In this document: positions 1-64,000 of the stretch, one piece after another
Numbering within the stretch: position 1 is the stretch's first letter
How the letters are laid out: each line of letters opens with the position of its first letter
Source: Sagittula stellata E-37
Lineage (GTDB): Bacteria; Pseudomonadota; Alphaproteobacteria; Rhodobacterales; Rhodobacteraceae
DNA: 64,000 bases
Assembly: GCF_039724765.1 (NCBI RefSeq)
Contig: NZ_CP155729.1
Span: 1,612,001 to 1,676,000, forward strand
Reading direction: 5' to 3'
Made by a program: the position numbers and the translations under genes
The notes under the pieces: generated by a model
Databases searched by the model: none
Seen by the model: only the letters and a program-made list of their open reading frames with translations
Told to the model about the DNA's origin: nothing

Positions 1-62
1 TTGGTTAGAGCGCCTGATTGTGGATCAGGAGGTCCCCCGTTCGAGCCGGGGAGGTGGTACCA
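1..62 (+). tRNA. tRNA-His (GTG anticodon), 3' part
   Basis: The window opens inside a tRNA: D-loop remnant GGTTAGAG, then an anticodon arm CCTGA-TTGTGGA-TCAGG. The anticodon is GTG, which reads histidine codons. The T arm CCCCG-TTCGAGC-CGGGG follows, then the 3' acceptor strand AGGTGGT, discriminator A at 59 and an encoded CCA at 60-62. The first acceptor bases and the start of the D arm lie upstream of the window. A discriminator A rather than C is characteristic of alphaproteobacterial tRNA-His, which lacks the extra G-1. Confidence 0.93.
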
Positions 63-124
63 TTTCCACACAGTTTTGCAGAGACAGTTCTGGACGCAGT
101 TCCCAACACGGACCGATGCCCTTG

Positions 125-146
125 GCGCGCCGCTGAGCGCGCTTTT
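125..146 (+). terminator. Candidate terminator after tRNA-His
   Basis: A six-base perfect stem GCGCGC (125-130) and GCGCGC (137-142) with a six-base loop is followed by TTTT (143-146). It lies 62 bases past the tRNA CCA end and fits a Rho-independent terminator for the tRNA transcript. Confidence 0.6.
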
Positions 147-320
147 GCGATCGGTCGGGTGCCGGTTAGCGCGCCGCTCTGGCGTGGTCTGAGCCCTCTG
201 TGCGACCGGGACGAGGGGCGGGGGCGCGGCATCCTGTCCGGTGGCGGGAAAAGAATGCTGCGGCGCGGAACCGACATGTCCCGCAAGGGGTTTCCCAATG
301 CAAGACAGGAGTGTCGCGAA

Positions 321-653
321 ATGTATCCAGACATGATGAAAGCCGCCGTCGAGTGGCAGCGGGCCACGATGGCCGGGGCGCGGATGATGATCTCGGCCGG
401 GACGGTGATCCAAGTGCGCGTCGCGCAGATGGCGATGGGCACGATGAAACCGGTCGAAGCCACACGCATGGTGTTCGAGAAACCGTCGGCCTTCATGCGC
501 GGCACGGAGGCAGCGATGCGCGCCATGGCGGGGCACAAGGGCTACGGCGCGGTGATGGAAGCGGCCCTGGCCCCGATCGAGGCCAGCGCCGGGGCCAACG
601 CCCGCCGCCTGTCGTCCAAGACCCTGACCAAGGGCAAGCGCCGCCGGTCCTGA
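321..653 (+). CDS. Small helical hypothetical protein (antifreeze-/phasin-like annotation in relatives)
   Basis: 110-residue protein rich in Met and Ala, starting MYPDMMKAAVEW and ending in a basic tail (TLTKGKRRRS). ATG 321 was chosen over further-upstream in-frame starts because AGGAG lies nine bases before it and the upstream translation is low-quality. The body looks like one or two amphipathic helices with a conserved-looking ARMMISAG...RVAQMAMG...ARRLSSK pattern. From memory, Rhodobacteraceae genomes carry similar short Met/Ala-rich proteins, often automatically labelled antifreeze protein; that label has no functional support. A phasin-like surface role is possible but unproven. It stands alone between tRNA-His and the convergent alcohol dehydrogenase gene. 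Confidence 0.7.
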   Translation: MYPDMMKAAVEWQRATMAGARMMISAGTVIQVRVAQMAMGTMKPVEATRMVFEKPSAFMRGTEAAMRAMAGHKGYGAVMEAALAPIEASAGANARRLSSKTLTKGKRRRS

Positions 654-752
654 ACGCCCCCGTGACCTCGCCGGCCCGTGATCTCGCCAGTATCGCAGAG
701 GTCACAAAAGCAAAGAGGCCGCGGCACGATCTGCGCCACGGCCCCAGGGGAA

Positions 753-781
753 TGTGCGCGGCGGGCGGGCCGCCGCGCACA
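753..781 (-). terminator. Strong GC hairpin downstream of the Fe-alcohol dehydrogenase gene
   Basis: A perfect 12-bp stem (753-764 with 770-781) closes a five-base loop, 18 bases beyond the stop codon at 799 on the minus strand. No clear T tract follows, so it may end the seven-gene operon or protect the 3' end of its mRNA. Confidence 0.5.
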
Positions 782-798
782 GACGTCTCAGGGCGGTG

Positions 799-1944
799 TT
801 ACAGCGCGCTGCGGAACAGCTCTTCGAGGTTCTCTTCCGTCAGTTCCACCGGGTTGCCGCCGCGAGACGGGTCGATGATCGCGCCCTTGACCAGCGCCGG
901 GATGGCCTCTTCGGTCACGCCCAGATCCGACAGGCGGCGCGGTATGCCCAGGCTGTCGTTCAGCTCCTGCACGAAGGCGCGGAACCCGTCGAAGCCGCCC
1001 GCGATCCCAAGATAAGCCGACGCCATGTCGAACCGCTCGCGGATGGCTTCGGCGTTGAAGTCCAGCACCGTCGGCATGCAGACCGCGTTGGTCGTTCCGT
1101 GGTGGGTGTTGAAATGCGCGCCGATGGGGTGGCTCATGGCGTGGATCGCGCCCAGCCCCTTCTGGAAGGCCGTGGCCCCCATCATCGCCGCCGACATCAT
1201 CTGCGCCCGTGCCTCCAGATCCTGGCCGTTCTGGTAGGCGCGGGCCAGGTAGTCCTTCACCAGCCGCATGCCCTCCAGCGCGATGCCCTGGCTCATCGGA
1301 TGATAAAACGGGGAGGAGAACGCCTCCACGCAATGGGCAAAGGCATCGAGGCCGGTTCCGGCGGTGATCATCGCGGGCATGCCCACGGTCAGCTCCGGGT
1401 CGCAGATTACCACCGAGGGCAGCACCTTCGGGTGGAAGATGATCTTCTTCTCGTGGGTTTCCGAGTTGGTGATGACGCTCGCGCGCCCGACCTCCGACCC
1501 GGTCCCGGCGGTGGTCGGCACGGCGACGATGGGGGCGATGGCCGCCGCGTCGGCGCGGGTCCACCAGTCGCCGATGTCCTCGAAATCCCACACCTGGCGC
1601 GTCTGCCCGGCCATGAAGGCCACCATCTTGCCAAGGTCGAGGCCAGAGCCGCCGCCGAAGGCGATCACGCCGTCATGGCCGCCGTCACGATAGACCTTCA
1701 CCCCGGCGTCGAGGTTCTTTTCGTTGGGGTTCGGATCGACCTCGGCGAACAGCCCGCGGCCCAGCCCCGCCTGTTCCAGAATGTCGAGCGTCTGCGCCGT
1801 GATCGGCAGATCGGCCAGCCCGCGGTCGGTGACCAGCAGGGGCCGCGTGATGCCCGCCTGCGCGCAGGCGCCGGGCAATTCGCTGATGCGGCCCGCGCCG
1901 AACTTGATGGCGGTCGGGTAGGACCAGTTTCCGGTGAGACTCAT
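799..1944 (-). CDS. Iron-containing alcohol dehydrogenase
   Basis: 381 residues, the usual length for Fe-dependent (group III) alcohol dehydrogenases, which interconvert alcohols and aldehydes with NAD(P). The nucleotide-binding motif GGGSGLDLGK is at about 97-106. The metal ligands expected from FucO-type enzymes are visible as Asp200 and His204 (GTGLDAFAH), His268 (AIHAMSH) and His282 (NTHHGTTNA). It is the last gene of a minus-strand run with the aldehyde dehydrogenase 58 bases upstream, so it probably oxidises an alcohol intermediate that the dehydrogenase then takes to an acid. The substrate cannot be read from sequence. The cluster suggests an amino alcohol, possibly gamma-glutamylated. 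Confidence 0.93.
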   Translation of the reverse strand: MSLTGNWSYPTAIKFGAGRISELPGACAQAGITRPLLVTDRGLADLPITAQTLDILEQAGLGRGLFAEVDPNPNEKNLDAGVKVYRDGGHDGVIAFGGGSGLDLGKMVAFMAGQTRQVWDFEDIGDWWTRADAAAIAPIVAVPTTAGTGSEVGRASVITNSETHEKKIIFHPKVLPSVVICDPELTVGMPAMITAGTGLDAFAHCVEAFSSPFYHPMSQGIALEGMRLVKDYLARAYQNGQDLEARAQMMSAAMMGATAFQKGLGAIHAMSHPIGAHFNTHHGTTNAVCMPTVLDFNAEAIRERFDMASAYLGIAGGFDGFRAFVQELNDSLGIPRRLSDLGVTEEAIPALVKGAIIDPSRGGNPVELTEENLEELFRSAL

Positions 1945-2002
1945 GTGGTCACCTTCTCGATGTCTGCGTTGTTCGATGTGACGGCCCGAAGGCGCGCCGA
2001 TG

Positions 2003-3388
2003 TCATGCGGTGCCGAGCCGCTTCAGGTGGTAGGATTTGGGCCGGGTCAGGTTGTGATAGCCGATCTGCGACAGGCCGCCGCCGCGCCCGGTCTGCTTGC
2101 AGCCGGTCCAGCACAGGCCGGGGTCGAGGTAGTCGGCGCGGTTCAGGAACACTGTCCCGGTCTCGATCCGGTCGCCGATGCGTTCGGCCCGCTCCATGTC
2201 GGAGGTCCAGAGCGACGCGGTCAGACCGAAGTCGCTGTCGTTCATCAGCCGGATCGCTTCCTCGTCGTCCTTCACCTTCATGATGCCGACCACGGGGCCA
2301 AAGCTTTCGTCCCGCATCACCCGCATGTCGTGGGTCACGTCGGTCAGGATCTGCGGCGTCAGGTAGGCGGCACCGTCGTCTTCCGCGAAGGTGTCGATAT
2401 GGGCCGTGGCCCCGGCGTCCAGCGCCTCGGCGATCTGGGCGCGCACCTCGGCGCCAAAGCGGACGTTGGCCATCGGGCCTATGGTCGTCTCCTTGTCCAG
2501 CGGGTTGCCCAGCTTGTAGCCCTTCACCACCGCCACGGCCTTCTCGACGAAGGCGTCAAACAGCGCCTCATGCACATAGATCCGTTCGATCCCGCAGCAG
2601 CACTGACCGGAGTTGAACATCGCCCCGTCGATCAGCGTGTCGACGGCGGCATCCAGATCCGCGTCTTCCATGACATAGCCCGGGTCCTTGCCGCCCAGCT
2701 CCAGCCCGGTGCCGGTGAAGGTGCCCGCCGCTGCGCGCTCCATCGCCTTGCCGCCACCGACGGAGCCGGTGAAATTCACGAAGTCGAATGCATTGGCCGC
2801 GATCAGATCGGACGTGGTGTCATGGTCGAGGAAGACGTTCTGGAACACATCCTCGGGCACGCCCGCCGAATGGAACGCCTTTGCCATGCGCTCGCCCACC
2901 AGCAGGGTCTGCGTGGCGTGTTTCAGCATGACAGTGTTGCCCGCGATCAGCGCGGGCGCGACGGTGTTGATCGCCGTCATGTAGGGGTAGTTCCACGGCG
3001 CCACCACGAACACGACGCCCAGCGGCACCCGCTTGATGTAGCGCTTGAAGGTTGCGTCCTCGCCCACTTCGATCGGGGCCAGCGCGCTCTCGGCGATCTC
3101 GGCCATGTAGGTGGCACGCTCGTTGAAGCCGCCGAACTCGCCGCCAAAGCGGACCGGGCGGCCCATCATGTGCGCCAGTTCCGGCACAATCTCGTCGTTC
3201 ATCGCGCCCACGGTGGCGACACCGGCCATCACGAGACGGATACGCTCCTCGATTGGACGCGCCGCCCATGCGGCCTGCGCCGCGCGGCCCTTCGCCGCTG
3301 CGGCCTTCGCCTCGTCCAGCGACAGCACCGGGCGCTCCGCAAAGACGCTGCCGTCGATGGGCGAGATACATTTCAGGGTATTTGTCAT
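2003..3388 (-). CDS. NAD(P)-dependent aldehyde dehydrogenase
   Basis: 461 residues with full ALDH architecture: cofactor region VVFVVAPWNYP (about 125-135), FTGSVGGG (206-213), general base Glu230 in LELGGKDPG and catalytic Cys264 in FNSGQCCCGIER. It oxidises an aldehyde to a carboxylate in the cytosol. It sits between the glutamine-synthetase-like gene (46 bases upstream) and the alcohol dehydrogenase, so the three probably act in sequence. Succinate-semialdehyde or gamma-glutamyl-aminoaldehyde type substrates are plausible. The family is certain, the substrate is not. Confidence 0.93.
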   Translation of the reverse strand: MTNTLKCISPIDGSVFAERPVLSLDEAKAAAAKGRAAQAAWAARPIEERIRLVMAGVATVGAMNDEIVPELAHMMGRPVRFGGEFGGFNERATYMAEIAESALAPIEVGEDATFKRYIKRVPLGVVFVVAPWNYPYMTAINTVAPALIAGNTVMLKHATQTLLVGERMAKAFHSAGVPEDVFQNVFLDHDTTSDLIAANAFDFVNFTGSVGGGKAMERAAAGTFTGTGLELGGKDPGYVMEDADLDAAVDTLIDGAMFNSGQCCCGIERIYVHEALFDAFVEKAVAVVKGYKLGNPLDKETTIGPMANVRFGAEVRAQIAEALDAGATAHIDTFAEDDGAAYLTPQILTDVTHDMRVMRDESFGPVVGIMKVKDDEEAIRLMNDSDFGLTASLWTSDMERAERIGDRIETGTVFLNRADYLDPGLCWTGCKQTGRGGGLSQIGYHNLTRPKSYHLKRLGTA

Positions 3389-3434
3389 TCCATCCTCTGG
3401 ATCAGTTCGGGTGTCCCAAGACGGGACCGCCCGG

Positions 3435-4796
3435 TCACGACATCTCGAATCCGCGCGCGATCTCGTAGTCGGTCACGACGCGGTTGAAATCCTCGATCTC
3501 CACCTCCGCCGCGCGGGCGTAGTGGACCACCACCTTGTCGCCAAAGGCCGCGCGCAGCATGTCGGACTGCAACAGTTCGCGCCGCGCGTCGCGCAGGGTG
3601 GCGGGCAGGCGCGAGGCATTGCCGGAATAGGCGTCGCCGCTGTAGGCGTCTTCGAGTTCCAGCTTGTCCTCGATGCCCTTCAGGCCCGCCGCCAGCAGCG
3701 CGGCCATGGCAAGGTAGGGGTTCAGGTCCGACCCGCCGACACGGCATTCGATGCGCACGCCCTTGGTGCCCTCGCCGCACAGACGGAATCCGGCGGTGCG
3801 GTTGTCGATGGACCAGATCACCCGCGTGGGGGCGAAGGTGCCGACCTGGAAGCGCTTGTAGCTGTTGATGTAGGGGGCCAGGAAATAGGTCACGTCGGGC
3901 GCGTACTTCAGCAGCCCCGCGACGTAGTGCTTCATCAGCCCCGACATGCCGAGGCTGTCCGCCTCGTCGAAGAAGGCCGGTTTGTCGCCCTCCCAAAGCG
4001 ACATGTGGACGTGACTGGAGGAGCCGACCTTGTCCTCGTGCCACTTGGCGATGAAGCTCGCGGCGTGGCCCTGTTGGTGCGCGATCTCCTTGATCGCGTG
4101 CTTGGCGATGGTGTGGTACTCGGCAGTGTCGAGCGCCGGGGCGTACTTGATGTTCAGCTCTTCCTGCCCGGTCTCCGCCTCGCCCTTCGAATTCTCGATC
4201 GGGATGCCCGCCGCCCACAGGTGGTTCCGCACGGGGCGCAGCACGTGCTCCTCCCGCGTGGTGAGCATGATGTTGTAATCCTCGTTGTAGCCCGCCAGCG
4301 TTTCCAGCGCGCGGAAGCCCGACTTGCGGATCTCCGGATAGGACTTCTCGAACAGGAAGAACTCCAGTTCGGTCGCCATCATCGGGGTGAAGCCCATGGC
4401 CTCCGCCCGCTTCACCTGCTTTTTCAGCATGGCGCGCGGCGTGTGCGGCACTTCTTCATGGGTGTGGTGGTCGAGGATGTCGCACAGCACCATCACCGTG
4501 CCGTCCAGCCACGGCATCGGTCGCAGCGTGGAGAGGTCCGGCTTCATCACGTAGTCGCCATAGCCCTTCTCCCACGAGGTCGACTCGTAGCCCTCCGGGG
4601 TGGCCATCTGGAGGTCGGTGGCGAACAGGTAGTTGCAGCAATGCGTCTCTTCCCAGGCCGAGGCGACGAAGTGCCCGGCGTGGAAACGTTTGCCCATCAG
4701 GCGGCCCTGCATGTCGACCGCGCACACCAGCACGGTGTCCACGAGGCCGCCGTCGACCTGTGCCTTGAGTTCATCGAAAGAAAGTGGGCCGGGCAT
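3435..4796 (-). CDS. Glutamine synthetase family protein (gamma-glutamyl-amine ligase type)
   Basis: 453 residues of the GS fold. Active-site segments are intact: ATELEFFLFE (141-150), GQEELNI (210-216), SHVHMSLW (261-268), NSYKRF and RIECR (348-352). GS-like enzymes of this shape, found outside the ammonium-assimilation operons, commonly ligate glutamate to amines (PuuA, GlnA3/GlnA4, IpuC types). Its position between a TRAP importer and aldehyde/alcohol dehydrogenases favours gamma-glutamylation of an imported amine over ammonia assimilation. It is clearly different in sequence from the two PuuA-like genes at 37.7 and 39.8 kb. The 55-base gap to dctP and 46-base gap to the dehydrogenase indicate co-transcription. 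Confidence 0.9.
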   Translation of the reverse strand: MPGPLSFDELKAQVDGGLVDTVLVCAVDMQGRLMGKRFHAGHFVASAWEETHCCNYLFATDLQMATPEGYESTSWEKGYGDYVMKPDLSTLRPMPWLDGTVMVLCDILDHHTHEEVPHTPRAMLKKQVKRAEAMGFTPMMATELEFFLFEKSYPEIRKSGFRALETLAGYNEDYNIMLTTREEHVLRPVRNHLWAAGIPIENSKGEAETGQEELNIKYAPALDTAEYHTIAKHAIKEIAHQQGHAASFIAKWHEDKVGSSSHVHMSLWEGDKPAFFDEADSLGMSGLMKHYVAGLLKYAPDVTYFLAPYINSYKRFQVGTFAPTRVIWSIDNRTAGFRLCGEGTKGVRIECRVGGSDLNPYLAMAALLAAGLKGIEDKLELEDAYSGDAYSGNASRLPATLRDARRELLQSDMLRAAFGDKVVVHYARAAEVEIEDFNRVVTDYEIARGFEMS

Positions 4797-4851
4797 GTCG
4801 TCGTCCTTTCAGAAGCGCCCCGGCACGCACACGCGCGCCGGGGCAGAGGTA

Positions 4852-5892
4852 TCACACGTTGTAGCGGTACGGACGGCCCGCCTTGGCCATGTCCGCGTTG
4901 TATTTCTTGAAGATCTCCACGACCTTCGCCTTGGTCTCCGACTCCGCCGCGATCTCGTCCCAGAACGTCTGGGCGGCCTTCTCGACCTGGTCCCATTCCG
5001 CATCGGGGATGGAGGTCAGTTTCATCTTGTCGCCGTTGACCCGAAGCGAGGCCTCGCCGCCCCAGTACCACCACTGGCGGTAGTAGTGCGACTGCTCCAT
5101 GCAGGTGGTCAACAGGAGCTTCAGGTCCTCCGGCAGTTCCTCCCAGCGGCCCATGTTCGCGAAGAAGTGGCCGATCCACGCCCCCGAGATGTTGTTGGTG
5201 AGGAAGTAGTTGGTCACGTCGGCCCATCCCACCGTGTAGTCCTCGGTAATGCCCGACCACGCGATGCCGTCCAGCTCGCCGGTTTGCACCGCGACCTCGA
5301 TGTCTTCCCACGGCAGCGTCACCGGCACCACGCCGAACTGCGACAGGAAACGGCCCGCGGTCGGGAAGGTGAAGACGCGCTTGCCTTCCAGGTCGGCCAG
5401 GCTGTTGATCGGGTCCTTCGTGGCGAAGTGGCAGGGGTCCCAGGACCCGGCGCTGATGTGCTTCACGCCGACCTTGGCGTATTCTTCCTTCCAGATCTCG
5501 TCGAGGCCGTACTGGTTGAACAGCACCGGCACGTCCAGCGAATAGCGCGACCCGAACGGGAAGTAGCCGCCGAACACCGTCACCTCGGTCGGCGAGGCCA
5601 TGGAGTCGTCGTCCGACTGCACCGCGTCGATGGTGCCGCGCTGAAGCGCGCGGAACAGCTCGCCCGTGGGCACGAGCTGATCGGCAAAGTAGAGCTCGAT
5701 CTGCATCCGGTCGCCGGCGATCTTGTTGAAGGTGTCGATGGCGGGTTTCACCACGTGCTCGGCCAGTGCCGCACCGGCATAGGTCTGCATCCGCCAGGTG
5801 ATCGTCGACTGCGCCAGCGCGGGCGCGGCCAGCGGCGCGGCGGCGACGCCGACACCGGCGGTCTTCAGGAACTTTCTGCGTGAGGTCGTCAT
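4852..5892 (-). CDS. TRAP transporter substrate-binding protein (DctP family)
   Basis: 346 residues. The N-terminus has a twin-arginine signal (TTSRRKFLKTAGVGVAA) and an Ala-x-Ala cleavage region near residue 28, so it is probably exported folded by Tat to the periplasm. The mature part is a DctP-type solute receptor (AGDRMQIELYFADQLVPTGE, with the Trp-rich WSGITEDYTVGWADVTNYF region). It delivers an organic solute, usually a carboxylate, to the DctQM permease encoded immediately upstream (48-base gap). Members of this subfamily with Tat signals often bind 2-oxo acids or amino-acid-like compounds, but the ligand here is unknown. Confidence 0.92.
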   Translation of the reverse strand: MTTSRRKFLKTAGVGVAAAPLAAPALAQSTITWRMQTYAGAALAEHVVKPAIDTFNKIAGDRMQIELYFADQLVPTGELFRALQRGTIDAVQSDDDSMASPTEVTVFGGYFPFGSRYSLDVPVLFNQYGLDEIWKEEYAKVGVKHISAGSWDPCHFATKDPINSLADLEGKRVFTFPTAGRFLSQFGVVPVTLPWEDIEVAVQTGELDGIAWSGITEDYTVGWADVTNYFLTNNISGAWIGHFFANMGRWEELPEDLKLLLTTCMEQSHYYRQWWYWGGEASLRVNGDKMKLTSIPDAEWDQVEKAAQTFWDEIAAESETKAKVVEIFKKYNADMAKAGRPYRYNV

Positions 5893-5940
5893 ATCCAGTC
5901 TCCTTGTTGAAATGCGTCCCCTGCACGGGGCTTCTGAGGG

Positions 5941-7263
5941 TTATTTTCCGTACACCAGATCCGGCAGCCAGAGCGCGATCTCCGGGAAGGCCATCACCAG
6001 CGCCAATGCACAGACCATGACCAGCGCAAATGGCACGATCGAGCGGTAGATATCGGTCAGCCCGATCTCCGGCGGCGCCATGGCGCGCATCAGGAACAGG
6101 TTGTAGCCGAAGGGCGGGGTCATGTAGGCGATCTGCGTGGTGATCGTGTAAAGCACGCCGTACCAGATCAGGTCGAAGCCCAGCTCTCCCACCAGCGGCA
6201 CGTACAGCGGCGCCACGATGACCAGCATCGCCGTGTCGTCGAGGAACGTGCCCATCACGATGAACGACAGCTGCATCAGGATCAGGATCATCCATGGGGA
6301 AAGGCCAAGCTGTTCGGTGAACAGGTTCTCGATGGCGCGCACCGCGCCCAGCCCGTCGAAGATCGCGCCAAAGCCCAGTGCGGCGAGGATGATCCACATG
6401 AACATGCAGGAAATCGCCAGCGTCTGCCGCACCGAGGTCTCGAACACCTCGCGCGTCATCCGCCGTTTCAGCACTGCCGCGACGAAGGCCGCCAGCGCCC
6501 CGATGGCCGAGCTTTCCACCAGCGAGGTCCAGCCCTTCACGAAGGGGAACATCATCACGAAGAAGATCACCAGCGGCAGGACGCCCGCACGCAGGAGGCG
6601 CAGCTTTTCCGACATGGGCACGTCGCGCTCTTCCTTCGGCAGCACCGGGCCAAGCTCCGGCTGAAGGCGGCAGCGCACGTAGATGTAGATGACGAACAGC
6701 GTGGCCATCATCAGCCCCGGCACCACGCCCGCCAGCCAAAGCTGCCCCACCGGCTGGCGCGCGATCATTGCATAGAGCACCAGCACCACCGAAGGCGGCA
6801 CGAGGATGCCCAGCGACGACCCCGCCTGTATCACGCCGGTCACCATGATCTTGTCGTAGCCCCGGCGCAGCAGTTCCGGCAGCGCGATGGTGGCCCCGAT
6901 GGCCATGCCCGCCACCGACAGCCCGTTCATGGCCGAGATCAGCACCATCAGGCCGATGGTGCCGATTGCCAGCCCGCCCCGCACCGGCCCCATCCAGACG
7001 TGGAACATCCGGTAGAGGTCGTCGGCGATCTTCGATTCCGACAGCACGTAGCCCATGAAGATGAACATCGGCAGGGTCAGCAGCGGATACCACTTCATCA
7101 GCTTCATAGCGGCGGCGAAGGGCACGTCCACGCCGCCCGTGCCCCACAGCAGCAGCCCCGCCAGCGCGCCGACGAAACCGATGGCACCGAACACGCGCTG
7201 GCCGGTCATCAGCATCAGCATCATGCCGGCGAACATGGTGATCGCGATCATTTCATAGGACAT
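5941..7263 (-). CDS. TRAP transporter large permease (DctM family)
   Basis: 440 residues, about 12 hydrophobic segments, starting MSYEMIAITMFAGMM. ATG 7263 was chosen because it overlaps the dctQ stop codon (ATGA), the normal TRAP arrangement. Typical DctM segments are visible: FIFMGYVLSESKIADDLY, GGLAIGTIG and PPSVVLVLYAMI. It forms the ion-driven channel of the importer with DctQ. The subunit order DctQ-DctM-DctP follows the N-formylglutamate amidohydrolase-like gene. Confidence 0.94.
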   Translation of the reverse strand: MSYEMIAITMFAGMMLMLMTGQRVFGAIGFVGALAGLLLWGTGGVDVPFAAAMKLMKWYPLLTLPMFIFMGYVLSESKIADDLYRMFHVWMGPVRGGLAIGTIGLMVLISAMNGLSVAGMAIGATIALPELLRRGYDKIMVTGVIQAGSSLGILVPPSVVLVLYAMIARQPVGQLWLAGVVPGLMMATLFVIYIYVRCRLQPELGPVLPKEERDVPMSEKLRLLRAGVLPLVIFFVMMFPFVKGWTSLVESSAIGALAAFVAAVLKRRMTREVFETSVRQTLAISCMFMWIILAALGFGAIFDGLGAVRAIENLFTEQLGLSPWMILILMQLSFIVMGTFLDDTAMLVIVAPLYVPLVGELGFDLIWYGVLYTITTQIAYMTPPFGYNLFLMRAMAPPEIGLTDIYRSIVPFALVMVCALALVMAFPEIALWLPDLVYGK

Positions 7264-7859
7264 CAGATCTCTACCCCGCGGATGCGGCCGATGTCCTTGA
7301 TCAGCTCTGCAAGTGTCTGGAGAATCATCAGGAAGATGCCGAAGGCTAGCACCAGCTTGATCGGCCACAGCATCGGGCGCCACGCGGTCGAGGACCGTTC
7401 GAGAAAGCCGATCTTCCCGGCTGCGCCGTCGATCCCGCCGGTGAACAAGGCGCCGAAGAATTCGGCGAAATACTCCAGCGGCTGCATCCCGAAGTAGCCC
7501 ATGGAATAGGCCAGCGATCCCAGCGCGCCGTACAGCAGCACACCGAGGTAGAACATCAGGAACAGAACCGTGAAGGCGTCGACCCAGGCCTTCTGCGTCA
7601 CGCTCCAGTTGCCGTAGAACAGGTCCATGCGCACGTTCGATCCCAGCTGGATCGAGTAGGGCCCGCCGAGGATGTAGTAGGCGACCATCACGAACTGCGC
7701 CGTCTCCAGCGTCCAGAGCGAGGGCAGGAAGGCCACCTTCGACACCGAGGACCACAGCAGCACGCCGATCAGCGCGAAGATCAGGTACATGGCGACCCGG
7801 CCGATGGCCCGGTTCATCGCCTCGACGGCGCGGACGAAACCGATCAGGACGCGGGGCAT
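7263..7859 (-). CDS. TRAP transporter small permease (DctQ family)
   Basis: 198 residues with four hydrophobic segments, longer than a minimal DctQ because of an insertion between the second and third helices. It starts MPRVLIGFVRAVEAMN and stops inside the dctM start codon (ATGA overlap). The start overlaps the 3' end of the upstream amidohydrolase-like gene by 16 bases, so translation of these genes is tightly coupled. Function: inner-membrane partner of DctM. Confidence 0.9.
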   Translation of the reverse strand: MPRVLIGFVRAVEAMNRAIGRVAMYLIFALIGVLLWSSVSKVAFLPSLWTLETAQFVMVAYYILGGPYSIQLGSNVRMDLFYGNWSVTQKAWVDAFTVLFLMFYLGVLLYGALGSLAYSMGYFGMQPLEYFAEFFGALFTGGIDGAAGKIGFLERSSTAWRPMLWPIKLVLAFGIFLMILQTLAELIKDIGRIRGVEI

Positions 7860-8593
7860 GTCGCCTCCAGCGCCGGGGTCAGCATCGACATGAGGTCGCG
7901 CGCCACGGTCCGGATGTCCTCCGGTGTGGTCAGCAGGTCGTTGCGTACCTCGATCATCACGTTGGGCAGGCCCCGGTACAGGGCATGGGTCTTCAGGGTA
8001 TGGGTCACGCCGTCCTCCGGACCGTAGGGGCGGTTGCGATGCACCACGCGGCCCTTCGGCGCGTGCGGCAGCATCAGATCCACCAGCCGCGCGTCGCTGT
8101 CGTGCAACAGGCCGATCTCCGTGTCGCGCTTTGCACCGTGAAACACAGGGGTGAAGCTGTGCACCGTCACCACCGCGCGGGCCTCGTCCAGCCGGGCGGC
8201 CACGGCGGCATGGAACGGGCGATAGACCATCTCCACCCGTTCGGCCTTCTGCATTTCCGTCAGTCCGGCGTTGCCCGGCACGTCGAAGACCTCGGACCGC
8301 GCGGGCATGGCACCGGGCGCCTCGGGCGGGCGGTTGCAGTCATAGACGAGCCGCGACACCGCGCCCGCCACCATCGGCGCATCCAGCGCCGCCGACAGCA
8401 CCACCGCCAGATCCCGCGCGCCCGGGTCCCAGGCCGCATGGCTGACCCGCGCTTCCGCCGTCAGGCCAAGATCCCCGAACCGCGCCGGGATCTCCGCCGA
8501 CGCATGCTCGCAGATCAGCAGGACGCCGCCGCGCCCCGTCTCGTTCATCACGTCGACCGCGTTCAGACGGTCTCCGCCCGGCCCTTCGGACAT
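7844..8593 (-). CDS. N-formylglutamate amidohydrolase family protein
   Basis: 249 residues of the FGase family: metal/active-site segment GVLLICEHASAEIP near the N-terminus and ALYRGLPNVMIEVRNDLL near the C-terminus, with VVTVHSFTPVFHGAKRDTEIG between. The first possible start is a GTG at 8626, but ATG 8593 (MSEGPGGD) has GGGGAG about seven bases upstream and is preferred. Family members hydrolyse N-acyl-glutamate amide bonds; HutG-type enzymes act in histidine degradation, but no hut gene is present. Here it is the first gene of the TRAP/GS operon, so it may instead cleave a gamma-glutamyl or related amide at the end of the pathway. That reassignment is inference. Confidence 0.88.
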   Translation of the reverse strand: MSEGPGGDRLNAVDVMNETGRGGVLLICEHASAEIPARFGDLGLTAEARVSHAAWDPGARDLAVVLSAALDAPMVAGAVSRLVYDCNRPPEAPGAMPARSEVFDVPGNAGLTEMQKAERVEMVYRPFHAAVAARLDEARAVVTVHSFTPVFHGAKRDTEIGLLHDSDARLVDLMLPHAPKGRVVHRNRPYGPEDGVTHTLKTHALYRGLPNVMIEVRNDLLTTPEDIRTVARDLMSMLTPALEATCPAS

Positions 8594-8608
8594 CCTTTTC
8601 TCCCCGCT

Positions 8609-8657
8609 TTGAAGAAAACTCTCCACATCCGCGCCGCTTGTGTCAATATTTCTTCAA
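8609..8657. promoter_or_regulatory. Inverted repeat operator between the FGase operon and the RpiR regulator
   Basis: Perfect nine-base arms TTGAAGAAA (8609-8617) and TTTCTTCAA (8649-8657) lie 31 bases apart in the divergent intergenic region. GAA...TTC-rich inverted repeats are typical of RpiR/MurR-family operators. The site is placed to control both the seven-gene operon and the regulator. The right arm would lie inside the regulator if the GTG at 8640 were its start, which favours the downstream TTG. Confidence 0.55.
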
Positions 8658-8732
8658 GAGTGGGCGCGGGATTTCGGTTGCGCCCCGCCACCGCAGCCCA
8701 ATGCCGCAGCACATGCCCGGGGGGGACCGACC

Positions 8733-9608
8733 TTGACGCAGCCCAACGCCACCGTCCGCGACCTGATCCGGGCGCATTACACCAGCCTCACCGCCTCCGA
8801 ACGCAAGGCCGCCAACGCGCTCCTGGAAAACTACCCGGCCGCCGGGCTCGCCTCGATCACCATCGTCGCGGCGGAAACCGGCACCTCCACGCCCACCATC
8901 GCCCGCATGGTCCAGAAACTGGGCTTCAAGGGCTTCCCCCAGTTCCACCAGGCGCTGCTGAAGGAACTGCAGGCCAAGGTCTCCGGCCCCACGGAACGCC
9001 GCGCCAACTGGGCGGCGGAGGCGCCGGAATCCCACCTCCTCAACCGCTTCGCCAAGGCGGTGACGCAGAACATCCAGACCACCTTTTCCAACCTCTCCTC
9101 CGACACCTTCGACGCCGCCGCCCACCTGCTCGCCGACAGCGACCACACGCTCTTCATCGTCGGCGGCCGGATCACTCATGCGCTGGCCGACTATGCCTTC
9201 ACCCATCTGCAGGCGGTGCGCCCGAAGACGATCCACCTCACCTCCGCCTCGGCCAACTGGCCGCATTACCTGCTCGACATGGAACGGGGCGACACGCTCC
9301 TGATGTTCGACATCCGGCGCTACGAATCGAACCTCCTGCGTCTCGCCGAACTGGCGCGCGACAAGGGCGTGAACGTCGTCCTGCTGACCGACCAGTGGTC
9401 CAGCCCCATCGCCGACCTCGCCACGCAAAGCTTCAACTGCTGGGTCGAAATCCCTTCCGCCTGGGATTCGAACATCTCCACCATGATGCTGCTCGAAGCG
9501 CTGATCGCCGCCGCACAGGAAGAACGCTGGCCCGCCACCCGCGACCGCTTCGACCGGCTCGACAGCCTCTTCGAACAGACCCGCCTCTTCCGCAAACCGG
9601 GCGGCTGA
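8733..9608 (+). CDS. MurR/RpiR family transcriptional regulator
   Basis: 291 residues from TTG 8733 (LTQPNATVRDLIRAHY). An in-frame GTG at 8640 would give 322 residues, but the shorter form matches family length, has a G-rich stretch just upstream and leaves the inverted repeat outside the gene. The N-terminal RpiR-type helix-turn-helix covers about residues 15-75 (LTASERKAANALLENYPAAG then TSTPTIARMVQKLGFKGFPQFHQAL). A SIS sugar/ligand-binding domain follows at about 120-260 (TLFIVGGRITHALADYAF; DTLLMFDIRRYESNLLRLAELARDKG). It is divergent from the FGase/TRAP/GS operon and is its likely regulator. Confidence 0.9.
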   Translation: MTQPNATVRDLIRAHYTSLTASERKAANALLENYPAAGLASITIVAAETGTSTPTIARMVQKLGFKGFPQFHQALLKELQAKVSGPTERRANWAAEAPESHLLNRFAKAVTQNIQTTFSNLSSDTFDAAAHLLADSDHTLFIVGGRITHALADYAFTHLQAVRPKTIHLTSASANWPHYLLDMERGDTLLMFDIRRYESNLLRLAELARDKGVNVVLLTDQWSSPIADLATQSFNCWVEIPSAWDSNISTMMLLEALIAAAQEERWPATRDRFDRLDSLFEQTRLFRKPGG

Positions 9609-9610
9609 CC

Positions 9611-9634
9611 CCTTCATCTTGGCGCAAATACCTC
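9611..9634 (-). repeat. Dispersed element copy 1 (GGTATTT-N3-CCAAGATGAAGG)
   Basis: Read on the minus strand this is GGTATTT, three bases (GCG), then CCAAGATGAAGG, three bases past the rpiR stop. It is flanked on the GGTATTT side by a GC-rich imperfect hairpin at about 9643-9670. The same element occurs at 12446, 15311, 32549 and 60344. The 9609-9891 gap holds nothing else that I can support. Confidence 0.7.
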
Positions 9635-9891
9635 GGAGGGGGTCCGGGGGAGGCAGAGCCTCTCCCGGCGCGGGCCGCCGGCCCTCCGGCCCGGATCGCG
9701 CACTTGCGTATTCACCTGGCCGAAGACACGCGCCATGATGGCGCCATGAAACCGCCGCCCGTACCGCACCCCGTCCACCTTTCCCAAGCCGCCGCAGCGA
9801 TGCGCGCGGAGTGGCGAGGCCGGGTGCGCAGCGGTACGCAGACGCGGCCCGACACGCTGCCCGCCAATCTCGAACCCGAAAGGTCGCCCGC

Positions 9892-10308
9892 ATGAGCTTT
9901 GAAAAGGTCACCATCGCCGCGCAGGTGGACGCGCCGCCCGAAACGGTCTGGACCGCCTGGACCACGCCGGACCACATCACCCGCTGGAACTTTGCCAGCG
10001 ACGACTGGTGCTGCCCTTCGGCCTCCGTCGACCTGCGTCCGGGCGGCGCCTACAGCGCCCGGATGGAGGCCAGGGACGGCTCTTTCGGATTCGACTTCGA
10101 CGCCACCTATCAGGAGGTCGTGCCGCACGAGAAGGCCAGTTTCCGGCTGGAGGATGGGCGGGTGGCGGAAACCACCTTCACCCCGGTCGACGGCGGCACG
10201 CAGGTCGTTACCGTCTTCGATGCAGAGGCGCAGCACTCCGTCGACATGCAGCGCGAGGGATGGCAGGCGATCCTGAACAACTTCAAGAAACACGCCGAAA
10301 GCCTCTGA
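9892..10308 (+). CDS. SRPBCC (AHSA1/START-like) family protein
   Basis: 138 residues of the Bet v1-like fold: opens FEKVTIAAQVDAPPETVWTAWT, then the substrate-cavity WNFASDDWCCPSASVDLRPGG and a C-terminal helix VDMQREGWQAILNNFKKH. AHSA1-type proteins bind hydrophobic ligands or act as poorly characterised stress-response factors. Two adjacent Cys residues at about 42-43 are notable. It lies alone, with no ArsR-type regulator next to it although such pairs are common. Confidence 0.85.
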   Translation: MSFEKVTIAAQVDAPPETVWTAWTTPDHITRWNFASDDWCCPSASVDLRPGGAYSARMEARDGSFGFDFDATYQEVVPHEKASFRLEDGRVAETTFTPVDGGTQVVTVFDAEAQHSVDMQREGWQAILNNFKKHAESL

Positions 10309-10453
10309 GCCGGGGCCGGGCGAAAAAACATCCGCGGCTCACGGAAACGTGCGCCGTCCTGTGCGGGGTTTGGCACCTGTGTCGCCGCAAACCGACGCAT
10401 CCGCCCCGGTCCCGCCGCTCCCACCCGATTCGCCCGTGCTGCGATGCGGCGCA

Positions 10454-10496
10454 AAAGGTTAACAACCGGCCGGTTGAGGGGGGCGAACCGGCCGGG
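10454..10496. repeat. Twin AACCGGCCGGTT palindrome, copy A
   Basis: AAAGGTTAAC directly abuts a perfect 12-bp palindrome AACCGGCCGGTT (10464-10475). After a ten-base G-rich spacer comes a second, ten-base-matching copy AACCGGCCGG (10486-10495). The repeat period is exactly 22 bp. A second copy of the whole arrangement is at 48202-48245 with the GTTAAC flank on the other side. Confidence 0.8.
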
Positions 10497-10590
10497 ACTC
10501 ACCATAAGAAATGATTAACGCGCCGTGATGAACGGGGCGGGCGCTGCGTTGACGACACCACATTCGGCCCCGATCTTTCGCTCGCGCAGC

Positions 10591-10618
10591 AAAAAGCCCC
10601 ACCGGGAGGGCGGGGCTT
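10591..10618 (-). terminator. Rho-independent terminator of the peroxiredoxin gene
   Basis: Read on the minus strand: AAGCCCC, an 11-base loop, GGGGCTT, then TTT. It lies 22 bases past the peroxiredoxin stop codon. Confidence 0.85.
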
Positions 10619-10640
10619 CCTCCGTCCTTCGGAAAGGCCC

Positions 10641-11183
10641 TTATTCGGCGGCCACGGCCTGCGTGAGGTGTGCCATCAGGTTCTCCGGCGAAGAGGCGCC
10701 GTAGGGGTCGTCCGGGCAGTTGTCCATCAGGCCCGGCTCTTCGAACCATGCCTCGATCGCGCCGTCGTTCACGATGGCCGCGTAGCGCCAGGACCGCGCG
10801 CCGAAGCCCAGGTTGTCCTTGTGGACCAGCATCCCCATCTTGCGCGTGAACTCGCCCGAGCCGTCGGGGATAACCTTCACGTTCTCAATGCCTTGCGCCT
10901 TGGCCCACTGGTTCATGACAAAGCTGTCGTTCACCGACAGGCAATAGATCGCGTCGATGCCCTGCCCCTGGAAGGCGGCAAAGTTGTTCTCGAATCCCGG
11001 CAGCTGGTAGGTGGAGCACGTGGGCGTGAAGGCGCCCGGCAGCGAGAACAGGATCACCCGCTTGCCGGCGAAGTAGTCGGCGGTGGTCATGTCCTGCCAG
11101 CGGAAGGGGTTCGGTCCTTCGATGCTGTCGTCCCGCACGCGGGTGTGGAAGGTCACGTCGGGCAGTTTGGTTCCGGTCTTCAT
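10641..11183 (-). CDS. Peroxiredoxin, Prx5 type
   Basis: 180 residues from ATG 11183 (MKTGTKLPDVTFHTR), which has AGGAGAG upstream; a longer in-frame extension to 11282 lacks a ribosome site. The peroxidatic cysteine lies in SLPGAFTPTCSTYQLPGF (about residues 46-63). A Prx5/AhpE-like body ends PYGASSPENLMAHL. It reduces hydrogen and alkyl peroxides using glutathione/glutaredoxin or thioredoxin. There is no fused glutaredoxin domain. It stands as a single gene with its own terminator. Confidence 0.92.
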   Translation of the reverse strand: MKTGTKLPDVTFHTRVRDDSIEGPNPFRWQDMTTADYFAGKRVILFSLPGAFTPTCSTYQLPGFENNFAAFQGQGIDAIYCLSVNDSFVMNQWAKAQGIENVKVIPDGSGEFTRKMGMLVHKDNLGFGARSWRYAAIVNDGAIEAWFEEPGLMDNCPDDPYGASSPENLMAHLTQAVAAE

Positions 11184-11496
11184 CGTCGCTCTCCTGTCGC
11201 TCTTGGCAAGGTCGGGCCTTGGGTGTCGCCTGTGCCGCGCCGCGTCAATCGTTGCCGGGCGCATGGCTGCTATGCTTCCCAAGCAATTGTATCGGCTGCT
11301 GAAAATTCGCGCCGCATCGCGGCGGGATGGCGCGGGATACGGCTGCCCGACCGGCGTGCCCGGGGGCCGGGTTTCACATCGCTTAAGAAAGCGTGACCGC
11401 CGCTGCGCCGCAGAAAGCGTGCCGGGAATGCCTCGTCACCGGGGCAAGCGATGCAAGCTAGAGGCGGGCGGGTTGCGGCGGCAGAGGCGCCTGATG
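11184..11496. other. Intergenic region upstream of the peroxiredoxin gene
   Basis: 313 bases between the peroxiredoxin start and the hpaR stop, both on the minus strand. It should contain the peroxiredoxin promoter; a TACAAT on the minus strand at about 11283-11288 could be a -10 element but no good -35 accompanies it. I see no gene. Confidence 0.4.
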
Positions 11497-11958
11497 TCAG
11501 TCCCCGGAGGTCTTGTCCGGCCCCTCCAGTCGCGTCAGCAGGATGTCGAGCTTGTCTATGAGGGCCGCCATGTCCTCACGCCCAAGTTCGCGTTCGATGG
11601 CGGCGTAGATGGCGGCGCTCTCGCGTGACGCCTCGCGCAGCAGCTTTTCCCCGCCGGGGGCAAGCCGGACCTGGGTGCGCCGCCGATCCTCCGCCAGCCG
11701 CTCCACGGTGACAAGCCCCCGTGATTCCAGCGTTTTCAGGATGCGCGTCAGGGACGGGGCGAGGATCACCGCCTGTTCCGCCAACCGCGTCGGCTCGATA
11801 CCCGGGATCTCCTGCACGACCCGCAGCACGCGCCACTGCGCCTCGGTCATGTCGATGGCGCGCAGCATGGGCCGGAAGCGTTCCATGACCGCTTCCCGCG
11901 CCCGCAAGAGGGCGATGGGCAGGGTCCGGCGCGTCTGGGACAGCGGGAAATCGGGCAT
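11497..11958 (-). CDS. hpaR: MarR-family regulator of homoprotocatechuate degradation (HpaR/HpcR)
   Basis: 153 residues from ATG 11958, with AGGAG eight bases upstream. A MarR winged helix is clear: TEAQWRVLRVVQEIPG, TRLAEQAVILAPSLTRILKTLESRGL and the wing VERLAEDRRRTQVRLAPGGEKLL. The RTLPIALLRAREAVMERFRPML N-terminal segment is typical of HpaR proteins, which repress the meta-cleavage operon until homoprotocatechuate or 4-hydroxyphenylacetate binds. It is divergent from hpaF with a palindromic operator between them, which supports the assignment. Confidence 0.92.
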   Translation of the reverse strand: MPDFPLSQTRRTLPIALLRAREAVMERFRPMLRAIDMTEAQWRVLRVVQEIPGIEPTRLAEQAVILAPSLTRILKTLESRGLVTVERLAEDRRRTQVRLAPGGEKLLREASRESAAIYAAIERELGREDMAALIDKLDILLTRLEGPDKTSGD

Positions 11959-11971
11959 GGGAAGTCTCCTG

Positions 11972-12009
11972 TTGACAGCCAGAATAAAACTTAACATGTT
12001 AAGTGTCAA
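11972..12009. promoter_or_regulatory. Divergent hpaR/hpaF promoter with palindromic operator
   Basis: A perfect 16-bp palindrome ACTTAACATGTTAAGT (11989-12004) is flanked by TTGACA (11972-11977) and its mirror image TGTCAA (12004-12009). Toward hpaR, -35 TTGACA and -10 TATTCT (11986-11981) are 17 bases apart. Toward hpaF, -35 TTGACA is 17 bases from a weaker CATGTT. The palindrome overlaps both promoters, as expected for MarR-type repression and autoregulation. Confidence 0.75.
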
Positions 12010-12021
12010 AGGGAGGATGAC

Positions 12022-12432
12022 ATGCCACACTTGCGCTGCGAATATTCTGCGGGCCTTGAGGCGCACCTCGACATGGAGGTGCTCGGGCGGACGCTGCACA
12101 CCGCCATGGCCGGGACGGGCGTGTTTCCGCTGGGCGGTATACGGGTGAAGATGCACCGCTGTTCGCTGGCCATGGTGGGCGACCTCAACCCGGGGCGCGG
12201 GGTGGTCAACCACTTCCTCGCGCTGGAACTTTCGGTGGGTGCGGGCCGCGACAAGGACGTGCTGGCAGAGGCCGGGCGGCAGCTTTTCCAGGTGGCCGAG
12301 GCGGTCTGCGCGGACCAGCTTGCCGCGCCGCATTTCCTTCTCTCGCTGGAGATCCGGGAGATCGACCCGGAGCTGTCGTGGAAGGCAAATTCGATCCACG
12401 CGCGCCTGGCGGCGGACAGCGCAAACGGCTGA
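12022..12432 (+). CDS. hpaF: 5-carboxymethyl-2-hydroxymuconate isomerase
   Basis: 136 residues starting MPHLRCEYSAGLE. Removal of Met would expose the catalytic Pro1 shared by the CHMI/tautomerase superfamily. Length matches HpaF/HpcD (about 125-135). The enzyme isomerises the ring-cleavage dicarboxylate in the homoprotocatechuate pathway. GGGAGGA lies six bases upstream of ATG 12022, and the gene is the first of the hpa operon opposite hpaR. Confidence 0.9.
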   Translation: MPHLRCEYSAGLEAHLDMEVLGRTLHTAMAGTGVFPLGGIRVKMHRCSLAMVGDLNPGRGVVNHFLALELSVGAGRDKDVLAEAGRQLFQVAEAVCADQLAAPHFLLSLEIREIDPELSWKANSIHARLAADSANG

Positions 12433-12445
12433 GGCCGGGCATGCA

Positions 12446-12467
12446 GGTATTTGGACCAAGATGAAGC
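12446..12467 (+). repeat. Dispersed element copy 2
   Basis: GGTATTT, three bases (GGA), then CCAAGATGAAG, in the 49-base gap between hpaF and hpaE. The ATG inside the element is in frame with hpaE and is an alternative start, but the better ribosome site serves ATG 12482. No clear GC hairpin adjoins this copy. Confidence 0.7.
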
Positions 12468-12481
12468 AGGAGGCCGGGAAG

Positions 12482-13984
12482 ATGGCGGATCTGGCGGGAA
12501 ATCTGGCACGGGCGGAGGCGGCGCTGGCGCGCTTTTCGGGCGGTGTGACTCACCGTATCGGCGGCAGGGACATAGGGTCGGACGCTTCTTTCGAGACGGT
12601 GTCGCCGGTCGACGGAGCGGTGCTGGCGCGTGTCGCCCGGGGCGGTGCTACCGAGATCGACGCGGCGGTTCAGGCGGCGGGCGCGGCCTTTGGCGCGTGG
12701 AAAGCGCTGCCGGGAAAGGAGCGCCGTGCCATCCTTCACAAGGTGGCGGATGCCATCGTGGCACGGGCGGATGAGATCGCGGTTGTCGAAGCGATGGACA
12801 CCGGGCAGGCGATCCGTTTCATGGCGAAGGCTGCGGTGCGCGGAGCGGAGAACTTCCGCTTTTTCGCCGACAAGGCGCCGGAGGCCTGCGACGGGCAGAC
12901 CCTGCATGCTCCGGGGCAGGTCAACATGACCTCGCGCCGTCCCATCGGGCCGGTGGGCGTGATCACGCCGTGGAATACGCCGTTCATGTTGTCGACCTGG
13001 AAGATCGCGCCGGCGCTCGCAGCCGGCTGCACGGTCGTCCAGAAGCCGGCGGAGTTCTCTCCGCTGACGGCGCGTTTGCTGGTGGAGATCGCCGAAGAGG
13101 CGGGTCTGCCGCCGGGTGTGCTGAACGTGGTGAACGGGTTCGGAGAGGACTGCGGTCGGGCCTTGACGGAGCACCCGGGCATCAAGGCGGTGGCCTTCGT
13201 CGGCGAGAGCGCCACCGGCTCGCACATCATGCGGCAGGGGGCCGATACGCTGAAGCGGGTGCATTTCGAGTTGGGCGGCAAGAACCCCGTGATCGTCTTC
13301 GACGATGCCGATCTGGAGCGCGCGGTGGATGCAGCGGTCTTCATGATCTACTCGCTGAACGGCGAACGGTGCACGTCGTCCTCGCGTCTTCTGGTGCAGG
13401 ACACCGTCTATGACGAGGTCTGCGCGAAGTTGGCCGAGCGGGCGGCGCGGATCAGGGTGGGTCACCCGCTCGACCCCGAGACGGTGATCGGGCCGCTGAT
13501 CCATCCGGTGCACGAGGAGAAGGTGTTGTCCTACTTCGAGCGGGCGAAGGCGGAGGGTGCGACCATCGCCACCGGCGGCAAGAAGGTGGGCGAGACGGGA
13601 TGCTATGTGGCGCCCACGCTGTTCACCGACGCCACCAACGACATGGCGGTGGCGCGGGAGGAGATCTTTGGACCGGTGCTGACGGCGATCCCCTTCCGGG
13701 ACGAGGAGGACGCGCTGCGCATTGCCAACGACACGGACTACGGATTGACCGCCTATCTCTGGACGCGCGACCTGGAGCGGGCGTTCCGGATGACCTCGGC
13801 CCTCGAGGCCGGGATGATGTGGGTGAACTCGGAGAACGTCCGGCATCTGCCCACGCCTTTCGGCGGGGTGAAGGCCAGCGGCATCGGGCGCGACGGGGGT
13901 GACTGGTCGTTCGATTTCTACATGGAGACGGTGAATGTCTGTTTCGCCACGGCGGCGCACCGGATCCCGAAGCTGGGCAGTTGA
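12482..13984 (+). CDS. hpaE: 5-carboxymethyl-2-hydroxymuconate semialdehyde dehydrogenase
   Basis: 500 residues of the ALDH superfamily. Cofactor segment VGVITPWNTPFMLSTWK (158-174), FVGESATG (239-246), general base Glu263 in HFELGGKNP and catalytic Cys297 in SLNGERCTSSSR. ATG 12482 has AGGAGG eight bases upstream. HpaE oxidises the semialdehyde released by extradiol cleavage of homoprotocatechuate to the dicarboxylic acid, using NAD. Its place between hpaF and hpaD makes this specific function likely. Confidence 0.92.
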   Translation: MADLAGNLARAEAALARFSGGVTHRIGGRDIGSDASFETVSPVDGAVLARVARGGATEIDAAVQAAGAAFGAWKALPGKERRAILHKVADAIVARADEIAVVEAMDTGQAIRFMAKAAVRGAENFRFFADKAPEACDGQTLHAPGQVNMTSRRPIGPVGVITPWNTPFMLSTWKIAPALAAGCTVVQKPAEFSPLTARLLVEIAEEAGLPPGVLNVVNGFGEDCGRALTEHPGIKAVAFVGESATGSHIMRQGADTLKRVHFELGGKNPVIVFDDADLERAVDAAVFMIYSLNGERCTSSSRLLVQDTVYDEVCAKLAERAARIRVGHPLDPETVIGPLIHPVHEEKVLSYFERAKAEGATIATGGKKVGETGCYVAPTLFTDATNDMAVAREEIFGPVLTAIPFRDEEDALRIANDTDYGLTAYLWTRDLERAFRMTSALEAGMMWVNSENVRHLPTPFGGVKASGIGRDGGDWSFDFYMETVNVCFATAAHRIPKLGS

Positions 13985-14084
13985 CGGTCGACGGGCCGGA
14001 GGTGTGCGCCCGATCCCGACCGCGGCACTATGGACCCGATGCGAGAGAGATGCGGCGGCGTGGGCCGTCGCGGAGGAGTGAGAG

Positions 14085-15065
14085 ATGCCGATTCCCGAAC
14101 CGAACCTTTATCCGCCCTTCAACATCGTGCGCCTGAGCCACGTGGAGTTCGGCGTCACCGACCTGGCGGCCTCGAAGGCGTTCTATGTCGATACGCTCGG
14201 GCTGCAGGTGACGGAGGAAACCAGCGACATGCTGTGCCTGCGGGCGATGGAGGAGCGGGGCCATCACTGCATGGTTCTGCGCAAGGCGGCCCGACCGGCG
14301 GTGCGGTATCTGGCCTACAAGGTCTATTCCGACGACGACCTGGACCGCGCGCACGACTGGTTCCTGGCCGAGGGCCATGCCGTCGAGTGGGTGGAGCGGT
14401 CGCACCAGGGGCGGACCCTGCGCACTGTGGACTGCTTTGGCGCGCCGATGGAGTTCTATCACCGAATGGACCGTCTGCCGCCGATCCATCAGCAGTACAG
14501 GCTGTACAACGGTGTGAAGCCGCTGCGGATCGACCACTTCAACTGTTTCGCTCCAGACGTGGACGCGGCCGTGGCCTTTTACGGCAAGTTGGGGTTCCGG
14601 GTGACGGAATACACCGAGGACGACGAGAGCAAGAAGCTCTGGGCGGCGTGGATGCACCGGAAGGGGGGCGTGCACGACGTGGCCTTCACCAACGGGACGG
14701 GACCGCGCCTGCACCATACGGCGTTCTGGGTGCCGACCCCGCTCAACATCATCGACCTGCTCGATCTGATGTCGACGACCGGATACCTTGCCAACATCGA
14801 GCGCGGACCGGGGCGGCACGGGATCTCCAACGCGTTCTTCCTGTATATCCGCGATCCCGACGGGCACCGGATCGAAATCTACTGTTCGGACTACCAGACG
14901 GTGGATCCGGACCTCGAACCGATCCGCTGGGACCTGAAGGATCCGCAGCGCCAGACGCTTTGGGGGGCGCCCGCGCCGCGGTCGTGGTTCGAGGAAGGCT
15001 CGGTCTTCGAAGGTGTGGAACCGCGTGCGGCGGAACTGAAGGCGACGCCCATCGTGGCGCCGTGA
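14085..15065 (+). CDS. hpaD: 3,4-dihydroxyphenylacetate 2,3-dioxygenase
   Basis: 326 residues with two VOC (glyoxalase-fold) repeats, the second catalytic. Expected metal ligands are His151 (LRIDHFNCF), His210/211 (RLHHTAFW) and Glu264 (HRIEIYCSD). It matches the type I extradiol HPCD family that opens homoprotocatechuate to 5-carboxymethyl-2-hydroxymuconate semialdehyde. Whether the metal is Fe or Mn cannot be told. GAGGAG lies upstream of ATG 14085. Confidence 0.93.
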   Translation: MPIPEPNLYPPFNIVRLSHVEFGVTDLAASKAFYVDTLGLQVTEETSDMLCLRAMEERGHHCMVLRKAARPAVRYLAYKVYSDDDLDRAHDWFLAEGHAVEWVERSHQGRTLRTVDCFGAPMEFYHRMDRLPPIHQQYRLYNGVKPLRIDHFNCFAPDVDAAVAFYGKLGFRVTEYTEDDESKKLWAAWMHRKGGVHDVAFTNGTGPRLHHTAFWVPTPLNIIDLLDLMSTTGYLANIERGPGRHGISNAFFLYIRDPDGHRIEIYCSDYQTVDPDLEPIRWDLKDPQRQTLWGAPAPRSWFEEGSVFEGVEPRAAELKATPIVAP

Positions 15066-15371
15066 GTGTTTCTGCCGCGGGGGTGGGCGGGCGACTTGGC
15101 GCGGGTAGATTGGTGTTTGCCGCCCCGGACGTCGTTCCCGTGTGCGTAGAGAATGAAGACGTGCTGTGGCTGGAGGGGGAGCGGGGGCCGATAATTGGAA
15201 GTCGAGGGTGGGCCTTTGGGCCGCGCCGTGAGCGTCTGCGGTCTGAGACGGTGCCGGGTTGCGGGCCGGGTTGGGGGCTCTGCCCCCGCCGCCGCTGGCG
15301 GCGCCCCCGAGGTATTTGGGCCAAGATGAAGGGCAGGGAGCGCATTGTCTGGCGCGCTGCGCGGAGGGAAG
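15066..15371. other. Intergenic region hpaD to decarboxylase gene
   Basis: 306 GC-rich bases that break an otherwise compact operon. They hold a GC-rich inverted repeat (about 15284-15305) and dispersed element copy 3. No gene or clear promoter is seen. Confidence 0.5.
15309..15333 (+). repeat. Dispersed element copy 3
   Basis: GGTATTT (15311-15317), three bases (GGG), CCAAGATGAAGG (15321-15332), immediately after a GC-rich hairpin. This is the closest copy to the consensus of the five. Confidence 0.75.
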
Positions 15372-16766
15372 ATGGACTGGGATGAATTCGCGCGCTGGGG
15401 CGCGCAGGCGGCGGCTTTCGGGGCCGACTATCACAAGACGCTCAGGGATCGGCCGGTGCGGCCGGATGTTCGCCCCGGCGAGGCGGCAGCCCTGCTGGAG
15501 GCGGCACCGCCCGAGGCCGGGGAAGGCATGGAGACCATCTGGCAGGATTTCCTGCGCGTGGTCCCCGAGCGGCTGACGCATTGGCAGCATCCCCGGTTCT
15601 TCGCCTATTTTCCGGCCAATGCCGCGCCGCCCTCGATGCTGGCGGAGATGCTGGTCACCGTGATGGCGCCGCAGTGCATGTTGTGGCAGACTTCGCCGGT
15701 GGCGACCGAGATGGAAGGCGTCATGGTGCAGTGGCTGCGGCAGGCGGTGGGCCTGCCAGAGGGCTGGTCGGGGGTGATCCAGGATTCAGCTTCGTCGGCC
15801 ACTCTGTCTGCGGTCTTGACCATGCGTGAGCGGGCGACCGGCTGGTCGGGTAACCGCGAGGGGCTGTCGGGCAAGGGGGCGCTGCGGATCTATTGTTCGG
15901 GTCAGGCGCATTCGTCCATCGACAGGGCCTGCTGGGTGGCGGGGATCGGGCAGGAGAACCTTGTGAAGCTGCCGGATGCGGGCGCCCCGGCCTACGGGGT
16001 GGATGTCGCCGCGCTGCGGGCGGCCATCGCGGCGGACCGGGCGGTGGGACATGTGCCGGCGGGCATCATCGCGATCACCGGCGGCACCGGAATCGGCGCC
16101 TGGGACGATCTGTCGGCTGTGGGAGCGGTTGCCCGGGAGGAGGGGCTGTACCTGCATCTCGACGCGGCCTGGGGCGGCGCCGCGATGATCTGCCCGGAGA
16201 TCCGCGATGCGATGTGGCCGGGGGTCGAGGCCTGCGACAGCATCGTCTTCAATCCGCACAAGTGGCTGGGGGCGCAGTTCGACTGTTCGGTCCAGTTCCT
16301 GAAGGACCCGCGCCAGCAGATCGACACGCTGAAGATCGAGCCGGAGTACCTCAAGACCTCCGGGTCGGAGGTGGTGAACTACTCCGAATGGACCATCCCG
16401 CTGGGACGGCGGTTCCGCGCCCTCAAGCTGTGGTTCATGTTGCGCTATTACGGGCTGGAGGGTCTTCGGGCGCGTATTCGCAACCATGTCGCATGGTCCG
16501 GCGACGTCTGCGAGGCGCTGCGGGACGCCGGGTTCGAGATCGTGACGGAACCGATCCTGTCGCTGTTTACCTTCCGGGGGCCGGGGGACGATGCGGCGCA
16601 GCAGGCGCTGGTCGATGCGATCAATGCGGACGGGCGGATCTATGTCACGCAGGGCATGTTCGCCGGGCGCAAGGTGGTGCGCTTCCAGGTCGGCCAGTTC
16701 GACTGCACGCGCGACGACGTGATGATGGCAGCGGACGTGATCCGCGAGATTTCGGAGGCGATGTAA
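15372..16766 (+). CDS. PLP-dependent aromatic-L-amino-acid decarboxylase family protein
   Basis: 464 residues from ATG 15372 (MDWDEFARW), with GGAGGG upstream. Group II decarboxylase features: HPRFFAYFPANAAPPSMLAEM in the N-terminal part, TGGTGIGAWDDL, HLDAAWGG and the PLP lysine in NPHKWLGAQFDC. Such enzymes decarboxylate Tyr, Phe, Trp or DOPA. Lying inside the homoprotocatechuate operon and overlapping hpaG by one base, it may supply tyramine or dopamine, whose oxidation yields 4-hydroxyphenyl- or 3,4-dihydroxyphenylacetate. Substrate choice is inferred from context only. Confidence 0.9.
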   Translation: MDWDEFARWGAQAAAFGADYHKTLRDRPVRPDVRPGEAAALLEAAPPEAGEGMETIWQDFLRVVPERLTHWQHPRFFAYFPANAAPPSMLAEMLVTVMAPQCMLWQTSPVATEMEGVMVQWLRQAVGLPEGWSGVIQDSASSATLSAVLTMRERATGWSGNREGLSGKGALRIYCSGQAHSSIDRACWVAGIGQENLVKLPDAGAPAYGVDVAALRAAIAADRAVGHVPAGIIAITGGTGIGAWDDLSAVGAVAREEGLYLHLDAAWGGAAMICPEIRDAMWPGVEACDSIVFNPHKWLGAQFDCSVQFLKDPRQQIDTLKIEPEYLKTSGSEVVNYSEWTIPLGRRFRALKLWFMLRYYGLEGLRARIRNHVAWSGDVCEALRDAGFEIVTEPILSLFTFRGPGDDAAQQALVDAINADGRIYVTQGMFAGRKVVRFQVGQFDCTRDDVMMAADVIREISEAM

Positions 16767-17620
16767 TGGTCAGGTTTGTCAGCTTCACCCATGAAGGACG
16801 GGCAGGATACGGTTTGTGGCAGGACAACGGGCTGGTCGACATGACCGGTTTTGACGGCCACGCGGACCTGCGCGAGGTGATCGCGGCCGGGGCGTTGAAG
16901 GGGTTGGCGCAGGCGGCCATGGGGAAGGCCGCGGACATTGCTCATGCGGATGCGGTGCTGGAGATCCCGGTGCGCACGCCCGAGAAGATCATCTGCGTCG
17001 GGGTCAACTTCCCGGACCGCAATGCGGAATACAAGGACGGGCAGGAAGCGCCGGGCAAGCCGTCTCTGTTCGTCCGGTTCCCGCGGTCCTTTGTCGGGCA
17101 CGGCACAAACCTTTTGCGGCCGCCAGAAAGCGAACAGCTCGACTACGAGGGTGAGATCGCCATCGTGATCGGCAAGGGCGGTCGGCGGATCGCGCGGGAG
17201 GACGCCTACGACCACATCGCGGCCCTGACGCTTTGCAACGAGGGTACGATCCGCGACTGGGTGCGCCATGCGAAGTTCAACGTGACTCAGGGCAAGAACT
17301 GGGACCGGTCCGCCGCAATGGGGCCGTGGCTGGTGCCGTTCACCCATCCCGCGCAGTTGGACGACATCGCGCTGGAAACGCGGGTCAACGGCGAAGTGCG
17401 CCAGAAGGACCGCACGTCGCGGATGCTGTACGATTTCCGCTACATCGTGAACTACGTCTCGACCTTCACCACGCTGGTGTCGGGCGATGTGATCGTCTGC
17501 GGGACGCCTACCGGCGCGGGGGCGCGGTTCGATCCGCCGATCTGGCTGAAGCCTGGCGACGTGGTCGAGGTAGAGGCGGAAGGCATAGGCATCCTGAGAA
17601 ACGGGGTGGAGGACGAATGA
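16766..17620 (+). CDS. hpaG: Fumarylacetoacetate hydrolase family protein (HpaG-type decarboxylase/isomerase)
   Basis: 284 residues. A FAH-family catalytic domain runs from about 75 to 280: KIICVGVNFPDRNAEY, LDYEGEIAIVIGKGGR, the metal-binding TQGKNWDRSAAMGPWLV and VIVCGTPTGAG. It overlaps the decarboxylase stop (TAATG) and hpaH (ATGA), so it is tightly coupled. HpaG decarboxylates 5-oxopent-3-ene-1,2,5-tricarboxylate and isomerises the product. E. coli HpaG is a two-domain fusion, whereas only one domain is present here, so one active site may do both steps or a partner lies elsewhere. Confidence 0.85.
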   Translation: MVRFVSFTHEGRAGYGLWQDNGLVDMTGFDGHADLREVIAAGALKGLAQAAMGKAADIAHADAVLEIPVRTPEKIICVGVNFPDRNAEYKDGQEAPGKPSLFVRFPRSFVGHGTNLLRPPESEQLDYEGEIAIVIGKGGRRIAREDAYDHIAALTLCNEGTIRDWVRHAKFNVTQGKNWDRSAAMGPWLVPFTHPAQLDDIALETRVNGEVRQKDRTSRMLYDFRYIVNYVSTFTTLVSGDVIVCGTPTGAGARFDPPIWLKPGDVVEVEAEGIGILRNGVEDE

Positions 17621-18414
17621 CCGAGGACGAGATCCACGCCGCCGCCACCGCCCTTCTGCAGGCGGAGAAGATGGGCATCCAGATCGGGCTCCTGTCCCTG
17701 CAGCATCCGGGCATGACCATGGACGACGCCTACGCGGTGCAGGCTGCGCTGATGACGGCCAAGCTGGTCGAGGGCCGCAAGGTGATCGGGTGGAAGATCG
17801 GGCTGACGTCCAGGGCGATGCAGGATGCGCTGAAGATCGACACGCCGGATTCCGGTGTGCTGTTCGACGACATGGTCTTTGAAACGGGCGGTGTCGTGCC
17901 AGAGGGACGCTTCATCCAGCCGCGGGTGGAAGCAGAGATCGCCTTTGTCATGAAAGCGCCGCTGGAGGGCCGGGTTACACGGGACGCGGTAATCGCCGCC
18001 ACGGATTACGTTTGTCCCGCGCTCGAGATCCTCGACACGCGCATCCAGCGCAGCGATCCGGCGACGGGCAGGGCACGGGTGATCGCCGACACGATTTCCG
18101 ACAATGCGGCCAATGCCGGGATTGTCCTGGGGGAGGCACGGCACGATCCGCGCCTGGTCGACCTGCGCTGGGTCGGGGCCGTCGTCAGCCGCGACGGCGA
18201 GGTCGAGGAGACCGGGCTGGGCGCAGGTGTGCTGAACGATCCGGTTATGGGCCTCGTCTGGCTGTCAGAGCGGATGGGCACCTATGGGCAGGCGATCCGG
18301 CCGGGCCAGGTGATCCTGTCGGGCTCGTTCATCCGGCCGCTCGAATGCCCGCCGGGCAGCCATGTGGAGGCGGACTTCGGCGCTTTCGGTCAGGTCGGCA
18401 TCAGTTTCGCATGA
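17617..18414 (+). CDS. hpaH: 2-oxo-hept-4-ene-1,7-dioate hydratase
   Basis: 265 residues of the 2-keto-4-pentenoate hydratase family, close in length to HpaH (267 in E. coli). Typical segments: DAYAVQAALMTAKLVEGRKVIGWKIGLTS, QPRVEAEIAFVM, ALEILDTRIQ and the C-terminal ECPPGSHVEADFG. It adds water to the unsaturated keto acid formed by HpaG. It is the last gene of the run; the next step, the HpaI aldolase, is not in the window. Confidence 0.93.
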   Translation: MTEDEIHAAATALLQAEKMGIQIGLLSLQHPGMTMDDAYAVQAALMTAKLVEGRKVIGWKIGLTSRAMQDALKIDTPDSGVLFDDMVFETGGVVPEGRFIQPRVEAEIAFVMKAPLEGRVTRDAVIAATDYVCPALEILDTRIQRSDPATGRARVIADTISDNAANAGIVLGEARHDPRLVDLRWVGAVVSRDGEVEETGLGAGVLNDPVMGLVWLSERMGTYGQAIRPGQVILSGSFIRPLECPPGSHVEADFGAFGQVGISFA

Positions 18415-18441
18415 CGGCGTATTGAGGGCGCGCCCGAAGGA

Positions 18442-18747
18442 TCATTCCGCCGGTTCGACCGCGATCTCCTGCCTCAGTTTGCCGGTGCCCCGGTCGAAGA
18501 TCAGGATGCGATTGTCGCCGGTCACCACGGCATACCAGTCCACGCCCTGCGTGTAGGCGGTGGCGGTTGCGCCGTCCGGCAGGGTGATGACCTCTGGCAG
18601 CGGGGCCTGCGCCTTGCTATAGCGGTGCCAGATCAGGCCGAGGATCCCCACGATCCCGACCATCATCACCACCATGAGCACCGTCACCATCGCCTGCAGG
18701 AACCGCAGGCCCGGCGGGTGCTGATATTCCGGCTCGGGAGTTTCCAT
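18442..18747 (-). CDS. Small single-pass membrane protein (DUF6476-like)
   Basis: 101 residues from ATG 18747 (METPEPEYQHPPGLRFLQ). One transmembrane helix at about 18-41 (MVTVLMVVMMVGIVGILGLIW), followed by a periplasmic domain that looks like a short beta-propeller-like blade: LPEVITLPDGATATAYTQG, DWYAVVTGDNRILIFDRGTG. The start codon overlaps that of the divergent pseudouridine synthase gene (shared CATG). Small proteins of this type are common in Rhodobacterales next to rluD-like genes. Function unknown. Confidence 0.8.
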   Translation of the reverse strand: METPEPEYQHPPGLRFLQAMVTVLMVVMMVGIVGILGLIWHRYSKAQAPLPEVITLPDGATATAYTQGVDWYAVVTGDNRILIFDRGTGKLRQEIAVEPAE

Positions 18748-19774
18748 GGACCGCCTTCGTGTCGTCATCGCGGCCGATCCGCCGCAACGCCTTGATAAGG
18801 CCCTTGCCCGCGATGTGCCAGAGGCCGCGGCCCTGTCGCGCACCCGTCTTGGCCGGCTGATCGCCGAGGGCGCCGTGACCCGCGACGGCGCGTTGCTGAC
18901 CGACCCCAAGGCGAAGGTGGCAGAGGGCGACGTGCTGGAAATCGCGGTGCCCGAAGCGGAGGACTATGACGTCGTCGCGCAGGACATACCGCTGGAGATC
19001 GTTTTCGAGGACGCCGACCTGCTGGTGGTGAACAAGCCCGCGGGCATGGTCGTGCACCCGGCGCCTGGTACGCCGGATGGTACGCTGGTCAACGCGCTCC
19101 TGCATCACTTCGGCGGCGAATTGTCTGGCGTCGGCGGCGAGAAGCGGCCCGGCATCGTGCACCGGATCGACAAGGACACCTCCGGCCTGCTGGTCGTGGC
19201 AAAATCCGACAGGGCGCATCACGGGCTGGCGCGGCAGTTCGAAAAGCACACCGCCCGGCGCGCCTACCTTGCCGTGGTGCATGGCGTGCCGGACGTGGCC
19301 GACCCACGGCTGATGGGCACGCGCGGCGTATCCGCCGGGGCAGGGGGCGGGATCACGATCACTTCGGGCCTTGCGCGGCACAAGACGGACCGCCAGCGGC
19401 AGGCGGTCTTCTTCGTCGGGCAGGGCCGGCACGCGATCACCCATGCCCGTGTGCTGGAGACTTTCGGCGCGCCGGAGTGTCTCGCGCTGGTGGAATGCCG
19501 GTTGGAAACCGGGCGCACGCATCAGATCCGCGTGCACATGGCCCATGCGGGGCATGCCTTGGTCGGCGACAGCACCTATGGCGGACGGCGCAAGCTGAAG
19601 GGCAGCGCGCTCTCGCCCGAGGCGTTTGCCGTCGCAAGTGCTTTCGACCGACAGGCGCTGCATGCGGCAGAGCTGGGGTTCGTTCATCCGGTGACGGAGG
19701 AAGAGATGCTGTTCGAAGCACCTCTGCCCGCGGACATGCGGGACCTTCTGGCGGCGCTGCGGACGACGGCGTGA
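18746..19774 (+). CDS. RluA/RluD family 23S rRNA pseudouridine synthase
   Basis: 342 residues. An S4 RNA-binding domain covers about 13-75 (RLDKALARDVPEAAALSRTRLGRLIAEGAV). The catalytic domain contains the signature RPGIVHRIDKDTSGLLVVAK with the catalytic Asp, and RLETGRTHQIRVHMAHAGH. It isomerises uridines in rRNA; RluD acts on the helix 69 loop of 23S rRNA. GGGAG lies upstream of ATG 18746. The start overlaps the divergent small membrane protein gene. Confidence 0.92.
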   Translation: MDRLRVVIAADPPQRLDKALARDVPEAAALSRTRLGRLIAEGAVTRDGALLTDPKAKVAEGDVLEIAVPEAEDYDVVAQDIPLEIVFEDADLLVVNKPAGMVVHPAPGTPDGTLVNALLHHFGGELSGVGGEKRPGIVHRIDKDTSGLLVVAKSDRAHHGLARQFEKHTARRAYLAVVHGVPDVADPRLMGTRGVSAGAGGGITITSGLARHKTDRQRQAVFFVGQGRHAITHARVLETFGAPECLALVECRLETGRTHQIRVHMAHAGHALVGDSTYGGRRKLKGSALSPEAFAVASAFDRQALHAAELGFVHPVTEEEMLFEAPLPADMRDLLAALRTTA

Positions 19775-19811
19775 TGTGTCGGGTGCTTTGACCCGGCCTG
19801 TCCGCCCGGGG

Positions 19812-20444
19812 TCAGAGCCGCCCTGCGATCAGAAGCCAGAGGCAAAATCCGATCTCGGTCACGATGCAGACGAGGTAGGCGGGCTGCATCAACGCATTCA
19901 GGTCGGGTGCGGCAAGGCGGGTGATGCCCCCGGCGATGTAGATCAGCCCGGTCAGCATCAGTCCGGCAGGCAGCACCATCGGCGCCACGCGCGACAGGCA
20001 GACCAGTTTCGCCATCACCATGGCGTTCACCCCGAACAGGATCAGACCGATGTCGTAGCCGTTGGCGTGGAGTGTGGCAAACGTCAGGGCGAGATCCGGC
20101 CGCCCGTCTTCGACCAGCTGCGGCACGGCGGAGAGCGCCACAAGGCTGGTGCCGATCAACGCCGCCTGTCCGAGGCGAAAAACCAGGGCGGCACGTGCCA
20201 GCCCTTCCGACACCGGGCGCAGCAGCGTGAAGAACACCAGCGCCAGAACGATGTCCGCCAAGAGCATGACAACATCTGCCAAGAGGCTGAGGCGGATGTT
20301 CGCAAGGTGGGAAGCAAGCGATTCCGCACCGGCTGCCAGCGCAGGGCCGCGCAGGGCCAGTTCGGCGGTCAGGCCCGAGGCGATGATGACGAGGTACAGC
20401 ACACCGGCTGTGCGGATCTGGCGAGGTGCGGCAAGGGCAGGCAT
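19812..20444 (-). CDS. DUF4386-like integral membrane protein
   Basis: 210 residues with about six hydrophobic helices: AGVLYLVIIASGLTAEL, LLADVVMLLADIVLALVFF, QAALIGTSLVALSAVPQL, YDIGLILFGVNAMVMAKLV, VLPAGLMLTGLIYIAGG and LVCIVTEIGFCLWLLI. This order and spacing fits the DUF4386 family, whose function is unknown. GGAG lies nine bases upstream of ATG 20444. It is convergent with the pseudouridine synthase gene and divergent from rpoH. Confidence 0.8.
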   Translation of the reverse strand: MPALAAPRQIRTAGVLYLVIIASGLTAELALRGPALAAGAESLASHLANIRLSLLADVVMLLADIVLALVFFTLLRPVSEGLARAALVFRLGQAALIGTSLVALSAVPQLVEDGRPDLALTFATLHANGYDIGLILFGVNAMVMAKLVCLSRVAPMVLPAGLMLTGLIYIAGGITRLAAPDLNALMQPAYLVCIVTEIGFCLWLLIAGRL

Positions 20445-20658
20445 GGGCTAACACTCCGTGACGTTCGGACTTAGGTTGGCCGTGAGTACATCGTCACATC
20501 GTGTATGGGAATTTCCGGATATCGTATGAATAACATGCGAAAATGTATGGGGGAAACCCGGCTGTCACCGAGTGCACGTGCATGTGAACCCATTGACACA
20601 AGGGTTCCCCGACGTTCACGAAACCTTAACTACTGAGCAACGTTTGTTGGTTAAGCAT

Positions 20659-20687
20659 CTTGAAACCACTTCGGCCAACGACCATCT
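20659..20687 (+). promoter_or_regulatory. Candidate sigma-32-type promoter of rpoH
   Basis: CTTGAAA (20659-20665), about 14 bases, then GACCATCT (20680-20687) resembles the heat-shock consensus CTTGAAA / CCCCATnT. It lies about 58 bases upstream of the rpoH start. It is the only promoter-like signal I can defend in the 300-base divergent gap 20445-20744, and the -10 part is weak. Confidence 0.35.
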
Positions 20688-20744
20688 GGATGTTAAACCG
20701 TGTAACATGAGCGGCGCAAACGCGTCGAACGAGAGGGGCAAGGC

Positions 20745-21641
20745 ATGAGCAACTACGCAAATCTCCCGGCACCGTCGCCGGAAGCCGGTCTGAGCCGCTA
20801 CCTTCAGGAGATCCGGAAGTTCCCGCTTCTGGAGCCCGAGCAAGAGTACATGCTGGCCAAGCGCTGGGTCGAGGACGAGGATACGCAAGCGGCACACCAG
20901 CTTGTCACCTCGCACCTGCGACTCGCGGCAAAGATCGCCATGGGCTACCGTGGTTACGGTTTGCCGCAGGCGGAGGTGATCTCGGAGGCGAACGTCGGCC
21001 TGATGCAGGCGGTGAAGCGCTTCGATCCGGAAAAGGGTTTCCGCCTTGCCACCTACGCGATGTGGTGGATCAGGGCTTCGATCCAGGAATACATCCTGCG
21101 GTCCTGGTCGCTGGTGAAGCTGGGTACGACATCCGCGCAGAAGAAGCTGTTCTTCAACCTGCGCAAGGCGAAGAGCCGCATCGGCGCGCTGGAGGACGGT
21201 GACCTGCGTCCGGAACACGTCGAGAAAATCGCCACCGATCTGGGCGTGACCCAGGACGAGGTCATCTCGATGAACCGGCGCCTTTCCGGTGGCGACGCCT
21301 CGCTCAACGCGACGGTCGGCTCCGAAGGCGAAGGGACCATGCAATGGCAGGACTGGCTTGAAGACGAAGATGCCGACCAAGCCGGTGAATATGCCGAGCG
21401 AAATGAGCTCGAAGCGCGCCGCGCTCTGCTTGAGCAGGCAATGGACGTGTTGAACGACAGGGAAAGGGATATTCTGAGCCAGCGGCGCCTCTCCGACCAA
21501 GCGGTGACGCTGGAAGAGCTTTCGGGCCAGTACGATGTCAGCCGGGAAAGGATCCGGCAGATCGAAGTGCGCGCGTTCGAGAAGCTACAGAAGCGGATGC
21601 GTGACCTTGCCCGCGAGCAGGGCATGCTGACCAGCGCCTGA
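20745..21641 (+). CDS. rpoH: RNA polymerase heat-shock sigma factor RpoH (sigma-32)
   Basis: 298 residues. Region 1.2/2 begins LSRYLQEIRKFPLLEPEQEYML; region 2.3-2.4 is PEKGFRLATYAMWWIRASIQEYILRSWSLVK. The RpoH-specific box QKKLFFNLRKAK follows. Region 4 has LNDRERDILSQRRL and the helix-turn-helix VTLEELSGQYDVSRERIRQIEVRAFEKLQ. It directs heat-shock and stress transcription. GAGAGGGG precedes ATG 20745 and a strong terminator follows. Many Rhodobacteraceae carry two RpoH paralogues; which one this is cannot be settled here. Confidence 0.97.
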   Translation: MSNYANLPAPSPEAGLSRYLQEIRKFPLLEPEQEYMLAKRWVEDEDTQAAHQLVTSHLRLAAKIAMGYRGYGLPQAEVISEANVGLMQAVKRFDPEKGFRLATYAMWWIRASIQEYILRSWSLVKLGTTSAQKKLFFNLRKAKSRIGALEDGDLRPEHVEKIATDLGVTQDEVISMNRRLSGGDASLNATVGSEGEGTMQWQDWLEDEDADQAGEYAERNELEARRALLEQAMDVLNDRERDILSQRRLSDQAVTLEELSGQYDVSRERIRQIEVRAFEKLQKRMRDLAREQGMLTSA

Positions 21642-21964
21642 ACCGTTCCGCCGGGCCGGCAGCGGTGGCCCGGCGGTTTCAGCGGCGGACTCCCAAGATT
21701 ACCTCATGTGTTCGAAGGCGCTGGCGGCCCTCTCTGGAAACAGAGAGGGCCTTTTCATTCCTGGGGCTAAAAATAATGTTCAGATGTATTAAACAATACA
21801 TTCGTTACCGTTCAGTAAATAGGGTGAGGATCAATTAATAAAGTACGGAATGCAGGTGCAGTATTCTCTATAGGATGTCGGAACCGAAAAGCCAGTTGCC
21901 GAGTTTCCCAATGATTGCAGGAAAATAATTCCAGATACTTGGGAATGAAGGGCACTATCCGATC
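21642..21964. other. AT-rich leader between rpoH terminator and Lrp gene
   Basis: 323 bases. After the rpoH terminator the stretch from about 21765 to 21960 is conspicuously AT-rich against a GC-rich background. It includes an inverted repeat ATGTATT-aaac-AATACAT (21784-21801), a candidate binding site for the adjacent Lrp-type regulator. No gene is seen. Confidence 0.5.
21726..21755 (+). terminator. Rho-independent terminator of rpoH
   Basis: A perfect 11-bp stem GGCCCTCTCTG / CAGAGAGGGCC with a GAAA tetraloop is followed by TTTT. It lies 84 bases beyond the rpoH stop. Confidence 0.93.
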
Positions 21965-22432
21965 ATGAAGCTGGACGACACGGACCGCAAACTCCTTGCG
22001 CATTTGCAGCATGACGGAAAGGCCAGCATCCAGACGCTGGCGGACGCGGCCGGGCTGTCGACGTCGCCCTGCTGGCGGCGGATCAAGCGGCTGGAAGACG
22101 AGGGCGTGATCCGGGGCTACGTCGCCCGGCTGGATCCCAAGGCGCTGGGGCTGGGCGCTCTGGCCTATGTCTTTGTCAGCCTGGTCGACCACTCGGATGA
22201 CACGCTGGCAGCGTTCGGCCAACTGGTGGACCAGGAGGCGCGGATCGTCGAATGCGAATCCGTAACCGGCGCCTGCGATTTCCTGCTGAAGGTTGCGGCA
22301 CGCGATCCCGAAGATCTCGAAGCGTTCCTGAAACGCGGGATGTTGGCCGGTGGGCTGGTGCGGGTCAGCCAGACGCATTTCGTCTTGCGTCAGGCCAAGA
22401 CCCGCAGCCCTTGGCCACTCCTGTCCGACTGA
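21965..22432 (+). CDS. Lrp/AsnC family transcriptional regulator
   Basis: 155 residues. An N-terminal AsnC-type helix-turn-helix, DDTDRKLLAHLQHDGKAS, then LADAAGLSTSPCWRRIKRLEDEGVIRGYVA, is followed by the RAM ligand-binding domain from about 65 (ALAYVFVSLVDHSDDTLAAF, CESVTGACDFLLKVAARD). Such proteins sense amino acids and usually regulate themselves and nearby metabolism genes. The neighbouring oxidoreductase 88 bases downstream on the same strand may be a target. Confidence 0.93.
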   Translation: MKLDDTDRKLLAHLQHDGKASIQTLADAAGLSTSPCWRRIKRLEDEGVIRGYVARLDPKALGLGALAYVFVSLVDHSDDTLAAFGQLVDQEARIVECESVTGACDFLLKVAARDPEDLEAFLKRGMLAGGLVRVSQTHFVLRQAKTRSPWPLLSD

Positions 22433-22520
22433 CTGCCGACCATCCGGAAATCACAGGCGCGGCACGTTTCATCCCCGGCGCAACTGGTCTAGCGTGAGCG
22501 CAAACATCAGGGAGCTGAAG

Positions 22521-23495
22521 ATGACAGATTACGTGAGATGGGGCATACTCGGCGCTGCGAACTTCGCGCGCGCACACATGGGTCCGGCCATCCATCAGGC
22601 TCGCAGGGGGCGCCTATGCGCGCTTGCGACCTCAAGCGAGGAGAAGGCCGCCCCGTTTGCAGAGCGTGCGCCGGGGCTGAAGGTGCACCTTTCCTACGAC
22701 GACCTGTTGGCCGATCCCGAAATCGACGCAATTTACATTCCGCTGCCGAACCACTTGCACGTGGAATGGACCGTCAAGGCGCTGGAGGCGGGGAAGCATG
22801 TCCTCGTCGAAAAGCCGCTGGCCATGCAGGCCGCCGATTTTGCACCGGTGATCGCCGCGCGGGACGCGACCGGCAAGCTCGCGGCGGAGGCCTACATGGT
22901 CGTCCACCACCCGCAGTGGAAGAAGGCCAAGGCGCTCTACGAAGAGGGCGCCATCGGGGCGCTCAAACGTGTGTCTGTGGCCTTTTCCTATGACAATCGC
23001 AGCGACAGCAACAACATCCGCAACCGTCCGGAGACGGGCGGCGGCGCGGTGCCGGACATCGGCGTCTACGCGTATGGGACGGTCCGTTTCGTCACCGGAG
23101 AAGAGCCGCAGTCCATCCTGTCGACGGAAATCGAGCGTGAGAACGGCGTCGATGTCTGGAGCCATATCACCGCACGCTTCCCCTCTTTTCACTACACTGG
23201 CGTGGTCTCGATGCGTATGGCGCCATGGCAGGAGGTCGTATTTCATGGCGACGGCGGCGTGATGCGCCTCTCGGCACCTTTCAACGCGGGGGTCTATGGG
23301 CAGGCCGAGGTAGAGCTGCAGGGCGCGGACCTGAAGGTGACGAGATGGCGCTTCCCGTCCGATAACCATTACGTCCACCAGGTCGAGGCCTTCAACGCCT
23401 CTGTTCTGGACGGTGCTCCGTATCCGTGTCCGCTGGAATTCTCGCGCGGGACACAGGAAATGATCGACATGATCTGGGCGGCGGAAAAGGCATGA
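22521..23495 (+). CDS. Gfo/Idh/MocA family oxidoreductase
   Basis: 324 residues from ATG 22521, with GGGAG upstream. The N-terminal NAD(P)-binding Rossmann domain has WGILGAANFARAHMGPAI; the family motif with the catalytic lysine is HVLVEKPLAM (about 90-99), and AYMVVHHPQW follows. The C-terminal alpha/beta substrate domain has GGGAVPDIGVYAYGTVRF. Members oxidise or reduce sugars, inositols or related polyols. The substrate cannot be told from sequence. Confidence 0.9.
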   Translation: MTDYVRWGILGAANFARAHMGPAIHQARRGRLCALATSSEEKAAPFAERAPGLKVHLSYDDLLADPEIDAIYIPLPNHLHVEWTVKALEAGKHVLVEKPLAMQAADFAPVIAARDATGKLAAEAYMVVHHPQWKKAKALYEEGAIGALKRVSVAFSYDNRSDSNNIRNRPETGGGAVPDIGVYAYGTVRFVTGEEPQSILSTEIERENGVDVWSHITARFPSFHYTGVVSMRMAPWQEVVFHGDGGVMRLSAPFNAGVYGQAEVELQGADLKVTRWRFPSDNHYVHQVEAFNASVLDGAPYPCPLEFSRGTQEMIDMIWAAEKA

Positions 23496-23500
23496 AGCCG

Positions 23501-23530
23501 GACCGGGGCGCGGGTTTTGCGCCCCGGGTC
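23501..23530. terminator. Hairpin between convergent oxidoreductase genes
   Basis: A nine-bp perfect stem CCGGGGCGC / GCGCCCCGG with a GGGTTTT loop lies in the 50-base gap between two convergent genes and can act as a terminator for both. No strong T tract is present on either side. Confidence 0.5.
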
Positions 23531-23545
23531 AATAATATGGTCTGG

Positions 23546-24514
23546 TCACATGTCCTGTATGGTGATGACCACCTTGCCGGTCGACTTGCGGTCACGCAGC
23601 AGGGCCAGCCCCTCCGCCGCCTTTTCGAGCGGATAGGTGTGGCTCACGTGCGGTTTCAGTCGGCCGTCGCCATGCCAGGCCATCAGCGTCGCCAGTGAGC
23701 CGGTCAGGATGTCGGGCCGGAACGCGAGATATCCGCCCCAGTAGACACCAAGCACGGTCAGGTTCTTCACCAGCAAGTGGTTGGCCTTGACCTGCGGCAC
23801 GTCGCCGGAAGCGAACCCGATCGGCAGCAGACGCGCCTCGGGTTTGCAGGCACGGAAAGCCGCTTCCCACTGCTCGCCACCGACCGGATCATAGACCACG
23901 TCCGCCCCGCCGAGCGCCTTTACTTCGGCCCGGATGTCTTGCGTACGCGCGTCGATCAGATGATCCGCACCTGCCGCCTTTGCGGCTTTCAGCTTGTCGG
24001 AGCCACGGGCACAGGCAATCACGGTTGCCCCCATCAGCTTGCCGATTTCCACCGCCGTCAGCCCGACGCCCCCGGCGGCGCCCAGCACAAGGAGGGTTTC
24101 TCCCGGCAGGAGTTTCGCGCGGTGGTCCAGCGCGATATGGCTTGTGCCATAGGCGATCTGGAACGCGGCAGCGGTGGTGAAGTCCATCGTGTCGGGCAGG
24201 TGGACGGCGCGTTTGGCATCGAAACACGCCATCTCGGCCAGGCCGCCTTGCCCGCCGAACACCGCCACGCGGTCCCCGGGAGCGAAGTTTTCGACACCCT
24301 CACCGAGCGAATCAACCACGCCGGAGACCTCCATTCCGAGCACGAACGGGCAGTCCGGGGTATCCTGATAGGTACCCTTGACCATCAGAAGGTCAGCGAA
24401 GTTGAGGCCGCAAGCGGCGACCCTGACCCGAATCTCTCCCGGTTTCGGGGTGGGAACCTCGATTTCCGTCAACTCCGGTCCGGAGTCCGGAAAAGATTTT
24501 ACGTACGCACGCAT
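23546..24514 (-). CDS. NADPH:quinone oxidoreductase family protein (MDR superfamily, zinc-free)
   Basis: 322 residues. GroES-like domain: VRVAACGLNFADLLMVKGTYQ, PFVLGMEVSGVV. Rossmann domain: LVLGAAGGVGLTAVEIGKLMGATVIACARG. The zinc ligands of classic alcohol dehydrogenases are missing, as in QOR proteins. It probably reduces quinones or enones with NADPH. C-terminal LEKAAEGLALLRDRKSTGKVV is typical. It is convergent with the Gfo/Idh gene and not obviously in an operon. Confidence 0.9.
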   Translation of the reverse strand: MRAYVKSFPDSGPELTEIEVPTPKPGEIRVRVAACGLNFADLLMVKGTYQDTPDCPFVLGMEVSGVVDSLGEGVENFAPGDRVAVFGGQGGLAEMACFDAKRAVHLPDTMDFTTAAAFQIAYGTSHIALDHRAKLLPGETLLVLGAAGGVGLTAVEIGKLMGATVIACARGSDKLKAAKAAGADHLIDARTQDIRAEVKALGGADVVYDPVGGEQWEAAFRACKPEARLLPIGFASGDVPQVKANHLLVKNLTVLGVYWGGYLAFRPDILTGSLATLMAWHGDGRLKPHVSHTYPLEKAAEGLALLRDRKSTGKVVITIQDM

Positions 24515-24796
24515 AGGCGCCTCCTATCCTTTTGCGCTGGAAGATCGCCAAATATCTCTTGGCTCGGTCGTGCAATGTGCAGGTCCAAATTGGCAACCGC
24601 AACAATTCCTGTTTTTTTTCAACTTTGTGTTGTTCTCGATTCTCGTTTACCATTATTAGGTGGTTGTGTGTCTTGATATGAGTGACCGTTTTGATGTAGC
24701 ACATCAGGCCATACACGTGCAGGATGAGGCTGGTCGGACGGTGTGAAGAAAACCGGGTCTCTCATTTGGCCAAACTTTAAAATAGGAAGACACACG

Positions 24797-25168
24797 ATGG
24801 CGCATCCCGTTGACGTTCATGTTGGAAAACGTATCAGACATCGCCGCTGGCTGGTGGGTATGACACAGCAGCAGCTGGCCGAGAAAGTGGGTATCAAGTT
24901 CCAGCAGATCCAGAAGTACGAGACGGGCGCGAACCGTGTCAGTGCTTCCCGGCTCTGGGATATCGCAGATGCACTCGACGTCCCGGTGAGCTTCTTCTTC
25001 GAAGGTATCGAGAACGAGAATGCCGAAGTTGCCGCTGGCGACCATGTCCCGGCAGACATCCTCGGCGACAAGGAAGCGCTCGACCTCGTGCGGTCCTACT
25101 ACGCCATCCCCGAGAACCAGCGACGCCGCCTTTTCGAACTCGCGCGCGTTCTGTCCGACGTGGCTTGA
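24797..25168 (+). CDS. XRE-family helix-turn-helix transcriptional regulator
   Basis: 123 residues from ATG 24797. The helix-turn-helix covers about 8-65: GKRIRHRRWLVGMTQQQLAEKVGIKFQQIQKYETG, then VSASRLWDIADALDVPVSFFFEG. A short C-terminal tail ends SYYAIPENQRRRLFELARVLSD. This compact single-domain form is widespread and conserved in alphaproteobacteria. The 282-base region upstream (24515-24796) is unusually AT-rich and probably holds its promoter. hisN follows 54 bases downstream. Confidence 0.9.
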   Translation: MAHPVDVHVGKRIRHRRWLVGMTQQQLAEKVGIKFQQIQKYETGANRVSASRLWDIADALDVPVSFFFEGIENENAEVAAGDHVPADILGDKEALDLVRSYYAIPENQRRRLFELARVLSDVA

Positions 25169-25222
25169 GCCGCCCCGCCACCTGCGCTAGCCCCTCGGGG
25201 GTGAACCGCAAGGAGGCGACAG

Positions 25223-26023
25223 GTGGACATTTCAGGACGATTGGCCGAGAATTTGATCGGCACTGCGCACGCCCTTGCAGATGCAGCGGGGGCGGCCATA
25301 CTCCCTTACTTCAGATCCGCCGGATTGACCGCAGACAACAAGCTGGCGGATGGGTTCGATCCCGTCACTGTTGCCGACCGCGCCGCGGAACAGGCGATGC
25401 GCCAGGTTCTGGCCGAACGTCGACCCGACGACGCTATCCTCGGCGAAGAATATGGCAAGCAGTCCGGCAGCAGCGGCCTGACATGGGTGCTCGATCCGAT
25501 CGACGGAACCCGTGGATTCCTTGCCGGTACACCGACGTGGGGTGTGCTTGTCGCTCTGTCGGACGAAAACGGTCCGCGCTTCGGCATCATTGATCAGCCC
25601 TACACGGGCGAACGCTTCTTCGGCGGGCTGGGGCAGGCTGCGTGGCGTGGTCCGCGCGGGCAGGGCGCGATGGCCACGCGACCGACGGCCGCTCTCGAAA
25701 ACGCCCTGCTTTTCACCACCTTCCCGGAAGTTGGCCAGCCACAGGACCGCGCGGGTTTCGAAGCCGTTGCGAGCCGCGTCAAACTGGTGCGCTATGGCAT
25801 GGATTGCTATGCCTACGCATTGATGGCAGCCGGGCAGATCGACCTCGTCATCGAGGCCGGGTTGCAGGCCTACGACATCCAGGCCCCCATCGCCGTGATC
25901 GAGGCGGCGGGCGGGATCGTGACGGACTGGGCGGGCAGGCCAGTGCATAACGGCGGCCGCGCCCTGGCAGCGGCCAACCCGGAGTTGCACGCGGCGGCAC
26001 TGGAGATTCTGAAAGGCTATTGA
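25223..26023 (+). CDS. hisN: Histidinol-phosphatase / inositol monophosphatase family protein
   Basis: 266 residues from GTG 25223, which has AAGGAGG about eight bases upstream. IMPase metal-site motifs are present: ILGEEYG (about 73-79), LDPIDGTRGFLAGTP (91-105) and QAYDIQAPIAVIEAAGG (about 213-229). The TRGF form and overall length fit HisN-type histidinol-phosphatases, which remove phosphate in the penultimate step of histidine synthesis. A general inositol-phosphatase cannot be excluded. Confidence 0.88.
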   Translation: MDISGRLAENLIGTAHALADAAGAAILPYFRSAGLTADNKLADGFDPVTVADRAAEQAMRQVLAERRPDDAILGEEYGKQSGSSGLTWVLDPIDGTRGFLAGTPTWGVLVALSDENGPRFGIIDQPYTGERFFGGLGQAAWRGPRGQGAMATRPTAALENALLFTTFPEVGQPQDRAGFEAVASRVKLVRYGMDCYAYALMAAGQIDLVIEAGLQAYDIQAPIAVIEAAGGIVTDWAGRPVHNGGRALAAANPELHAAALEILKGY

Positions 26024-26035
26024 GGAGCCGCGCCG

Positions 26036-27376
26036 ATGCCCGAAATACTGATCCGCAATGCCCGCCACGTGCTGACCATGGACGACGCCGGGACGGAGAC
26101 GGCCGGAACCGACATCCGCGTGCGGGACGGGATCATTGCGGAAATCGGCACGGGCCTGACCACCACGGGCGAAATCGTCGATGCCGCTGCGTGCGTCGTC
26201 ACGCCCGGTCTCGTGAACACCCATCATCACCTCTACCAGACGCTCACCCGGGCCGTGCCAGGCGGGCAGGACGCCTTGCTTTTCGGTTGGTTGCAGACGC
26301 TCTATCCGATCTGGGCGCGTTTCGGACCCGAGGAAATATTCGTCTCGGCGCAGATCGGTCTGGCCGAATTGGCGCTGACCGGATGCACGCTGACCTCCGA
26401 CCATCTTTACCTCTATCCCAACGGCGCGAGGTTGGACGACAGCATTGCCGCGGCGCGCGAGGTCGGGCTGCGGTTCCATCCGACGCGTGGTGCCATGAGC
26501 ATCGGGGAAAGCGAGGGCGGCCTGCCACCGGACAGCCTCGTGGAACGCGAAGCCGCGATCCTCGAAGACTGCATCCGCGTGGTCGACACCTTCCACGATG
26601 CCACCGAGGGGTCCATGGTCCGGGTCGGTATCGCCCCCTGTTCGCCCTTCTCGGTCAGTCGCGATCTGATGCGCGATGCGGCGCTGCTGGCCCGCGACAA
26701 GGGTGTCATGCTGCACACGCACCTCGCCGAGAACGATGAGGATATCGCTTACAGCGAGGCGCATTTCGGCTGTCGGCCCGGCCAGTACGCCGAGGATCTC
26801 GGCTGGACCGGCGACGACGTCTGGCATGCGCATTGCGTGAAGCTCGATGCGACCGAGATCGACCTCTTCGCCCGCAGCCGGACCGGAGTGGCCCATTGCC
26901 CTTGTTCCAACTGTCGGCTGGGCTCTGGTATCGCGCCGGTCCGCGCCATGCGCGACGCCGGTGTGAAGGTGGGCCTGGGTGTCGACGGGTCGGCCTCCAA
27001 CGACGCGGGCAGTCTTGTCGCAGAGGCGCGGCAAGCCATGCTCCTGCAACGTGTCACCCGTGGCGCCGATGCCATGAGCGCGCGGGAAGCGTTGCGCATC
27101 GCCACACGCGGCGGGGCCGAAGTGCTGGGCCGCCACGATTGCGGCCAGATCGTCGTGGGCAAACGGGCGGATATCGCGCTCTGGGATGTGTCGGGCGTCG
27201 AGTCGGCCGGAAGCTGGGATCCGGCTGCGCTCCTGTTGGCGGGTCCTCCAAAGGTCCGACACCTTCTGGTTGAGGGGCGGCAGGTGGTCCGGGATGGGCA
27301 AATGGTGACTTTCGATCTGGACGCTGCCATAAAAAGGCAGAACTCGCTTGTGCGTCGTCTGGAGAATATTCTGTGA
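26036..27376 (+). CDS. 8-oxoguanine deaminase (amidohydrolase family)
   Basis: 446 residues of the metal-dependent amidohydrolase superfamily. Zinc site: NTHHHLYQTLTR (about 62-73), HTHLAEND, HAHCVKLD and VDGSASNDAG. The pattern around the first HxH and the YPIWARF segment fits 8-oxoguanine deaminases, related to AtzB/TrzN-type hydrolases, which make uric acid from 8-oxoguanine. hisN is 12 bases upstream, and the stop overlaps the GTG start of the CAP-domain gene. Guanine deaminase is encoded convergently 430 bases away, so purine-base deamination is a local theme. Confidence 0.87.
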   Translation: MPEILIRNARHVLTMDDAGTETAGTDIRVRDGIIAEIGTGLTTTGEIVDAAACVVTPGLVNTHHHLYQTLTRAVPGGQDALLFGWLQTLYPIWARFGPEEIFVSAQIGLAELALTGCTLTSDHLYLYPNGARLDDSIAAAREVGLRFHPTRGAMSIGESEGGLPPDSLVEREAAILEDCIRVVDTFHDATEGSMVRVGIAPCSPFSVSRDLMRDAALLARDKGVMLHTHLAENDEDIAYSEAHFGCRPGQYAEDLGWTGDDVWHAHCVKLDATEIDLFARSRTGVAHCPCSNCRLGSGIAPVRAMRDAGVKVGLGVDGSASNDAGSLVAEARQAMLLQRVTRGADAMSAREALRIATRGGAEVLGRHDCGQIVVGKRADIALWDVSGVESAGSWDPAALLLAGPPKVRHLLVEGRQVVRDGQMVTFDLDAAIKRQNSLVRRLENIL

Positions 27377-27798
27377 AATTCGTTTATGGTCTATGTCTTG
27401 CGGCTATTCTTGCCGCTGGCGGTGCCGCCGCTCAACCGGTCCGTCAAATGCTGAACGGACTGCGCGCCGAAGAGGGGCTTGATCCTGTCACAGCTTCCCC
27501 CCGGCTTGAGGAAGCCGCCAAGGCTCACGCGCTCGACATGGCCCGCAAGGGCTTCTTTTCGCATCAGGGATCGGACGGCAGCGACATCATGGCCCGCGTT
27601 CGGCGGCAGGGATATGGCGCTTGCGCCGTGGCCGAGAACATCGCCAAGGGGCAGACAACCCTGTCCGAGGTGCTGGGCGACTGGATCAACTCTCCGCCGC
27701 ATCGTGACAACATGGTGAATCCGGAAGTCAGGGAGTACGGGCTGGTCCGCGCACCGGGCGATGTCTGGGTGCTCGTGCTTGGCCGCGACGGCTGCTGA
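27373..27798 (+). CDS. CAP-domain (SCP-like) secreted protein
   Basis: 141 residues from GTG 27373, overlapping the upstream stop (GTGA). A signal peptide covers about 1-20 (VYGLCLAAILAAGGAAA, cleavage after AAA/Q). The CAP domain has LNGLRAEEGLDPV, LEEAAKAHALDMARKGFFSHQGSDGSD and NIAKGQTTLSEVLGDWINSPPHRDNMVNPEVREYG. A Cys near residue 84 could pair with the C-terminal Cys. Periplasmic or secreted; bacterial CAP proteins are of mostly unknown function. Confidence 0.9.
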   Translation: MKFVYGLCLAAILAAGGAAAQPVRQMLNGLRAEEGLDPVTASPRLEEAAKAHALDMARKGFFSHQGSDGSDIMARVRRQGYGACAVAENIAKGQTTLSEVLGDWINSPPHRDNMVNPEVREYGLVRAPGDVWVLVLGRDGC

Positions 27799-27804
27799 GA
27801 CAGC

Positions 27805-29091
27805 TCACGGCTTCGACGGTTTGCCCATCACGTAGGTTTCCCTGATCGCGCGGTCGTCGCCCATCATGATCGTCGGGAAGAGCGCCTCCCATACGGTTTC
27901 GGCCACTGCGGACCGTTGCGCGATGGCGGGCGTGGAGGCGAGGTCGAGAACGACGAAATCCGCTTCTGCCCCCGGTTCGAGCCGACCGATGCTGTCTTGT
28001 CGCAAGGCACGCGCCGACCCTTCGGTCGCCAGCCACAGCAGTTCGGCCGGATGCAGGGCCCGGCCCCGCAACTGCGCGACCTCGTAAGCTGCTGCCATGG
28101 TGCGCAGCATGGAAAACGAGGACCCGCCGCCCGTGTCGGTCGCCAGCCCGATCCGGTGGCCATCGGCCATCAGTCCGTCCATGTCGAACAAACCGGAGCC
28201 GATGAAGGTGTTGGACGTCGGGCAATGCACCAGCGCAGCGCCAACCTCGCGCAGCCGGTCGCGTTCGCGCGGTTCCAGGTGGATCGCATGGCCGTAAAGA
28301 CCGCCAGCGCCGAGCAGGCCATGCTCCTCGTAGGTGTCGAGGTAGTCGCGGGCCTCCGGATACAGCCCTTTGACCCAGGCGATCTCTTCGGTTTGCTCCG
28401 ACAGGTGCGTCTGCATAAGACAGTCGGGATGCTCTGCCCACAGAGTGCCGAGCGCGGCAAGCTGCTCTGGTGTCGATGTGGGGGAAAATCGCGGCGTGAT
28501 AACGTAGGACGCCCGCCCGCGCCCGTGCCAGCGGTCGAGCAGCGCCTTGCTGTCGTCGTAGGCGCTTTGCGCGTTGTCGCGCAGCGTGTCCGGCGCGTTG
28601 CGGTCCATGCAGGTCTTGCCTGCGAACACCCGCATGCCGCGCACCGCCGCCGCCTCGAAGATCGCATCGACGGACGCCGGGTGGATCGTGCAGTACGTGC
28701 AGACCGTGGTCGTCCCGTGCGCCAAAAGAAGGTCGAGGTAGCGCCCCGCAATCTTCTGCGCATAGGAGGGGTCGCTAAATCGGCTTTCCTCCGGGAAGGT
28801 GTAAGTGTTCAGCCAGTCGATCAGCCTTTTGCCCCAGCTCGCGATCATCGCGGTTTGCGGGTAATGCGCATGGGCGTCCACGAACCCGGGCAGGATCAGC
28901 CCGTTGCCATGGTCTTCCACCTTGGCCTCGGGGTGCCGTTTTCTGAGCGCGTCCGCCCCGCCGATGTCACCGATCTTGCCGTCAACGACCAGAATCGCGC
29001 CGGAAGTGACGTGCTCTGCCGCTTCGTCTCCCTCGTGGAAAGGGTTCGCACGGAACCGGATCAGTTGTCCGAGATGCAGCTTTGAGGTCAT
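27805..29091 (-). CDS. guaD: Guanine deaminase
   Basis: 428 residues from ATG 29091 (MTSKLHLGQLIRF), chosen because GGAAGGAG precedes it. GuaD signatures: LPGFVDAHAHYPQTAM, QTHLSEQTEE, GHAIHLEPRE and the diagnostic LATDTGGGSSFSML. It hydrolyses guanine to xanthine and ammonia with a zinc ion. Its stop codon is only six bases from that of the convergent CAP gene, and an 8-oxoguanine deaminase gene lies beyond. Confidence 0.95.
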   Translation of the reverse strand: MTSKLHLGQLIRFRANPFHEGDEAAEHVTSGAILVVDGKIGDIGGADALRKRHPEAKVEDHGNGLILPGFVDAHAHYPQTAMIASWGKRLIDWLNTYTFPEESRFSDPSYAQKIAGRYLDLLLAHGTTTVCTYCTIHPASVDAIFEAAAVRGMRVFAGKTCMDRNAPDTLRDNAQSAYDDSKALLDRWHGRGRASYVITPRFSPTSTPEQLAALGTLWAEHPDCLMQTHLSEQTEEIAWVKGLYPEARDYLDTYEEHGLLGAGGLYGHAIHLEPRERDRLREVGAALVHCPTSNTFIGSGLFDMDGLMADGHRIGLATDTGGGSSFSMLRTMAAAYEVAQLRGRALHPAELLWLATEGSARALRQDSIGRLEPGAEADFVVLDLASTPAIAQRSAVAETVWEALFPTIMMGDDRAIRETYVMGKPSKP

Positions 29092-29216
29092 TGCGATCTC
29101 CTTCCCACGCAAACCGTTCCGACCCTATGGGTCCGGCGCGAAAAGGACAATCTGCCCTGTTGCTTTCTGGGCGCTTGTCCTAGTCTCCGTGACAAGAAAC
29201 GCGGAAGGGCAGGCAC

Positions 29217-30620
29217 ATGGCGCACGAAAGCGAGGCAGCGGCCGAAGAGGACGCGCTGGAAGAGGCGCGCGACGAGGGGTACGACCTCGACCGAAAGGCT
29301 GTCGCGCGCATTTTGTACGCCGTCGATACCGACGACCGGGAGCAACTTGTCGCGCTCATGGAGCCGCTCCACCCGGCCGATATCGCCGACCTTCTGGAAC
29401 AGGTGAACGCCTACGACAGGATGCGCCTGGTCCGCCTCTACGGGCACGAGATGGACGGCGATATCCTCTCGGAGCTGGACGAGGCGCTGCGCGAGGAAGT
29501 CATCGGAATCCTGACGCCGCAGGTGCTGGCCGAGGCGATCCGTGAACTCGACTCCGACGATGTTGTCGACCTGATCGAAGACCTCGACGCGCCGCAGCAA
29601 GAAGCGATCCTGGACGCTCTGCCGGAAAGCGAACGCGCCGCGGTCGAGCAGTCGTTGGCCTACCCGGAGTTTTCCGCCGGCCGCCTCATGCAGCGCGAAG
29701 TCGTCATGGCGCCGGAGCATTGGAGCGTCGGCGAGGCCATCGATTTCCTGCGCTCGTCCAAGAGCTTGCCGGAGCAGTTCTATCATATCGTGCTGGTCGA
29801 TCCGCGGCTGCGGCCCGTTGGCAACGTCACACTCGGGCGGCTCATGTCCTCGAAGCGCGACGTGACGCTGAAATCGATCCAGGAGGAATCCTTCCACACC
29901 ATCCCGGTGGCGCAGTACGAGGGCGAGGTCGCCTATGCCTTCAACCAGTACCACCTGATCTCCGCCCCGGTGGTGGACGAGAACGACCGCCTTGTCGGAC
30001 AAATCACAATCGACGACGCAATGGCGGTGCTCGATGAGGAGAACGAGGAAGACATCCTTCGCCTGGCCGGGGTGGACGGCGAAAGCCGCTTGTCCGACAA
30101 GGTCGTGGACACGGTCAAACGCCGCATTCCCTGGTTGGCGGTCAACCTTGTGACAGCGGTTATGGCCAGCCTCGTCATCGCACAATTCGAGGCAGCCATC
30201 GCCGAGGTCGTGGCGTTGGCGGTGCTGATGCCGATCGTGGCGTCGATGGGGGGCAACGCCGGGACGCAGTCGCTGACCGTCGCGGTTCGTGCGCTGGCGA
30301 CCAAGGACCTCACCGGCTCCAACCTGTGGCGCGTGATTCGGCGCGAGGGTGCGGTGGGCCTGATCAACGGCGTGGCCTTCGCGGTCATCATGGGGATCGT
30401 CGGGATCATCTGGTTCGGGTCGCCTGCCCTGGGTGGCGTTATCGCATCGGCCATGGTCATCAACCTCGTGATCGCGGGGCTGGCGGGGATCATTATTCCG
30501 GTGGTGCTGGAAAAGGTCGGCGTCGACCCCGCCCTGGCCTCTGGCGCCTTCGTGACCACCGTGACCGACGTGGTCGGCTTCTTCGCCTTTCTCGGTCTGG
30601 CCGTCGTGGTGCTTCTGTGA
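29217..30620 (+). CDS. mgtE: Magnesium transporter MgtE
   Basis: 467 residues. A cytosolic N domain covers about 25-130 (LHPADIADLLEQVNAYDRMRLV), two CBS domains follow at about 145-270 (YHIVLVDPRLRPVGNVTLGRLM; ISAPVVDENDRLVGQITIDDAM). Five transmembrane helices start near 300 (IPWLAVNLVTAVMASLVI) and include PIVASMGGNAGTQSLTV, the conserved MgtE pore region. Mg2+ channel gated by intracellular Mg2+ through the N and CBS domains. The next gene overlaps its stop codon. Confidence 0.96.
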   Translation: MAHESEAAAEEDALEEARDEGYDLDRKAVARILYAVDTDDREQLVALMEPLHPADIADLLEQVNAYDRMRLVRLYGHEMDGDILSELDEALREEVIGILTPQVLAEAIRELDSDDVVDLIEDLDAPQQEAILDALPESERAAVEQSLAYPEFSAGRLMQREVVMAPEHWSVGEAIDFLRSSKSLPEQFYHIVLVDPRLRPVGNVTLGRLMSSKRDVTLKSIQEESFHTIPVAQYEGEVAYAFNQYHLISAPVVDENDRLVGQITIDDAMAVLDEENEEDILRLAGVDGESRLSDKVVDTVKRRIPWLAVNLVTAVMASLVIAQFEAAIAEVVALAVLMPIVASMGGNAGTQSLTVAVRALATKDLTGSNLWRVIRREGAVGLINGVAFAVIMGIVGIIWFGSPALGGVIASAMVINLVIAGLAGIIIPVVLEKVGVDPALASGAFVTTVTDVVGFFAFLGLAVVVLL

Positions 30621-31171
30621 GCCTGGAACAGCGCAAGGCCGCTGCCCGCAAGGCGGCCTTTGCGGCAAGAAAAGCGGCGTTCGAGGCACGGTTGCCCGGT
30701 CAGGCGGGACGTCTGAGTGAAATACTGGCAGGACACCGTGGCGTCCCGTTATCAGGGTACATGGCCATTCGGACCGAGATCGACCCGCTCGCAGCCATGG
30801 CCGAGGCTTCCGCCTATGGCCCCGTCGGCGTGCCGGTCATCGCCGGTCCGGGTCTGCCACTCAGTTTTGCCGTTTGGGAGCCGGATTGTGAGATGTTGGA
30901 CGGCCCGTTCGGTGCGCGTATCCCGGCGTCAGGCGAGATGATGGATCCGGAGATCCTAATCGTGCCGCTGGTCGCATTCAGCCGGAGCGGGGGCCGTCTT
31001 GGTTATGGCGGCGGATTCTACGACCGGACGCTGGAACGCATGCGGGCCAAACGGCCGACCCTTGCCATAGGGTTTGCCTTTGCCGGTCAGGAAATGGTTG
31101 ATCTTCCGCTGGAGGACACCGACCAACCGCTCGACCTGATCGTGACCGAGCGGGAAATCATCGAACCCTGA
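30617..31171 (+). CDS. 5-formyltetrahydrofolate cyclo-ligase
   Basis: 184 residues from GTG 30617, overlapping the mgtE stop (GTGA). An N-terminal basic helix (SLEQRKAAARKAAFAARKAAF) is followed by GYMAIRTEIDPLAAM and the ATP/substrate motif SRSGGRLGYGGGFYDRTLERM. It converts 5-formyl-THF to methenyl-THF in one-carbon metabolism. It is convergent with purD, whose product uses folate-dependent chemistry downstream. Confidence 0.92.
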   Translation: MSLEQRKAAARKAAFAARKAAFEARLPGQAGRLSEILAGHRGVPLSGYMAIRTEIDPLAAMAEASAYGPVGVPVIAGPGLPLSFAVWEPDCEMLDGPFGARIPASGEMMDPEILIVPLVAFSRSGGRLGYGGGFYDRTLERMRAKRPTLAIGFAFAGQEMVDLPLEDTDQPLDLIVTEREIIEP

Positions 31172-31214
31172 AACCAGGCTCTGGCAAACCGACTGTCCCG
31201 CCTTTCCACGCGGA

Positions 31215-32477
31215 TCAGAGCGCGCGCCAGCCGATGTCGCGGCGGCAAAACCCTTCGGGCCAGTCGACTGCATCGACCATACCATACGCCCTGTCACGCG
31301 CCTCGCGCAGCGTGGCGCCACGTGCAGTTGCGTTGAGGACGCGTCCTCCCGTGGCCGTCACCGCGCCGCCGGCCTCCGTCGTGCCCGCGTGAAACATGAC
31401 GTTGAAGCTGTCCTCGGTCAGGGCGTCCAGCCCGCGGATAACGGTGCCTTTCGTGTAACCGCCGGGGTAGCCGTCGGCGGCCATGACCACGGTCATCGCA
31501 TGATCGTCGGCCCAGTTGACCTGCGCATCGGCCAGCCGCCCTTCTGCGCAGGCGTGGATCAGATCGAGCGCCTGGCCACCCAGCCGCAGCATCAGCACCT
31601 GACATTCCGGATCGCCGAACCGCACGTTGTACTCGACAAGCCGCGGCTGGCCGTTCTCGATCATCAGGCCCACATAGAGCACCCCCTGGTAAGGGGTGCC
31701 GCGCCGGACCATTTCGGCCATGCAGGGGCGCACGATCTGGTCGAGCGCCTTCGCCGTCACGGCATCGTCCATGATCGGGGCGGGGGAATAGGCGCCCATA
31801 CCGCCCGTGTTCGGGCCGGTATCGCCTTCGCCGACACGCTTGTGGTCTTGCGCCGTTCCGACCGGCAGGCAGGTTTCGCCGTCGACCAGGACGAAGAAAG
31901 ACGCCTCTTCGCCGGTCATGAACTCCTCGATCACCACTTCGGCGCCCGCACCGCCGAAGGCGCCACCGAACATGTCATCGACGGCAGCGCAGGCGTCTTC
32001 CAGGGTTTCCGCGATGATGACGCCCTTGCCGGCGGCCAGACCGTCCGCCTTGACCACGACCGGGGCCCTTCCTCCACGAATATGGGCTTTTGCTGCATCG
32101 AGGTCGGTGAAATGGCCGTAGGCTGCTGTAGGTGCGCCGCAGGCATCGCAGATTTCCTTGGTGAAGCTTTTGGAAGCCTCGAGCCTGGCCGCCGCGGCTG
32201 ACGGGCCGAAGACCGACAGGCCGGCCTCCCTCAGACGATCGGCGACACCCGCGGCAAGTGGCGCCTCCGGTCCGACAATCACCAGGTCGATGGCGTTATC
32301 CGAGGCGAACTCGACCACCACGCCACCGTCCTCAATATCGATCCGGGCACATTCCGCGATCTTCGCAATGCCCGCATTGCCCGGCGCGACGATCAGCTTG
32401 TCGCATTTCGGGTTCTGCAGGGCGGCCCATGCCAAGGCGTGTTCTCGTCCGCCGCTGCCGAGGATGAGGATGTTCAT
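31215..32477 (-). CDS. purD: Phosphoribosylamine-glycine ligase
   Basis: 420 residues, standard PurD length. N-terminal MNILILGSGGREHALAWA, ATP-grasp region VVKADGLAAGKGVIIAETLEDACAAV, catalytic HKRVGEGDTGPNTGGMGAYSPAP and YNVRFGDPECQVLMLRL. It catalyses the second step of de novo purine synthesis. It is divergent from xseA. Confidence 0.97.
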   Translation of the reverse strand: MNILILGSGGREHALAWAALQNPKCDKLIVAPGNAGIAKIAECARIDIEDGGVVVEFASDNAIDLVIVGPEAPLAAGVADRLREAGLSVFGPSAAAARLEASKSFTKEICDACGAPTAAYGHFTDLDAAKAHIRGGRAPVVVKADGLAAGKGVIIAETLEDACAAVDDMFGGAFGGAGAEVVIEEFMTGEEASFFVLVDGETCLPVGTAQDHKRVGEGDTGPNTGGMGAYSPAPIMDDAVTAKALDQIVRPCMAEMVRRGTPYQGVLYVGLMIENGQPRLVEYNVRFGDPECQVLMLRLGGQALDLIHACAEGRLADAQVNWADDHAMTVVMAADGYPGGYTKGTVIRGLDALTEDSFNVMFHAGTTEAGGAVTATGGRVLNATARGATLREARDRAYGMVDAVDWPEGFCRRDIGWRAL

Positions 32478-32522
32478 GGGCGTGCTCCAGTGTTGCGGTC
32501 GGGGCGGATAGCCGTGGTGGGA

Positions 32523-32571
32523 CCGGGGGCCGGCCCCCGGACCCCCGAGGTATTTGTCACCAAGATGAAGG
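32523..32571 (+). repeat. Dispersed element copy 4 with 18-bp palindrome
   Basis: A perfect 18-bp palindrome CCGGGGGCCGGCCCCCGG (32523-32540) is followed by GGTATTT (32549-32555), four bases (GTCA), then CCAAGATGAAGG (32560-32571). It lies in the purD-xseA divergent gap, so it is not confined to 3' ends. Confidence 0.75.
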
Positions 32572-32640
32572 ACGGGGGCGCTTTTGATCGGTTTACGGGT
32601 GCTTTAAGGTTCCGGCGAAGTGAGGGCAAGAGAGCGTGAC

Positions 32641-34182
32641 ATGGACCTGATCGACGACGGCACGAACGGCAACACGCCGGAATTCTCGGTTTCCGAGCTT
32701 TCGGGCGCGGTGAAGCGCGTGATCGAAGGGGAGTTCGGTTTCGTCAGGGTGCGCGGCGAGGTGGGCCGCGTGTCGCGGCCGCGGTCGGGCCATGTGTATC
32801 TGGATCTCAAGGACGACCGGTCGGTGATTTCAGGGGTGATGTGGAAGGGCGTCGCATCGCGCTTGCAGACCCAGCCTGAAGAGGGGATGGAGGTGGTGGC
32901 CACTGGGCGGCTGACCACCTTCCCGGGGCAGTCGAAGTACCAGATCGTGCTCGAAGACATCCGTCCGGCGGGCGCGGGCGCCTTGATGGCGATGCTGGAA
33001 AAGCGCAAAGCGGCGCTGGCGGCAGAGGGGCTGTTCGACGCCGGGCGAAAGAAACCCTTGCCTTATCTTCCGGAGATCATCGGTGTCGTGACCTCTCCCT
33101 CGGGCGCGGTCATCCGTGATATCCTGCACCGCCTGCGTGACCGGTTCCCGCGCAAGGTGCTGATCTGGCCGGTGGCGGTGCAGGGCGCGGCCTGCGCGCC
33201 GGAGGTGGCCCGGGCCATCGAAGGGTTCAACCGCTTCCAGCCGGGTGGCACCCTGCCGCGACCGGACCTGCTGATCGTGGCGCGGGGCGGCGGATCCGTC
33301 GAGGATCTTTGGGGGTTCAACGAGGAGGTCGTCGCACGCGCGGCAGCCGCTTCGCACATTCCGTTGATTTCCGCGGTGGGGCACGAGACGGACACCACGC
33401 TGATCGATTTCGTTTCTGACCGGCGGGCGCCGACCCCGAGCGCCGCCGCGGAACTGGCGGTGCCCGTGCGGATGGAACTTGCGGCACAGATCCGGGACTT
33501 TGGCGCACGAATGACCCGCGCCATGGGGCTTCGGGTCGAGCATCGCGGGCAGCGGCTGCGCGATCTTGCCCGAGCGCTACCGCGCCCGGAGGAACTGGTC
33601 GAAGGACCTCGGCAACGGCTGGATGTCATGGGCGACCGACTGCCTGCGGCGCTGACCCGCGCTGTGGACCGACAGCGTTTGCGGTTGACGGAAACGGTCG
33701 GGTCGTTGCGGCCTGCGATCCTGCGCCGTGCCGTGTCAGTGGAACGCGGGAGGATGGACGAACGGTCCGCCCGCCTCGGGCCGGCACTGGCGCGGGCCGT
33801 AAAGGTGCGGCGGGACACGCTGGAGGCCCGGGCCGCACGCCTGTCCCCCCGCGCCATACTGCGCGACATCGGAACCGGGCGCGAACGGTTGGACCGGTTG
33901 TCCCAGCGACTGGATGCGGCGCAGGCGGCCCGCATCCAAGACACGCGCCAACGACTGGAGGCCCTTGCCCGCCTCGCAGAGACACTGTCGTATCGCGCCA
34001 CTCTGGAACGGGGCTTTGCCGTCGTCTGGTCGGACAGCGGGGTCGTCACCAGCCGCGCCGCCGCCGATGAGGCGACTGGGCTGGAAGTGGAATTCTCCGA
34101 CGGGCGCATGAAACTTGGCGGGGCGGCCCCCGCGCGCCGCAAGGCAAAACGGAAGCCACCGGAGCAAGGCAGCCTGTTCTGA
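32641..34182 (+). CDS. xseA: Exodeoxyribonuclease VII large subunit
   Basis: 513 residues from ATG 32641. An N-terminal OB-fold (about 15-110) has [28 protein letters not shown] and [21 protein letters not shown]. The catalytic domain has [40 protein letters not shown] and [29 protein letters not shown] long coiled-coil arm follows, and a typical [12 protein letters not shown] segment ends the protein. With XseB it degrades single-stranded DNA. xseB is not in the window. Confidence 0.96.
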
Positions 34183-34229
34183 GCGTTGCGCCGGCCTTAA
34201 CCTCCTGCCACGTCACGCTTTCAGCGCAT

Positions 34230-34263
34230 GGAAGCCCTGCTCATAGAAGGGTTTCCTTTTCTT
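34230..34263 (+). terminator. Rho-independent terminator of xseA
   Basis: Nine-bp stem GGAAGCCCT / AGGGTTTCC with one G-U pair, followed by TTTTCTT. It lies 48 bases after the xseA stop and 56 bases before the phaR start. Confidence 0.82.
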
Positions 34264-34318
34264 CTGCGCTCGCATAGGCTTTGCTGCATCGCTGCATTTT
34301 CCGGAGGAGGGGGAACCC

Positions 34319-34864
34319 GTGGCCGAGACCCAAAAACCGCTTTTGATCAAGCGTTACGCCAGTCGGCGCCTGTACAATACCGAGACCTCCGACTACGTGA
34401 CGCTGGAGGATATCGCTGGGTTCATTCGTGATGGGCGGGACGTGCAGATCGTCGACCTGAAGTCAGGCGATGACCTCACCCGGCAGTACCTTCTGCAGAT
34501 CGTTGCAGAGCATGAAAGCAAGGGCGAGTCCGTTCTGCCGATCAACGTGCTGACCGATCTGGTGCGCAGCTACACGACGCAGGCCACCAGTTCGGTCCCG
34601 CAGTTCCTTGCCCAGACCTTCGAGATGTTTCGCGACAGCCAGTCCAAGTGGGTGGAGAACATGGGCAACATGAACCCGTCCATGGCCAAGAGCCTTGAGG
34701 CAATGCAGGCGCAGCAGGAGGCATTCCTGAAAGCGATGACAGGCGGGGTCGCCGGTTCCACCGGTCCGACGATGGAAACGCCGGCCAATGGTGGCGACGA
34801 TCTGGACGACATAAAGAAACAGCTGGCGGAACTGCAGAAGAAGCTGTCGAAGCTGGACAAGTAA
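34319..34864 (+). CDS. phaR: Polyhydroxyalkanoate synthesis repressor PhaR
   Basis: 181 residues from GTG 34319, preceded by GGAGGAGGGGG. The N-terminal DNA-binding domain has PLLIKRYASRRLYNTETSDYVTLEDIAGFIRDG, then the PHB accumulation regulatory domain LTRQYLLQIVAEHESKGESVLPINVLTDLVRSY. The C-terminal part is helical and ends in a Lys/Leu coiled coil. PhaR binds PHA granules and represses phasin and granule-associated genes. Other pha genes are not in the window. Confidence 0.96.
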   Translation: MAETQKPLLIKRYASRRLYNTETSDYVTLEDIAGFIRDGRDVQIVDLKSGDDLTRQYLLQIVAEHESKGESVLPINVLTDLVRSYTTQATSSVPQFLAQTFEMFRDSQSKWVENMGNMNPSMAKSLEAMQAQQEAFLKAMTGGVAGSTGPTMETPANGGDDLDDIKKQLAELQKKLSKLDK

Positions 34865-34879
34865 AGCGGTGTTCCATCG

Positions 34880-34914
34880 AAGGCGCGCCTGCCGGGATGA
34901 CCGGTGCGCGCCTT
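34880..34914 (+). terminator. Rho-independent terminator of phaR
   Basis: Stem AAGGCGCGC (34880-34888) / GCGCGCCTT (34906-34914), extended inward by GCCGG/CCGG pairing and followed by TGTTATT. It lies 16 bases past the stop. Confidence 0.85.
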
Positions 34915-34939
34915 TGTTATTCCTATAGGCCTCGAATGA

Positions 34940-36154
34940 TCAGGTGCCGTAGGCCAGTTGGTCGCCCATGACGCTTTCGGCGGCTTGGATCAACACGGCG
35001 GCGACTGCATCGCAGTCTTCCGGTGTCAGGCGCGCCGGCAGTCGGGTATCGCAGGCGCACATCAACATGGCGCGGGTCCGGGGCAGATCGGGCATCTCCG
35101 GCAAGAACTTCCAGTTCCAGTAGGCGCGGGCGTTGTCCGTGCTGAGCCCAAAGACCTGAACCTTCACGCCATTGCTTGCCGCCATCGAGACGAAGTCGCG
35201 CGTCTGTGCCTCGTCCATTCCGACGACGTTGAACTGAAGCGAGTCCGGGGCCCGCATCTCCGGCTCGAGACGGGCCGGGACATGCAGCCAGGGCGAGGCG
35301 TCGATCTGCGTGGCCACCCGATCATGGTTGCGTCGCCCGTCGGTCACTCGGCGCGCGATATGGGGAATTTGAGGACGGATCACCGCAGCCGAGAGGTTCG
35401 ACATGCGCAGATTGTAAAGCGGCAGGCGGTTCTGCCAGCGGTCAAAAGCGGCCCCAAGCTCGGCAGTGTTGTCGCCGGGGCGCAGGTGTTTCTGCCACAT
35501 GTGTTCGTAAGCGCCGGAAAGGATCACGGCGCGGGCCACAATCTCCGCGTCGTCGGTGATCAGGATGCCGCCCTCGCCGGCGTTCAGCAGTTTGTAGGAC
35601 TGGAAGCTGAAGCAGCCGATCCGGCCGATGGTGCCGATCTTGCGACCGTGCCAAGTGGTGCCCAGCGAATGCGCTGCGTCCTCGATGACCGGGATGCCCT
35701 TCGCGTCGCAGAGCGCCATGATCGCATCCATGTCGGAGGTGTGCCCCCGCATGTGGGAAACGATGACCGCTGAAACGCTGTCCAGCTTGGCCGCGAAGTC
35801 ATCCAAGTCGATGCGGTAGTTGTCACCGCATTCGCAGAGCACCGGGATGAGGTCGGCGTGGATGATGGAAGATGGCACGGCGGCGAAGGTAAAGCCCGGG
35901 ATCAGTACGCGCGCGTCGCGTGGCAGACCCAGCGCCTTCAGCGACAGGAACAGTGCGGCCGAGCACGAGGACACTGCCAAAGCGTATTTCACGCCCATTT
36001 CGGCGGCGAATTCCCGTTCCAGCAGGGCAACGGGCGCGTCCTGAGGCGCGGTGTAACGGAACAGGTCGCCGGATTGCAGCAGGCGGTCGATCTCGGCGCG
36101 GGCCTCGGGCGGGATCGGCTCTGCGTCATGCATGTTCGGAAGCACGGTTTTCAA
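34940..36154 (-). CDS. DegT/DnrJ/EryC1/StrS-type PLP-dependent aminotransferase
   Basis: 404 residues from TTG 36154, which has AAGGA five bases upstream; the first ATG (36133) has no ribosome site. Family features: LEREFAAEMGVKYALAVSSCSAALFLSLKAL, IPGFTFAAVPSSI, HMRGHTSDMDAIM, VIEDAAHSLGTTW and the PLP lysine in FSFQSYKLLNAGEGG. Such enzymes usually aminate keto-sugars, but here the neighbours are amine-catabolism genes and not sugar nucleotide genes, so an amine or amino acid transaminase role is possible. There is a 120-base gap to the FAD oxidase upstream. Confidence 0.88.
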   Translation of the reverse strand: MKTVLPNMHDAEPIPPEARAEIDRLLQSGDLFRYTAPQDAPVALLEREFAAEMGVKYALAVSSCSAALFLSLKALGLPRDARVLIPGFTFAAVPSSIIHADLIPVLCECGDNYRIDLDDFAAKLDSVSAVIVSHMRGHTSDMDAIMALCDAKGIPVIEDAAHSLGTTWHGRKIGTIGRIGCFSFQSYKLLNAGEGGILITDDAEIVARAVILSGAYEHMWQKHLRPGDNTAELGAAFDRWQNRLPLYNLRMSNLSAAVIRPQIPHIARRVTDGRRNHDRVATQIDASPWLHVPARLEPEMRAPDSLQFNVVGMDEAQTRDFVSMAASNGVKVQVFGLSTDNARAYWNWKFLPEMPDLPRTRAMLMCACDTRLPARLTPEDCDAVAAVLIQAAESVMGDQLAYGT

Positions 36155-36274
36155 ATTCCTTAAGATCCGTTTTCGGAAATGTAAAACAAGCCGCCGCGCA
36201 GCGCAAAGGGTCTTTGCGCCGCAGGACGCGACGGTCAGGGATTTTGTGGCCTATGGGTGACGGGACTGAAGGTG

Positions 36275-37576
36275 TCAGATGCCCAGCCGGTCGCGCAGAG
36301 AAAACCATGTCATCGCCAGCACCAACAGCGGAGAACGAAAGGCGCCGCCGCCCGGGAAGACCGGCGTGGGCAGGCGCGCGAAGGTGTCGAACCCCTCCGA
36401 CTGGCCGCGCACCGCCTCTGCAAGAAGGCGGCCAGCCTGCACCGCGTTGCCGACGCCGTGCCCGGAATAGCCAGAGGCCGACAGCACGTTGGACCCCAGC
36501 CGTGCCAAGTGGGGCAGGCGTTTCATAGTGATCGCCAGAGTGCCGCCCCATGCGTGGGTCAGGGGCGCCTCCGCAAGGTGGGGGTAGATCTGCGAGAGGG
36601 GCTTGCGCACCGTGGCGCGGATGTCCTTCGGGAACCTGTAGCCGTAGCTTTCGCCGCCGCCGAACAGCAGGCGGCGATCTTCGGACAGGCGGAAATAGTT
36701 GACCACGAAGAGGTCGTCGGCGACGGCCACGTCGCGCGCCAGCACCTTCTTTGCCGCGTCCCCCAGCGGTTCGGTCGCGACGATGAAATTGTTGATCGGC
36801 ATGACCCGCGCGGCAACGTTGGTGTCTAGCCCGCCAAGGTAGCCTCCGGTGGCAAGGATCAGGTGGTCGGCCTCGACCCGTCCGGCCTCTGTCTGGACCG
36901 TGACGCGGGCGCCTTCCTTGATATGGTGCACCGCCGAACGTTCGAAGATGCGCGCCCCTGCGTCATCCGCCGCCCGGGCCAGCCCCAGCGCCAGCCGCAG
37001 AGGGTGCAGGTGCGCGGCCCCCATATCGAGCATACCGCCGCAATAGGCGGGCGAGGGGCAGACCGCGTGGAAAGCCTCCTTGTCCATCGCCTCGATCGGG
37101 TAGCCATAGCGGTCGCCCATGTGCGCGGCGTAGCGGTGGATCCAGTCGGCGGAGTCCGCCGAGGTTGCAGCCCAGGCCACGCCCGGTTTCAGTGCACAGT
37201 CGATGTCATGCCGTGCCACCAGATCCCGGACCAGCGCCTTGGCGTCCTCGCCAAGCTCCCAAAGGCGCCGCGCCTCGTCCGGCCCAACCATCTTTTCCAG
37301 GGTGAACTGGTCCTGCCTTTGGCCGGAGCCCAATTGTCCACCGTTCCGTCCCGATGCGCCGAAGCCCACGCGATGCGCCTCGACCAGCACCACGTCGAGA
37401 CCGGCTTCGGCGAGGTGCAGGGCGGCCGACAAGCCCGTGTAGCCGCCGCCCACCACGCAGACGTCCGCCTTGACGGTGCCCTGGAGCACGGGGAATGGCG
37501 GCAGAGGGTCCGCCGTCTCGGCGTACCAGCTTTGCGGGTATTCACCGCGGCGGTCGTTTGAAAACAACAGGTTCAC
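36275..37576 (-). CDS. puuB: FAD-dependent oxidoreductase, gamma-glutamylputrescine oxidase (PuuB/OrdL) type
   Basis: 433 residues of the DAO family, from GTG 37576, preceded by GGAGG. FAD motif DVCVVGGGYTGLSAALHLAEAG (about 39-60), then VEAHRVGFGASGRNGGQLGSGQRQDQ, the PuuB-like segment, and the C-terminal ASGYSGHGVGNAVQAGRLLAE. PuuB oxidises gamma-glutamyl-putrescine to the aldehyde. It lies downstream of two PuuA-like ligases on the same strand, which supports the assignment. Symbol is by family; the exact amine is unproven. Confidence 0.88.
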   Translation of the reverse strand: MNLLFSNDRRGEYPQSWYAETADPLPPFPVLQGTVKADVCVVGGGYTGLSAALHLAEAGLDVVLVEAHRVGFGASGRNGGQLGSGQRQDQFTLEKMVGPDEARRLWELGEDAKALVRDLVARHDIDCALKPGVAWAATSADSADWIHRYAAHMGDRYGYPIEAMDKEAFHAVCPSPAYCGGMLDMGAAHLHPLRLALGLARAADDAGARIFERSAVHHIKEGARVTVQTEAGRVEADHLILATGGYLGGLDTNVAARVMPINNFIVATEPLGDAAKKVLARDVAVADDLFVVNYFRLSEDRRLLFGGGESYGYRFPKDIRATVRKPLSQIYPHLAEAPLTHAWGGTLAITMKRLPHLARLGSNVLSASGYSGHGVGNAVQAGRLLAEAVRGQSEGFDTFARLPTPVFPGGGAFRSPLLVLAMTWFSLRDRLGI

Positions 37577-37673
37577 GGGACCTCCACATGTCTTTGGCCA
37601 AAGGTCGGATGGCTGCGCGCCGTGATGCGCCGGGTTCCAGGCGCGGCAGTGGACAGCGCGCCCGCGACAGGGG

Positions 37674-39032
37674 TCATACGTTCAGGAGCAGGTGTTCCCG
37701 TTCCCACGGAGAGATCACCTGCAGGAATTCCTCGTATTCCGCCCGCTTGACGATCCCGTATACCCGGCAGAACTCCGGCCCGAGCACTTGGTGCAGGGCG
37801 TGGGCCTCCTCGAACAGTTCCAGCGCCTGTCCCAGCACCTGCGGGAAATCGCCGTCGCCCTCGTAGGCATCGCCCATGAACTCGTCCGAAGGCTCCAACT
37901 CGGCCACCAGACCGAGGTAACCGCAGGCCAGCGAAGCCGCGATCCCCAGGTAGGGGTTGCAGTCCATGCCCGCGACGCGGTTCTCCACCCGGCGCGCGTC
38001 GGGCGAGGCCAGCGGCACGCGGATACCCGTCGTCCGGTTGTCGCGGCCCCATTCGAGGTTGATAGGCGCCGCGTGGTCCTTCACATACCGGCGGTAGCTG
38101 TTCACGTAGGGCGCCATCACCGCGATGGCCGTCGGCATGTGCCGCTGGAGTCCACCGATGAAGTGGCGGAACATCGCGGTCTCTTCTCCCTCCGGCCCTG
38201 CAAACACGTTCTGGCCGGTCTTCAGGTCCAGCACCGAATGGTGGATGTGCATGGCAGAGCCGGGTTCGTCCGCGATCGGTTTGGCCATGAAGGTGGCAAA
38301 GCAGTCGTGCCGCAACGCGGCTTCCCGGATCAGGCGTTTGAAGTAAAAGACCTCGTCCGCCAGCCGGACCGGGCTCCCGTGCCGCAGGTTGATCTCGAGC
38401 TGTCCAGCGCCGCCTTCCTGCGTGATGCCGTCGATCTCGAAGCCCTGCGCCTCGGCAAAGTCGTAGATGTCGTCGATCACCGGGCCGAATTCATCCACCG
38501 CGGTCATCGAATAGGCCTGGCGCGCCGCCGCCGGACGGCCCGAACGGCCCATCATCGGCTTGATGTCATGCGCCGGGTCGATGTTGCGCGCGACGAGGAA
38601 GAACTCCATCTCCGGCGCCACGACAGGTGTCCAGCCCTTCTCTTCGTACATCGCCACGACCCGCTTCAGCACGTTGCGCGGCGAAAAGGGGATCGGCTCT
38701 CCATGCCTGTCGAAGGCGTCGTGAATGACCTGCAACGTCCAGTCGCCCGTCCAGGGCGCGGCCGTCGCGGTGGTCATATCCGGTTTCAGGATCATGTCCC
38801 GTTCGATGAAACCGTCGTCGCCAGCCGCTTCGCCCCAGTCGCCGGTGATCGTCTGGTAGAAGATCGAGTCCGGCAGGTGGAAGTGCTTCTGACGGGCGAA
38901 TTTCGAGGCTGGCACCGCCTTGCCGCGCGCAATGCCCGGCAGGTCGGAGATGATGCACTCCACCTCGTCCAGCCGCCGTTGCGCAAGGTAGTCCCGTGCC
39001 GCCTCCGGCAGGTCGTCCTCGAATCCGCTCAT
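37674..39032 (-). CDS. puuA: Glutamine synthetase family protein (gamma-glutamylputrescine synthetase type), copy 1
   Basis: 452 residues from ATG 39032, which overlaps the stop of the amidotransferase gene (ATGA). GS active-site segments: VAPEMEFFLVARN, GQLEINLRHG, MHIHHSVLDL, VNSYRRYV, RDNRTTGIRVPL and RRVENRVAGMDCNPYLG. PuuA ligates glutamate to putrescine to protect the amino group before oxidation. It pairs with a second, diverged GS-like gene two genes upstream, suggesting two amine substrates or a heteromer. Confidence 0.9.
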   Translation of the reverse strand: MSGFEDDLPEAARDYLAQRRLDEVECIISDLPGIARGKAVPASKFARQKHFHLPDSIFYQTITGDWGEAAGDDGFIERDMILKPDMTTATAAPWTGDWTLQVIHDAFDRHGEPIPFSPRNVLKRVVAMYEEKGWTPVVAPEMEFFLVARNIDPAHDIKPMMGRSGRPAAARQAYSMTAVDEFGPVIDDIYDFAEAQGFEIDGITQEGGAGQLEINLRHGSPVRLADEVFYFKRLIREAALRHDCFATFMAKPIADEPGSAMHIHHSVLDLKTGQNVFAGPEGEETAMFRHFIGGLQRHMPTAIAVMAPYVNSYRRYVKDHAAPINLEWGRDNRTTGIRVPLASPDARRVENRVAGMDCNPYLGIAASLACGYLGLVAELEPSDEFMGDAYEGDGDFPQVLGQALELFEEAHALHQVLGPEFCRVYGIVKRAEYEEFLQVISPWEREHLLLNV

Positions 39033-39712
39033 GAAATCGTCCTTTCCCGGAAGAACCGCGCGAACATCTCGGCGATCTCTCCGCTGTCGAGGGGCGTCCC
39101 CAGTTTCGCTGCAGCCGCCGCCAGAGTGTCGTCCGGCACCACGCCGGGGCCGCGTTTTTCGATCAGGGCGCGGGTGTAGGCGTCGCCGAACTCCGGATGG
39201 GGCTGCACGCTCAGCGCCTTGCCGGGATACAGCAGGGCGGCATGTGTGCAGAAATCGCTGGACGCGATGGTTTCGGCTCCGGCGGGGGGCGTGATGACCT
39301 GGTCCTGATGGTAGGCGTGGATCACCTTGTCGCCACTCGGGAAGCGGTAGGTGACGGGTCCGATGGACCACCCGCCCTTGAATTTCTCGACGTGCCCGCC
39401 AAGCGCCTGCGCGATGGCCTGATGGCCGAAACAGACGCCGACCATGGGCTTGTCGGCGGCAATGGCGTCACGGATGAACTGCATCAGCGGTTCCATCCAC
39501 GGATGGTCTTCGTAGACCCCATGCCGCGAGCCGGTGATCAGCCAGCCGTCGGCATCCTCGACGCTTTCCGGAAAGACGCCATCGACGACCGACCAGCTTT
39601 CGAAGTCGAAGCCGTAGGGTTTCAACATACGGACGAAAAATCCCGGGTATTCGCCGAACTCGGAGACGAGATCAGCAGGAACAGGGCCGGTTTGCAGAAT
39701 ACCGATCTTCAT
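39029..39712 (-). CDS. Class I glutamine amidotransferase-like protein
   Basis: 227 residues of the class I GATase fold: nucleophile Cys in MVGVCFGHQAIAQALGG (about 92-108), His/Glu in LSVQPHPEFGDAY. It is a stand-alone domain like GMP-synthase-type amidotransferases and unlike the PuuD peptidase in exact motifs. In this operon, overlapping copy 1 of puuA, it may hydrolyse a gamma-glutamyl bond to release the product of the pathway. That role is inferred from position. Confidence 0.85.
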   Translation of the reverse strand: MKIGILQTGPVPADLVSEFGEYPGFFVRMLKPYGFDFESWSVVDGVFPESVEDADGWLITGSRHGVYEDHPWMEPLMQFIRDAIAADKPMVGVCFGHQAIAQALGGHVEKFKGGWSIGPVTYRFPSGDKVIHAYHQDQVITPPAGAETIASSDFCTHAALLYPGKALSVQPHPEFGDAYTRALIEKRGPGVVPDDTLAAAAAKLGTPLDSGEIAEMFARFFRERTIS

Positions 39713-39782
39713 GGATCACCACGGTTTGTCGGGACGTTATGCGTCTCGGCGCCGCACCGCAAGGGGGCGCGCAGAGGCGGGT

Positions 39783-41129
39783 TCAGACGGTGTCGAGGTA
39801 GATGTCGACGCGCTCCTGCTCGGTCAGGTCTTCCATGTCGCGGCTTTCCTGGCGTTTGAGCATGACGATGTTGCGGATCATCTCGCGCGGGAAGATGCGC
39901 GGCAGGACGGTGCTTTTTTCGAAGGCGTCGATGGCGCTGTCCCAGTCGCGTGGGATCGAAGGCAGGTCCTGCGCATAGGCGTTGCCGGTGATCGGGGCCG
40001 GCGGCAGCTCGCCGTCCTCGATCCCCATCAGCGCCGCGCCGAGGATCGCAGCCAGGGCGAGGTAGGGGTTCACGTCGCCGCCGGAGACGCGATGTTCGAT
40101 ACGGCGCGCGGCCGGACTGCCCGAGGGCACCCGGATCGCCACGGTGCGGTTCTCGTAGGCCCAGGACAGGGCCGCGGGCGCATGCGCACCCGGCACGAAC
40201 CGTTCGTAACTGTTGAGGTGCGGGGCATAGATCAGCGTGCTGTCGTGCAGCGCCTTCAGGCAGCCGGCGATGGCATGGTGCAGGACATCCGTCCCCTCGG
40301 GCCCGCCGTTGTCGAAGATGTTCCTCCCGTCCTTGTCCAGCACCGAGAAATGCGCGTGCATCCCCGAGCCGGCATAGTCGGCATAGGGTTTCGCCATGAA
40401 GGAGGCGGCGAAACCATGTTTGCGGGCGAGGCCTTTCACCAGCGTCTTGAACAGCCATGCGTCGTCCGCCGCCTTGAGGCCATCCTCCTGGTGCAGCAGG
40501 TTCACCTCGAACTGGCCCAGACCGGCCTCCGAGATCATCGTGTCCGCAGGGATGTCCATCATCTCGCAGGCTTCGTAGAGATCGGTAAAGAAGGTATCGA
40601 AGGCGTCGAGGGCCCGGATCGACAGGACCTCGGCCATGTCGCGCCGCTTGCCCGAGCGGGGCGATACCGGCACGCGAAGTGTGCGCCCGCTGTCGTCGAT
40701 CAGGTAGAATTCCAGTTCCACCGCGCTGACCGGCGTCAGGCCACGCTCGGCATAGCGTTGCAGGATCGCGTTGAGCACGTGACGCGGGTCCCCGTCGTAG
40801 GGACGCCCGTCCTCGTGGAACATCCACAGCGGTATCATGGCCGAGGGCGCCTCCAGCCATGGCATGGGCACGAAGCCGCGTTCCGTCGGGAACAGTGTGG
40901 CGTCGCGGTCTCCTGAATCCAAGACGAGAGGGCTGTCCTCGATGTCCTCGCCCCAGATGTCGACGGACAGGGCGGAATACGGAAAGCGCGTTCCCTCCGA
41001 CAGGAGCTTGACGGCGGAAGGAATGGGCATCCGCTTGCCGCGTGCTACGCCGTTAAGGTCGCATGCTGCGGCTCGGATGGTACGGATCTGCGGGCGCTCG
41101 TGCAGCCAGGAGGCAGCGGGGGCGGGCAT
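39783..41129 (-). CDS. Glutamine synthetase family protein (PuuA-like), copy 2
   Basis: 448 residues. Active-site segments SAVELEFYLIDD, GQFEVNLLHQ, MHAHFSVLDKD, LNSYERFVPG, ENRTVAIRVPSG and RRIEHRVSGGDVNPYLA are intact. It shares layout with copy 1 but differs throughout, so the two are old paralogues rather than a recent duplication. The 70-base gap to the amidotransferase fits one operon. It likely ligates glutamate to a second amine. Confidence 0.88.
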   Translation of the reverse strand: MPAPAASWLHERPQIRTIRAAACDLNGVARGKRMPIPSAVKLLSEGTRFPYSALSVDIWGEDIEDSPLVLDSGDRDATLFPTERGFVPMPWLEAPSAMIPLWMFHEDGRPYDGDPRHVLNAILQRYAERGLTPVSAVELEFYLIDDSGRTLRVPVSPRSGKRRDMAEVLSIRALDAFDTFFTDLYEACEMMDIPADTMISEAGLGQFEVNLLHQEDGLKAADDAWLFKTLVKGLARKHGFAASFMAKPYADYAGSGMHAHFSVLDKDGRNIFDNGGPEGTDVLHHAIAGCLKALHDSTLIYAPHLNSYERFVPGAHAPAALSWAYENRTVAIRVPSGSPAARRIEHRVSGGDVNPYLALAAILGAALMGIEDGELPPAPITGNAYAQDLPSIPRDWDSAIDAFEKSTVLPRIFPREMIRNIVMLKRQESRDMEDLTEQERVDIYLDTV

Positions 41130-41197
41130 TGTGGGCCTCGTTATCGTTTTTTGATCAAATTACTGATAACGAGAAGCAGCCCTCTTTGACAAGGCCG

Positions 41198-41401
41198 CTA
41201 CTGTGTCTCGACGCCGGAAAAGAGGAGCGCCGACGCAAATTCGACCGGAAGCAGCAGCAGACCGATGACTGTAAAGAACATTCGGCGGCGTCCGACGCGC
41301 GTCATGTTCTGATAGCCAGTGGAGGATTGCATCGCGAGGTATGTCAAAATGATCAGTGCCATTCTCACGGCGAACAAGGCTAGGACGAGTGTGACTGTCA
41401 T
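41198..41401 (-). CDS. Small two-helix membrane protein, unknown function
   Basis: 67 residues from ATG 41401 with GGAG about nine bases upstream. Two hydrophobic helices, VTLVLALFAVRMALIILTYLA and MFFTVIGLLLLPVEFASALLF, are separated by a basic loop (TRVGRRR). It lies between the puuA-like genes and the ABC permease genes on the same strand. I do not recognise the family. A small accessory membrane protein is plausible. Confidence 0.55.
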   Translation of the reverse strand: MTVTLVLALFAVRMALIILTYLAMQSSTGYQNMTRVGRRRMFFTVIGLLLLPVEFASALLFSGVETQ

Positions 41402-41717
41402 TGCCGGGGCTCCATTCAGGTTGTTCGGCGTCTTTCGTATCGGCCTTATGAGACATAGTTGACGAAGCCACGGACACTGCAAGTGCTGGGCGCCGGGCAG
41501 CAATACCGATTGCCCGGTTCAATGGCAGTCGGACTTCGGACGCAAAGAAATCATGCGTCCTGATAAGGGACAAACCAGAGCCCAAGCCGTCCTGCGCCGG
41601 GAACCCGACGAGGCTTCCTACCAATATGAGTTGAATTCGCCGTAATTTGCACACGTTATGCGGGCATAAGTTTCACGGAACCGAGACATGCGCGGATCCC
41701 TGCCAGACGGTCGCGTG
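41402..41717. other. Intergenic region upstream of the small membrane protein
   Basis: 316 bases with no gene that I can support. Short inverted repeats are present but no T-tract terminator or convincing promoter. Confidence 0.4.
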
Positions 41718-42527
41718 TCAGCGCAGGAGGATCTGGGGTTTCAGCCGCAACCTCGGACGTACCGTGCTTGGCAAGTGGCGGTTCAACCTCCGGTTCACGA
41801 GCCCGAACACCGAGATGATCGCGAGCGTGACAAGGATGAAGAAGCCGGCGAGGATGGGGTACGGGACAAAGGGATTGAACGTCTTGTCCGCGAAATACTG
41901 CGCGTAATACAGCGCATCGCCACCCTGCTGGCGTGCCGGGAAACCCGAAAAGAAGACCAGCGTGGTTGCGTGGAACAGGAAGATCGCCTCGTTGGTGTAG
42001 GCGGGCCATGCCAGCCGCAGCATCGTCGGCCAGGTGATCTTGCGGAACTTCGCCCACCCAGCAAAGCCGTATGCATCGGCGGCCTCCAGATCGCCCTTGG
42101 GCACCGACAGCAGGGCGCCGTAGAAGATCTCTCCGGAATAGGCGGCGGTGTTCAGGAACAGCACGATCAGCGCGCCGAGCCATGCGGAGGTGAAAGGATC
42201 GAAGAACGGATAGACCGACTTCAGCGACTGGAAGGTGAAGTAGGCAAAGAAGAACTGGATGAACAGCGGGCTGCCCCGGAAGACGAAGATGAACCACTCT
42301 GCCGGTTTGCGCAGCCACGGGCGGACGGACGCCTTGCCAAGCGCCAGCGCCGTCGCAAGGAAGAAGCCGGTCATCAGCGCAAGCAGCCCGAAGTACACGT
42401 TCCAGATCATCCCGGACCCGATCAGAACGACCTGCTTGCACAGGGTGAAATCGTCGCGCGGCAAAAGCCGTTCGCCATATCCCAGCGACCGGAAAGCGTA
42501 CATCTGAACCGTGTCCCAGCAGCTCAT
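41718..42527 (-). CDS. Polar amino acid ABC transporter permease (HisM/GlnP type), second subunit
   Basis: 269 residues with five to six helices and the permease EAA loop: EIFYGALLSVPKGDLEAADAYGFAGWAKFRKITWPTMLRLAWP. VFRGSPLFIQFFF is the family signature. AGGAG precedes ATG 42527. It follows its partner permease by 67 bases and belongs to the four-gene transporter operon. The substrate is an amino acid or opine-like amine; context suggests one feeding the gamma-glutamylation genes downstream. Confidence 0.92.
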   Translation of the reverse strand: MSCWDTVQMYAFRSLGYGERLLPRDDFTLCKQVVLIGSGMIWNVYFGLLALMTGFFLATALALGKASVRPWLRKPAEWFIFVFRGSPLFIQFFFAYFTFQSLKSVYPFFDPFTSAWLGALIVLFLNTAAYSGEIFYGALLSVPKGDLEAADAYGFAGWAKFRKITWPTMLRLAWPAYTNEAIFLFHATTLVFFSGFPARQQGGDALYYAQYFADKTFNPFVPYPILAGFFILVTLAIISVFGLVNRRLNRHLPSTVRPRLRLKPQILLR

Positions 42528-42594
42528 GCGCTGTACTCCTGCGGTCGCGCAGGCATGGTCGGATGGGGCGAAATGCGGGGCACCGTCAAATTCA

Positions 42595-43476
42595 TCATGC
42601 CGTCTTTCTCTGTGCTTCGCCGCCCATGGTGGCCTGTCCGTGGGTCAGCCGCTGCATGATCCGCGCAAGAACCTTTTCGGAAACCCACGTGAACAGCAGG
42701 TAGAAGACAAGCAGCGCCAGGAAGTACCACATGCGCCAGTCGCCGTGCGGGTAATCGGTGAATCGCGCCGTCTTGGCTCCGCCCAGTTCGCGCGCCCAAT
42801 AGACGATATCCTCGACGCCAAGCAGGAACAGGAGCGGCGTCGCCTTGATCAGCACCATCCAAAGGTTGGACAGGCCGGGCAGGGCATAGACCCACATCTG
42901 CGGGACAAGGATGCGCCAAGTCGTCTGGCGCGGCGACATGCCATAGGCCTCGGCGGTCTCCAGCTGCGCGCGCGGGACCGCCCGCATGGCGCCAAAAAGC
43001 ACGTTTGCCGCGAAGGCTCCGAAGACGATGGCGAACGTCAGCACCGCCAGCAGGAAACCGTATGTCTCGTGCTGCCACTGCGGGGCGTTGCCCAGAGGCA
43101 GCTTGGCGGCGGCGCAGACCACGAAGTCGTTGCCCTGCCGGATCGGCATGTCCCAGTCAGGGCATTTGATCTCGTGCCGGATCCATTCGAAGAACTGGTC
43201 CAGCGCGATCACGAAGAACAGGAAGAAGGCGATGTCGGGCACGCCGCGGACGATGGCGATGTAGCCACGGCCGAACAGCGACAGCGGCAGGAACCGAGAG
43301 CGCGCCGCCATCGCGCCGCCCAGACCGAAGGCCAGCGCAACGGGCGCGGTGATCGCCAGCAGCAACAAGACCGTTCCGATGGACCAGTAGATCGCAAGGT
43401 GCTTGCCCGTCGTCAGGTAGCATGACAGCCACGCGAGACCGTCCAGAACGCTCGGGTCAGTGCAGAAATTGAACAT
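42595..43476 (-). CDS. Polar amino acid ABC transporter permease (HisQ/GlnP type), first subunit
   Basis: 293 residues from ATG 43476 (MFNFCTDPSVLDGLAW), with AGGAG upstream; a longer in-frame start at 43524 has less support. Signature IVRGVPDIAFFLFFVIALDQFF and EAA loop FGAMRAVPRAQLETAEAYGMSPRQTTWRILVPQMWVYALPG. Notable: an extra soluble loop of about 45 residues (WIRHEIKCPDWDMPIRQGNDFV region) after the second or third helix. Confidence 0.92.
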   Translation of the reverse strand: MFNFCTDPSVLDGLAWLSCYLTTGKHLAIYWSIGTVLLLLAITAPVALAFGLGGAMAARSRFLPLSLFGRGYIAIVRGVPDIAFFLFFVIALDQFFEWIRHEIKCPDWDMPIRQGNDFVVCAAAKLPLGNAPQWQHETYGFLLAVLTFAIVFGAFAANVLFGAMRAVPRAQLETAEAYGMSPRQTTWRILVPQMWVYALPGLSNLWMVLIKATPLLFLLGVEDIVYWARELGGAKTARFTDYPHGDWRMWYFLALLVFYLLFTWVSEKVLARIMQRLTHGQATMGGEAQRKTA

Positions 43477-43711
43477 TCCGGGCTCCTGCTGCGCCCGGGT
43501 GCGGGCGGCGACCGGTCGTGACACCTCTGCGCGTCTTGTCCGGTCCGGATCGTCCGGCGGGGCGGACGGGTCTCACAAAGGCGTTTGGGCGAACGGCTCC
43601 ACGGTGGATGCAATAGGGGCCCTTGGCAAGACAGCTGTGGACCGAGGCTCTAGGACACATGCGCCGTCGGCCTGATGGCCTTCCCACTCGGCCGCGCATC
43701 CCGAAGAAACC

Positions 43712-43736
43712 GGGCCGCACGCAGCGCGCGCGGCCC
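43712..43736 (-). terminator. Intercistronic hairpin after the solute-binding protein gene
   Basis: Seven-bp stem GGGCCGC / GCGGCCC, ten bases past the binding-protein stop and upstream of the permease genes. Such hairpins usually stabilise the binding-protein mRNA or cause partial termination so that the receptor is made in excess. Confidence 0.5.
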
Positions 43737-43745
43737 TTGCCGGGA

Positions 43746-44471
43746 TCAGAACTGTTCGCCGATTTCCCACTTGGCGATCAGCTCGTTCAGCGTTCCGTCA
43801 TCCTTCATGGACTGGATCGCCGCATCGAACTTTTCGCGCAGCTCGCCGTCGCTTTCGCGCACACCCATGCCGACGCCGCCACCGATCAGGACGTTTTCGC
43901 CCACGAAGACGAGGTCGGCGTTCTCTGCTTCGATCGGTTCGAGGTAGGCCTTGTCGGCCAGGACCGCATCCGCCTCGCCGTTGCGCACGGCAGCGATGGT
44001 TTCGTCCGGGGTGGCGAACTCCAGCAACGTCGCGCCCTGTTCGGCTACGTATGATGCCTGGATCGTGTTGGCCTGCGCCGCGATCACGCCGCCTTCGAGG
44101 TCAAGTTCCGTGCCGTCCATGGCCAGGAAGGCGGAAGGGTCCGGTTGAGTGTAGTTCTGAGTGAAGTCGATCACCTCGTCGCGTTCGTCCGTGATCGACA
44201 TGCCTGCGATGATCGTGTCGTAGTTGCCGCTGACAAGGTTCGGGATGATCGAATCCCACTCGTTCGTCACCCACTCGCAGGTCAGCTCGGCGCGTTTGCA
44301 CAGCTCGTCGCCCAGCTCGCGCTCGAAGCCGTCGACCTCGCCCGCGTCGTTGATGAAGTTGTACGGAGGGTAGGCGCCCTCGGTCCCCATGCGCACAACC
44401 GAGTGGCTCTCGGCCATGGCTGCACCGGCCATCATCGCCAGCGCGGCGGTTCCGATCAGAAGTTTCTTCAT
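43746..44471 (-). CDS. Polar amino acid ABC transporter substrate-binding protein
   Basis: 241 residues. Sec signal peptide about 1-20 (MKKLLIGTAALAMMAGAAMA, cut before ESHS). A type II periplasmic receptor of family 3: RMGTEGAYPPYNFINDAGEVDGFERELGDELC, DTIIAGMSITDERDEVIDFTQNY and NGEADAVLADKAYLEPI. Two Cys residues (CKRAELTC) probably form a disulfide, as in LAO/HisJ-like receptors. GGGAG lies upstream of ATG 44471. Confidence 0.95.
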   Translation of the reverse strand: MKKLLIGTAALAMMAGAAMAESHSVVRMGTEGAYPPYNFINDAGEVDGFERELGDELCKRAELTCEWVTNEWDSIIPNLVSGNYDTIIAGMSITDERDEVIDFTQNYTQPDPSAFLAMDGTELDLEGGVIAAQANTIQASYVAEQGATLLEFATPDETIAAVRNGEADAVLADKAYLEPIEAENADLVFVGENVLIGGGVGMGVRESDGELREKFDAAIQSMKDDGTLNELIAKWEIGEQF

Positions 44472-44546
44472 GTCTTGCTCCCTGAGTTTACCGGGTCCCG
44501 TCCCATTGTCCGGCCCGGCGTATTTGGTCAGACGGTCGTTGCCGCC

Positions 44547-45320
44547 TCACGCATGAACGGTCGACCGCAGGAACCCCTGCAGCCGTTCCGATTTCGGTGC
44601 GCCGAAGAGCGTCTCTGGCGGGCCTTGTTCCTCGACCAGACCCTGATGGAGAAAGATCACATGGTCCGAGACGTCAGAGGCCATCTTCATGTCGTGGGTG
44701 ACGATCAGCATGGTGCGGCCTTCCTCGGCCAGCGCCTTGATGACTTTCACCACTTCCTGCTCCAGCTCGGGGTCGAGCGCCGACGTCGGCTCGTCGAACA
44801 GCAGCGCTTCCGGCTCCATGCACAGGGCGCGGGCGATTGCGGCGCGCTGTTGCTGGCCGCCAGAAAGCTGCGCCGGGTAGGCATCGCACTTGTCGCCGAT
44901 CCCCACCTTGTCGAGGTAACCGCGCGCGGCCTGTTCCACTTCATCGCGCGGGCGGCCCAGCACGGTCAGGGGCGCCTCCATCACGTTTTGCAGGATGGTC
45001 ATGTGGGACCAAAGATTGAACTGCTGAAACACCATCGACAGGTTGGTGCGAATGCGCAGAACCTGCTTCGGGTCGGCCGGTCTGCGGGCATGGCCCGATC
45101 CCTTCCAGTGCACCGGTTCTCCCTTGAAGACGATGTCGCCCTGCTGGCTGTCCTCAAGCAGGTTGCAGCATCTGAGCAGCGTGGACTTGCCAGACCCGGA
45201 CGATCCGATCAGCGACACCACGTCTCCCTTCCGGGCGGTCACGTCCACGCCCTTCAGCACTTCGAGACTGCCATAAGCCTTGTGAAGATTGCGGATTTCG
45301 ATGACGGGTGTTTCGGTCAA
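44547..45320 (-). CDS. Polar amino acid ABC transporter ATP-binding protein
   Basis: 257 residues from TTG 45320 (LTETPVIEIRNLHKAYG), with AGAGG just upstream; an ATG at 45428 would add 36 poorly conserved residues. Walker A GSSGSGKSTLL, Q-loop MVFQQFNLW, signature LSGGQQQRAAIARAL, Walker B LLFDEPTSALDPE and the H-loop VTHDM are intact. It is the first gene of the transporter operon, followed by the binding protein. Confidence 0.94.
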   Translation of the reverse strand: MTETPVIEIRNLHKAYGSLEVLKGVDVTARKGDVVSLIGSSGSGKSTLLRCCNLLEDSQQGDIVFKGEPVHWKGSGHARRPADPKQVLRIRTNLSMVFQQFNLWSHMTILQNVMEAPLTVLGRPRDEVEQAARGYLDKVGIGDKCDAYPAQLSGGQQQRAAIARALCMEPEALLFDEPTSALDPELEQEVVKVIKALAEEGRTMLIVTHDMKMASDVSDHVIFLHQGLVEEQGPPETLFGAPKSERLQGFLRSTVHA

Positions 45321-45633
45321 GAAGGCCTCTTGCGGGTCCGGTCTGGCGCGTTGCCGGGTATCAACGCGCAATCGCGTGATGTTGGCAAGAGGGCAGAGGT
45401 CAAAAAGCCATGCCTGACGTTTCGTCAAACGGGCGGCGGCGCGGGGATGGGCAGATCCAGACAGGTGCCCACGCCCAGAACCACCGGGCCAAGAGGTCCG
45501 CCAAGGGTACTCTGACGACGAGGCTGCGCAAGCCGCCTAAAAAACACATCCGTGCAACAATCCAACACCCGTGTCCGGAGCCGCAGCCAAGCCGTCGCAT
45601 CGTCCTGCCTTCAATACTATGGCAGGCCAGCGA
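45321..45633. other. Upstream region of the ABC transporter operon
   Basis: 313 bases between the ATPase gene and the TerB gene stop, both on the minus strand. It must hold the transporter promoter, but I see no confident -35/-10 pair. No gene is supported. Confidence 0.4.
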
Positions 45634-46074
45634 TCATTCCTTGTCTTCGACTCTCTGGCGAGCCATTGCGCTGTCGACGTCGCTGACGCCCAAAAGGTTC
45701 GATACCAACCTGAGCAGCGCGTCTTCGCGTGCGTCGCGGTCATGGTCCGCCAGAACCACCAGCCAAAGTGCCTCGATCACCGCGATGCGATGGTCATAGG
45801 GAACGGCATCCTTGATGGCACGGGTGAAGCGGACGGTGTCGGGCGCCTGCGATTCGAGCTCTTCGGCCTGCGCCCTGAGGTCTTGCGCGGCTTCGGGACT
45901 GAGCCCGTAACGCGCTGTCGTGATCCGATCGATCCGCTGCGCTTCGGCCGCGTCGTAGACACCATCGGCGCGGGCGACCCGCACCAACAGGGCTGTCAGG
46001 GCCAGCCGGGCGTCATCATCGTGAAGCTGCTCGGGCTGGGGATCTGTCAGTCTTTTCAGAAAATCGGCGAACAT
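45634..46074 (-). CDS. TerB-domain protein, copy 1
   Basis: 146 residues, entirely helical. TerB-like pattern: ALTALLVRVARADGVYDAAEAQRIDRITTARYGLS, then IKDAVPYDHRIAVIEALWLVVLADHDRDAREDALLRLVSNLLGVSD. The Asp-rich loops match the metal-binding sites of TerB, a tellurite/stress-related fold. Many Rhodobacterales have such stand-alone TerB proteins of unknown role. A related gene lies 54 bases upstream. Confidence 0.85.
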   Translation of the reverse strand: MFADFLKRLTDPQPEQLHDDDARLALTALLVRVARADGVYDAAEAQRIDRITTARYGLSPEAAQDLRAQAEELESQAPDTVRFTRAIKDAVPYDHRIAVIEALWLVVLADHDRDAREDALLRLVSNLLGVSDVDSAMARQRVEDKE

Positions 46075-46128
46075 CAGGCGGTTATAACCTCTCTCCCGGT
46101 GGCGGCAAGTGGCATCGTTGAAAGGGGG

Positions 46129-46572
46129 TCACGGAATGACAGAGGCCAGCCGCGCGTCTTCGGAATCCGTCCGTTCAATTCCCAAGTGGGTTTCCACGAG
46201 ATCGACCAACGCCTGTTCACGGGCATCGGTAATGCCGTCGGAGCGCGCCACCCGCCACAGTGCCTGCACGGCCTCCAGACGGTGTGCGTAGTCCACATGG
46301 TTGCGAATCAGGCCGGCCAGTTCGGCGTCGTCCGTGATCGTCTGGGCCAGCCGTTCGCACATGGCGCGCATCTTGGCGGCCTCGACCGGGTTCAGGTCGT
46401 TCCACTCGGCCAGCGTCCGGTCGATCTGCTCAATTTCCTCGAAAAGATACGCGCTGTCCGCTTGTGCCACCCGAACCAGCAGTGTCCCGAGCGCGTATTT
46501 GGCGTCCAGCTCGGGAAGGGCGGCGGGCGCAGTCGGTTTGCTGCGGAAGAAGGTCGTCAGACGTTGGAACAT
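46129..46572 (-). CDS. TerB-domain protein, copy 2
   Basis: 147 residues from ATG 46572 (MFQRLTTFFRSKP). Same layout as copy 1: YALGTLLVRVAQADSAYLFEEIEQIDRTLAEW, then VDYAHRLEAVQALWRVARSDGITDAREQALVDLVETHLGIE. The tandem pair shares the DxxxDxxE-type acidic loops but is diverged. Probably co-transcribed with rlmJ upstream (34-base gap). Confidence 0.85.
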   Translation of the reverse strand: MFQRLTTFFRSKPTAPAALPELDAKYALGTLLVRVAQADSAYLFEEIEQIDRTLAEWNDLNPVEAAKMRAMCERLAQTITDDAELAGLIRNHVDYAHRLEAVQALWRVARSDGITDAREQALVDLVETHLGIERTDSEDARLASVIP

Positions 46573-46606
46573 GGAATCCCCCGTGTTGTCGGCGGTCAGA
46601 ATACTC

Positions 46607-47410
46607 TCAACGTCCGCCGCGTCGGGGCGGTTTCCGGTCCGAAAACAAACTTCCGGAGAGGTGTTGCAACTCTGCCTCCAGACCCCACGGAGGATTGGTG
46701 ACAAACAGGCCGGAGCCGACCATCCGGTGCCCTTCGCGCGCCGGCGGAAAGGCGACCTCGTGCGTCAGCGCATCAGGGAAGGCGCTCTGAAGCGTGCGGA
46801 TCATTGGCAGATGTGGCTTCTCCGTCAGGATAGGATACCATATCATGATGATCCCGACGTTCCATCTTGCCGCGATGGACTGCACCGTCCTGGGCACGGT
46901 GACGTAGTCGGACTTCACCTCCCAGCTCGGGTCGATCAGCATCAGTCCCCGGCGCGGTTCGGGCGGAGTGAGCGACAGCGCAAGCTCGAAACCGTCCTGA
47001 TTGTAGATCTGCGTGGTGCGGTTGCGGAGGCTTGTGCGCAGGGCCGCGTGTTCCTGGGGATGCAGTTCGGCCAGGTGCAGGCGGTCGTCGTCGCGCAGGA
47101 GCGTCTGGGCGATCAACGGCGATCCGGGGTAGGCCTCCGGGCCATGGTCCGCACGGACCTTCTCAACCGCAACGCGATAAGGGTGTGTGGCGGGGACCTG
47201 CTCCAGCATCCGCGCAACGCCCTGCGCCGCCTCACCGGTCTTGCGTGCCTCCGCGCCACCAAGATCATAGAGCGCGCGCCCGGCGTGCGTCTCGATGTAG
47301 GTGAGAGGCTTGGGCTTCTTCATCATGTAGTCCAGCGCCCACGCAAGAGCTGCGTGCTTGTGGACGTCCGCCAGGTTCCCGGCGTGATAGGCGTGTTGAT
47401 AGGACAGCAT
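46607..47410 (-). CDS. rlmJ: 23S rRNA (adenine-2030-N6)-methyltransferase
   Basis: 267 residues from ATG 47410, where the conserved RlmJ N-terminus MLSYQHAYHAGNLADVHKH begins. Segments YIETHAGRALYDL, YPGSPLIAQTLLR and LAELHPQE fit the SAM site. Motif IV, normally DPPY in N6-adenine methyltransferases, reads IDPSWEVKSDY here. The ribosome site is weak, so the start rests on the conserved N-terminus. Function: methylates A2030 of 23S rRNA using SAM. Confidence 0.9.
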   Translation of the reverse strand: MLSYQHAYHAGNLADVHKHAALAWALDYMMKKPKPLTYIETHAGRALYDLGGAEARKTGEAAQGVARMLEQVPATHPYRVAVEKVRADHGPEAYPGSPLIAQTLLRDDDRLHLAELHPQEHAALRTSLRNRTTQIYNQDGFELALSLTPPEPRRGLMLIDPSWEVKSDYVTVPRTVQSIAARWNVGIIMIWYPILTEKPHLPMIRTLQSAFPDALTHEVAFPPAREGHRMVGSGLFVTNPPWGLEAELQHLSGSLFSDRKPPRRGGR

Positions 47411-47835
47411 GCAAGCTGGGTAAGCCGCGCCCGTTTCCAGGGCAAGCGTCATGATGCCGGCATCGGAAATTCGAGGGGGCGGCTGGTTTTGCGGTGGCTT
47501 GGTTCGCGCCCGAAGCCCCGCTATGCCTCGCGATGGAATTTCAATTATTCCTATAAAATCAATGGTATGATTCGATGGTGGCGGGCAGGAAGGGCAGGGC
47601 ATACGCGGCGGCGACCGTGGATGTTGTGCGCCGCGTCTTCTACGGGCAAAGGGCGGATCTTCTGCTTTCCTGCAATCAAAGGTCGGGATGGTCACGTCAG
47701 ATGATCACTCATAGGTTGATCCAGCAACACCGAAAAAATGCAACTCTGAGGTTGCCTCCGGGCGAAACGCTCTGCCCAGATTTTGCCTTTTTGCGTCGTC
47801 AGCCTCAGGGAAACGCACAAAAGAGGCAGTGAGCA
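47411..47835. other. 425-base divergent gap between rlmJ and a small secreted protein gene
   Basis: It contains a short AT-rich patch (about 47535-47575, including CCTATAAAATCAATGGTATGAT) that could hold promoters for either side. An in-frame reading of 47575-47832 has no ribosome site or recognisable composition and was not accepted. Nothing else is supported. Confidence 0.4.
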
Positions 47836-48096
47836 ATGTTCAGAAAAGTACTCGATATCGTGCTGTGTTCGACGGTTGTTCTTGGGTTCTCAGCTGGCGC
47901 CGTGGCGTCTCTGACGCGGGCGGACATGCACGCTTTGTCCGACTACATGATCTCTTCGAGCGGGTTTACATGCGTCGAGGTCAAGGCCGTCGCACCGACG
48001 CCGACGCAACATGTGTACCGCGTGAGTTGTGACAATGGCACGGGGAAACAGGTCTATGTCATCAATGCACGAACCGGAGAAGTCTGGCGCACCTGA
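47836..48096 (+). CDS. Small secreted protein of unknown function
   Basis: 86 residues with a signal peptide about 1-24 (KVLDIVLCSTVVLGFSAGAVA, cut after AVA/S). The mature part has two Cys residues (FTCVEVKAV, YRVSCDNGTG), likely a disulfide, and ends QVYVINARTGEVWRT, resembling the last strand of a small PepSY-like or beta-sandwich domain. AGAGG lies upstream of ATG 47836. No family is recognised with confidence. Confidence 0.75.
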   Translation: MFRKVLDIVLCSTVVLGFSAGAVASLTRADMHALSDYMISSSGFTCVEVKAVAPTPTQHVYRVSCDNGTGKQVYVINARTGEVWRT

Positions 48097-48201
48097 GCGT
48101 CGTTAATGCAGCGCGCGATGTCATGCAACGGGCCTTCGGGGCGGGCATTTGCGGCAGAAGTTAACCCCTTCCCAACGAAAGTTGATGGGCTGGAAGGGGT
48201 G

Positions 48202-48245
48202 AACCGGCCGGTTTGGGGGGCCGAACCGGCCGGTTGTTAACCTTT
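48202..48245. repeat. Twin AACCGGCCGGTT palindrome, copy B
   Basis: Two perfect 12-bp palindromes AACCGGCCGGTT (48202-48213 and 48224-48235), start-to-start 22 bp, with a G-rich ten-base spacer. GTTAACCTTT (48236-48245) directly abuts the second palindrome. It is the same arrangement as copy A at 10454, seen from the other side. Confidence 0.85.
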
Positions 48246-48353
48246 GGACTGTGACATTGCGTCAGGGTTCCGGGTTTTTCGTTAAGGTTCGGGTAACCGG
48301 GCAAGAATCTGCCCCGGCACCACCTGAAAAGTCGCGCAACGGGAGGGGGGAGT

Positions 48354-48396
48354 GCCCCGGCGTAATCCGGTTTTCAGACCGGTCGCCCGCCGGGGC
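48354..48396 (-). terminator. Hairpin downstream of pyrG
   Basis: Nine-bp outer stem GCCCCGGCG / CGCCGGGGC, with an inner CCGG/CCGG pairing. It lies 17 bases past the pyrG stop on the minus strand. No T tract follows, so termination strength is uncertain. Confidence 0.5.
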
Positions 48397-48412
48397 GGCC
48401 CCGCCGCGACAC

Positions 48413-50056
48413 TCAGACCAGCCGCGACACGTCCTTTGCAGCGCGCACGAAATCCCGGAACAGGGGGTGCGGGTCGAAGGGTTTGGACTTCAGTTCGGGG
48501 TGGAACTGCACGCCGATGAACCACGGGTGATCGGGCCATTCGACGATTTCCGGCAGGCGGCCATCCGGGGACATGCCCGAGAAGCGCAGGCCGGAGGCTT
48601 CCAGCGCGTCCTTGTACTTGATGTCCACCTCGTAGCGGTGGCGGTGGCGTTCGTCGATGGTCGTGCGACCGTAGACCTTCGACACGCGGGACCCCTCGGT
48701 CAGCACGGCGTCGTAGGCGCCGAGGCGCATGGTGCCGCCCTTGGCGTCGTCCGGCTTGCGATTGACCTTCTCGTTGCCCTGCACCCATTCCTTGAGGTGA
48801 TAGACCACCGGCTCGAAGCGCTTTTCTCCGGCTTCATGGTCGAACTCCTCGGAGCCGGCCTTCTTGACACCCGCGACATTGCGGGCGGCTTCGATCACCG
48901 CCATCTGCATGCCCAGGCAGATGCCCAGGTAAGGGATCTTGTGCTCGCGGGCGTATTGCGCGGCCTTGATCTTGCCCTCTGTCCCACGTTCGCCAAAGCC
49001 GCCGGGGACCAGGATGGCATCGTAGTTTTCGAGGTAGGGACCGGGGTCTTCGCGTTCGAACAGCTCGGCGTCGACCCATTCGACGTTGACCTTGACGCGG
49101 TTGGCCATGCCGCCATGGGTCAGCGCTTCGGCAATGGATTTGTAGGCGTCTTCAAGCTGGGTGTACTTGCCGACGATGGCGACGGTAACTTCGCCCTCGG
49201 GGTTGAAGATCCGGTCGTTGACGTCTTCCCACTTGGCCAGGTTCGGGCGCGGCGCGGGGGTGATCCCGAACGCGTCCAGCACGGCCTGATCCAGACCTTC
49301 GCGGTGGTAGGCGATGGGCGCCTCGTAGATGGATTTCAGGTCCTGTGCCGCGATCACGCTGTCGGGACGGACGTTGCAGAACAGGGCGAGCTTCTCGCGC
49401 TCCTTCTGGGGAATCGGCCCTTCGGAGCGGCACACGAGGATATCGGGGGCAAGGCCGATGGAGCGCAGTTCCTTGACGGAGTGCTGTGTCGGCTTGGTCT
49501 TCAGCTCGCCCGAGGCCTTCACGAAGGGCAGCAGCGTGAGGTGCATGAAGATGCACTGGCCGCGCGGCTTGTCCTGGCTGAACTGGCGGATCGCCTCGAA
49601 GAAGGGCAGGCCCTCGATATCTCCGACGGTGCCGCCGATCTCGCAGAGCATGAAGTCGACCTCGTCCTCGCCGATGGAGATGAAGTCCTTGATTTCGTTG
49701 GTGACGTGCGGGATCACCTGGATCGTTTTGCCAAGGTAGTCGCCGCGGCGCTCCTTTTCGAGCACGTTGGTGTAGATCCGCCCCGAGGAGATGGAATCGG
49801 TCATGCGCGCGGGTACGCCGGTGAACCGTTCGTAATGCCCGAGGTCGAGGTCGGTCTCCGCCCCGTCGTCGGTGACGAAGACTTCGCCGTGTTCGAAGGG
49901 CGACATGGTCCCGGGATCGACGTTCAGGTAGGGGTCGAGCTTGCGCAGCCGGACAGAGAAGCCCCTTGCCTGCAACAGCGCCCCCAGCGCGGCGGAAGCC
50001 AGTCCCTTGCCGAGCGAAGAGACCACACCGCCGGTGATGAAGATGAAACGCGCCAT
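48413..50056 (-). CDS. pyrG: CTP synthase
   Basis: 547 residues from ATG 50056. The synthetase domain opens [28 protein letters not shown] and includes [39 protein letters not shown]. The glutaminase domain has the nucleophile Cys in [12 protein letters not shown] and the His/Glu pair in [10 protein letters not shown]. It makes CTP from UTP, ATP and glutamine. A long in-frame extension upstream is not supported. secG lies about 870 bases upstream on the same strand, a common pairing in the group. Confidence 0.98.
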
Positions 50057-50461
50057 CAGGAAACCCCGTGTCTTTGCCTGTATTTCCGGTCGTTCGAGTG
50101 TCGTCCGACCGGGTGAGTGGCCGTTGAACAGGCGGCTTGTACCGCATGTGTCATCGGCTGCAACACGGGATTTGACCTGTAGCGGATTCGGACCGAAAAG
50201 TCCAGCCGGGGCGCAATATGATGTTGGCCGTTGCGGGCGACGGGGCAAGGGATTGTAGGTCCGGTTCGCGCGTCCCGGGTCCCAAGGGCCTGCGCAGGTC
50301 GGGTGCGTCGGCGGATCGGAACCGGAAGCGGCAGGGGCGGCGCGGGGCCGGGTGTTGCGGCGGGGCACATGGTTCAAGGTCGGGAATGGCCGACTGTCGC
50401 CTGCGCAAAACATGCGTCAGGATTGCCGCATTGACCGAACCAGACATTTTCAACGCAAGGC
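50057..50461. other. 405-base divergent gap upstream of pyrG
   Basis: The region is GC-rich. A possible minus-strand promoter for pyrG is TTGCAG (50163-50158), 16 bases, TACAAG (50141-50136). No gene is supported. Confidence 0.35.
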
Positions 50462-50845
50462 ATGACAATGGAAACGCTTTCTCTGAACTACGGAAAGATC
50501 GACGGGACCTACAACACGAGCGAGAGGCTCGGGGGATTCTCCGACGTCTTTGGGCTGGGCACCGAAACCGAGGTCGTCGATGGCGGCACGGCGGGTGCTG
50601 CGGCGGGCAACGAGAACGAGTATCGCTATGTGCCGGTGCGGCGGTACTTCGGCGAGGACGACGACGGTTTCGACTTCCGGGACAACGGGGGGGACGGCGA
50701 CGCGGTGCAGTTGGAGCCGGTCTTCGTGACCTCCGTCCAGACCGGAGGCTCCAGCGGCGCGGACGATTACCCGGCCGGTGAGGTGGAGGACGGACCGGGC
50801 TTCGATGCCTTCGGCAGCGGCGACGGGTATTTCGACTTCGGCTGA
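50462..50845 (+). CDS. Small acidic protein with an Hcp-like N-terminal strand, unknown function
   Basis: 127 residues from ATG 50462 (a second ATG is at 50468), with AAGG upstream. The opening METLSLNYGKIDGTY resembles the C-terminal beta strand of Hcp1-family type VI secretion tube proteins. The rest is Gly/Asp-rich and acidic (YFGEDDDGFDFRDNGGDGD; ending GSGDGYFDFG), probably disordered. There is an in-frame stop 30 bases upstream, so no longer Hcp reading exists here. A bidirectional terminator follows. It could be a remnant or a short secreted acidic protein. Moderate confidence that it is a gene. Confidence 0.5.
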   Translation: MTMETLSLNYGKIDGTYNTSERLGGFSDVFGLGTETEVVDGGTAGAAAGNENEYRYVPVRRYFGEDDDGFDFRDNGGDGDAVQLEPVFVTSVQTGGSSGADDYPAGEVEDGPGFDAFGSGDGYFDFG

Positions 50846-50869
50846 ATCACGGCGGTCCTGCGAAAACGG

Positions 50870-50896
50870 AAAAGGCGGCCCCGGAGGCCGCCTTTT
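50870..50896. terminator. Bidirectional terminator between the acidic protein gene and secG
   Basis: An 11-bp stem AAAAGGCGGCC / GGCCGCCTTTT with a five-base loop has Ts on both strands. It serves the plus-strand gene ending at 50845 and secG ending at 50925. Confidence 0.9.
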
Positions 50897-50924
50897 GTCA
50901 TGCGTTTCGCCGATGTGGCGCGTG

Positions 50925-51305
50925 TCAGTCGGCGCTGGGGACCAGCGGCGCGTCGTTGTTGCCACCGGAAGACGGCGGCGCCAGCAGATCGTCGGTGTTG
51001 ATGTCGGCGCCGGGCGCGGTTGCGGGCTCTTCCTGCGTGGCGCGGCCCGCGGGTGCGAGACGGTCGAGGATCGAGGTCCCGGCGGAGTTCTGCGCCGCGA
51101 TGATCGTCAGGGTGATCGAGGTGACGATGAAGGCGATGGCCAGCACCCAGGTCACCTTTGCCAGCGGCGTGGTGGGCGCGCGGGTGCCTGCCGGACCGCC
51201 ACCGCCGCCCATGCCAAGGCCGCCCCCTTCATTGCGCTGGAGGAGCACGACTCCGATCAGGCCGAGGGCGAGAAGGAGGTGGATGATCAGGATGACGTTT
51301 TGCAT
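50925..51305 (-). CDS. secG: Preprotein translocase subunit SecG
   Basis: 126 residues. Two transmembrane helices: VILIIHLLLALGLIGVVLLQ and VTWVLAIAFIVTSITLTIIAA, flanking the SecG loop NEGGGLGMGGGGG. The Pro/Ala-rich acidic C-terminal tail is long, as is usual in alphaproteobacteria. It supports SecYE-mediated protein export. Confidence 0.95.
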   Translation of the reverse strand: MQNVILIIHLLLALGLIGVVLLQRNEGGGLGMGGGGGPAGTRAPTTPLAKVTWVLAIAFIVTSITLTIIAAQNSAGTSILDRLAPAGRATQEEPATAPGADINTDDLLAPPSSGGNNDAPLVPSAD

Positions 51306-51477
51306 GGGTGCTCGCGGTCACGCTTCGGGTTTGCGGTCATGTAGGGGAATGGGGCGGCATACGCAAGCCGATGACGGGCGGCGCCGGGTCGCGGGGGCGG
51401 GAGGTCGGGTCGGTGCGGCTCTGTTCGGCCTCTGGCCGAAAGCGCCCGCCCGCCGACCCGCACGTGTTGCGCCGGGT

Positions 51478-51873
51478 CTATTCCTCTACGTCGTCGGTAT
51501 CGATCTGGCCGGAGAGGGCGCGGCGGATGATCGACCAGCTCAGGCCGATGCCCAGAACCACCGAGAGCGCCACAAGCGCGATCCACGTGGCAAACCCGGG
51601 ATCCGAGAGGTCGATCAGCCCGAAGTCCCACAGAACCCAGAGCGCCGCGCCCACGATCGCCAGCACGAGGATCATGCCGAACGCGCCGATGGAACGCAGC
51701 GTGGCGCGCAGGTAGATGACGTAGCCGACGAAAAGCAGGAGGCCCAGCAACACGGTCAGGGGCAATTGCGTCTCGTAATTGGCGAGCGCCCACCGGGTGT
51801 AGTTCCACGGTGTCGGGTTGTAGGTGGCGGCCAGCAGCAGGAAGGCAAAGAGCCAGCGGGCGAAGAAGGACAT
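51478..51873 (-). CDS. DUF6524-like membrane protein
   Basis: 131 residues from ATG 51873, with GGAG about six bases upstream. Four hydrophobic segments: [59 protein letters not shown] and [19 protein letters not shown]. The [12 protein letters not shown] motif after helix 1 is the family hallmark. Function unknown. It is divergent from purA and 172 bases upstream of secG. Confidence 0.82.
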
Positions 51874-52037
51874 GGGCGTCTCCGTCTGGTTTGGTCCTAG
51901 GTGGCCCGTGCGGCGGCGGCTGTCCAGTCCCCGATGCGCGGCGCGCGGCGCGGGATGCCGCACATTTTGCGGTTTCGCGCCCGTGGCACCGACGCTATAC
52001 GTGCGCGGGTTTGAAAACACCGGAGGGACTCGGGGAT

Positions 52038-53333
52038 ATGGCAAACGTGGTTGTCGTGGGCGCCCAGTGGGGCGACGAGGGCAAAGGCAAGATCGTGGAC
52101 TGGTTGTCCGAGCGCGCCGACGTGATCTGCCGTTTCCAGGGGGGCCACAACGCGGGCCATACGCTGGTGATCGACGGCAAGGTCTACAAGCTGAACGCGC
52201 TGCCGTCCGGCGTGGTTCGCGGCGGCAAGCTGTCGGTGATCGGCAATGGTGTGGTGCTGGACCCGTGGCACCTTGTGAAAGAGATCGCCACGATCCGCGA
52301 ACAGGGTGTCGAGATCACGCCCGAAACTCTGATGATCGCCGAGAACACTCCGCTGATCCTGCCGATCCACGGCGAACTGGACCGGGCGCGCGAAGAGGCG
52401 GCCTCGAAAGGGACGAAGATCGGCACCACCGGGCGCGGCATCGGCCCTGCCTACGAGGACAAGGTGGGGCGCCGGTCTGTGCGCGTGGCGGACCTGGCCG
52501 ACGAGACGACGCTGGTCACGCGGGTCGATCGGGCGTTGCAGCACCACGATCCGCTGCGCAAGGGACTTGGCATCGCGCCGGTGGACCGCGAGGCGCTGAT
52601 TGCGGCACTGAAGGAGATCGCGGCGCAGATCCTGCCCTACGCGGCCCCGGTTTGGAAGGTGCTGAACGAAAAACGTCGTTCCGGGTCGCGTATCCTGTTC
52701 GAGGGGGCACAGGGCGCATTGCTGGACATCGACTTTGGCACCTATCCTTTTGTCACCTCGTCGAACGTGATCGCCGGGCAGGCGGCCACGGGCACCGGCA
52801 TCGGCCCGGGTGCCATCGACTACGTGCTCGGCATCGTGAAGGCCTACACGACCCGCGTCGGCGAAGGTCCTTTCCCGACCGAACTGGACGACGACGACGG
52901 CCAGCGCCTGGGTGAGCGCGGTCACGAGTTCGGCACGGTGACGGGCCGCAAGCGGCGCTGTGGCTGGTTCGACGCGGCTCTGGTGCGCCAGACCTGCGCG
53001 ACGAGCGGCGTGAACGGCATCTCTCTGACCAAGCTGGATGTGCTCGACGGGTTCGAGACCCTGAAGATCTGCGTGGGCTACGACCTGGACGGCAAGCGGC
53101 TGGATTACCTGCCCTTCGCCTCGGAAGAGCAGGCGCGCTGCGTGCCGGTCTACGAGGAGATGGAGGGCTGGTCGGAATCGACGGAAGGCGCGCGATCCTG
53201 GGCGGACCTGCCGGGCGCCGCGGTCAAATATGTGCGCCGGGTCGAGGAGCTGATCGGCTGCCCGGTGGCGCTGCTGTCGACGTCGCCGGAGCGGGACGAC
53301 ACGATCCTCGTGACCGATCCGTTCGCGGACTGA
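52038..53333 (+). CDS. purA: Adenylosuccinate synthetase
   Basis: 431 residues, standard PurA length. P-loop-like [21 protein letters not shown], then [55 protein letters not shown] and [17 protein letters not shown] 52038 follows GGAGGG. It forms adenylosuccinate from IMP and aspartate with GTP. It is followed at four bases by the DUF2842 gene. Confidence 0.98.
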
Positions 53334-53337
53334 GCGG

Positions 53338-53568
53338 ATGGCCCTGTCCTACAAAGCGCGGCGGCGGTGGTCGCTGGTGATCCTGGTGATCGGAATGCCG
53401 CTTTACGTGGTGGCGGCGGTGACGCTGGTGAACTGGCTCGACCGACCGGCGATCTGGCTGGAGTTTCTCGTATACGTCGTGTTGGGCGTGCTTTGGGCGG
53501 TGCCCTTCCGCTTCGTCTTTCGGGGCGTCGGGCAGGCCGACCCGGACGCGCCGCGCGACGAGGAGTGA
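53338..53568 (+). CDS. DUF2842 small membrane protein
   Basis: 76 residues with two helices: WSLVILVIGMPLYVVAAVTLVNWL and LEFLVYVVLGVLWAVPFRFVF. An acidic tail follows (QADPDAPRDEE). It starts four bases after the purA stop, so it is co-transcribed and probably translationally coupled. The family is conserved in alphaproteobacteria with no known function. Confidence 0.85.
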   Translation: MALSYKARRRWSLVILVIGMPLYVVAAVTLVNWLDRPAIWLEFLVYVVLGVLWAVPFRFVFRGVGQADPDAPRDEE

Positions 53569-53662
53569 CGCCGGGCGGGCGCTGTTTGCCTGACGGCAAA
53601 GGCGCCCCGCCCACCGTCCCGCGAGGGTCCGCTTCGGGATCCGTCCATACCGCGAAGAAACG

Positions 53663-53699
53663 AAAACGCCCCGTCCGGTCCGACCGGCGGGGCGTCTTT
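53663..53699. terminator. Bidirectional terminator between purA-DUF2842 and the 874-residue protein gene
   Basis: Eight-bp stem ACGCCCCG / CGGGGCGT with inner CCGG pairing. It is followed by CTTTG on the plus strand and TTTT on the minus strand, where it lies 29 bases past the stop at 53728. Confidence 0.8.
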
Positions 53700-53727
53700 G
53701 TATTCCGGTGCCTCGGGATCGCGCGGA

Positions 53728-56352
53728 TTACCCTGCGGCGCGGTCGGGCTTGAAGCTGATCCGTTCGGACGCGGTGAACCGGCCGCCGGCGGTCTTCTTG
53801 ATCTTCCCTTCCCGCAGGAGCTGCCCGAAGCTGCGCAGCCGGTCTTCGCGGCTGGATTCGCTGGCTTCGGCCATGCGCACCGTCGACATGAGCTGCGGGC
53901 GCGAGAACTGGTCGCGTCCTTCGACGTAGGCCATGTAGGCTGCCGCCGCTTCGAGGAGTTCAGGCAAGTCGGATGCGCCGACCTTTTCCGCGTAGGCGAC
54001 AAATCCGTCCGCGGAGGCGGCGTCCTCTGCCATGTCATCCTGAGGCGGGAGGTCGGCGACACGGCGGACGCGGCGCGGCCGGACCGGCACGGTGCGGGGC
54101 AGCTCGGCGGGTGCGTGCGTGGTCCCGTCGGTGCGGTCCTCGACCCGCTGCTCGGCCACAAGCTTCAGCGGTGCGGGGCGCGTGACCGGGGCCACCTCGG
54201 CAGGGCGTTCGGTGCGTGGGGCGGCGGCCTGCGGGCGGCGCGGGCGCACCACGTTGGCCAGATCCTCGCGGTAGGGTTCCTGTTCCTCGGCAGCGTCGGC
54301 GCGGCGCCCGAGAAGGCGGTCGGCCTTGGTCGCGGCGACGGCGGCGCGCAGGTGCGCGATCGCCGTGCGGCGGCGGCTGCCCTCGGGCTCTTTCATCTCC
54401 GTGTCGGTCTGGTCCATCAGGCGCAGGGTGTCGTCGTCCTCGACCTCGCGCTCTGTCAGCAGGGCGCGTGCGGGGCTTGCCATCTTGACCGTCTTGCGGG
54501 CCGTGTCGCGGATCAGCGCCGAGACGGAATCTTCGTCCGCGTCGCCATCGTCCAGCGCATCGGGTGTGGAGACCGGGTTGTCGAGGCGCAGCGGCGCGGT
54601 GGCGCGGGGCTGGTCGTCGTCCTCCTCATCGTCCATGGCGTCGTCATCGTCGAGGTAGGTTTCGTCGTCCTCCTCCGCGTAGGCGGCGTCTTCGGTCGCA
54701 ACCGAGGTGCCATAGGGGGCGTCCCATGTGCCGTCTTCGTCCTCGACCGGCGCGGCGGCCGCCAAGGGTGCACTGTCGTCCTTGTCGTCCCAGTTGTCGA
54801 ATTCGCCGGCCAGCTCGGCCTTCACCGCTGCCAGTTCGCGGGCCAGTTCGTCCTCTTCCTCGGGTGTGAGGGTGCTGAGGTCAGCCATCGGGACGGCGGC
54901 GGGGGCGACGACGGCGCTGTCGTCCTCGTCCTGGACCTCCTCGAACTGGCCAGCTTCGACCGCGCGAAGGAAATCGGCGCGCTTGACCTTCACCACGCGG
55001 GCGCGGGGCTGGGGGGTAGGCGAGGCGTCGGGGGCGTCGGTCATGTCCTCGGCGAAGACGTTGTCGACGTCCGGGTTCAGGTAGGGCGCGTCGCGTGCGA
55101 TATCGTCCTCGGCCTCGTCAGCGGCGAAATCGGTGTCGTGGCGTTCCGTGTCGTCCGCTTCGTCGTAGGGCGCGTCTTCTTCTGTAGAGACGGCCGCGTC
55201 CTCGTGGGTATCGTCTTCGAGTCCGGCGAGAGTGGCGGCGATGGAGGCATCGGCTACAAGCGTTTCGTCGTCGTCCTCTTCAGTTTCGCCCAGCAAGCTG
55301 GCGATGCTGTCGGCAAAGGCGCTGTCGTCCATCGGTTCGGAGACCGGAGCGCCGGACATGTCGTCGCTCAGAGACTTGTCCGAAAAGACGGAGCTGTCGC
55401 GGCTGTCGCTTTCCAGTTCGCCGAGAAGCGCGGAGAGGGCGTCGTCGTCGGTGTCGTCGCCGAAGTCCTCGTCTGTCTCTGCCTCCGCGTGCGCGGGTTG
55501 CGACAGGTCGTCCGGCCGGGCGGTCGTCAGGTCATCCGTCGTGTCGACGGTGGCTGTCTCGTCGACGTGAGCGGTGTCGTCCCCGGCGATGGCCGGCACG
55601 TCGTCTGCCGCGTCTGCGGTGTCCGGCGTCTCTTCGGCCTCAAGCTGGTCTTCCAGTTCGACGTCGGAGACAAACGCGGGTTCGTCTTCGAAACCGGTGA
55701 CGGATTCGGCCGCATCGGTGGTTTCTTCGTCCGGCGTTTCCTGCGCGGCTGCTGCGGAGCGGGCTGCCCCGGCGGCGGCGGTGCTGGCCACGACGGCGCG
55801 GATGCGGTCGAGCTTCGCCGCAACGCTTGCAGAGGTGGAGGTCCGCGGAGCAGGCGCGGAGACCTCCGGGGCGGGCGAGCCCGCCGTGTCGTCCATGATC
55901 CCGGATGCAGCACCGGTCATGTCTGTTTCGTCCAGGTCGACCGTGCGTTCGGTCAGGACAGCGGTCGCCTCGATGGTGTCGTCATCAGGCAGCAGGCCCG
56001 CGCTGTCGCGGTCGTCGTCGAAGGTTTCGGGGGCGGTTTCCGGCTGGCGTGCCATCGCGCGGGCCGGACCGGCGGCAAGGGCCGCGGCAAGGGCGCCGGA
56101 CGAGGCGGCCGCGGCGGAGCCGAGTGTCAGCGTCCCCTCACGACCTTCGGCGGCGAGGCGTTCGCGCATCATTTCGGTCGCAAGTTCCGCATCGAATTGT
56201 GGCGGTTCCGCCCCGAAGAAGCGATCGGCGTTGACGACACCGCGAAAGAAATGTGTCGTGTCCTTCACCACGGCGAGCGGATCGTCGAAACCTTCAGCCG
56301 TACAGGAGAAGGTGCCGTACGAAACGGTAAGGATTTTGCTCGAACTCACCAT
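53728..56352 (-). CDS. Large acidic protein of unknown function
   Basis: 874 residues in three parts. An ordered N-terminal module, about 1-75: SSSKILTVSYGTFSCTAEGFDDPL, then HFFRGVVNADRFFGAEPPQFDAEL. A low-complexity middle of about 700 residues is dominated by Asp, Glu, Ala, Thr and Ser and is probably disordered. A helical C-terminal module, about 795-874, has PELLEAAAAYMAYVEGRDQFSR and REDRLRSFGQLLREGKIKKTAGGRF. Similar N-terminal modules occur in other Rhodobacterales proteins of unknown role. No signal peptide or membrane segment. A scaffold or hub protein is one idea; nothing in the neighbours explains it. The opposite-strand open frame here is a shadow. Confidence 0.85.
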   Translation of the reverse strand: MVSSSKILTVSYGTFSCTAEGFDDPLAVVKDTTHFFRGVVNADRFFGAEPPQFDAELATEMMRERLAAEGREGTLTLGSAAAASSGALAAALAAGPARAMARQPETAPETFDDDRDSAGLLPDDDTIEATAVLTERTVDLDETDMTGAASGIMDDTAGSPAPEVSAPAPRTSTSASVAAKLDRIRAVVASTAAAGAARSAAAAQETPDEETTDAAESVTGFEDEPAFVSDVELEDQLEAEETPDTADAADDVPAIAGDDTAHVDETATVDTTDDLTTARPDDLSQPAHAEAETDEDFGDDTDDDALSALLGELESDSRDSSVFSDKSLSDDMSGAPVSEPMDDSAFADSIASLLGETEEDDDETLVADASIAATLAGLEDDTHEDAAVSTEEDAPYDEADDTERHDTDFAADEAEDDIARDAPYLNPDVDNVFAEDMTDAPDASPTPQPRARVVKVKRADFLRAVEAGQFEEVQDEDDSAVVAPAAVPMADLSTLTPEEEDELARELAAVKAELAGEFDNWDDKDDSAPLAAAAPVEDEDGTWDAPYGTSVATEDAAYAEEDDETYLDDDDAMDDEEDDDQPRATAPLRLDNPVSTPDALDDGDADEDSVSALIRDTARKTVKMASPARALLTEREVEDDDTLRLMDQTDTEMKEPEGSRRRTAIAHLRAAVAATKADRLLGRRADAAEEQEPYREDLANVVRPRRPQAAAPRTERPAEVAPVTRPAPLKLVAEQRVEDRTDGTTHAPAELPRTVPVRPRRVRRVADLPPQDDMAEDAASADGFVAYAEKVGASDLPELLEAAAAYMAYVEGRDQFSRPQLMSTVRMAEASESSREDRLRSFGQLLREGKIKKTAGGRFTASERISFKPDRAAG

Positions 56353-56490
56353 GTGCTGCTCACTTTCATTCGGTATACAACAGAGCGTTTACCACGATCA
56401 CCCGGGCCAAAGCTGACCGAATCTATGCCGTTAAGGGTATCATTTCGTGACCAGATTGTGATCTGTTTCCCAGAAGGCCATTAAGCGGAC

Positions 56491-57174
56491 ATGAAGACTA
56501 AAATTGTTCAGAGTTCGGGACCAGTCGTGCTGGTCGGCGGTGGAGAGTGCCGCGATGACGCTCTGACTGTTGCGCTTGCCAGCAACAGTCCGGTTGTTGC
56601 GGCGGATGGGGGGGCCGCTCAAGTCCTGCGCCTCGGCCATATGCCGGAGGCGGTCTTTGGCGACATGGACTCGCTGTCCGGAGATATCCAGGCGCGATTG
56701 GCGCCGGGTGTGCTGCGGCCGGTCCCCGAGCAGGACAGCACCGACTTCGACAAATGCCTGCGCCACATCGAGGCGCCGCTGGTGTTGGGCTACGGGTTTC
56801 TGGGCGCGCGGCTGGACCATCAGCTTGCGGCCATGAACGTGCTGGTACGGCGTCCGGACCGGCGCTGCGTGCTGATCGGGCCGGAGGACGTGGTCTGCCT
56901 CTGCCCGCCGGAACTGACGCTGGACCTCGGTCCGGGGGAGCGCGTGTCGCTGTTCCCGCTGGCCGAGGCCCGGGGACAGTCGGAGGGGCTGCGCTGGCCG
57001 CTGGACGGTCTGCGCTTCTTCCCGGGAGACGCCATCGGCACGTCGAACGAAGCGACAGGCCCGGTGCGTCTGACCTTCGGGACGCCGTCGATGCTGATCA
57101 TCCTGTCGGTGGCGCACCTGAATGCACTGGTTTCGGGGCTGGAGCACGCGCCGCGGTGGCCCGCTCGCGCATGA
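56491..57174 (+). CDS. Thiamine pyrophosphokinase
   Basis: 227 residues. TPK motifs: VVLVGGGECRDDAL, VVAADGGAAQVLRLG, AVFGDMDSLSGDI, PEQDSTDFDKCLRHI and LGARLDHQLAAMNVL. The Asp-rich motifs bind Mg-ATP. It converts thiamine to thiamine diphosphate in one step. The 3' end overlaps the convergent DMT transporter gene by 77 bases. There is no TPP riboswitch that I can see in the 138-base upstream gap. Confidence 0.93.
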   Translation: MKTKIVQSSGPVVLVGGGECRDDALTVALASNSPVVAADGGAAQVLRLGHMPEAVFGDMDSLSGDIQARLAPGVLRPVPEQDSTDFDKCLRHIEAPLVLGYGFLGARLDHQLAAMNVLVRRPDRRCVLIGPEDVVCLCPPELTLDLGPGERVSLFPLAEARGQSEGLRWPLDGLRFFPGDAIGTSNEATGPVRLTFGTPSMLIILSVAHLNALVSGLEHAPRWPARA

Positions 57175-58033
57175 CGATGTAGAGGCCCGAACCGATGGTG
57201 ACCGCGACGCCCAGCGTGGCCAGCGGCCCGAGCAGGTCGCCCCAGATCAGGTAGCCCACGAAGGTGGCGAAGGGGATTTCCAGGTATTGCATCGGCGCAA
57301 GCGTGCTGGCCGGGGCGTATTTCAGCGCCCAGGACATGGTCAGGTGCGCGGTGCTGCCGACGAGACCCATAAGAGCGATCAGCCCCCAGAGTTGCGGCGT
57401 CGGTTCGACCCAGCCGGTGTGGGTCATGGTCTCGGGGGTGAGCGCCATGACCGGTATCAGGATGGCCAGAGCGATGGGGGCCGCCGCCGCCTGCTGGGCG
57501 ATGGGGTCGAGGCGGCTGCCCAGCTTGCGGCTGAGCAGCATGTAGATCGAGAAGACCAACGCCACGCTCAGCGGAATCAGCGCGGGCGCGCCGACGTCGG
57601 CGAAAGCGGGTTGCAGGACGAGGAGCGTGCCTCCGAATCCGACGGCGCAGGCGGCCAGCCGGTGCGGGCCCACGGTTTCGCCAAGGAACAGGTGACCCAG
57701 CAGAAGGGCGATGAACGGCATCACGTAGGCGATGGCGATGGCGTCGGCGAGCGGCAGGTAAAGCAGCGACGTCACCACCAAGGCAATGCCCGCGATGTGC
57801 ATCAACGTGCGCAGGAAGAGCAGCCCGAAGGTGCCCGCGCTCATCCGCCACGACCTGCGCAGGACAAGCGACAGGGGCACCAGCACGATGGCCTGCGCGA
57901 CGAAGCGCAGGGTGGTGATCTGGCCGACCGAAAGATGAGGGCCGAGGAGCTTGGCAAGCGCATCGCCGAACGGGGCGAGAAAACAGAAAGCGAGCATCAG
58001 ACCGATGCCGAGAAGGGGACGATCACTGGACAT
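57098..58033 (-). CDS. DMT superfamily (EamA) transporter, copy 1
   Basis: 311 residues with ten predicted helices in two EamA repeats: LMLAFCFLAPFGDALAKLLG opens the first, VALVFSIYMLLSRKLGSRL joins the two, and TLAPMQYLEIPFATFVGYLIWGD ends the second. Such proteins export amino acids, nucleobases or other metabolites across the inner membrane. The stop lies inside the convergent thiamine pyrophosphokinase gene. A paralogue is encoded next upstream. Confidence 0.9.
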   Translation of the reverse strand: MSSDRPLLGIGLMLAFCFLAPFGDALAKLLGPHLSVGQITTLRFVAQAIVLVPLSLVLRRSWRMSAGTFGLLFLRTLMHIAGIALVVTSLLYLPLADAIAIAYVMPFIALLLGHLFLGETVGPHRLAACAVGFGGTLLVLQPAFADVGAPALIPLSVALVFSIYMLLSRKLGSRLDPIAQQAAAAPIALAILIPVMALTPETMTHTGWVEPTPQLWGLIALMGLVGSTAHLTMSWALKYAPASTLAPMQYLEIPFATFVGYLIWGDLLGPLATLGVAVTIGSGLYIVMRERATAARAPAPKPVHSGAPPTG

Positions 58034-58238
58034 GGGGCGACCCTATGGGGCGGCGCCGACCGGGTCCAGACGGATGGCGCTCAAAAACCGCGGGCGGTCC
58101 GAAGGCGGGACTGGCGGGCGGGCCGGGTTTCACCCGGACGCTCGCGCTGCGCGCATCGCCCCACCCGCCATCCCGCAGGCCGCGCCTCGGGTGTCTGCGT
58201 CAGGGGCGTCCGGGTCACAGGGGCAGGTCCGGGGCGGG

Positions 58239-59159
58239 TCAGGGGGGCGGCGGCGGCGCGCGGTCGGGGATGTCCGACAGGCGGCTTTCACGTGCGATGT
58301 TGTAGAGGCCAGACGCGATGATGATCGCGATGCCGAGGAAGGTCAGCGGGGTCGGCAGGTCTCCGAAGATCAGGAACCCGACGATGGTCGCGCCGATGAT
58401 CTCGAAGTACTGCAGCGACGCGACGGTCCCCGCCGGGATCAGCCGCAGCGCGAAGGTCAGGAACACGTGCGAGATCGTGGCGACGGTCCCGACGGCGATG
58501 AGGGTCATCCAGGCGAAGGGGCTGGGCCAGACCGGGTCGACATATGTCAGGCCGGTGCCGTCGAGCAACAGCATTGGCGGGACGGTCAGCACGCTGGCGG
58601 CCAGCGCGGTGTGTGCCTGCAGCACCAGCGGATGCGCCCTTTGCGACATGGACCGTGTCATCAGAATGTAGATCGCGAACATCAGCGCGGTGGCGAGCGG
58701 CAGCAGCGCCACGGCACCCAGGTCGGCAAAGCTGGGCCGGATCACCAGGAGCGCGCCGCCGAATCCCACGAGGCTGGCGAGGCTGCGGCGCCAGCCGATC
58801 GGCTCTTTCAGGAAGACCGCGCCCAGGAGCGTCACGATGAAGGGCGAGACGAAGAAGATCGCGATGGCGTCGGCCACCGGCATGAAGCGCAGGGCGGTGA
58901 AGAAACAGTAGGTGGCCAGTGTCAGCGTGGCGGCGCGGGCCAGGTGGAAGAGGCCGTCACGGACCGTGGTGCGGGATGGCAGCGACAGCGCCATCACCAG
59001 CGGGTAGAGCAGCAGCACCTGCACACCGAAGCGGAAGGCGAGGATCTGGGTGACTGGAACCTCCGGCGGGGTGGCCTTGGCCGAGGCGTCCATGACCGGC
59101 GCCAGCGCACAGAAGACCAGCATGAAGAAGATGCCGAGCGTGGTGTTCCTGCGGTCCAT
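58239..59159 (-). CDS. DMT superfamily (EamA) transporter, copy 2
   Basis: 306 residues from ATG 59159 (MDRRNTTLGIFFMLVFCALAPVMDASAK), with AGGA upstream. Same two-repeat layout as copy 1, including PVADAIAIFFVSPFIVTLLGAVFLKEPIGWRR and ASLQYFEIIGATIVGFLIFGDLP. The two neighbours are clear paralogues from an old tandem duplication. The tail is proline-rich (PDRAPPPPP). Substrate unknown. Confidence 0.9.
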   Translation of the reverse strand: MDRRNTTLGIFFMLVFCALAPVMDASAKATPPEVPVTQILAFRFGVQVLLLYPLVMALSLPSRTTVRDGLFHLARAATLTLATYCFFTALRFMPVADAIAIFFVSPFIVTLLGAVFLKEPIGWRRSLASLVGFGGALLVIRPSFADLGAVALLPLATALMFAIYILMTRSMSQRAHPLVLQAHTALAASVLTVPPMLLLDGTGLTYVDPVWPSPFAWMTLIAVGTVATISHVFLTFALRLIPAGTVASLQYFEIIGATIVGFLIFGDLPTPLTFLGIAIIIASGLYNIARESRLSDIPDRAPPPPP

Positions 59160-59236
59160 GGTCGTCCTGTCTTTCGTCGTGTCGGGCGCGCATCGCCCGG
59201 ATGGGCCATGCGCCTTGCCCCCGTGTTGTGACCGGT

Positions 59237-60172
59237 TCAGGGCAGAAGTGCCAGCCAGACGGCGGCGGTCAGCACCGAAAGCAGCGTGGCGAACAGCACG
59301 CCGGAGGCCGCGACGCGGCGGGCGCGGCCGTACATGTTGGCGAAGACGTAGGTGTTGATGCCGGGCGCCATGGCCGCGGTCAGCACGGCGGACCGGAAAG
59401 CGCCATTGGAGAGGCCGGTCAGCGTTCCCATCGTCCAGGTGATCGCCGGGTGCAGGATCAGGGAGACCGCGCAAATCATCGCGATCACCCGAAAGTCGCC
59501 CTGGGGCCGGTAGCGGAACATCACGCCGCCCATGCCGAACAGCGCGGCGGGCAGCGCCGAGCGGACCATCATGTCGAGTGCATCGGTGATGACCGCGGGC
59601 AACTGCACGCTCGCCAGGTTGGCGAAGAGGCCGAGCAGGATGCCGATGACCAGCGCGTTGCGGAACATCGCACGCACGACCATGGCGGGCAGCTTCGAGT
59701 TGGGTGTGCCTGCGCCACGAGCCCGGACGATCTCCATCGCGGTGATGCCGATGCCGTAGCAGATCGGCGAGTGCAGGGCGATGATCAGGTAGTTGGCGGC
59801 CAGCGCGTCCGTGCCGAAGGCGCGCTCGGTGATTGGCAGGCCGAGCATGACGGAGTTGGCGAAGAGGCAGCAGAACCCGATGGCCACGCAGTCTTCCCAG
59901 TCGCGGTGGAAGACGAGGCGCGCGCCCAGCAGGCCGACGGTGAAGCAGGTCACCGAGCCGGTGTAGAAGGAGAGGAGGATGAAGGGGTCGATCTCGGGGC
60001 CGAGGTCCAGCGTCCAGAGCGCGCGGAAGAGCAGGCAGGGGATGGCGTAATGCTGGGTGTACTTCATCAGCCCGTCGACGGCGGTGTCGCCGAACCCGCC
60101 TTTCCACGCGGCGAGGTAGCCCGCGCCGATGACGAGGAAGACGGGCAGGATGACGCTGAGAAGCGCGAACAT
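59237..60172 (-). CDS. AEC family transporter (auxin efflux carrier-like)
   Basis: 311 residues from ATG 60172 (MFALLSVILPVFLVIGAGYLAA), the usual AEC start; an upstream ATG at 60226 would add 18 atypical residues. About ten helices in two halves, each with a crossover near a conserved Asn/Pro (FANSVMLGLPITERAFG in the first, TAAMAPGINTYVFANMYG in the second). AEC carriers move organic acids such as malonate or auxin-like compounds. It may share a transcript with the two DMT transporter genes downstream. Confidence 0.9.
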   Translation of the reverse strand: MFALLSVILPVFLVIGAGYLAAWKGGFGDTAVDGLMKYTQHYAIPCLLFRALWTLDLGPEIDPFILLSFYTGSVTCFTVGLLGARLVFHRDWEDCVAIGFCCLFANSVMLGLPITERAFGTDALAANYLIIALHSPICYGIGITAMEIVRARGAGTPNSKLPAMVVRAMFRNALVIGILLGLFANLASVQLPAVITDALDMMVRSALPAALFGMGGVMFRYRPQGDFRVIAMICAVSLILHPAITWTMGTLTGLSNGAFRSAVLTAAMAPGINTYVFANMYGRARRVAASGVLFATLLSVLTAAVWLALLP

Positions 60173-60322
60173 GGTCAGGTCGATCCGGTTGTCATGCGGC
60201 TGTGCCCGCGCGTCGGCCAGGGACATGCGGTTGTGCCGGGCGGGTTTGCGCCGCGCTGCGCGCGTCGCGGTGGCGCGCCGGTGCGGCCGGGCGCCCGGTT
60301 CTGGACGCGTGTCCGGACGGCG

Positions 60323-60367
60323 GGGGCTGGTGCCTCCGGCGGAGGTATTTCAGGCCAAGATGAAGGG
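60323..60367 (+). repeat. Dispersed element copy 5
   Basis: A short hairpin CCTCC-GGC-GGAGG (60333-60345) overlaps GGTATTT (60344-60350). After four bases (CAGG) comes CCAAGATGAAGG (60355-60366). It lies in the gap between the AEC carrier and the MBL hydrolase gene. Confidence 0.72.
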
Positions 60368-60408
60368 TATCGTGTCGCGTCGGCGTGGCGGTGCGCCCGG
60401 ACGCCCGG

Positions 60409-61209
60409 TCAGTCCGCATAGCTGATGGTCATGCCGTCGTGCGCCGGTGTGACATGCGCGGGCGTTTCGGCGGCCACGGTGTCGTGGTCGAGGTCGATGT
60501 GCATGTTTGTCAGGACGGCGCGTTTCGGCGCGGCGCGTGCGATCCATTCGAGTGCGAGGTCGAGATGGGCGTGCGTGGGATGCGGCGTGCGGCGCAGGGC
60601 GTCGAGGATCCAGCAGTCGAGGTTTTCGAGATGCGGCCAGACGTCGTCCGGGATGCGGATCACGTCGGGCAGGTAGGCGAGGTTTCCGATGCGGAAGCCG
60701 AGCGCGTCGATGCTGCCGTGGTTGACCCTGAAGGGGGTCAGGGCGATAGCGCCGCCCGCGCCGTCGATGGTGAAGGTGCCGTCTATAGTGTGCAGGTTGA
60801 GGATGGGCGGGTAGGGCGAGCCTTCGGGCTGGATGAAGGCGTAGCCGAAGCGCGCGATCAGGTCGTTCTGGGTGTCGCCGTCGGCCCAGACGTCCAGCCG
60901 CTGGCGGGTGTTGAAGACGATCTGGCGCAGGTCGTCGAGCCCGTGCGTGTGGTCCGCGTGGGCGTGTGTCCATGCCACGGCATCGAGATGACCCACACGG
61001 GCGTCGAGCAGTTGCTCGCGCATGTCGGGGGTGGTGTCGATCAGGACGCGGGTCGTGCCTTCGTCGGTGGTCCGTTCCACCAGCAGCGAACAACGGCGGC
61101 GGCGGTTGCGCGGGTTGGCCGGGTCGCATTCGCCCCAGTGGCCGCCGAGGCGTGGCACGCCCCCGGACGAACCGCAGCCGAGGATGGTGAAGCGCAAGGT
61201 CGCGCTCAT
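60409..61209 (-). CDS. MBL-fold metallo-hydrolase (PhnP/lipoyltransferase-neighbour type)
   Basis: 266 residues. Opens RFTILGCGSSGGVPRLGGHWGECDP; metal motif THAHADHTHGLDDLR (HxHxDH, about 77-91), then NHGSIDALGFRIGNLAYLPDV and a final LTNMHIDLDHD. This matches the PhnP-like phosphodiesterase family often annotated in tandem with TatD. ATG 61209 overlaps the tatD stop (ATGA). The native substrate is probably a cyclic or small phosphodiester, unproven. Confidence 0.92.
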   Translation of the reverse strand: MSATLRFTILGCGSSGGVPRLGGHWGECDPANPRNRRRRCSLLVERTTDEGTTRVLIDTTPDMREQLLDARVGHLDAVAWTHAHADHTHGLDDLRQIVFNTRQRLDVWADGDTQNDLIARFGYAFIQPEGSPYPPILNLHTIDGTFTIDGAGGAIALTPFRVNHGSIDALGFRIGNLAYLPDVIRIPDDVWPHLENLDCWILDALRRTPHPTHAHLDLALEWIARAAPKRAVLTNMHIDLDHDTVAAETPAHVTPAHDGMTISYAD

Positions 61210-62027
61210 GCAGGTGCCTCGCTGGCCGGTTCTCCTTGCCATGCGGCGGCCTTGGCGAAGAGGCGGTCGAAGTTGGCCTCGGTGCGGGCGGCGAATTCTG
61301 CGTAGGAAAGGCCGAAGACCTCGGCGCCCTTTTCGGCGGTGTGCACGACGTAACCCGGTTCGTTGCGCTTGCCGCGATTGGGCGGCGGGGCGAGGTAGGG
61401 GCTGTCGGTTTCCACGAGGATGCGGTCGAGGGGCGCGGCGGCGAAGATGTCGCGCAGGTCCTGGCTTTTGGGGAAGGCGGCGATGCCGGACATGGACAGG
61501 TAGAAGTCCAGGTCGAGGGCGGCCTTCGCCAGTTCGGCGGAGGAGGAGAAGCAGTGCATCACGCAGGTATAGGGCGCGGCGCGGTAGCCTTCGGTCAGGA
61601 TGCGGGCCATGTCGTCGTCGGCCGCGCGCGCGTGTATGATGAGTGGCAGGCCGGTGACCTGCGCCGCTTCTATATGAATGCGCAGGCTCCGTTTCTGGAT
61701 GTCGGCGCTTTCGGCGGTGTAGTGGTAGTCGAGGCCGGTTTCGCCGATGCCCACGAATTTCGGGTGTCGGGCCAGCTCGACCAGCATGTCGGTGGTGACC
61801 GGCGGGTGGTCGGCGGCGCTCATGGGGTGGACACCCGCCGCGTAGAAGACGGCGTCGTTCTGCTCGGCGATGGCGCGGACTTCGGGTTCGTTGGCGAGTT
61901 TGGTGCAGATCGTGACCATGCGGTGCACGCCGGCGTCGAGCGCGCGGGCTATGACCTCGGGCCGGCTGTCCGAGAAATCCGGGAAATCGAGGTGACAATG
62001 GCTGTCGGTGATGCGGGGCGTCGTCAT
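61206..62027 (-). CDS. TatD family hydrolase (DNase)
   Basis: 273 residues from ATG 62027, preceded by GGAGG. Metal motifs: ITDSHCHLDFPDF, FYAAGVHPMSA, GIGETGLDYHY, PLIIHARAADDD, VMHCFSSS and LVETDSPYLAPPPNRGKRNEPGYV. TatD proteins are metal-dependent 3'-5' exonucleases acting on single-stranded nucleic acids and in quality control. Coupled to the MBL-fold gene downstream, a widespread pair in bacteria. Confidence 0.95.
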   Translation of the reverse strand: MTTPRITDSHCHLDFPDFSDSRPEVIARALDAGVHRMVTICTKLANEPEVRAIAEQNDAVFYAAGVHPMSAADHPPVTTDMLVELARHPKFVGIGETGLDYHYTAESADIQKRSLRIHIEAAQVTGLPLIIHARAADDDMARILTEGYRAAPYTCVMHCFSSSAELAKAALDLDFYLSMSGIAAFPKSQDLRDIFAAAPLDRILVETDSPYLAPPPNRGKRNEPGYVVHTAEKGAEVFGLSYAEFAARTEANFDRLFAKAAAWQGEPASEAPA

Positions 62028-62082
62028 GGGGCCTCCTTTGCGCCCGGTATCTAGGAGCGTGCCGGGAGGGTCAAGATGAGCG

Positions 62083-62102
62083 TCCCACGGGATCCCATGG
62101 GA
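62083..62102. promoter_or_regulatory. MraZ-type box cluster 1
   Basis: Minus-strand TGGGA-N5-TGGGA (62097 to 62083), abutted by a plus-strand TGGGA at 62098-62102 that makes the palindrome TCCCATGGGA. Confidence 0.45.
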
Positions 62103-62121
62103 CGGCATGGCCGGTGATGCG

Positions 62122-62136
62122 TGGGAATGCATGGGA
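62122..62136 (+). promoter_or_regulatory. MraZ-type box cluster 2
   Basis: TGGGA (62122-62126), five bases (ATGCA), TGGGA (62132-62136), matching the TGGGN direct repeats with five-base spacers known as MraZ sites in E. coli. Confidence 0.5.
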
Positions 62137-62223
62137 CAGGGGTGGTTTCGCCGAATCCTCTGCGTGCGACTCGGCTGGAATTGGCCGAGTCGCAGAGATT
62201 CACGGCGAGGTGAGATGATTCTC

Positions 62224-62232
62224 TGTGGATAA
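62224..62232 (-). promoter_or_regulatory. DnaA box
   Basis: TGTGGATAA, the exact complement of the consensus TTATCCACA. A second seven-of-nine match is at 62266-62274 (AGATCCACA). Confidence 0.5.
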
Positions 62233-62297
62233 GGCCGTATATCTGGCACTGATTTGTGACAAAAAAGATCCACATTCATGGTGGGGCTGCAATCATA

Positions 62298-62312
62298 TGG
62301 GAAACTGTGGGA
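62298..62312 (+). promoter_or_regulatory. MraZ-type box cluster 3
   Basis: TGGGA (62298-62302), AACTG, TGGGA (62308-62312), followed after eight bases by TGGGT (62321-62325). Orientation is toward mraZ, 440 bases upstream of its start. Confidence 0.55.
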
Positions 62313-62469
62313 AAAAATTTTGGGTGCTGAAGTCGCCTACATCTTGTTGAGAGTTTCCCGCTTTTACACCAGATCGGGCAAGAATGTGGCCAAAATCGGC
62401 ACAAAATCTTGCTCCGGAGCGGTCCGCAGCACCAGATGAAGGGTGCGGTTTCCGCGAATTCCTGTTGCC

Positions 62470-62484
62470 TCCCATGATTTCCCA
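62470..62484 (-). promoter_or_regulatory. MraZ-type box cluster 4
   Basis: On the minus strand TGGGA, five bases, TGGGA (62484 to 62470), the pair closest to mraZ. Confidence 0.45.
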
Positions 62485-62750
62485 TGGCAAACCTAACTCA
62501 CACGAAGAGAGACGGGCAAACGAGGCGCTAACGACCTCACACCGAACTCCAAAAACAACAATAGCAGGTTTCATACAGGCGCCCGCTTTCTTCGTGAACA
62601 AAGAGATCCGGCGCGCGGGCGAGCAGACATCCCCCCAGGTGGCGCGCGCAGTCGGAGACACCCGCGATGCGGGTCAGCGGCGGGTTGATCAGTGGCAGCA
62701 GATCAACCCGCCGCATTTACGTTTTTAGGGGGCTTGGAGGGCCGAGGGCA

Positions 62751-63257
62751 GTGGGCCGCAGGCTGAGGTTCAGAGGCGAAAGTCGACACAAGGTCGATAC
62801 GAAGGGGCGGGTCTCGATCCCGGCCTCTTTTCGCCGTGTCCTCGAGCAAGGCGACCCCGACTGGACCGAGGGCCTGAATCCGAACTTCGTGATCGTGTAC
62901 GGCGACCACCGCCGCAAGTACCTTGAATGCTTCACCATTCAGGAGATGGAAGCGGTCGAGGACAAGATCTCGTCCAAGCCGCGCGGATCGCAGGAACGCA
63001 AGCTGCTGGAGCGGCTCTATTCCACCCAGTCCATGACGACCAGCGTCGACGAGACCGGGCGCATCGTGCTGCCCGCAAAGCTGCGCGCCAAGATCGGCAT
63101 CAGCGACGAGGCCTACTTTGCCTCCAACGTCGATACCTTCCAGATCTGGCAGCCCGCCACTTACGAGGCGGAGGAACTGGCGCAGACCGAGGAGTATCTC
63201 GACGACCTGCCCGACGACTTCGATCCGGCGCAATTGCTGGATGGGGCGGGGCTGTAA
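62751..63257 (+). CDS. mraZ: Transcriptional regulator MraZ
   Basis: 168 residues from GTG 62751 (VGRRLRFRGES), with GGAGG ten bases upstream and no other good start. Two SpoVT/AbrB-like repeats: HKVDTKGRVSIPASFRRVLEQ in the first and TTSVDETGRIVLPAKLRAKIG in the second, each with the DTKGR/DETGR signature. MraZ binds TGGGN direct repeats and represses its own dcw operon. The stop is directly followed by the rsmH start. Confidence 0.97.
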   Translation: MGRRLRFRGESRHKVDTKGRVSIPASFRRVLEQGDPDWTEGLNPNFVIVYGDHRRKYLECFTIQEMEAVEDKISSKPRGSQERKLLERLYSTQSMTTSVDETGRIVLPAKLRAKIGISDEAYFASNVDTFQIWQPATYEAEELAQTEEYLDDLPDDFDPAQLLDGAGL

Positions 63258-64000
63258 ATGGCAGCCGCGGATCGCATCCAGGGGGAGGCACCGCACGTTC
63301 CCGTCCTGCTGGCACCGCTGTTGCGAGAGGTCGCGCCGGTCCGCGGCGTCTGGATCGACGGGACCTTCGGCGCGGGCGGCTATGCACGCGGATTGGTGGA
63401 GGCCGGGGCGGAGCGCGTCATCGGCATAGACCGCGATCCGCTGGCGCACGAAATGGCGGCGGCGTGGCTGGACGACTGGCCGGCAATCTCCCTTGTTCGG
63501 GAAAATTTCTGCAATATGGACAAGGTCGCCGACAGTGCCGATGGTGTGGTGCTGGATCTTGGCGTGTCGTCCATGCAGCTCGATCTGGCCGAGCGCGGAT
63601 TTTCGTTCATGCGGGACGGGCCGCTCGACATGCGGATGGGGCAGGCGGGGCCGACGGCGGCCGATCTTGTAAATGACTTGTCTGAGAGCGAACTGGCGGA
63701 CGTTCTTTATGTATACGGTGAAGAGCGGCAGTCGCGCCGGATCGCCCGCCGGATCGTGGAGCATCGCCCGTTTTTGACGACGCTGGAACTGGCCGGGCTG
63801 ATCGAGCGGACGATCGGACGCACCAAGCCGGGTCAGGCCCATGCGGCCACCCGCAGTTTCCAAGCGCTCCGGATCGCGGTGAACGGTGAATACGAAGCGC
63901 TCTGGCAGGGGCTGATGGCGGCGGAACGGGTGCTGAAGCCCGGCGGCATGCTGGCGGTGGTCACCTTCCATTCGGTCGAAGACCGGATGGTGAAGCGTTT
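63258..64000 (+). CDS. rsmH: 16S rRNA (cytosine-1402-N4)-methyltransferase, 5' part
   Basis: The 247 visible residues start ATG 63258, immediately after the mraZ stop, and run off the window. Features: [33 protein letters not shown] (SAM site), [53 protein letters not shown] and [13 protein letters not shown] at the edge. RsmH (MraW) methylates C1402 of 16S rRNA. It is the usual second gene of the dcw cluster; ftsL and ftsI would be expected beyond. Confidence 0.97.

Follow-up and report, generated by a model that had tools for sequence, protein, structure and literature searches.

The window, by which we mean the whole stretch of 64,000 nucleotides of Sagittula stellata E-37 DNA that was analysed, carries at positions 799 to 9608 an operon that, judged from its sequence, we assign with high confidence to ethanolamine utilisation of the Eto type, i.e., by the gamma-glutamyl route. 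The gene set, its order and the type of its regulator are already in print, as a system of marine and related bacteria, so that the finding, although real, is an ordinary one. A common membrane lipid has ethanolamine as its head group, and S. stellata E-37 very probably represents one more genome using this compound. The features of the operon are given below; the Pfam matches of all eight genes exceed the gathering cut-offs.

799..1944, minus strand: Fe-dependent alcohol dehydrogenase (Fe-ADH); Pfam PF00465 (2.4e-48) and PF25137 (3.7e-44); counterpart of the published gamma-glutamylethanolamide dehydrogenase (GETADH)
2003..3388, minus strand: aldehyde dehydrogenase (ALDH); Pfam PF00171 (1.3e-115); counterpart of gamma-glutamylacetaldehydeamide dehydrogenase (GAADDH)
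3435..4796, minus strand: GS-like ligase with GS catalytic domain; Pfam PF00120 (1.8e-93); counterpart of ethanolamine gamma-glutamylase (ETAGA)
4852..5892, minus strand: DctP, TRAP solute-binding protein with Tat signal; 4uab/4xf5 match; counterpart of EtoX
5941..7263, minus strand: DctM, TRAP large permease; Pfam PF06808 (7.9e-69); counterpart of EtoW
7263..7859, minus strand: DctQ, TRAP small permease; Pfam PF04290 (4.7e-13); counterpart of EtoV
7844..8593, minus strand: FGase-family amidohydrolase; Pfam PF05013 (5.3e-38); counterpart of gamma-glutamylglycine amidohydrolase (GGAH)
8594..8732, no strand: divergent intergenic region with TTGACA box and inverted repeat; weak candidate for an RpiR operator
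8733..9608 (start in the ORF list: 8640), plus strand: RpiR-family regulator; Pfam HTH_6 and SIS

The ORF coordinates and the Pfam matches agree with the first-pass annotation, which had described seven close-packed minus-strand genes facing an RpiR gene at 799-9608. Transcription on the minus strand runs from the FGase-family amidohydrolase through DctQ, DctM, DctP, the GS-like ligase and the ALDH to the Fe-ADH, with the RpiR gene opposite on the plus strand. The gaps within the run measure 58, 46, 55, and 48 bases (maximum 58); according to the ORF coordinates the pairs DctM/DctQ and DctQ/FGase overlap, the ATG of DctM overlapping the stop of DctQ. None of the enzymes matched an NCBIfam equivalog at its cut-off, and their function was therefore assigned from orthology and context.

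In the proposed pathway, DctP (EtoX) would bind periplasmic ethanolamine and EtoVW would import it. The GS-like ligase would form gamma-glutamylethanolamide from ethanolamine, glutamate and ATP, the Fe-ADH would oxidise the alcohol of this compound to the aldehyde, and the ALDH would convert the aldehyde to gamma-glutamylglycine, from which the FGase-like amidohydrolase would release glycine and glutamate. The RpiR protein presumably regulates the operon. The individual enzyme steps in this organism are predicted from protein family and from published assignments, which, as described in print, are partly predictions themselves. The order of events suggested in the first-pass annotation, from TRAP import through glutamylation and two successive oxidations to the freeing of glutamate, agrees with the published pathway of the same gene set (PMC10132767; parallel proposal for Streptomyces in PMC6529630), whose enzyme steps are in part predicted. 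Ethanolamine, which stood first on the earlier list of candidate amines, is the substrate in the published pathway (PMC10132767). The earlier statement that this combination of genes is not a nameable pathway did not hold, as the Eto set has been published down to regulator type and gene order (PMC10132767).

That the transporter would be specific for ethanolamine is well supported by the orthology and the residues of its binding protein. DctP, on which the Tat signal model scored above its cut-off, aligned without gaps to PDB 4UAB/4XF5 over residues 26-344 (319 residues, 666 bits), while the next distinct PDB chain scored 70 bits. On the strength of this sequence comparison, the window DctP is an ortholog of Csal_0678/EtoX; a second close copy was not found in the genome, where the next match is 27% identical. 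The original work on Csal_0678 is reportedly that of Vetting and colleagues. Structure 4UAB is Csal_0678 of Chromohalobacter salexigens with ethanolamine bound, held by the platform residue Glu220 (PMC12410723). This glutamate (E220) corresponds to E217 in the window protein, with the numbering counted on the sequence of Chromohalobacter israelensis (locus L072) and one named binding residue compared. E217 was invariant in all 61 aligned DctP rows (60 loci and the window), the alignment having been made after four of 64 rows with an N-terminus short as extracted (L037, L048, L052, and L057) were dropped. Csal_0678 is described as lacking the arginine that accompanies carboxylate ligands in TRAP binding proteins (PMC4646407). 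The window DctP has F174 at the carboxylate-binding Arg position, and Arg was present there in all five other TRAP proteins aligned, four of them paralogs encoded in the window's own genome and the fifth a DctP of another locus (L069).

These residues also bear on the question of whether the same chemistry might serve another main amino alcohol, e.g., 3-aminopropanol, isopropanolamine, or serinol. Amine ligases of the GS-like type can accept a broad range of substrates, and membership of the Fe-ADH or ALDH family does not settle which compound is used. Moreover, 12 of the 64 binding proteins of relatives cluster apart, at 64-67% identity, so that members of the larger family may differ in specificity. 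The window DctP, however, sits with the remaining 52 rows, which are 75-94% identical and include C. israelensis at 85%, and it has both E217 and F174; we see only a slight chance that the main substrate is an amino alcohol other than ethanolamine. That the operon takes a second amino alcohol besides ethanolamine, with RpiR sensing a gamma-glutamyl intermediate rather than ethanolamine, we consider unlikely.

The best PDB matches of the GS-like ligase were 5dm3 (740 bits) and 11zs (576 bits), all others scoring 166 bits or less. The C. israelensis operon (L072) encodes a ligase almost identical to 5dm3, so that this solved relative stems from the same kind of operon. Both structures were named glutamine synthetase by their depositors (5dm3: L-glutamine synthetase). 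This naming, the GS catalytic domain and the matches to NCBIfam glutamate-ammonia ligase models, every one of them below cut-off, would fit a true glutamine synthetase in an operon that forms a nitrogen-assimilation set. Such a reading is nevertheless extremely improbable: no PDB match other than 5dm3 and 11zs exceeds the 166 bits mentioned (5dm3: 740), 5dm3 itself belongs to an operon of this type, six further GS-family matches lie in the genome, and the partners of the ligase in the operon are catabolic. A second close copy of the ligase was not found in the genome, the next match being 31% identical.

Almost no weight can be given, either, to polyamine catabolism of the Puu type, even though the Puu plan likewise combines a GS-like ligase with an aldehyde dehydrogenase and the NCBIfam gamma-glutamylputrescine synthetase model NF045547 scored 197 bits on the ligase, short of the 650 that the model requires. 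The Puu putrescine pathway resembles the route proposed here in placing gamma-glutamylation ahead of oxidation, but differs in an amine oxidase step and a PuuD-type hydrolase, both missing from the window operon. The operon contains neither an amine oxidase nor a class-I amidotransferase and has an alcohol dehydrogenase instead, while a set with such gene kinds is present elsewhere in the window, at 36275-41129.

The Fe-ADH contains at residue 199 the motif LDAFAH, which we take to provide the metal ligands, and is 80% identical to the C. israelensis copy (L072). The ALDH carries the motifs ELGGK (residue 230) and GQCC (residue 261) and is 79% identical to the copy in that locus. For the FGase-family amidohydrolase, the sole PDB match was 2odf (Atu2144), at 252 bits.

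Conservation was assessed on the best 80 of 587 confirmed loci, and the counts apply to close relatives only. Of these best 80 of 587 loci, 53, a Chromohalobacter included, carry the full set of eight genes with order and orientation unchanged, and the eight-gene arrangement is therefore not due to chance. In 47 of the 53 complete loci among the best 80, every gap between matched stretches was shorter than 500 bases. The other 27 of the best 80 loci were incomplete; in 15 of them the DNA ended less than 8000 bases from the ligase on at least one side, while 12 had full flanks and yet were without one to seven of the eight genes there, which reflects either a real difference or a missing gene that lies farther off. 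In the genus of the window, the binding protein was found at E <1e-100 in two of the four genomes searched, its own genome included.

Some relatives carry a phosphatase-family gene and a phosphate-transporter-like gene near the TRAP genes or in their place. A literature search on glycerophosphoethanolamine returned no paper on phosphatase variants among the matches listed (titles and starts of abstracts).

The regulator and the intergenic region were inspected together. The RpiR start is likelier the TTG at 8733 (giving 291 aa) than the listed GTG at 8640, since the GTG overlaps a TTGACA box common to relatives and the TTG has a run of G upstream; with this start, the intergenic region comprises 139 bases. 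An inverted repeat, TTGAAGAA / TTCTTCAA, at 8650-8657 and 8609-8616 is a candidate RpiR operator of the window. The exact pair occurred in none of the 58 intergenic regions of relatives (the ends of these regions were set by matches, and some may be incomplete), and the repeat is not conserved; one half was present in one of the 58 regions (L003), and a similar pair in L045. Another operator pattern was drawn up by visual inspection of a small number of the same intergenic regions and scored over 59 of them (58 relatives and the window). Scores of at least 26 of 37 were reached in 13 of the 59 regions. The window scored 22, and none of 100 plain base shuffles of its region went above 19; in 27 of the 59 regions the real sequence outscored every one of its shuffles, whereas in 32 it did not. 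As the pattern was built from some of the same sequences that it scores, it is a lead only. Across the 58 intergenic regions of relatives and that of the window, no conserved RpiR operator was established.

A search for EutB (PF06751) gave no match in the genome of the window, while the E. coli control was positive; on this ground the EutBC/metabolosome route of ethanolamine use was rejected.

The operon of Phaeobacter sp. MED193 is described as a single operon with the locus tags MED193_10021-10056, which in ascending order denote RpiR, GGAH, EtoV, EtoW, EtoX, ETAGA, GAADDH, and GETADH (PMC10132767). Compared by this published gene list, the MED193 Eto operon has the same eight gene kinds as the window in the same tag order, and no difference was seen. 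Five proteins of the MED193 operon were up in cells growing on phosphorylethanolamine, and the binding protein was up without phosphate too (PMC10132767), so that its induction is not by ethanolamine alone. The MED193 EtoX was reported to bind ethanolamine with a Kd of 7.9 uM, while four named analogues were not bound, and in the ocean data used in that study some 5 to 10% of the bacteria carry etoX (PMC10132767).

In Chromohalobacter, the C. israelensis locus L072 carries the complete eight-gene series in order, 57-87% identical to that of the window, and an intergenic region that is alike only in part. The route of C. salexigens is "predicted in silico" according to PMC6529630 and "demonstrated" according to PMC10132767. 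The Streptomyces coelicolor cluster, as presented in PMC6529630, has a short-chain dehydrogenase where the window has the Fe-ADH, and the regulator EtuRI; its transporter is putative or none, and the description of the cluster names no TRAP system. The chemistry proposed for its GlnA4 pathway is nevertheless the same as that of the window operon: glutamylation, with GlnA4 as the ligase, two oxidations, and hydrolysis to glycine and glutamate by a member of the formylglutamate amidohydrolase (FGase) family as the last step (PMC6529630).

The TRAP solute-binding protein DctP, compared across 64 ligase loci drawn from the best 80 of 587 confirmed, formed a separate group in 12 of them (L002, L004, L019, L023, L024, L032, L041, L056, L059, L071, L076, and L078), with 64-67% identity to the protein of the window. 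In the alignment this group retained the platform glutamate, the ethanolamine-coordinating residue (E217 in the window), and at L002, L004, and L041 the adjoining ligase and aldehyde dehydrogenase were 79% and 84-86% identical, respectively, to their counterparts in the window. The divergent binding proteins may have a different specificity.

No match to the Fe-alcohol dehydrogenase was found within the full 8000-base flanks of L006 and L047, nor to the aldehyde dehydrogenase within those of L021; RpiR, FGase, and TRAP genes were present at all three loci, and another dehydrogenase may have replaced the missing one.

Among the best 80 of 587 loci, five that lack TRAP genes (L005, L016, L017, L018, and L025) have a member of the inositol-monophosphatase family encoded upstream of their FGase and ligase genes. 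A Na/Pi-cotransporter-like gene is present at four of the 80 (L005, L018, L026, and L033); at L026 it lies within the operon, between DctP and the ligase. At such loci, phosphoethanolamine might be the starting point of the route.

The closest locus among the matches listed, L001, encodes a DctP 94% identical to that of the window and is titled Enemella evansiae, an actinobacterial name; the remaining titles among the best 80 of 587 are mostly alphaproteobacterial, with a few gammaproteobacteria. Its title would reflect either a recent transfer or a mixed assembly.

Elsewhere, the window contains a second aldehyde dehydrogenase and another cluster (36275-41129, all minus strand), in which a pair of GS-like ligases is accompanied by an amidotransferase and an oxidoreductase:

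12440-13984, plus strand, second aldehyde dehydrogenase (Pfam Aldedh, 4.8e-174)
36275-37576, minus strand, DAO oxidoreductase
37674-39371, minus strand, GS-like ligase
39029-39712, minus strand, class-I glutamine amidotransferase
39783-41129, minus strand, GS-like ligase

The cluster at 36275-41129 looks like Puu-type polyamine catabolism.
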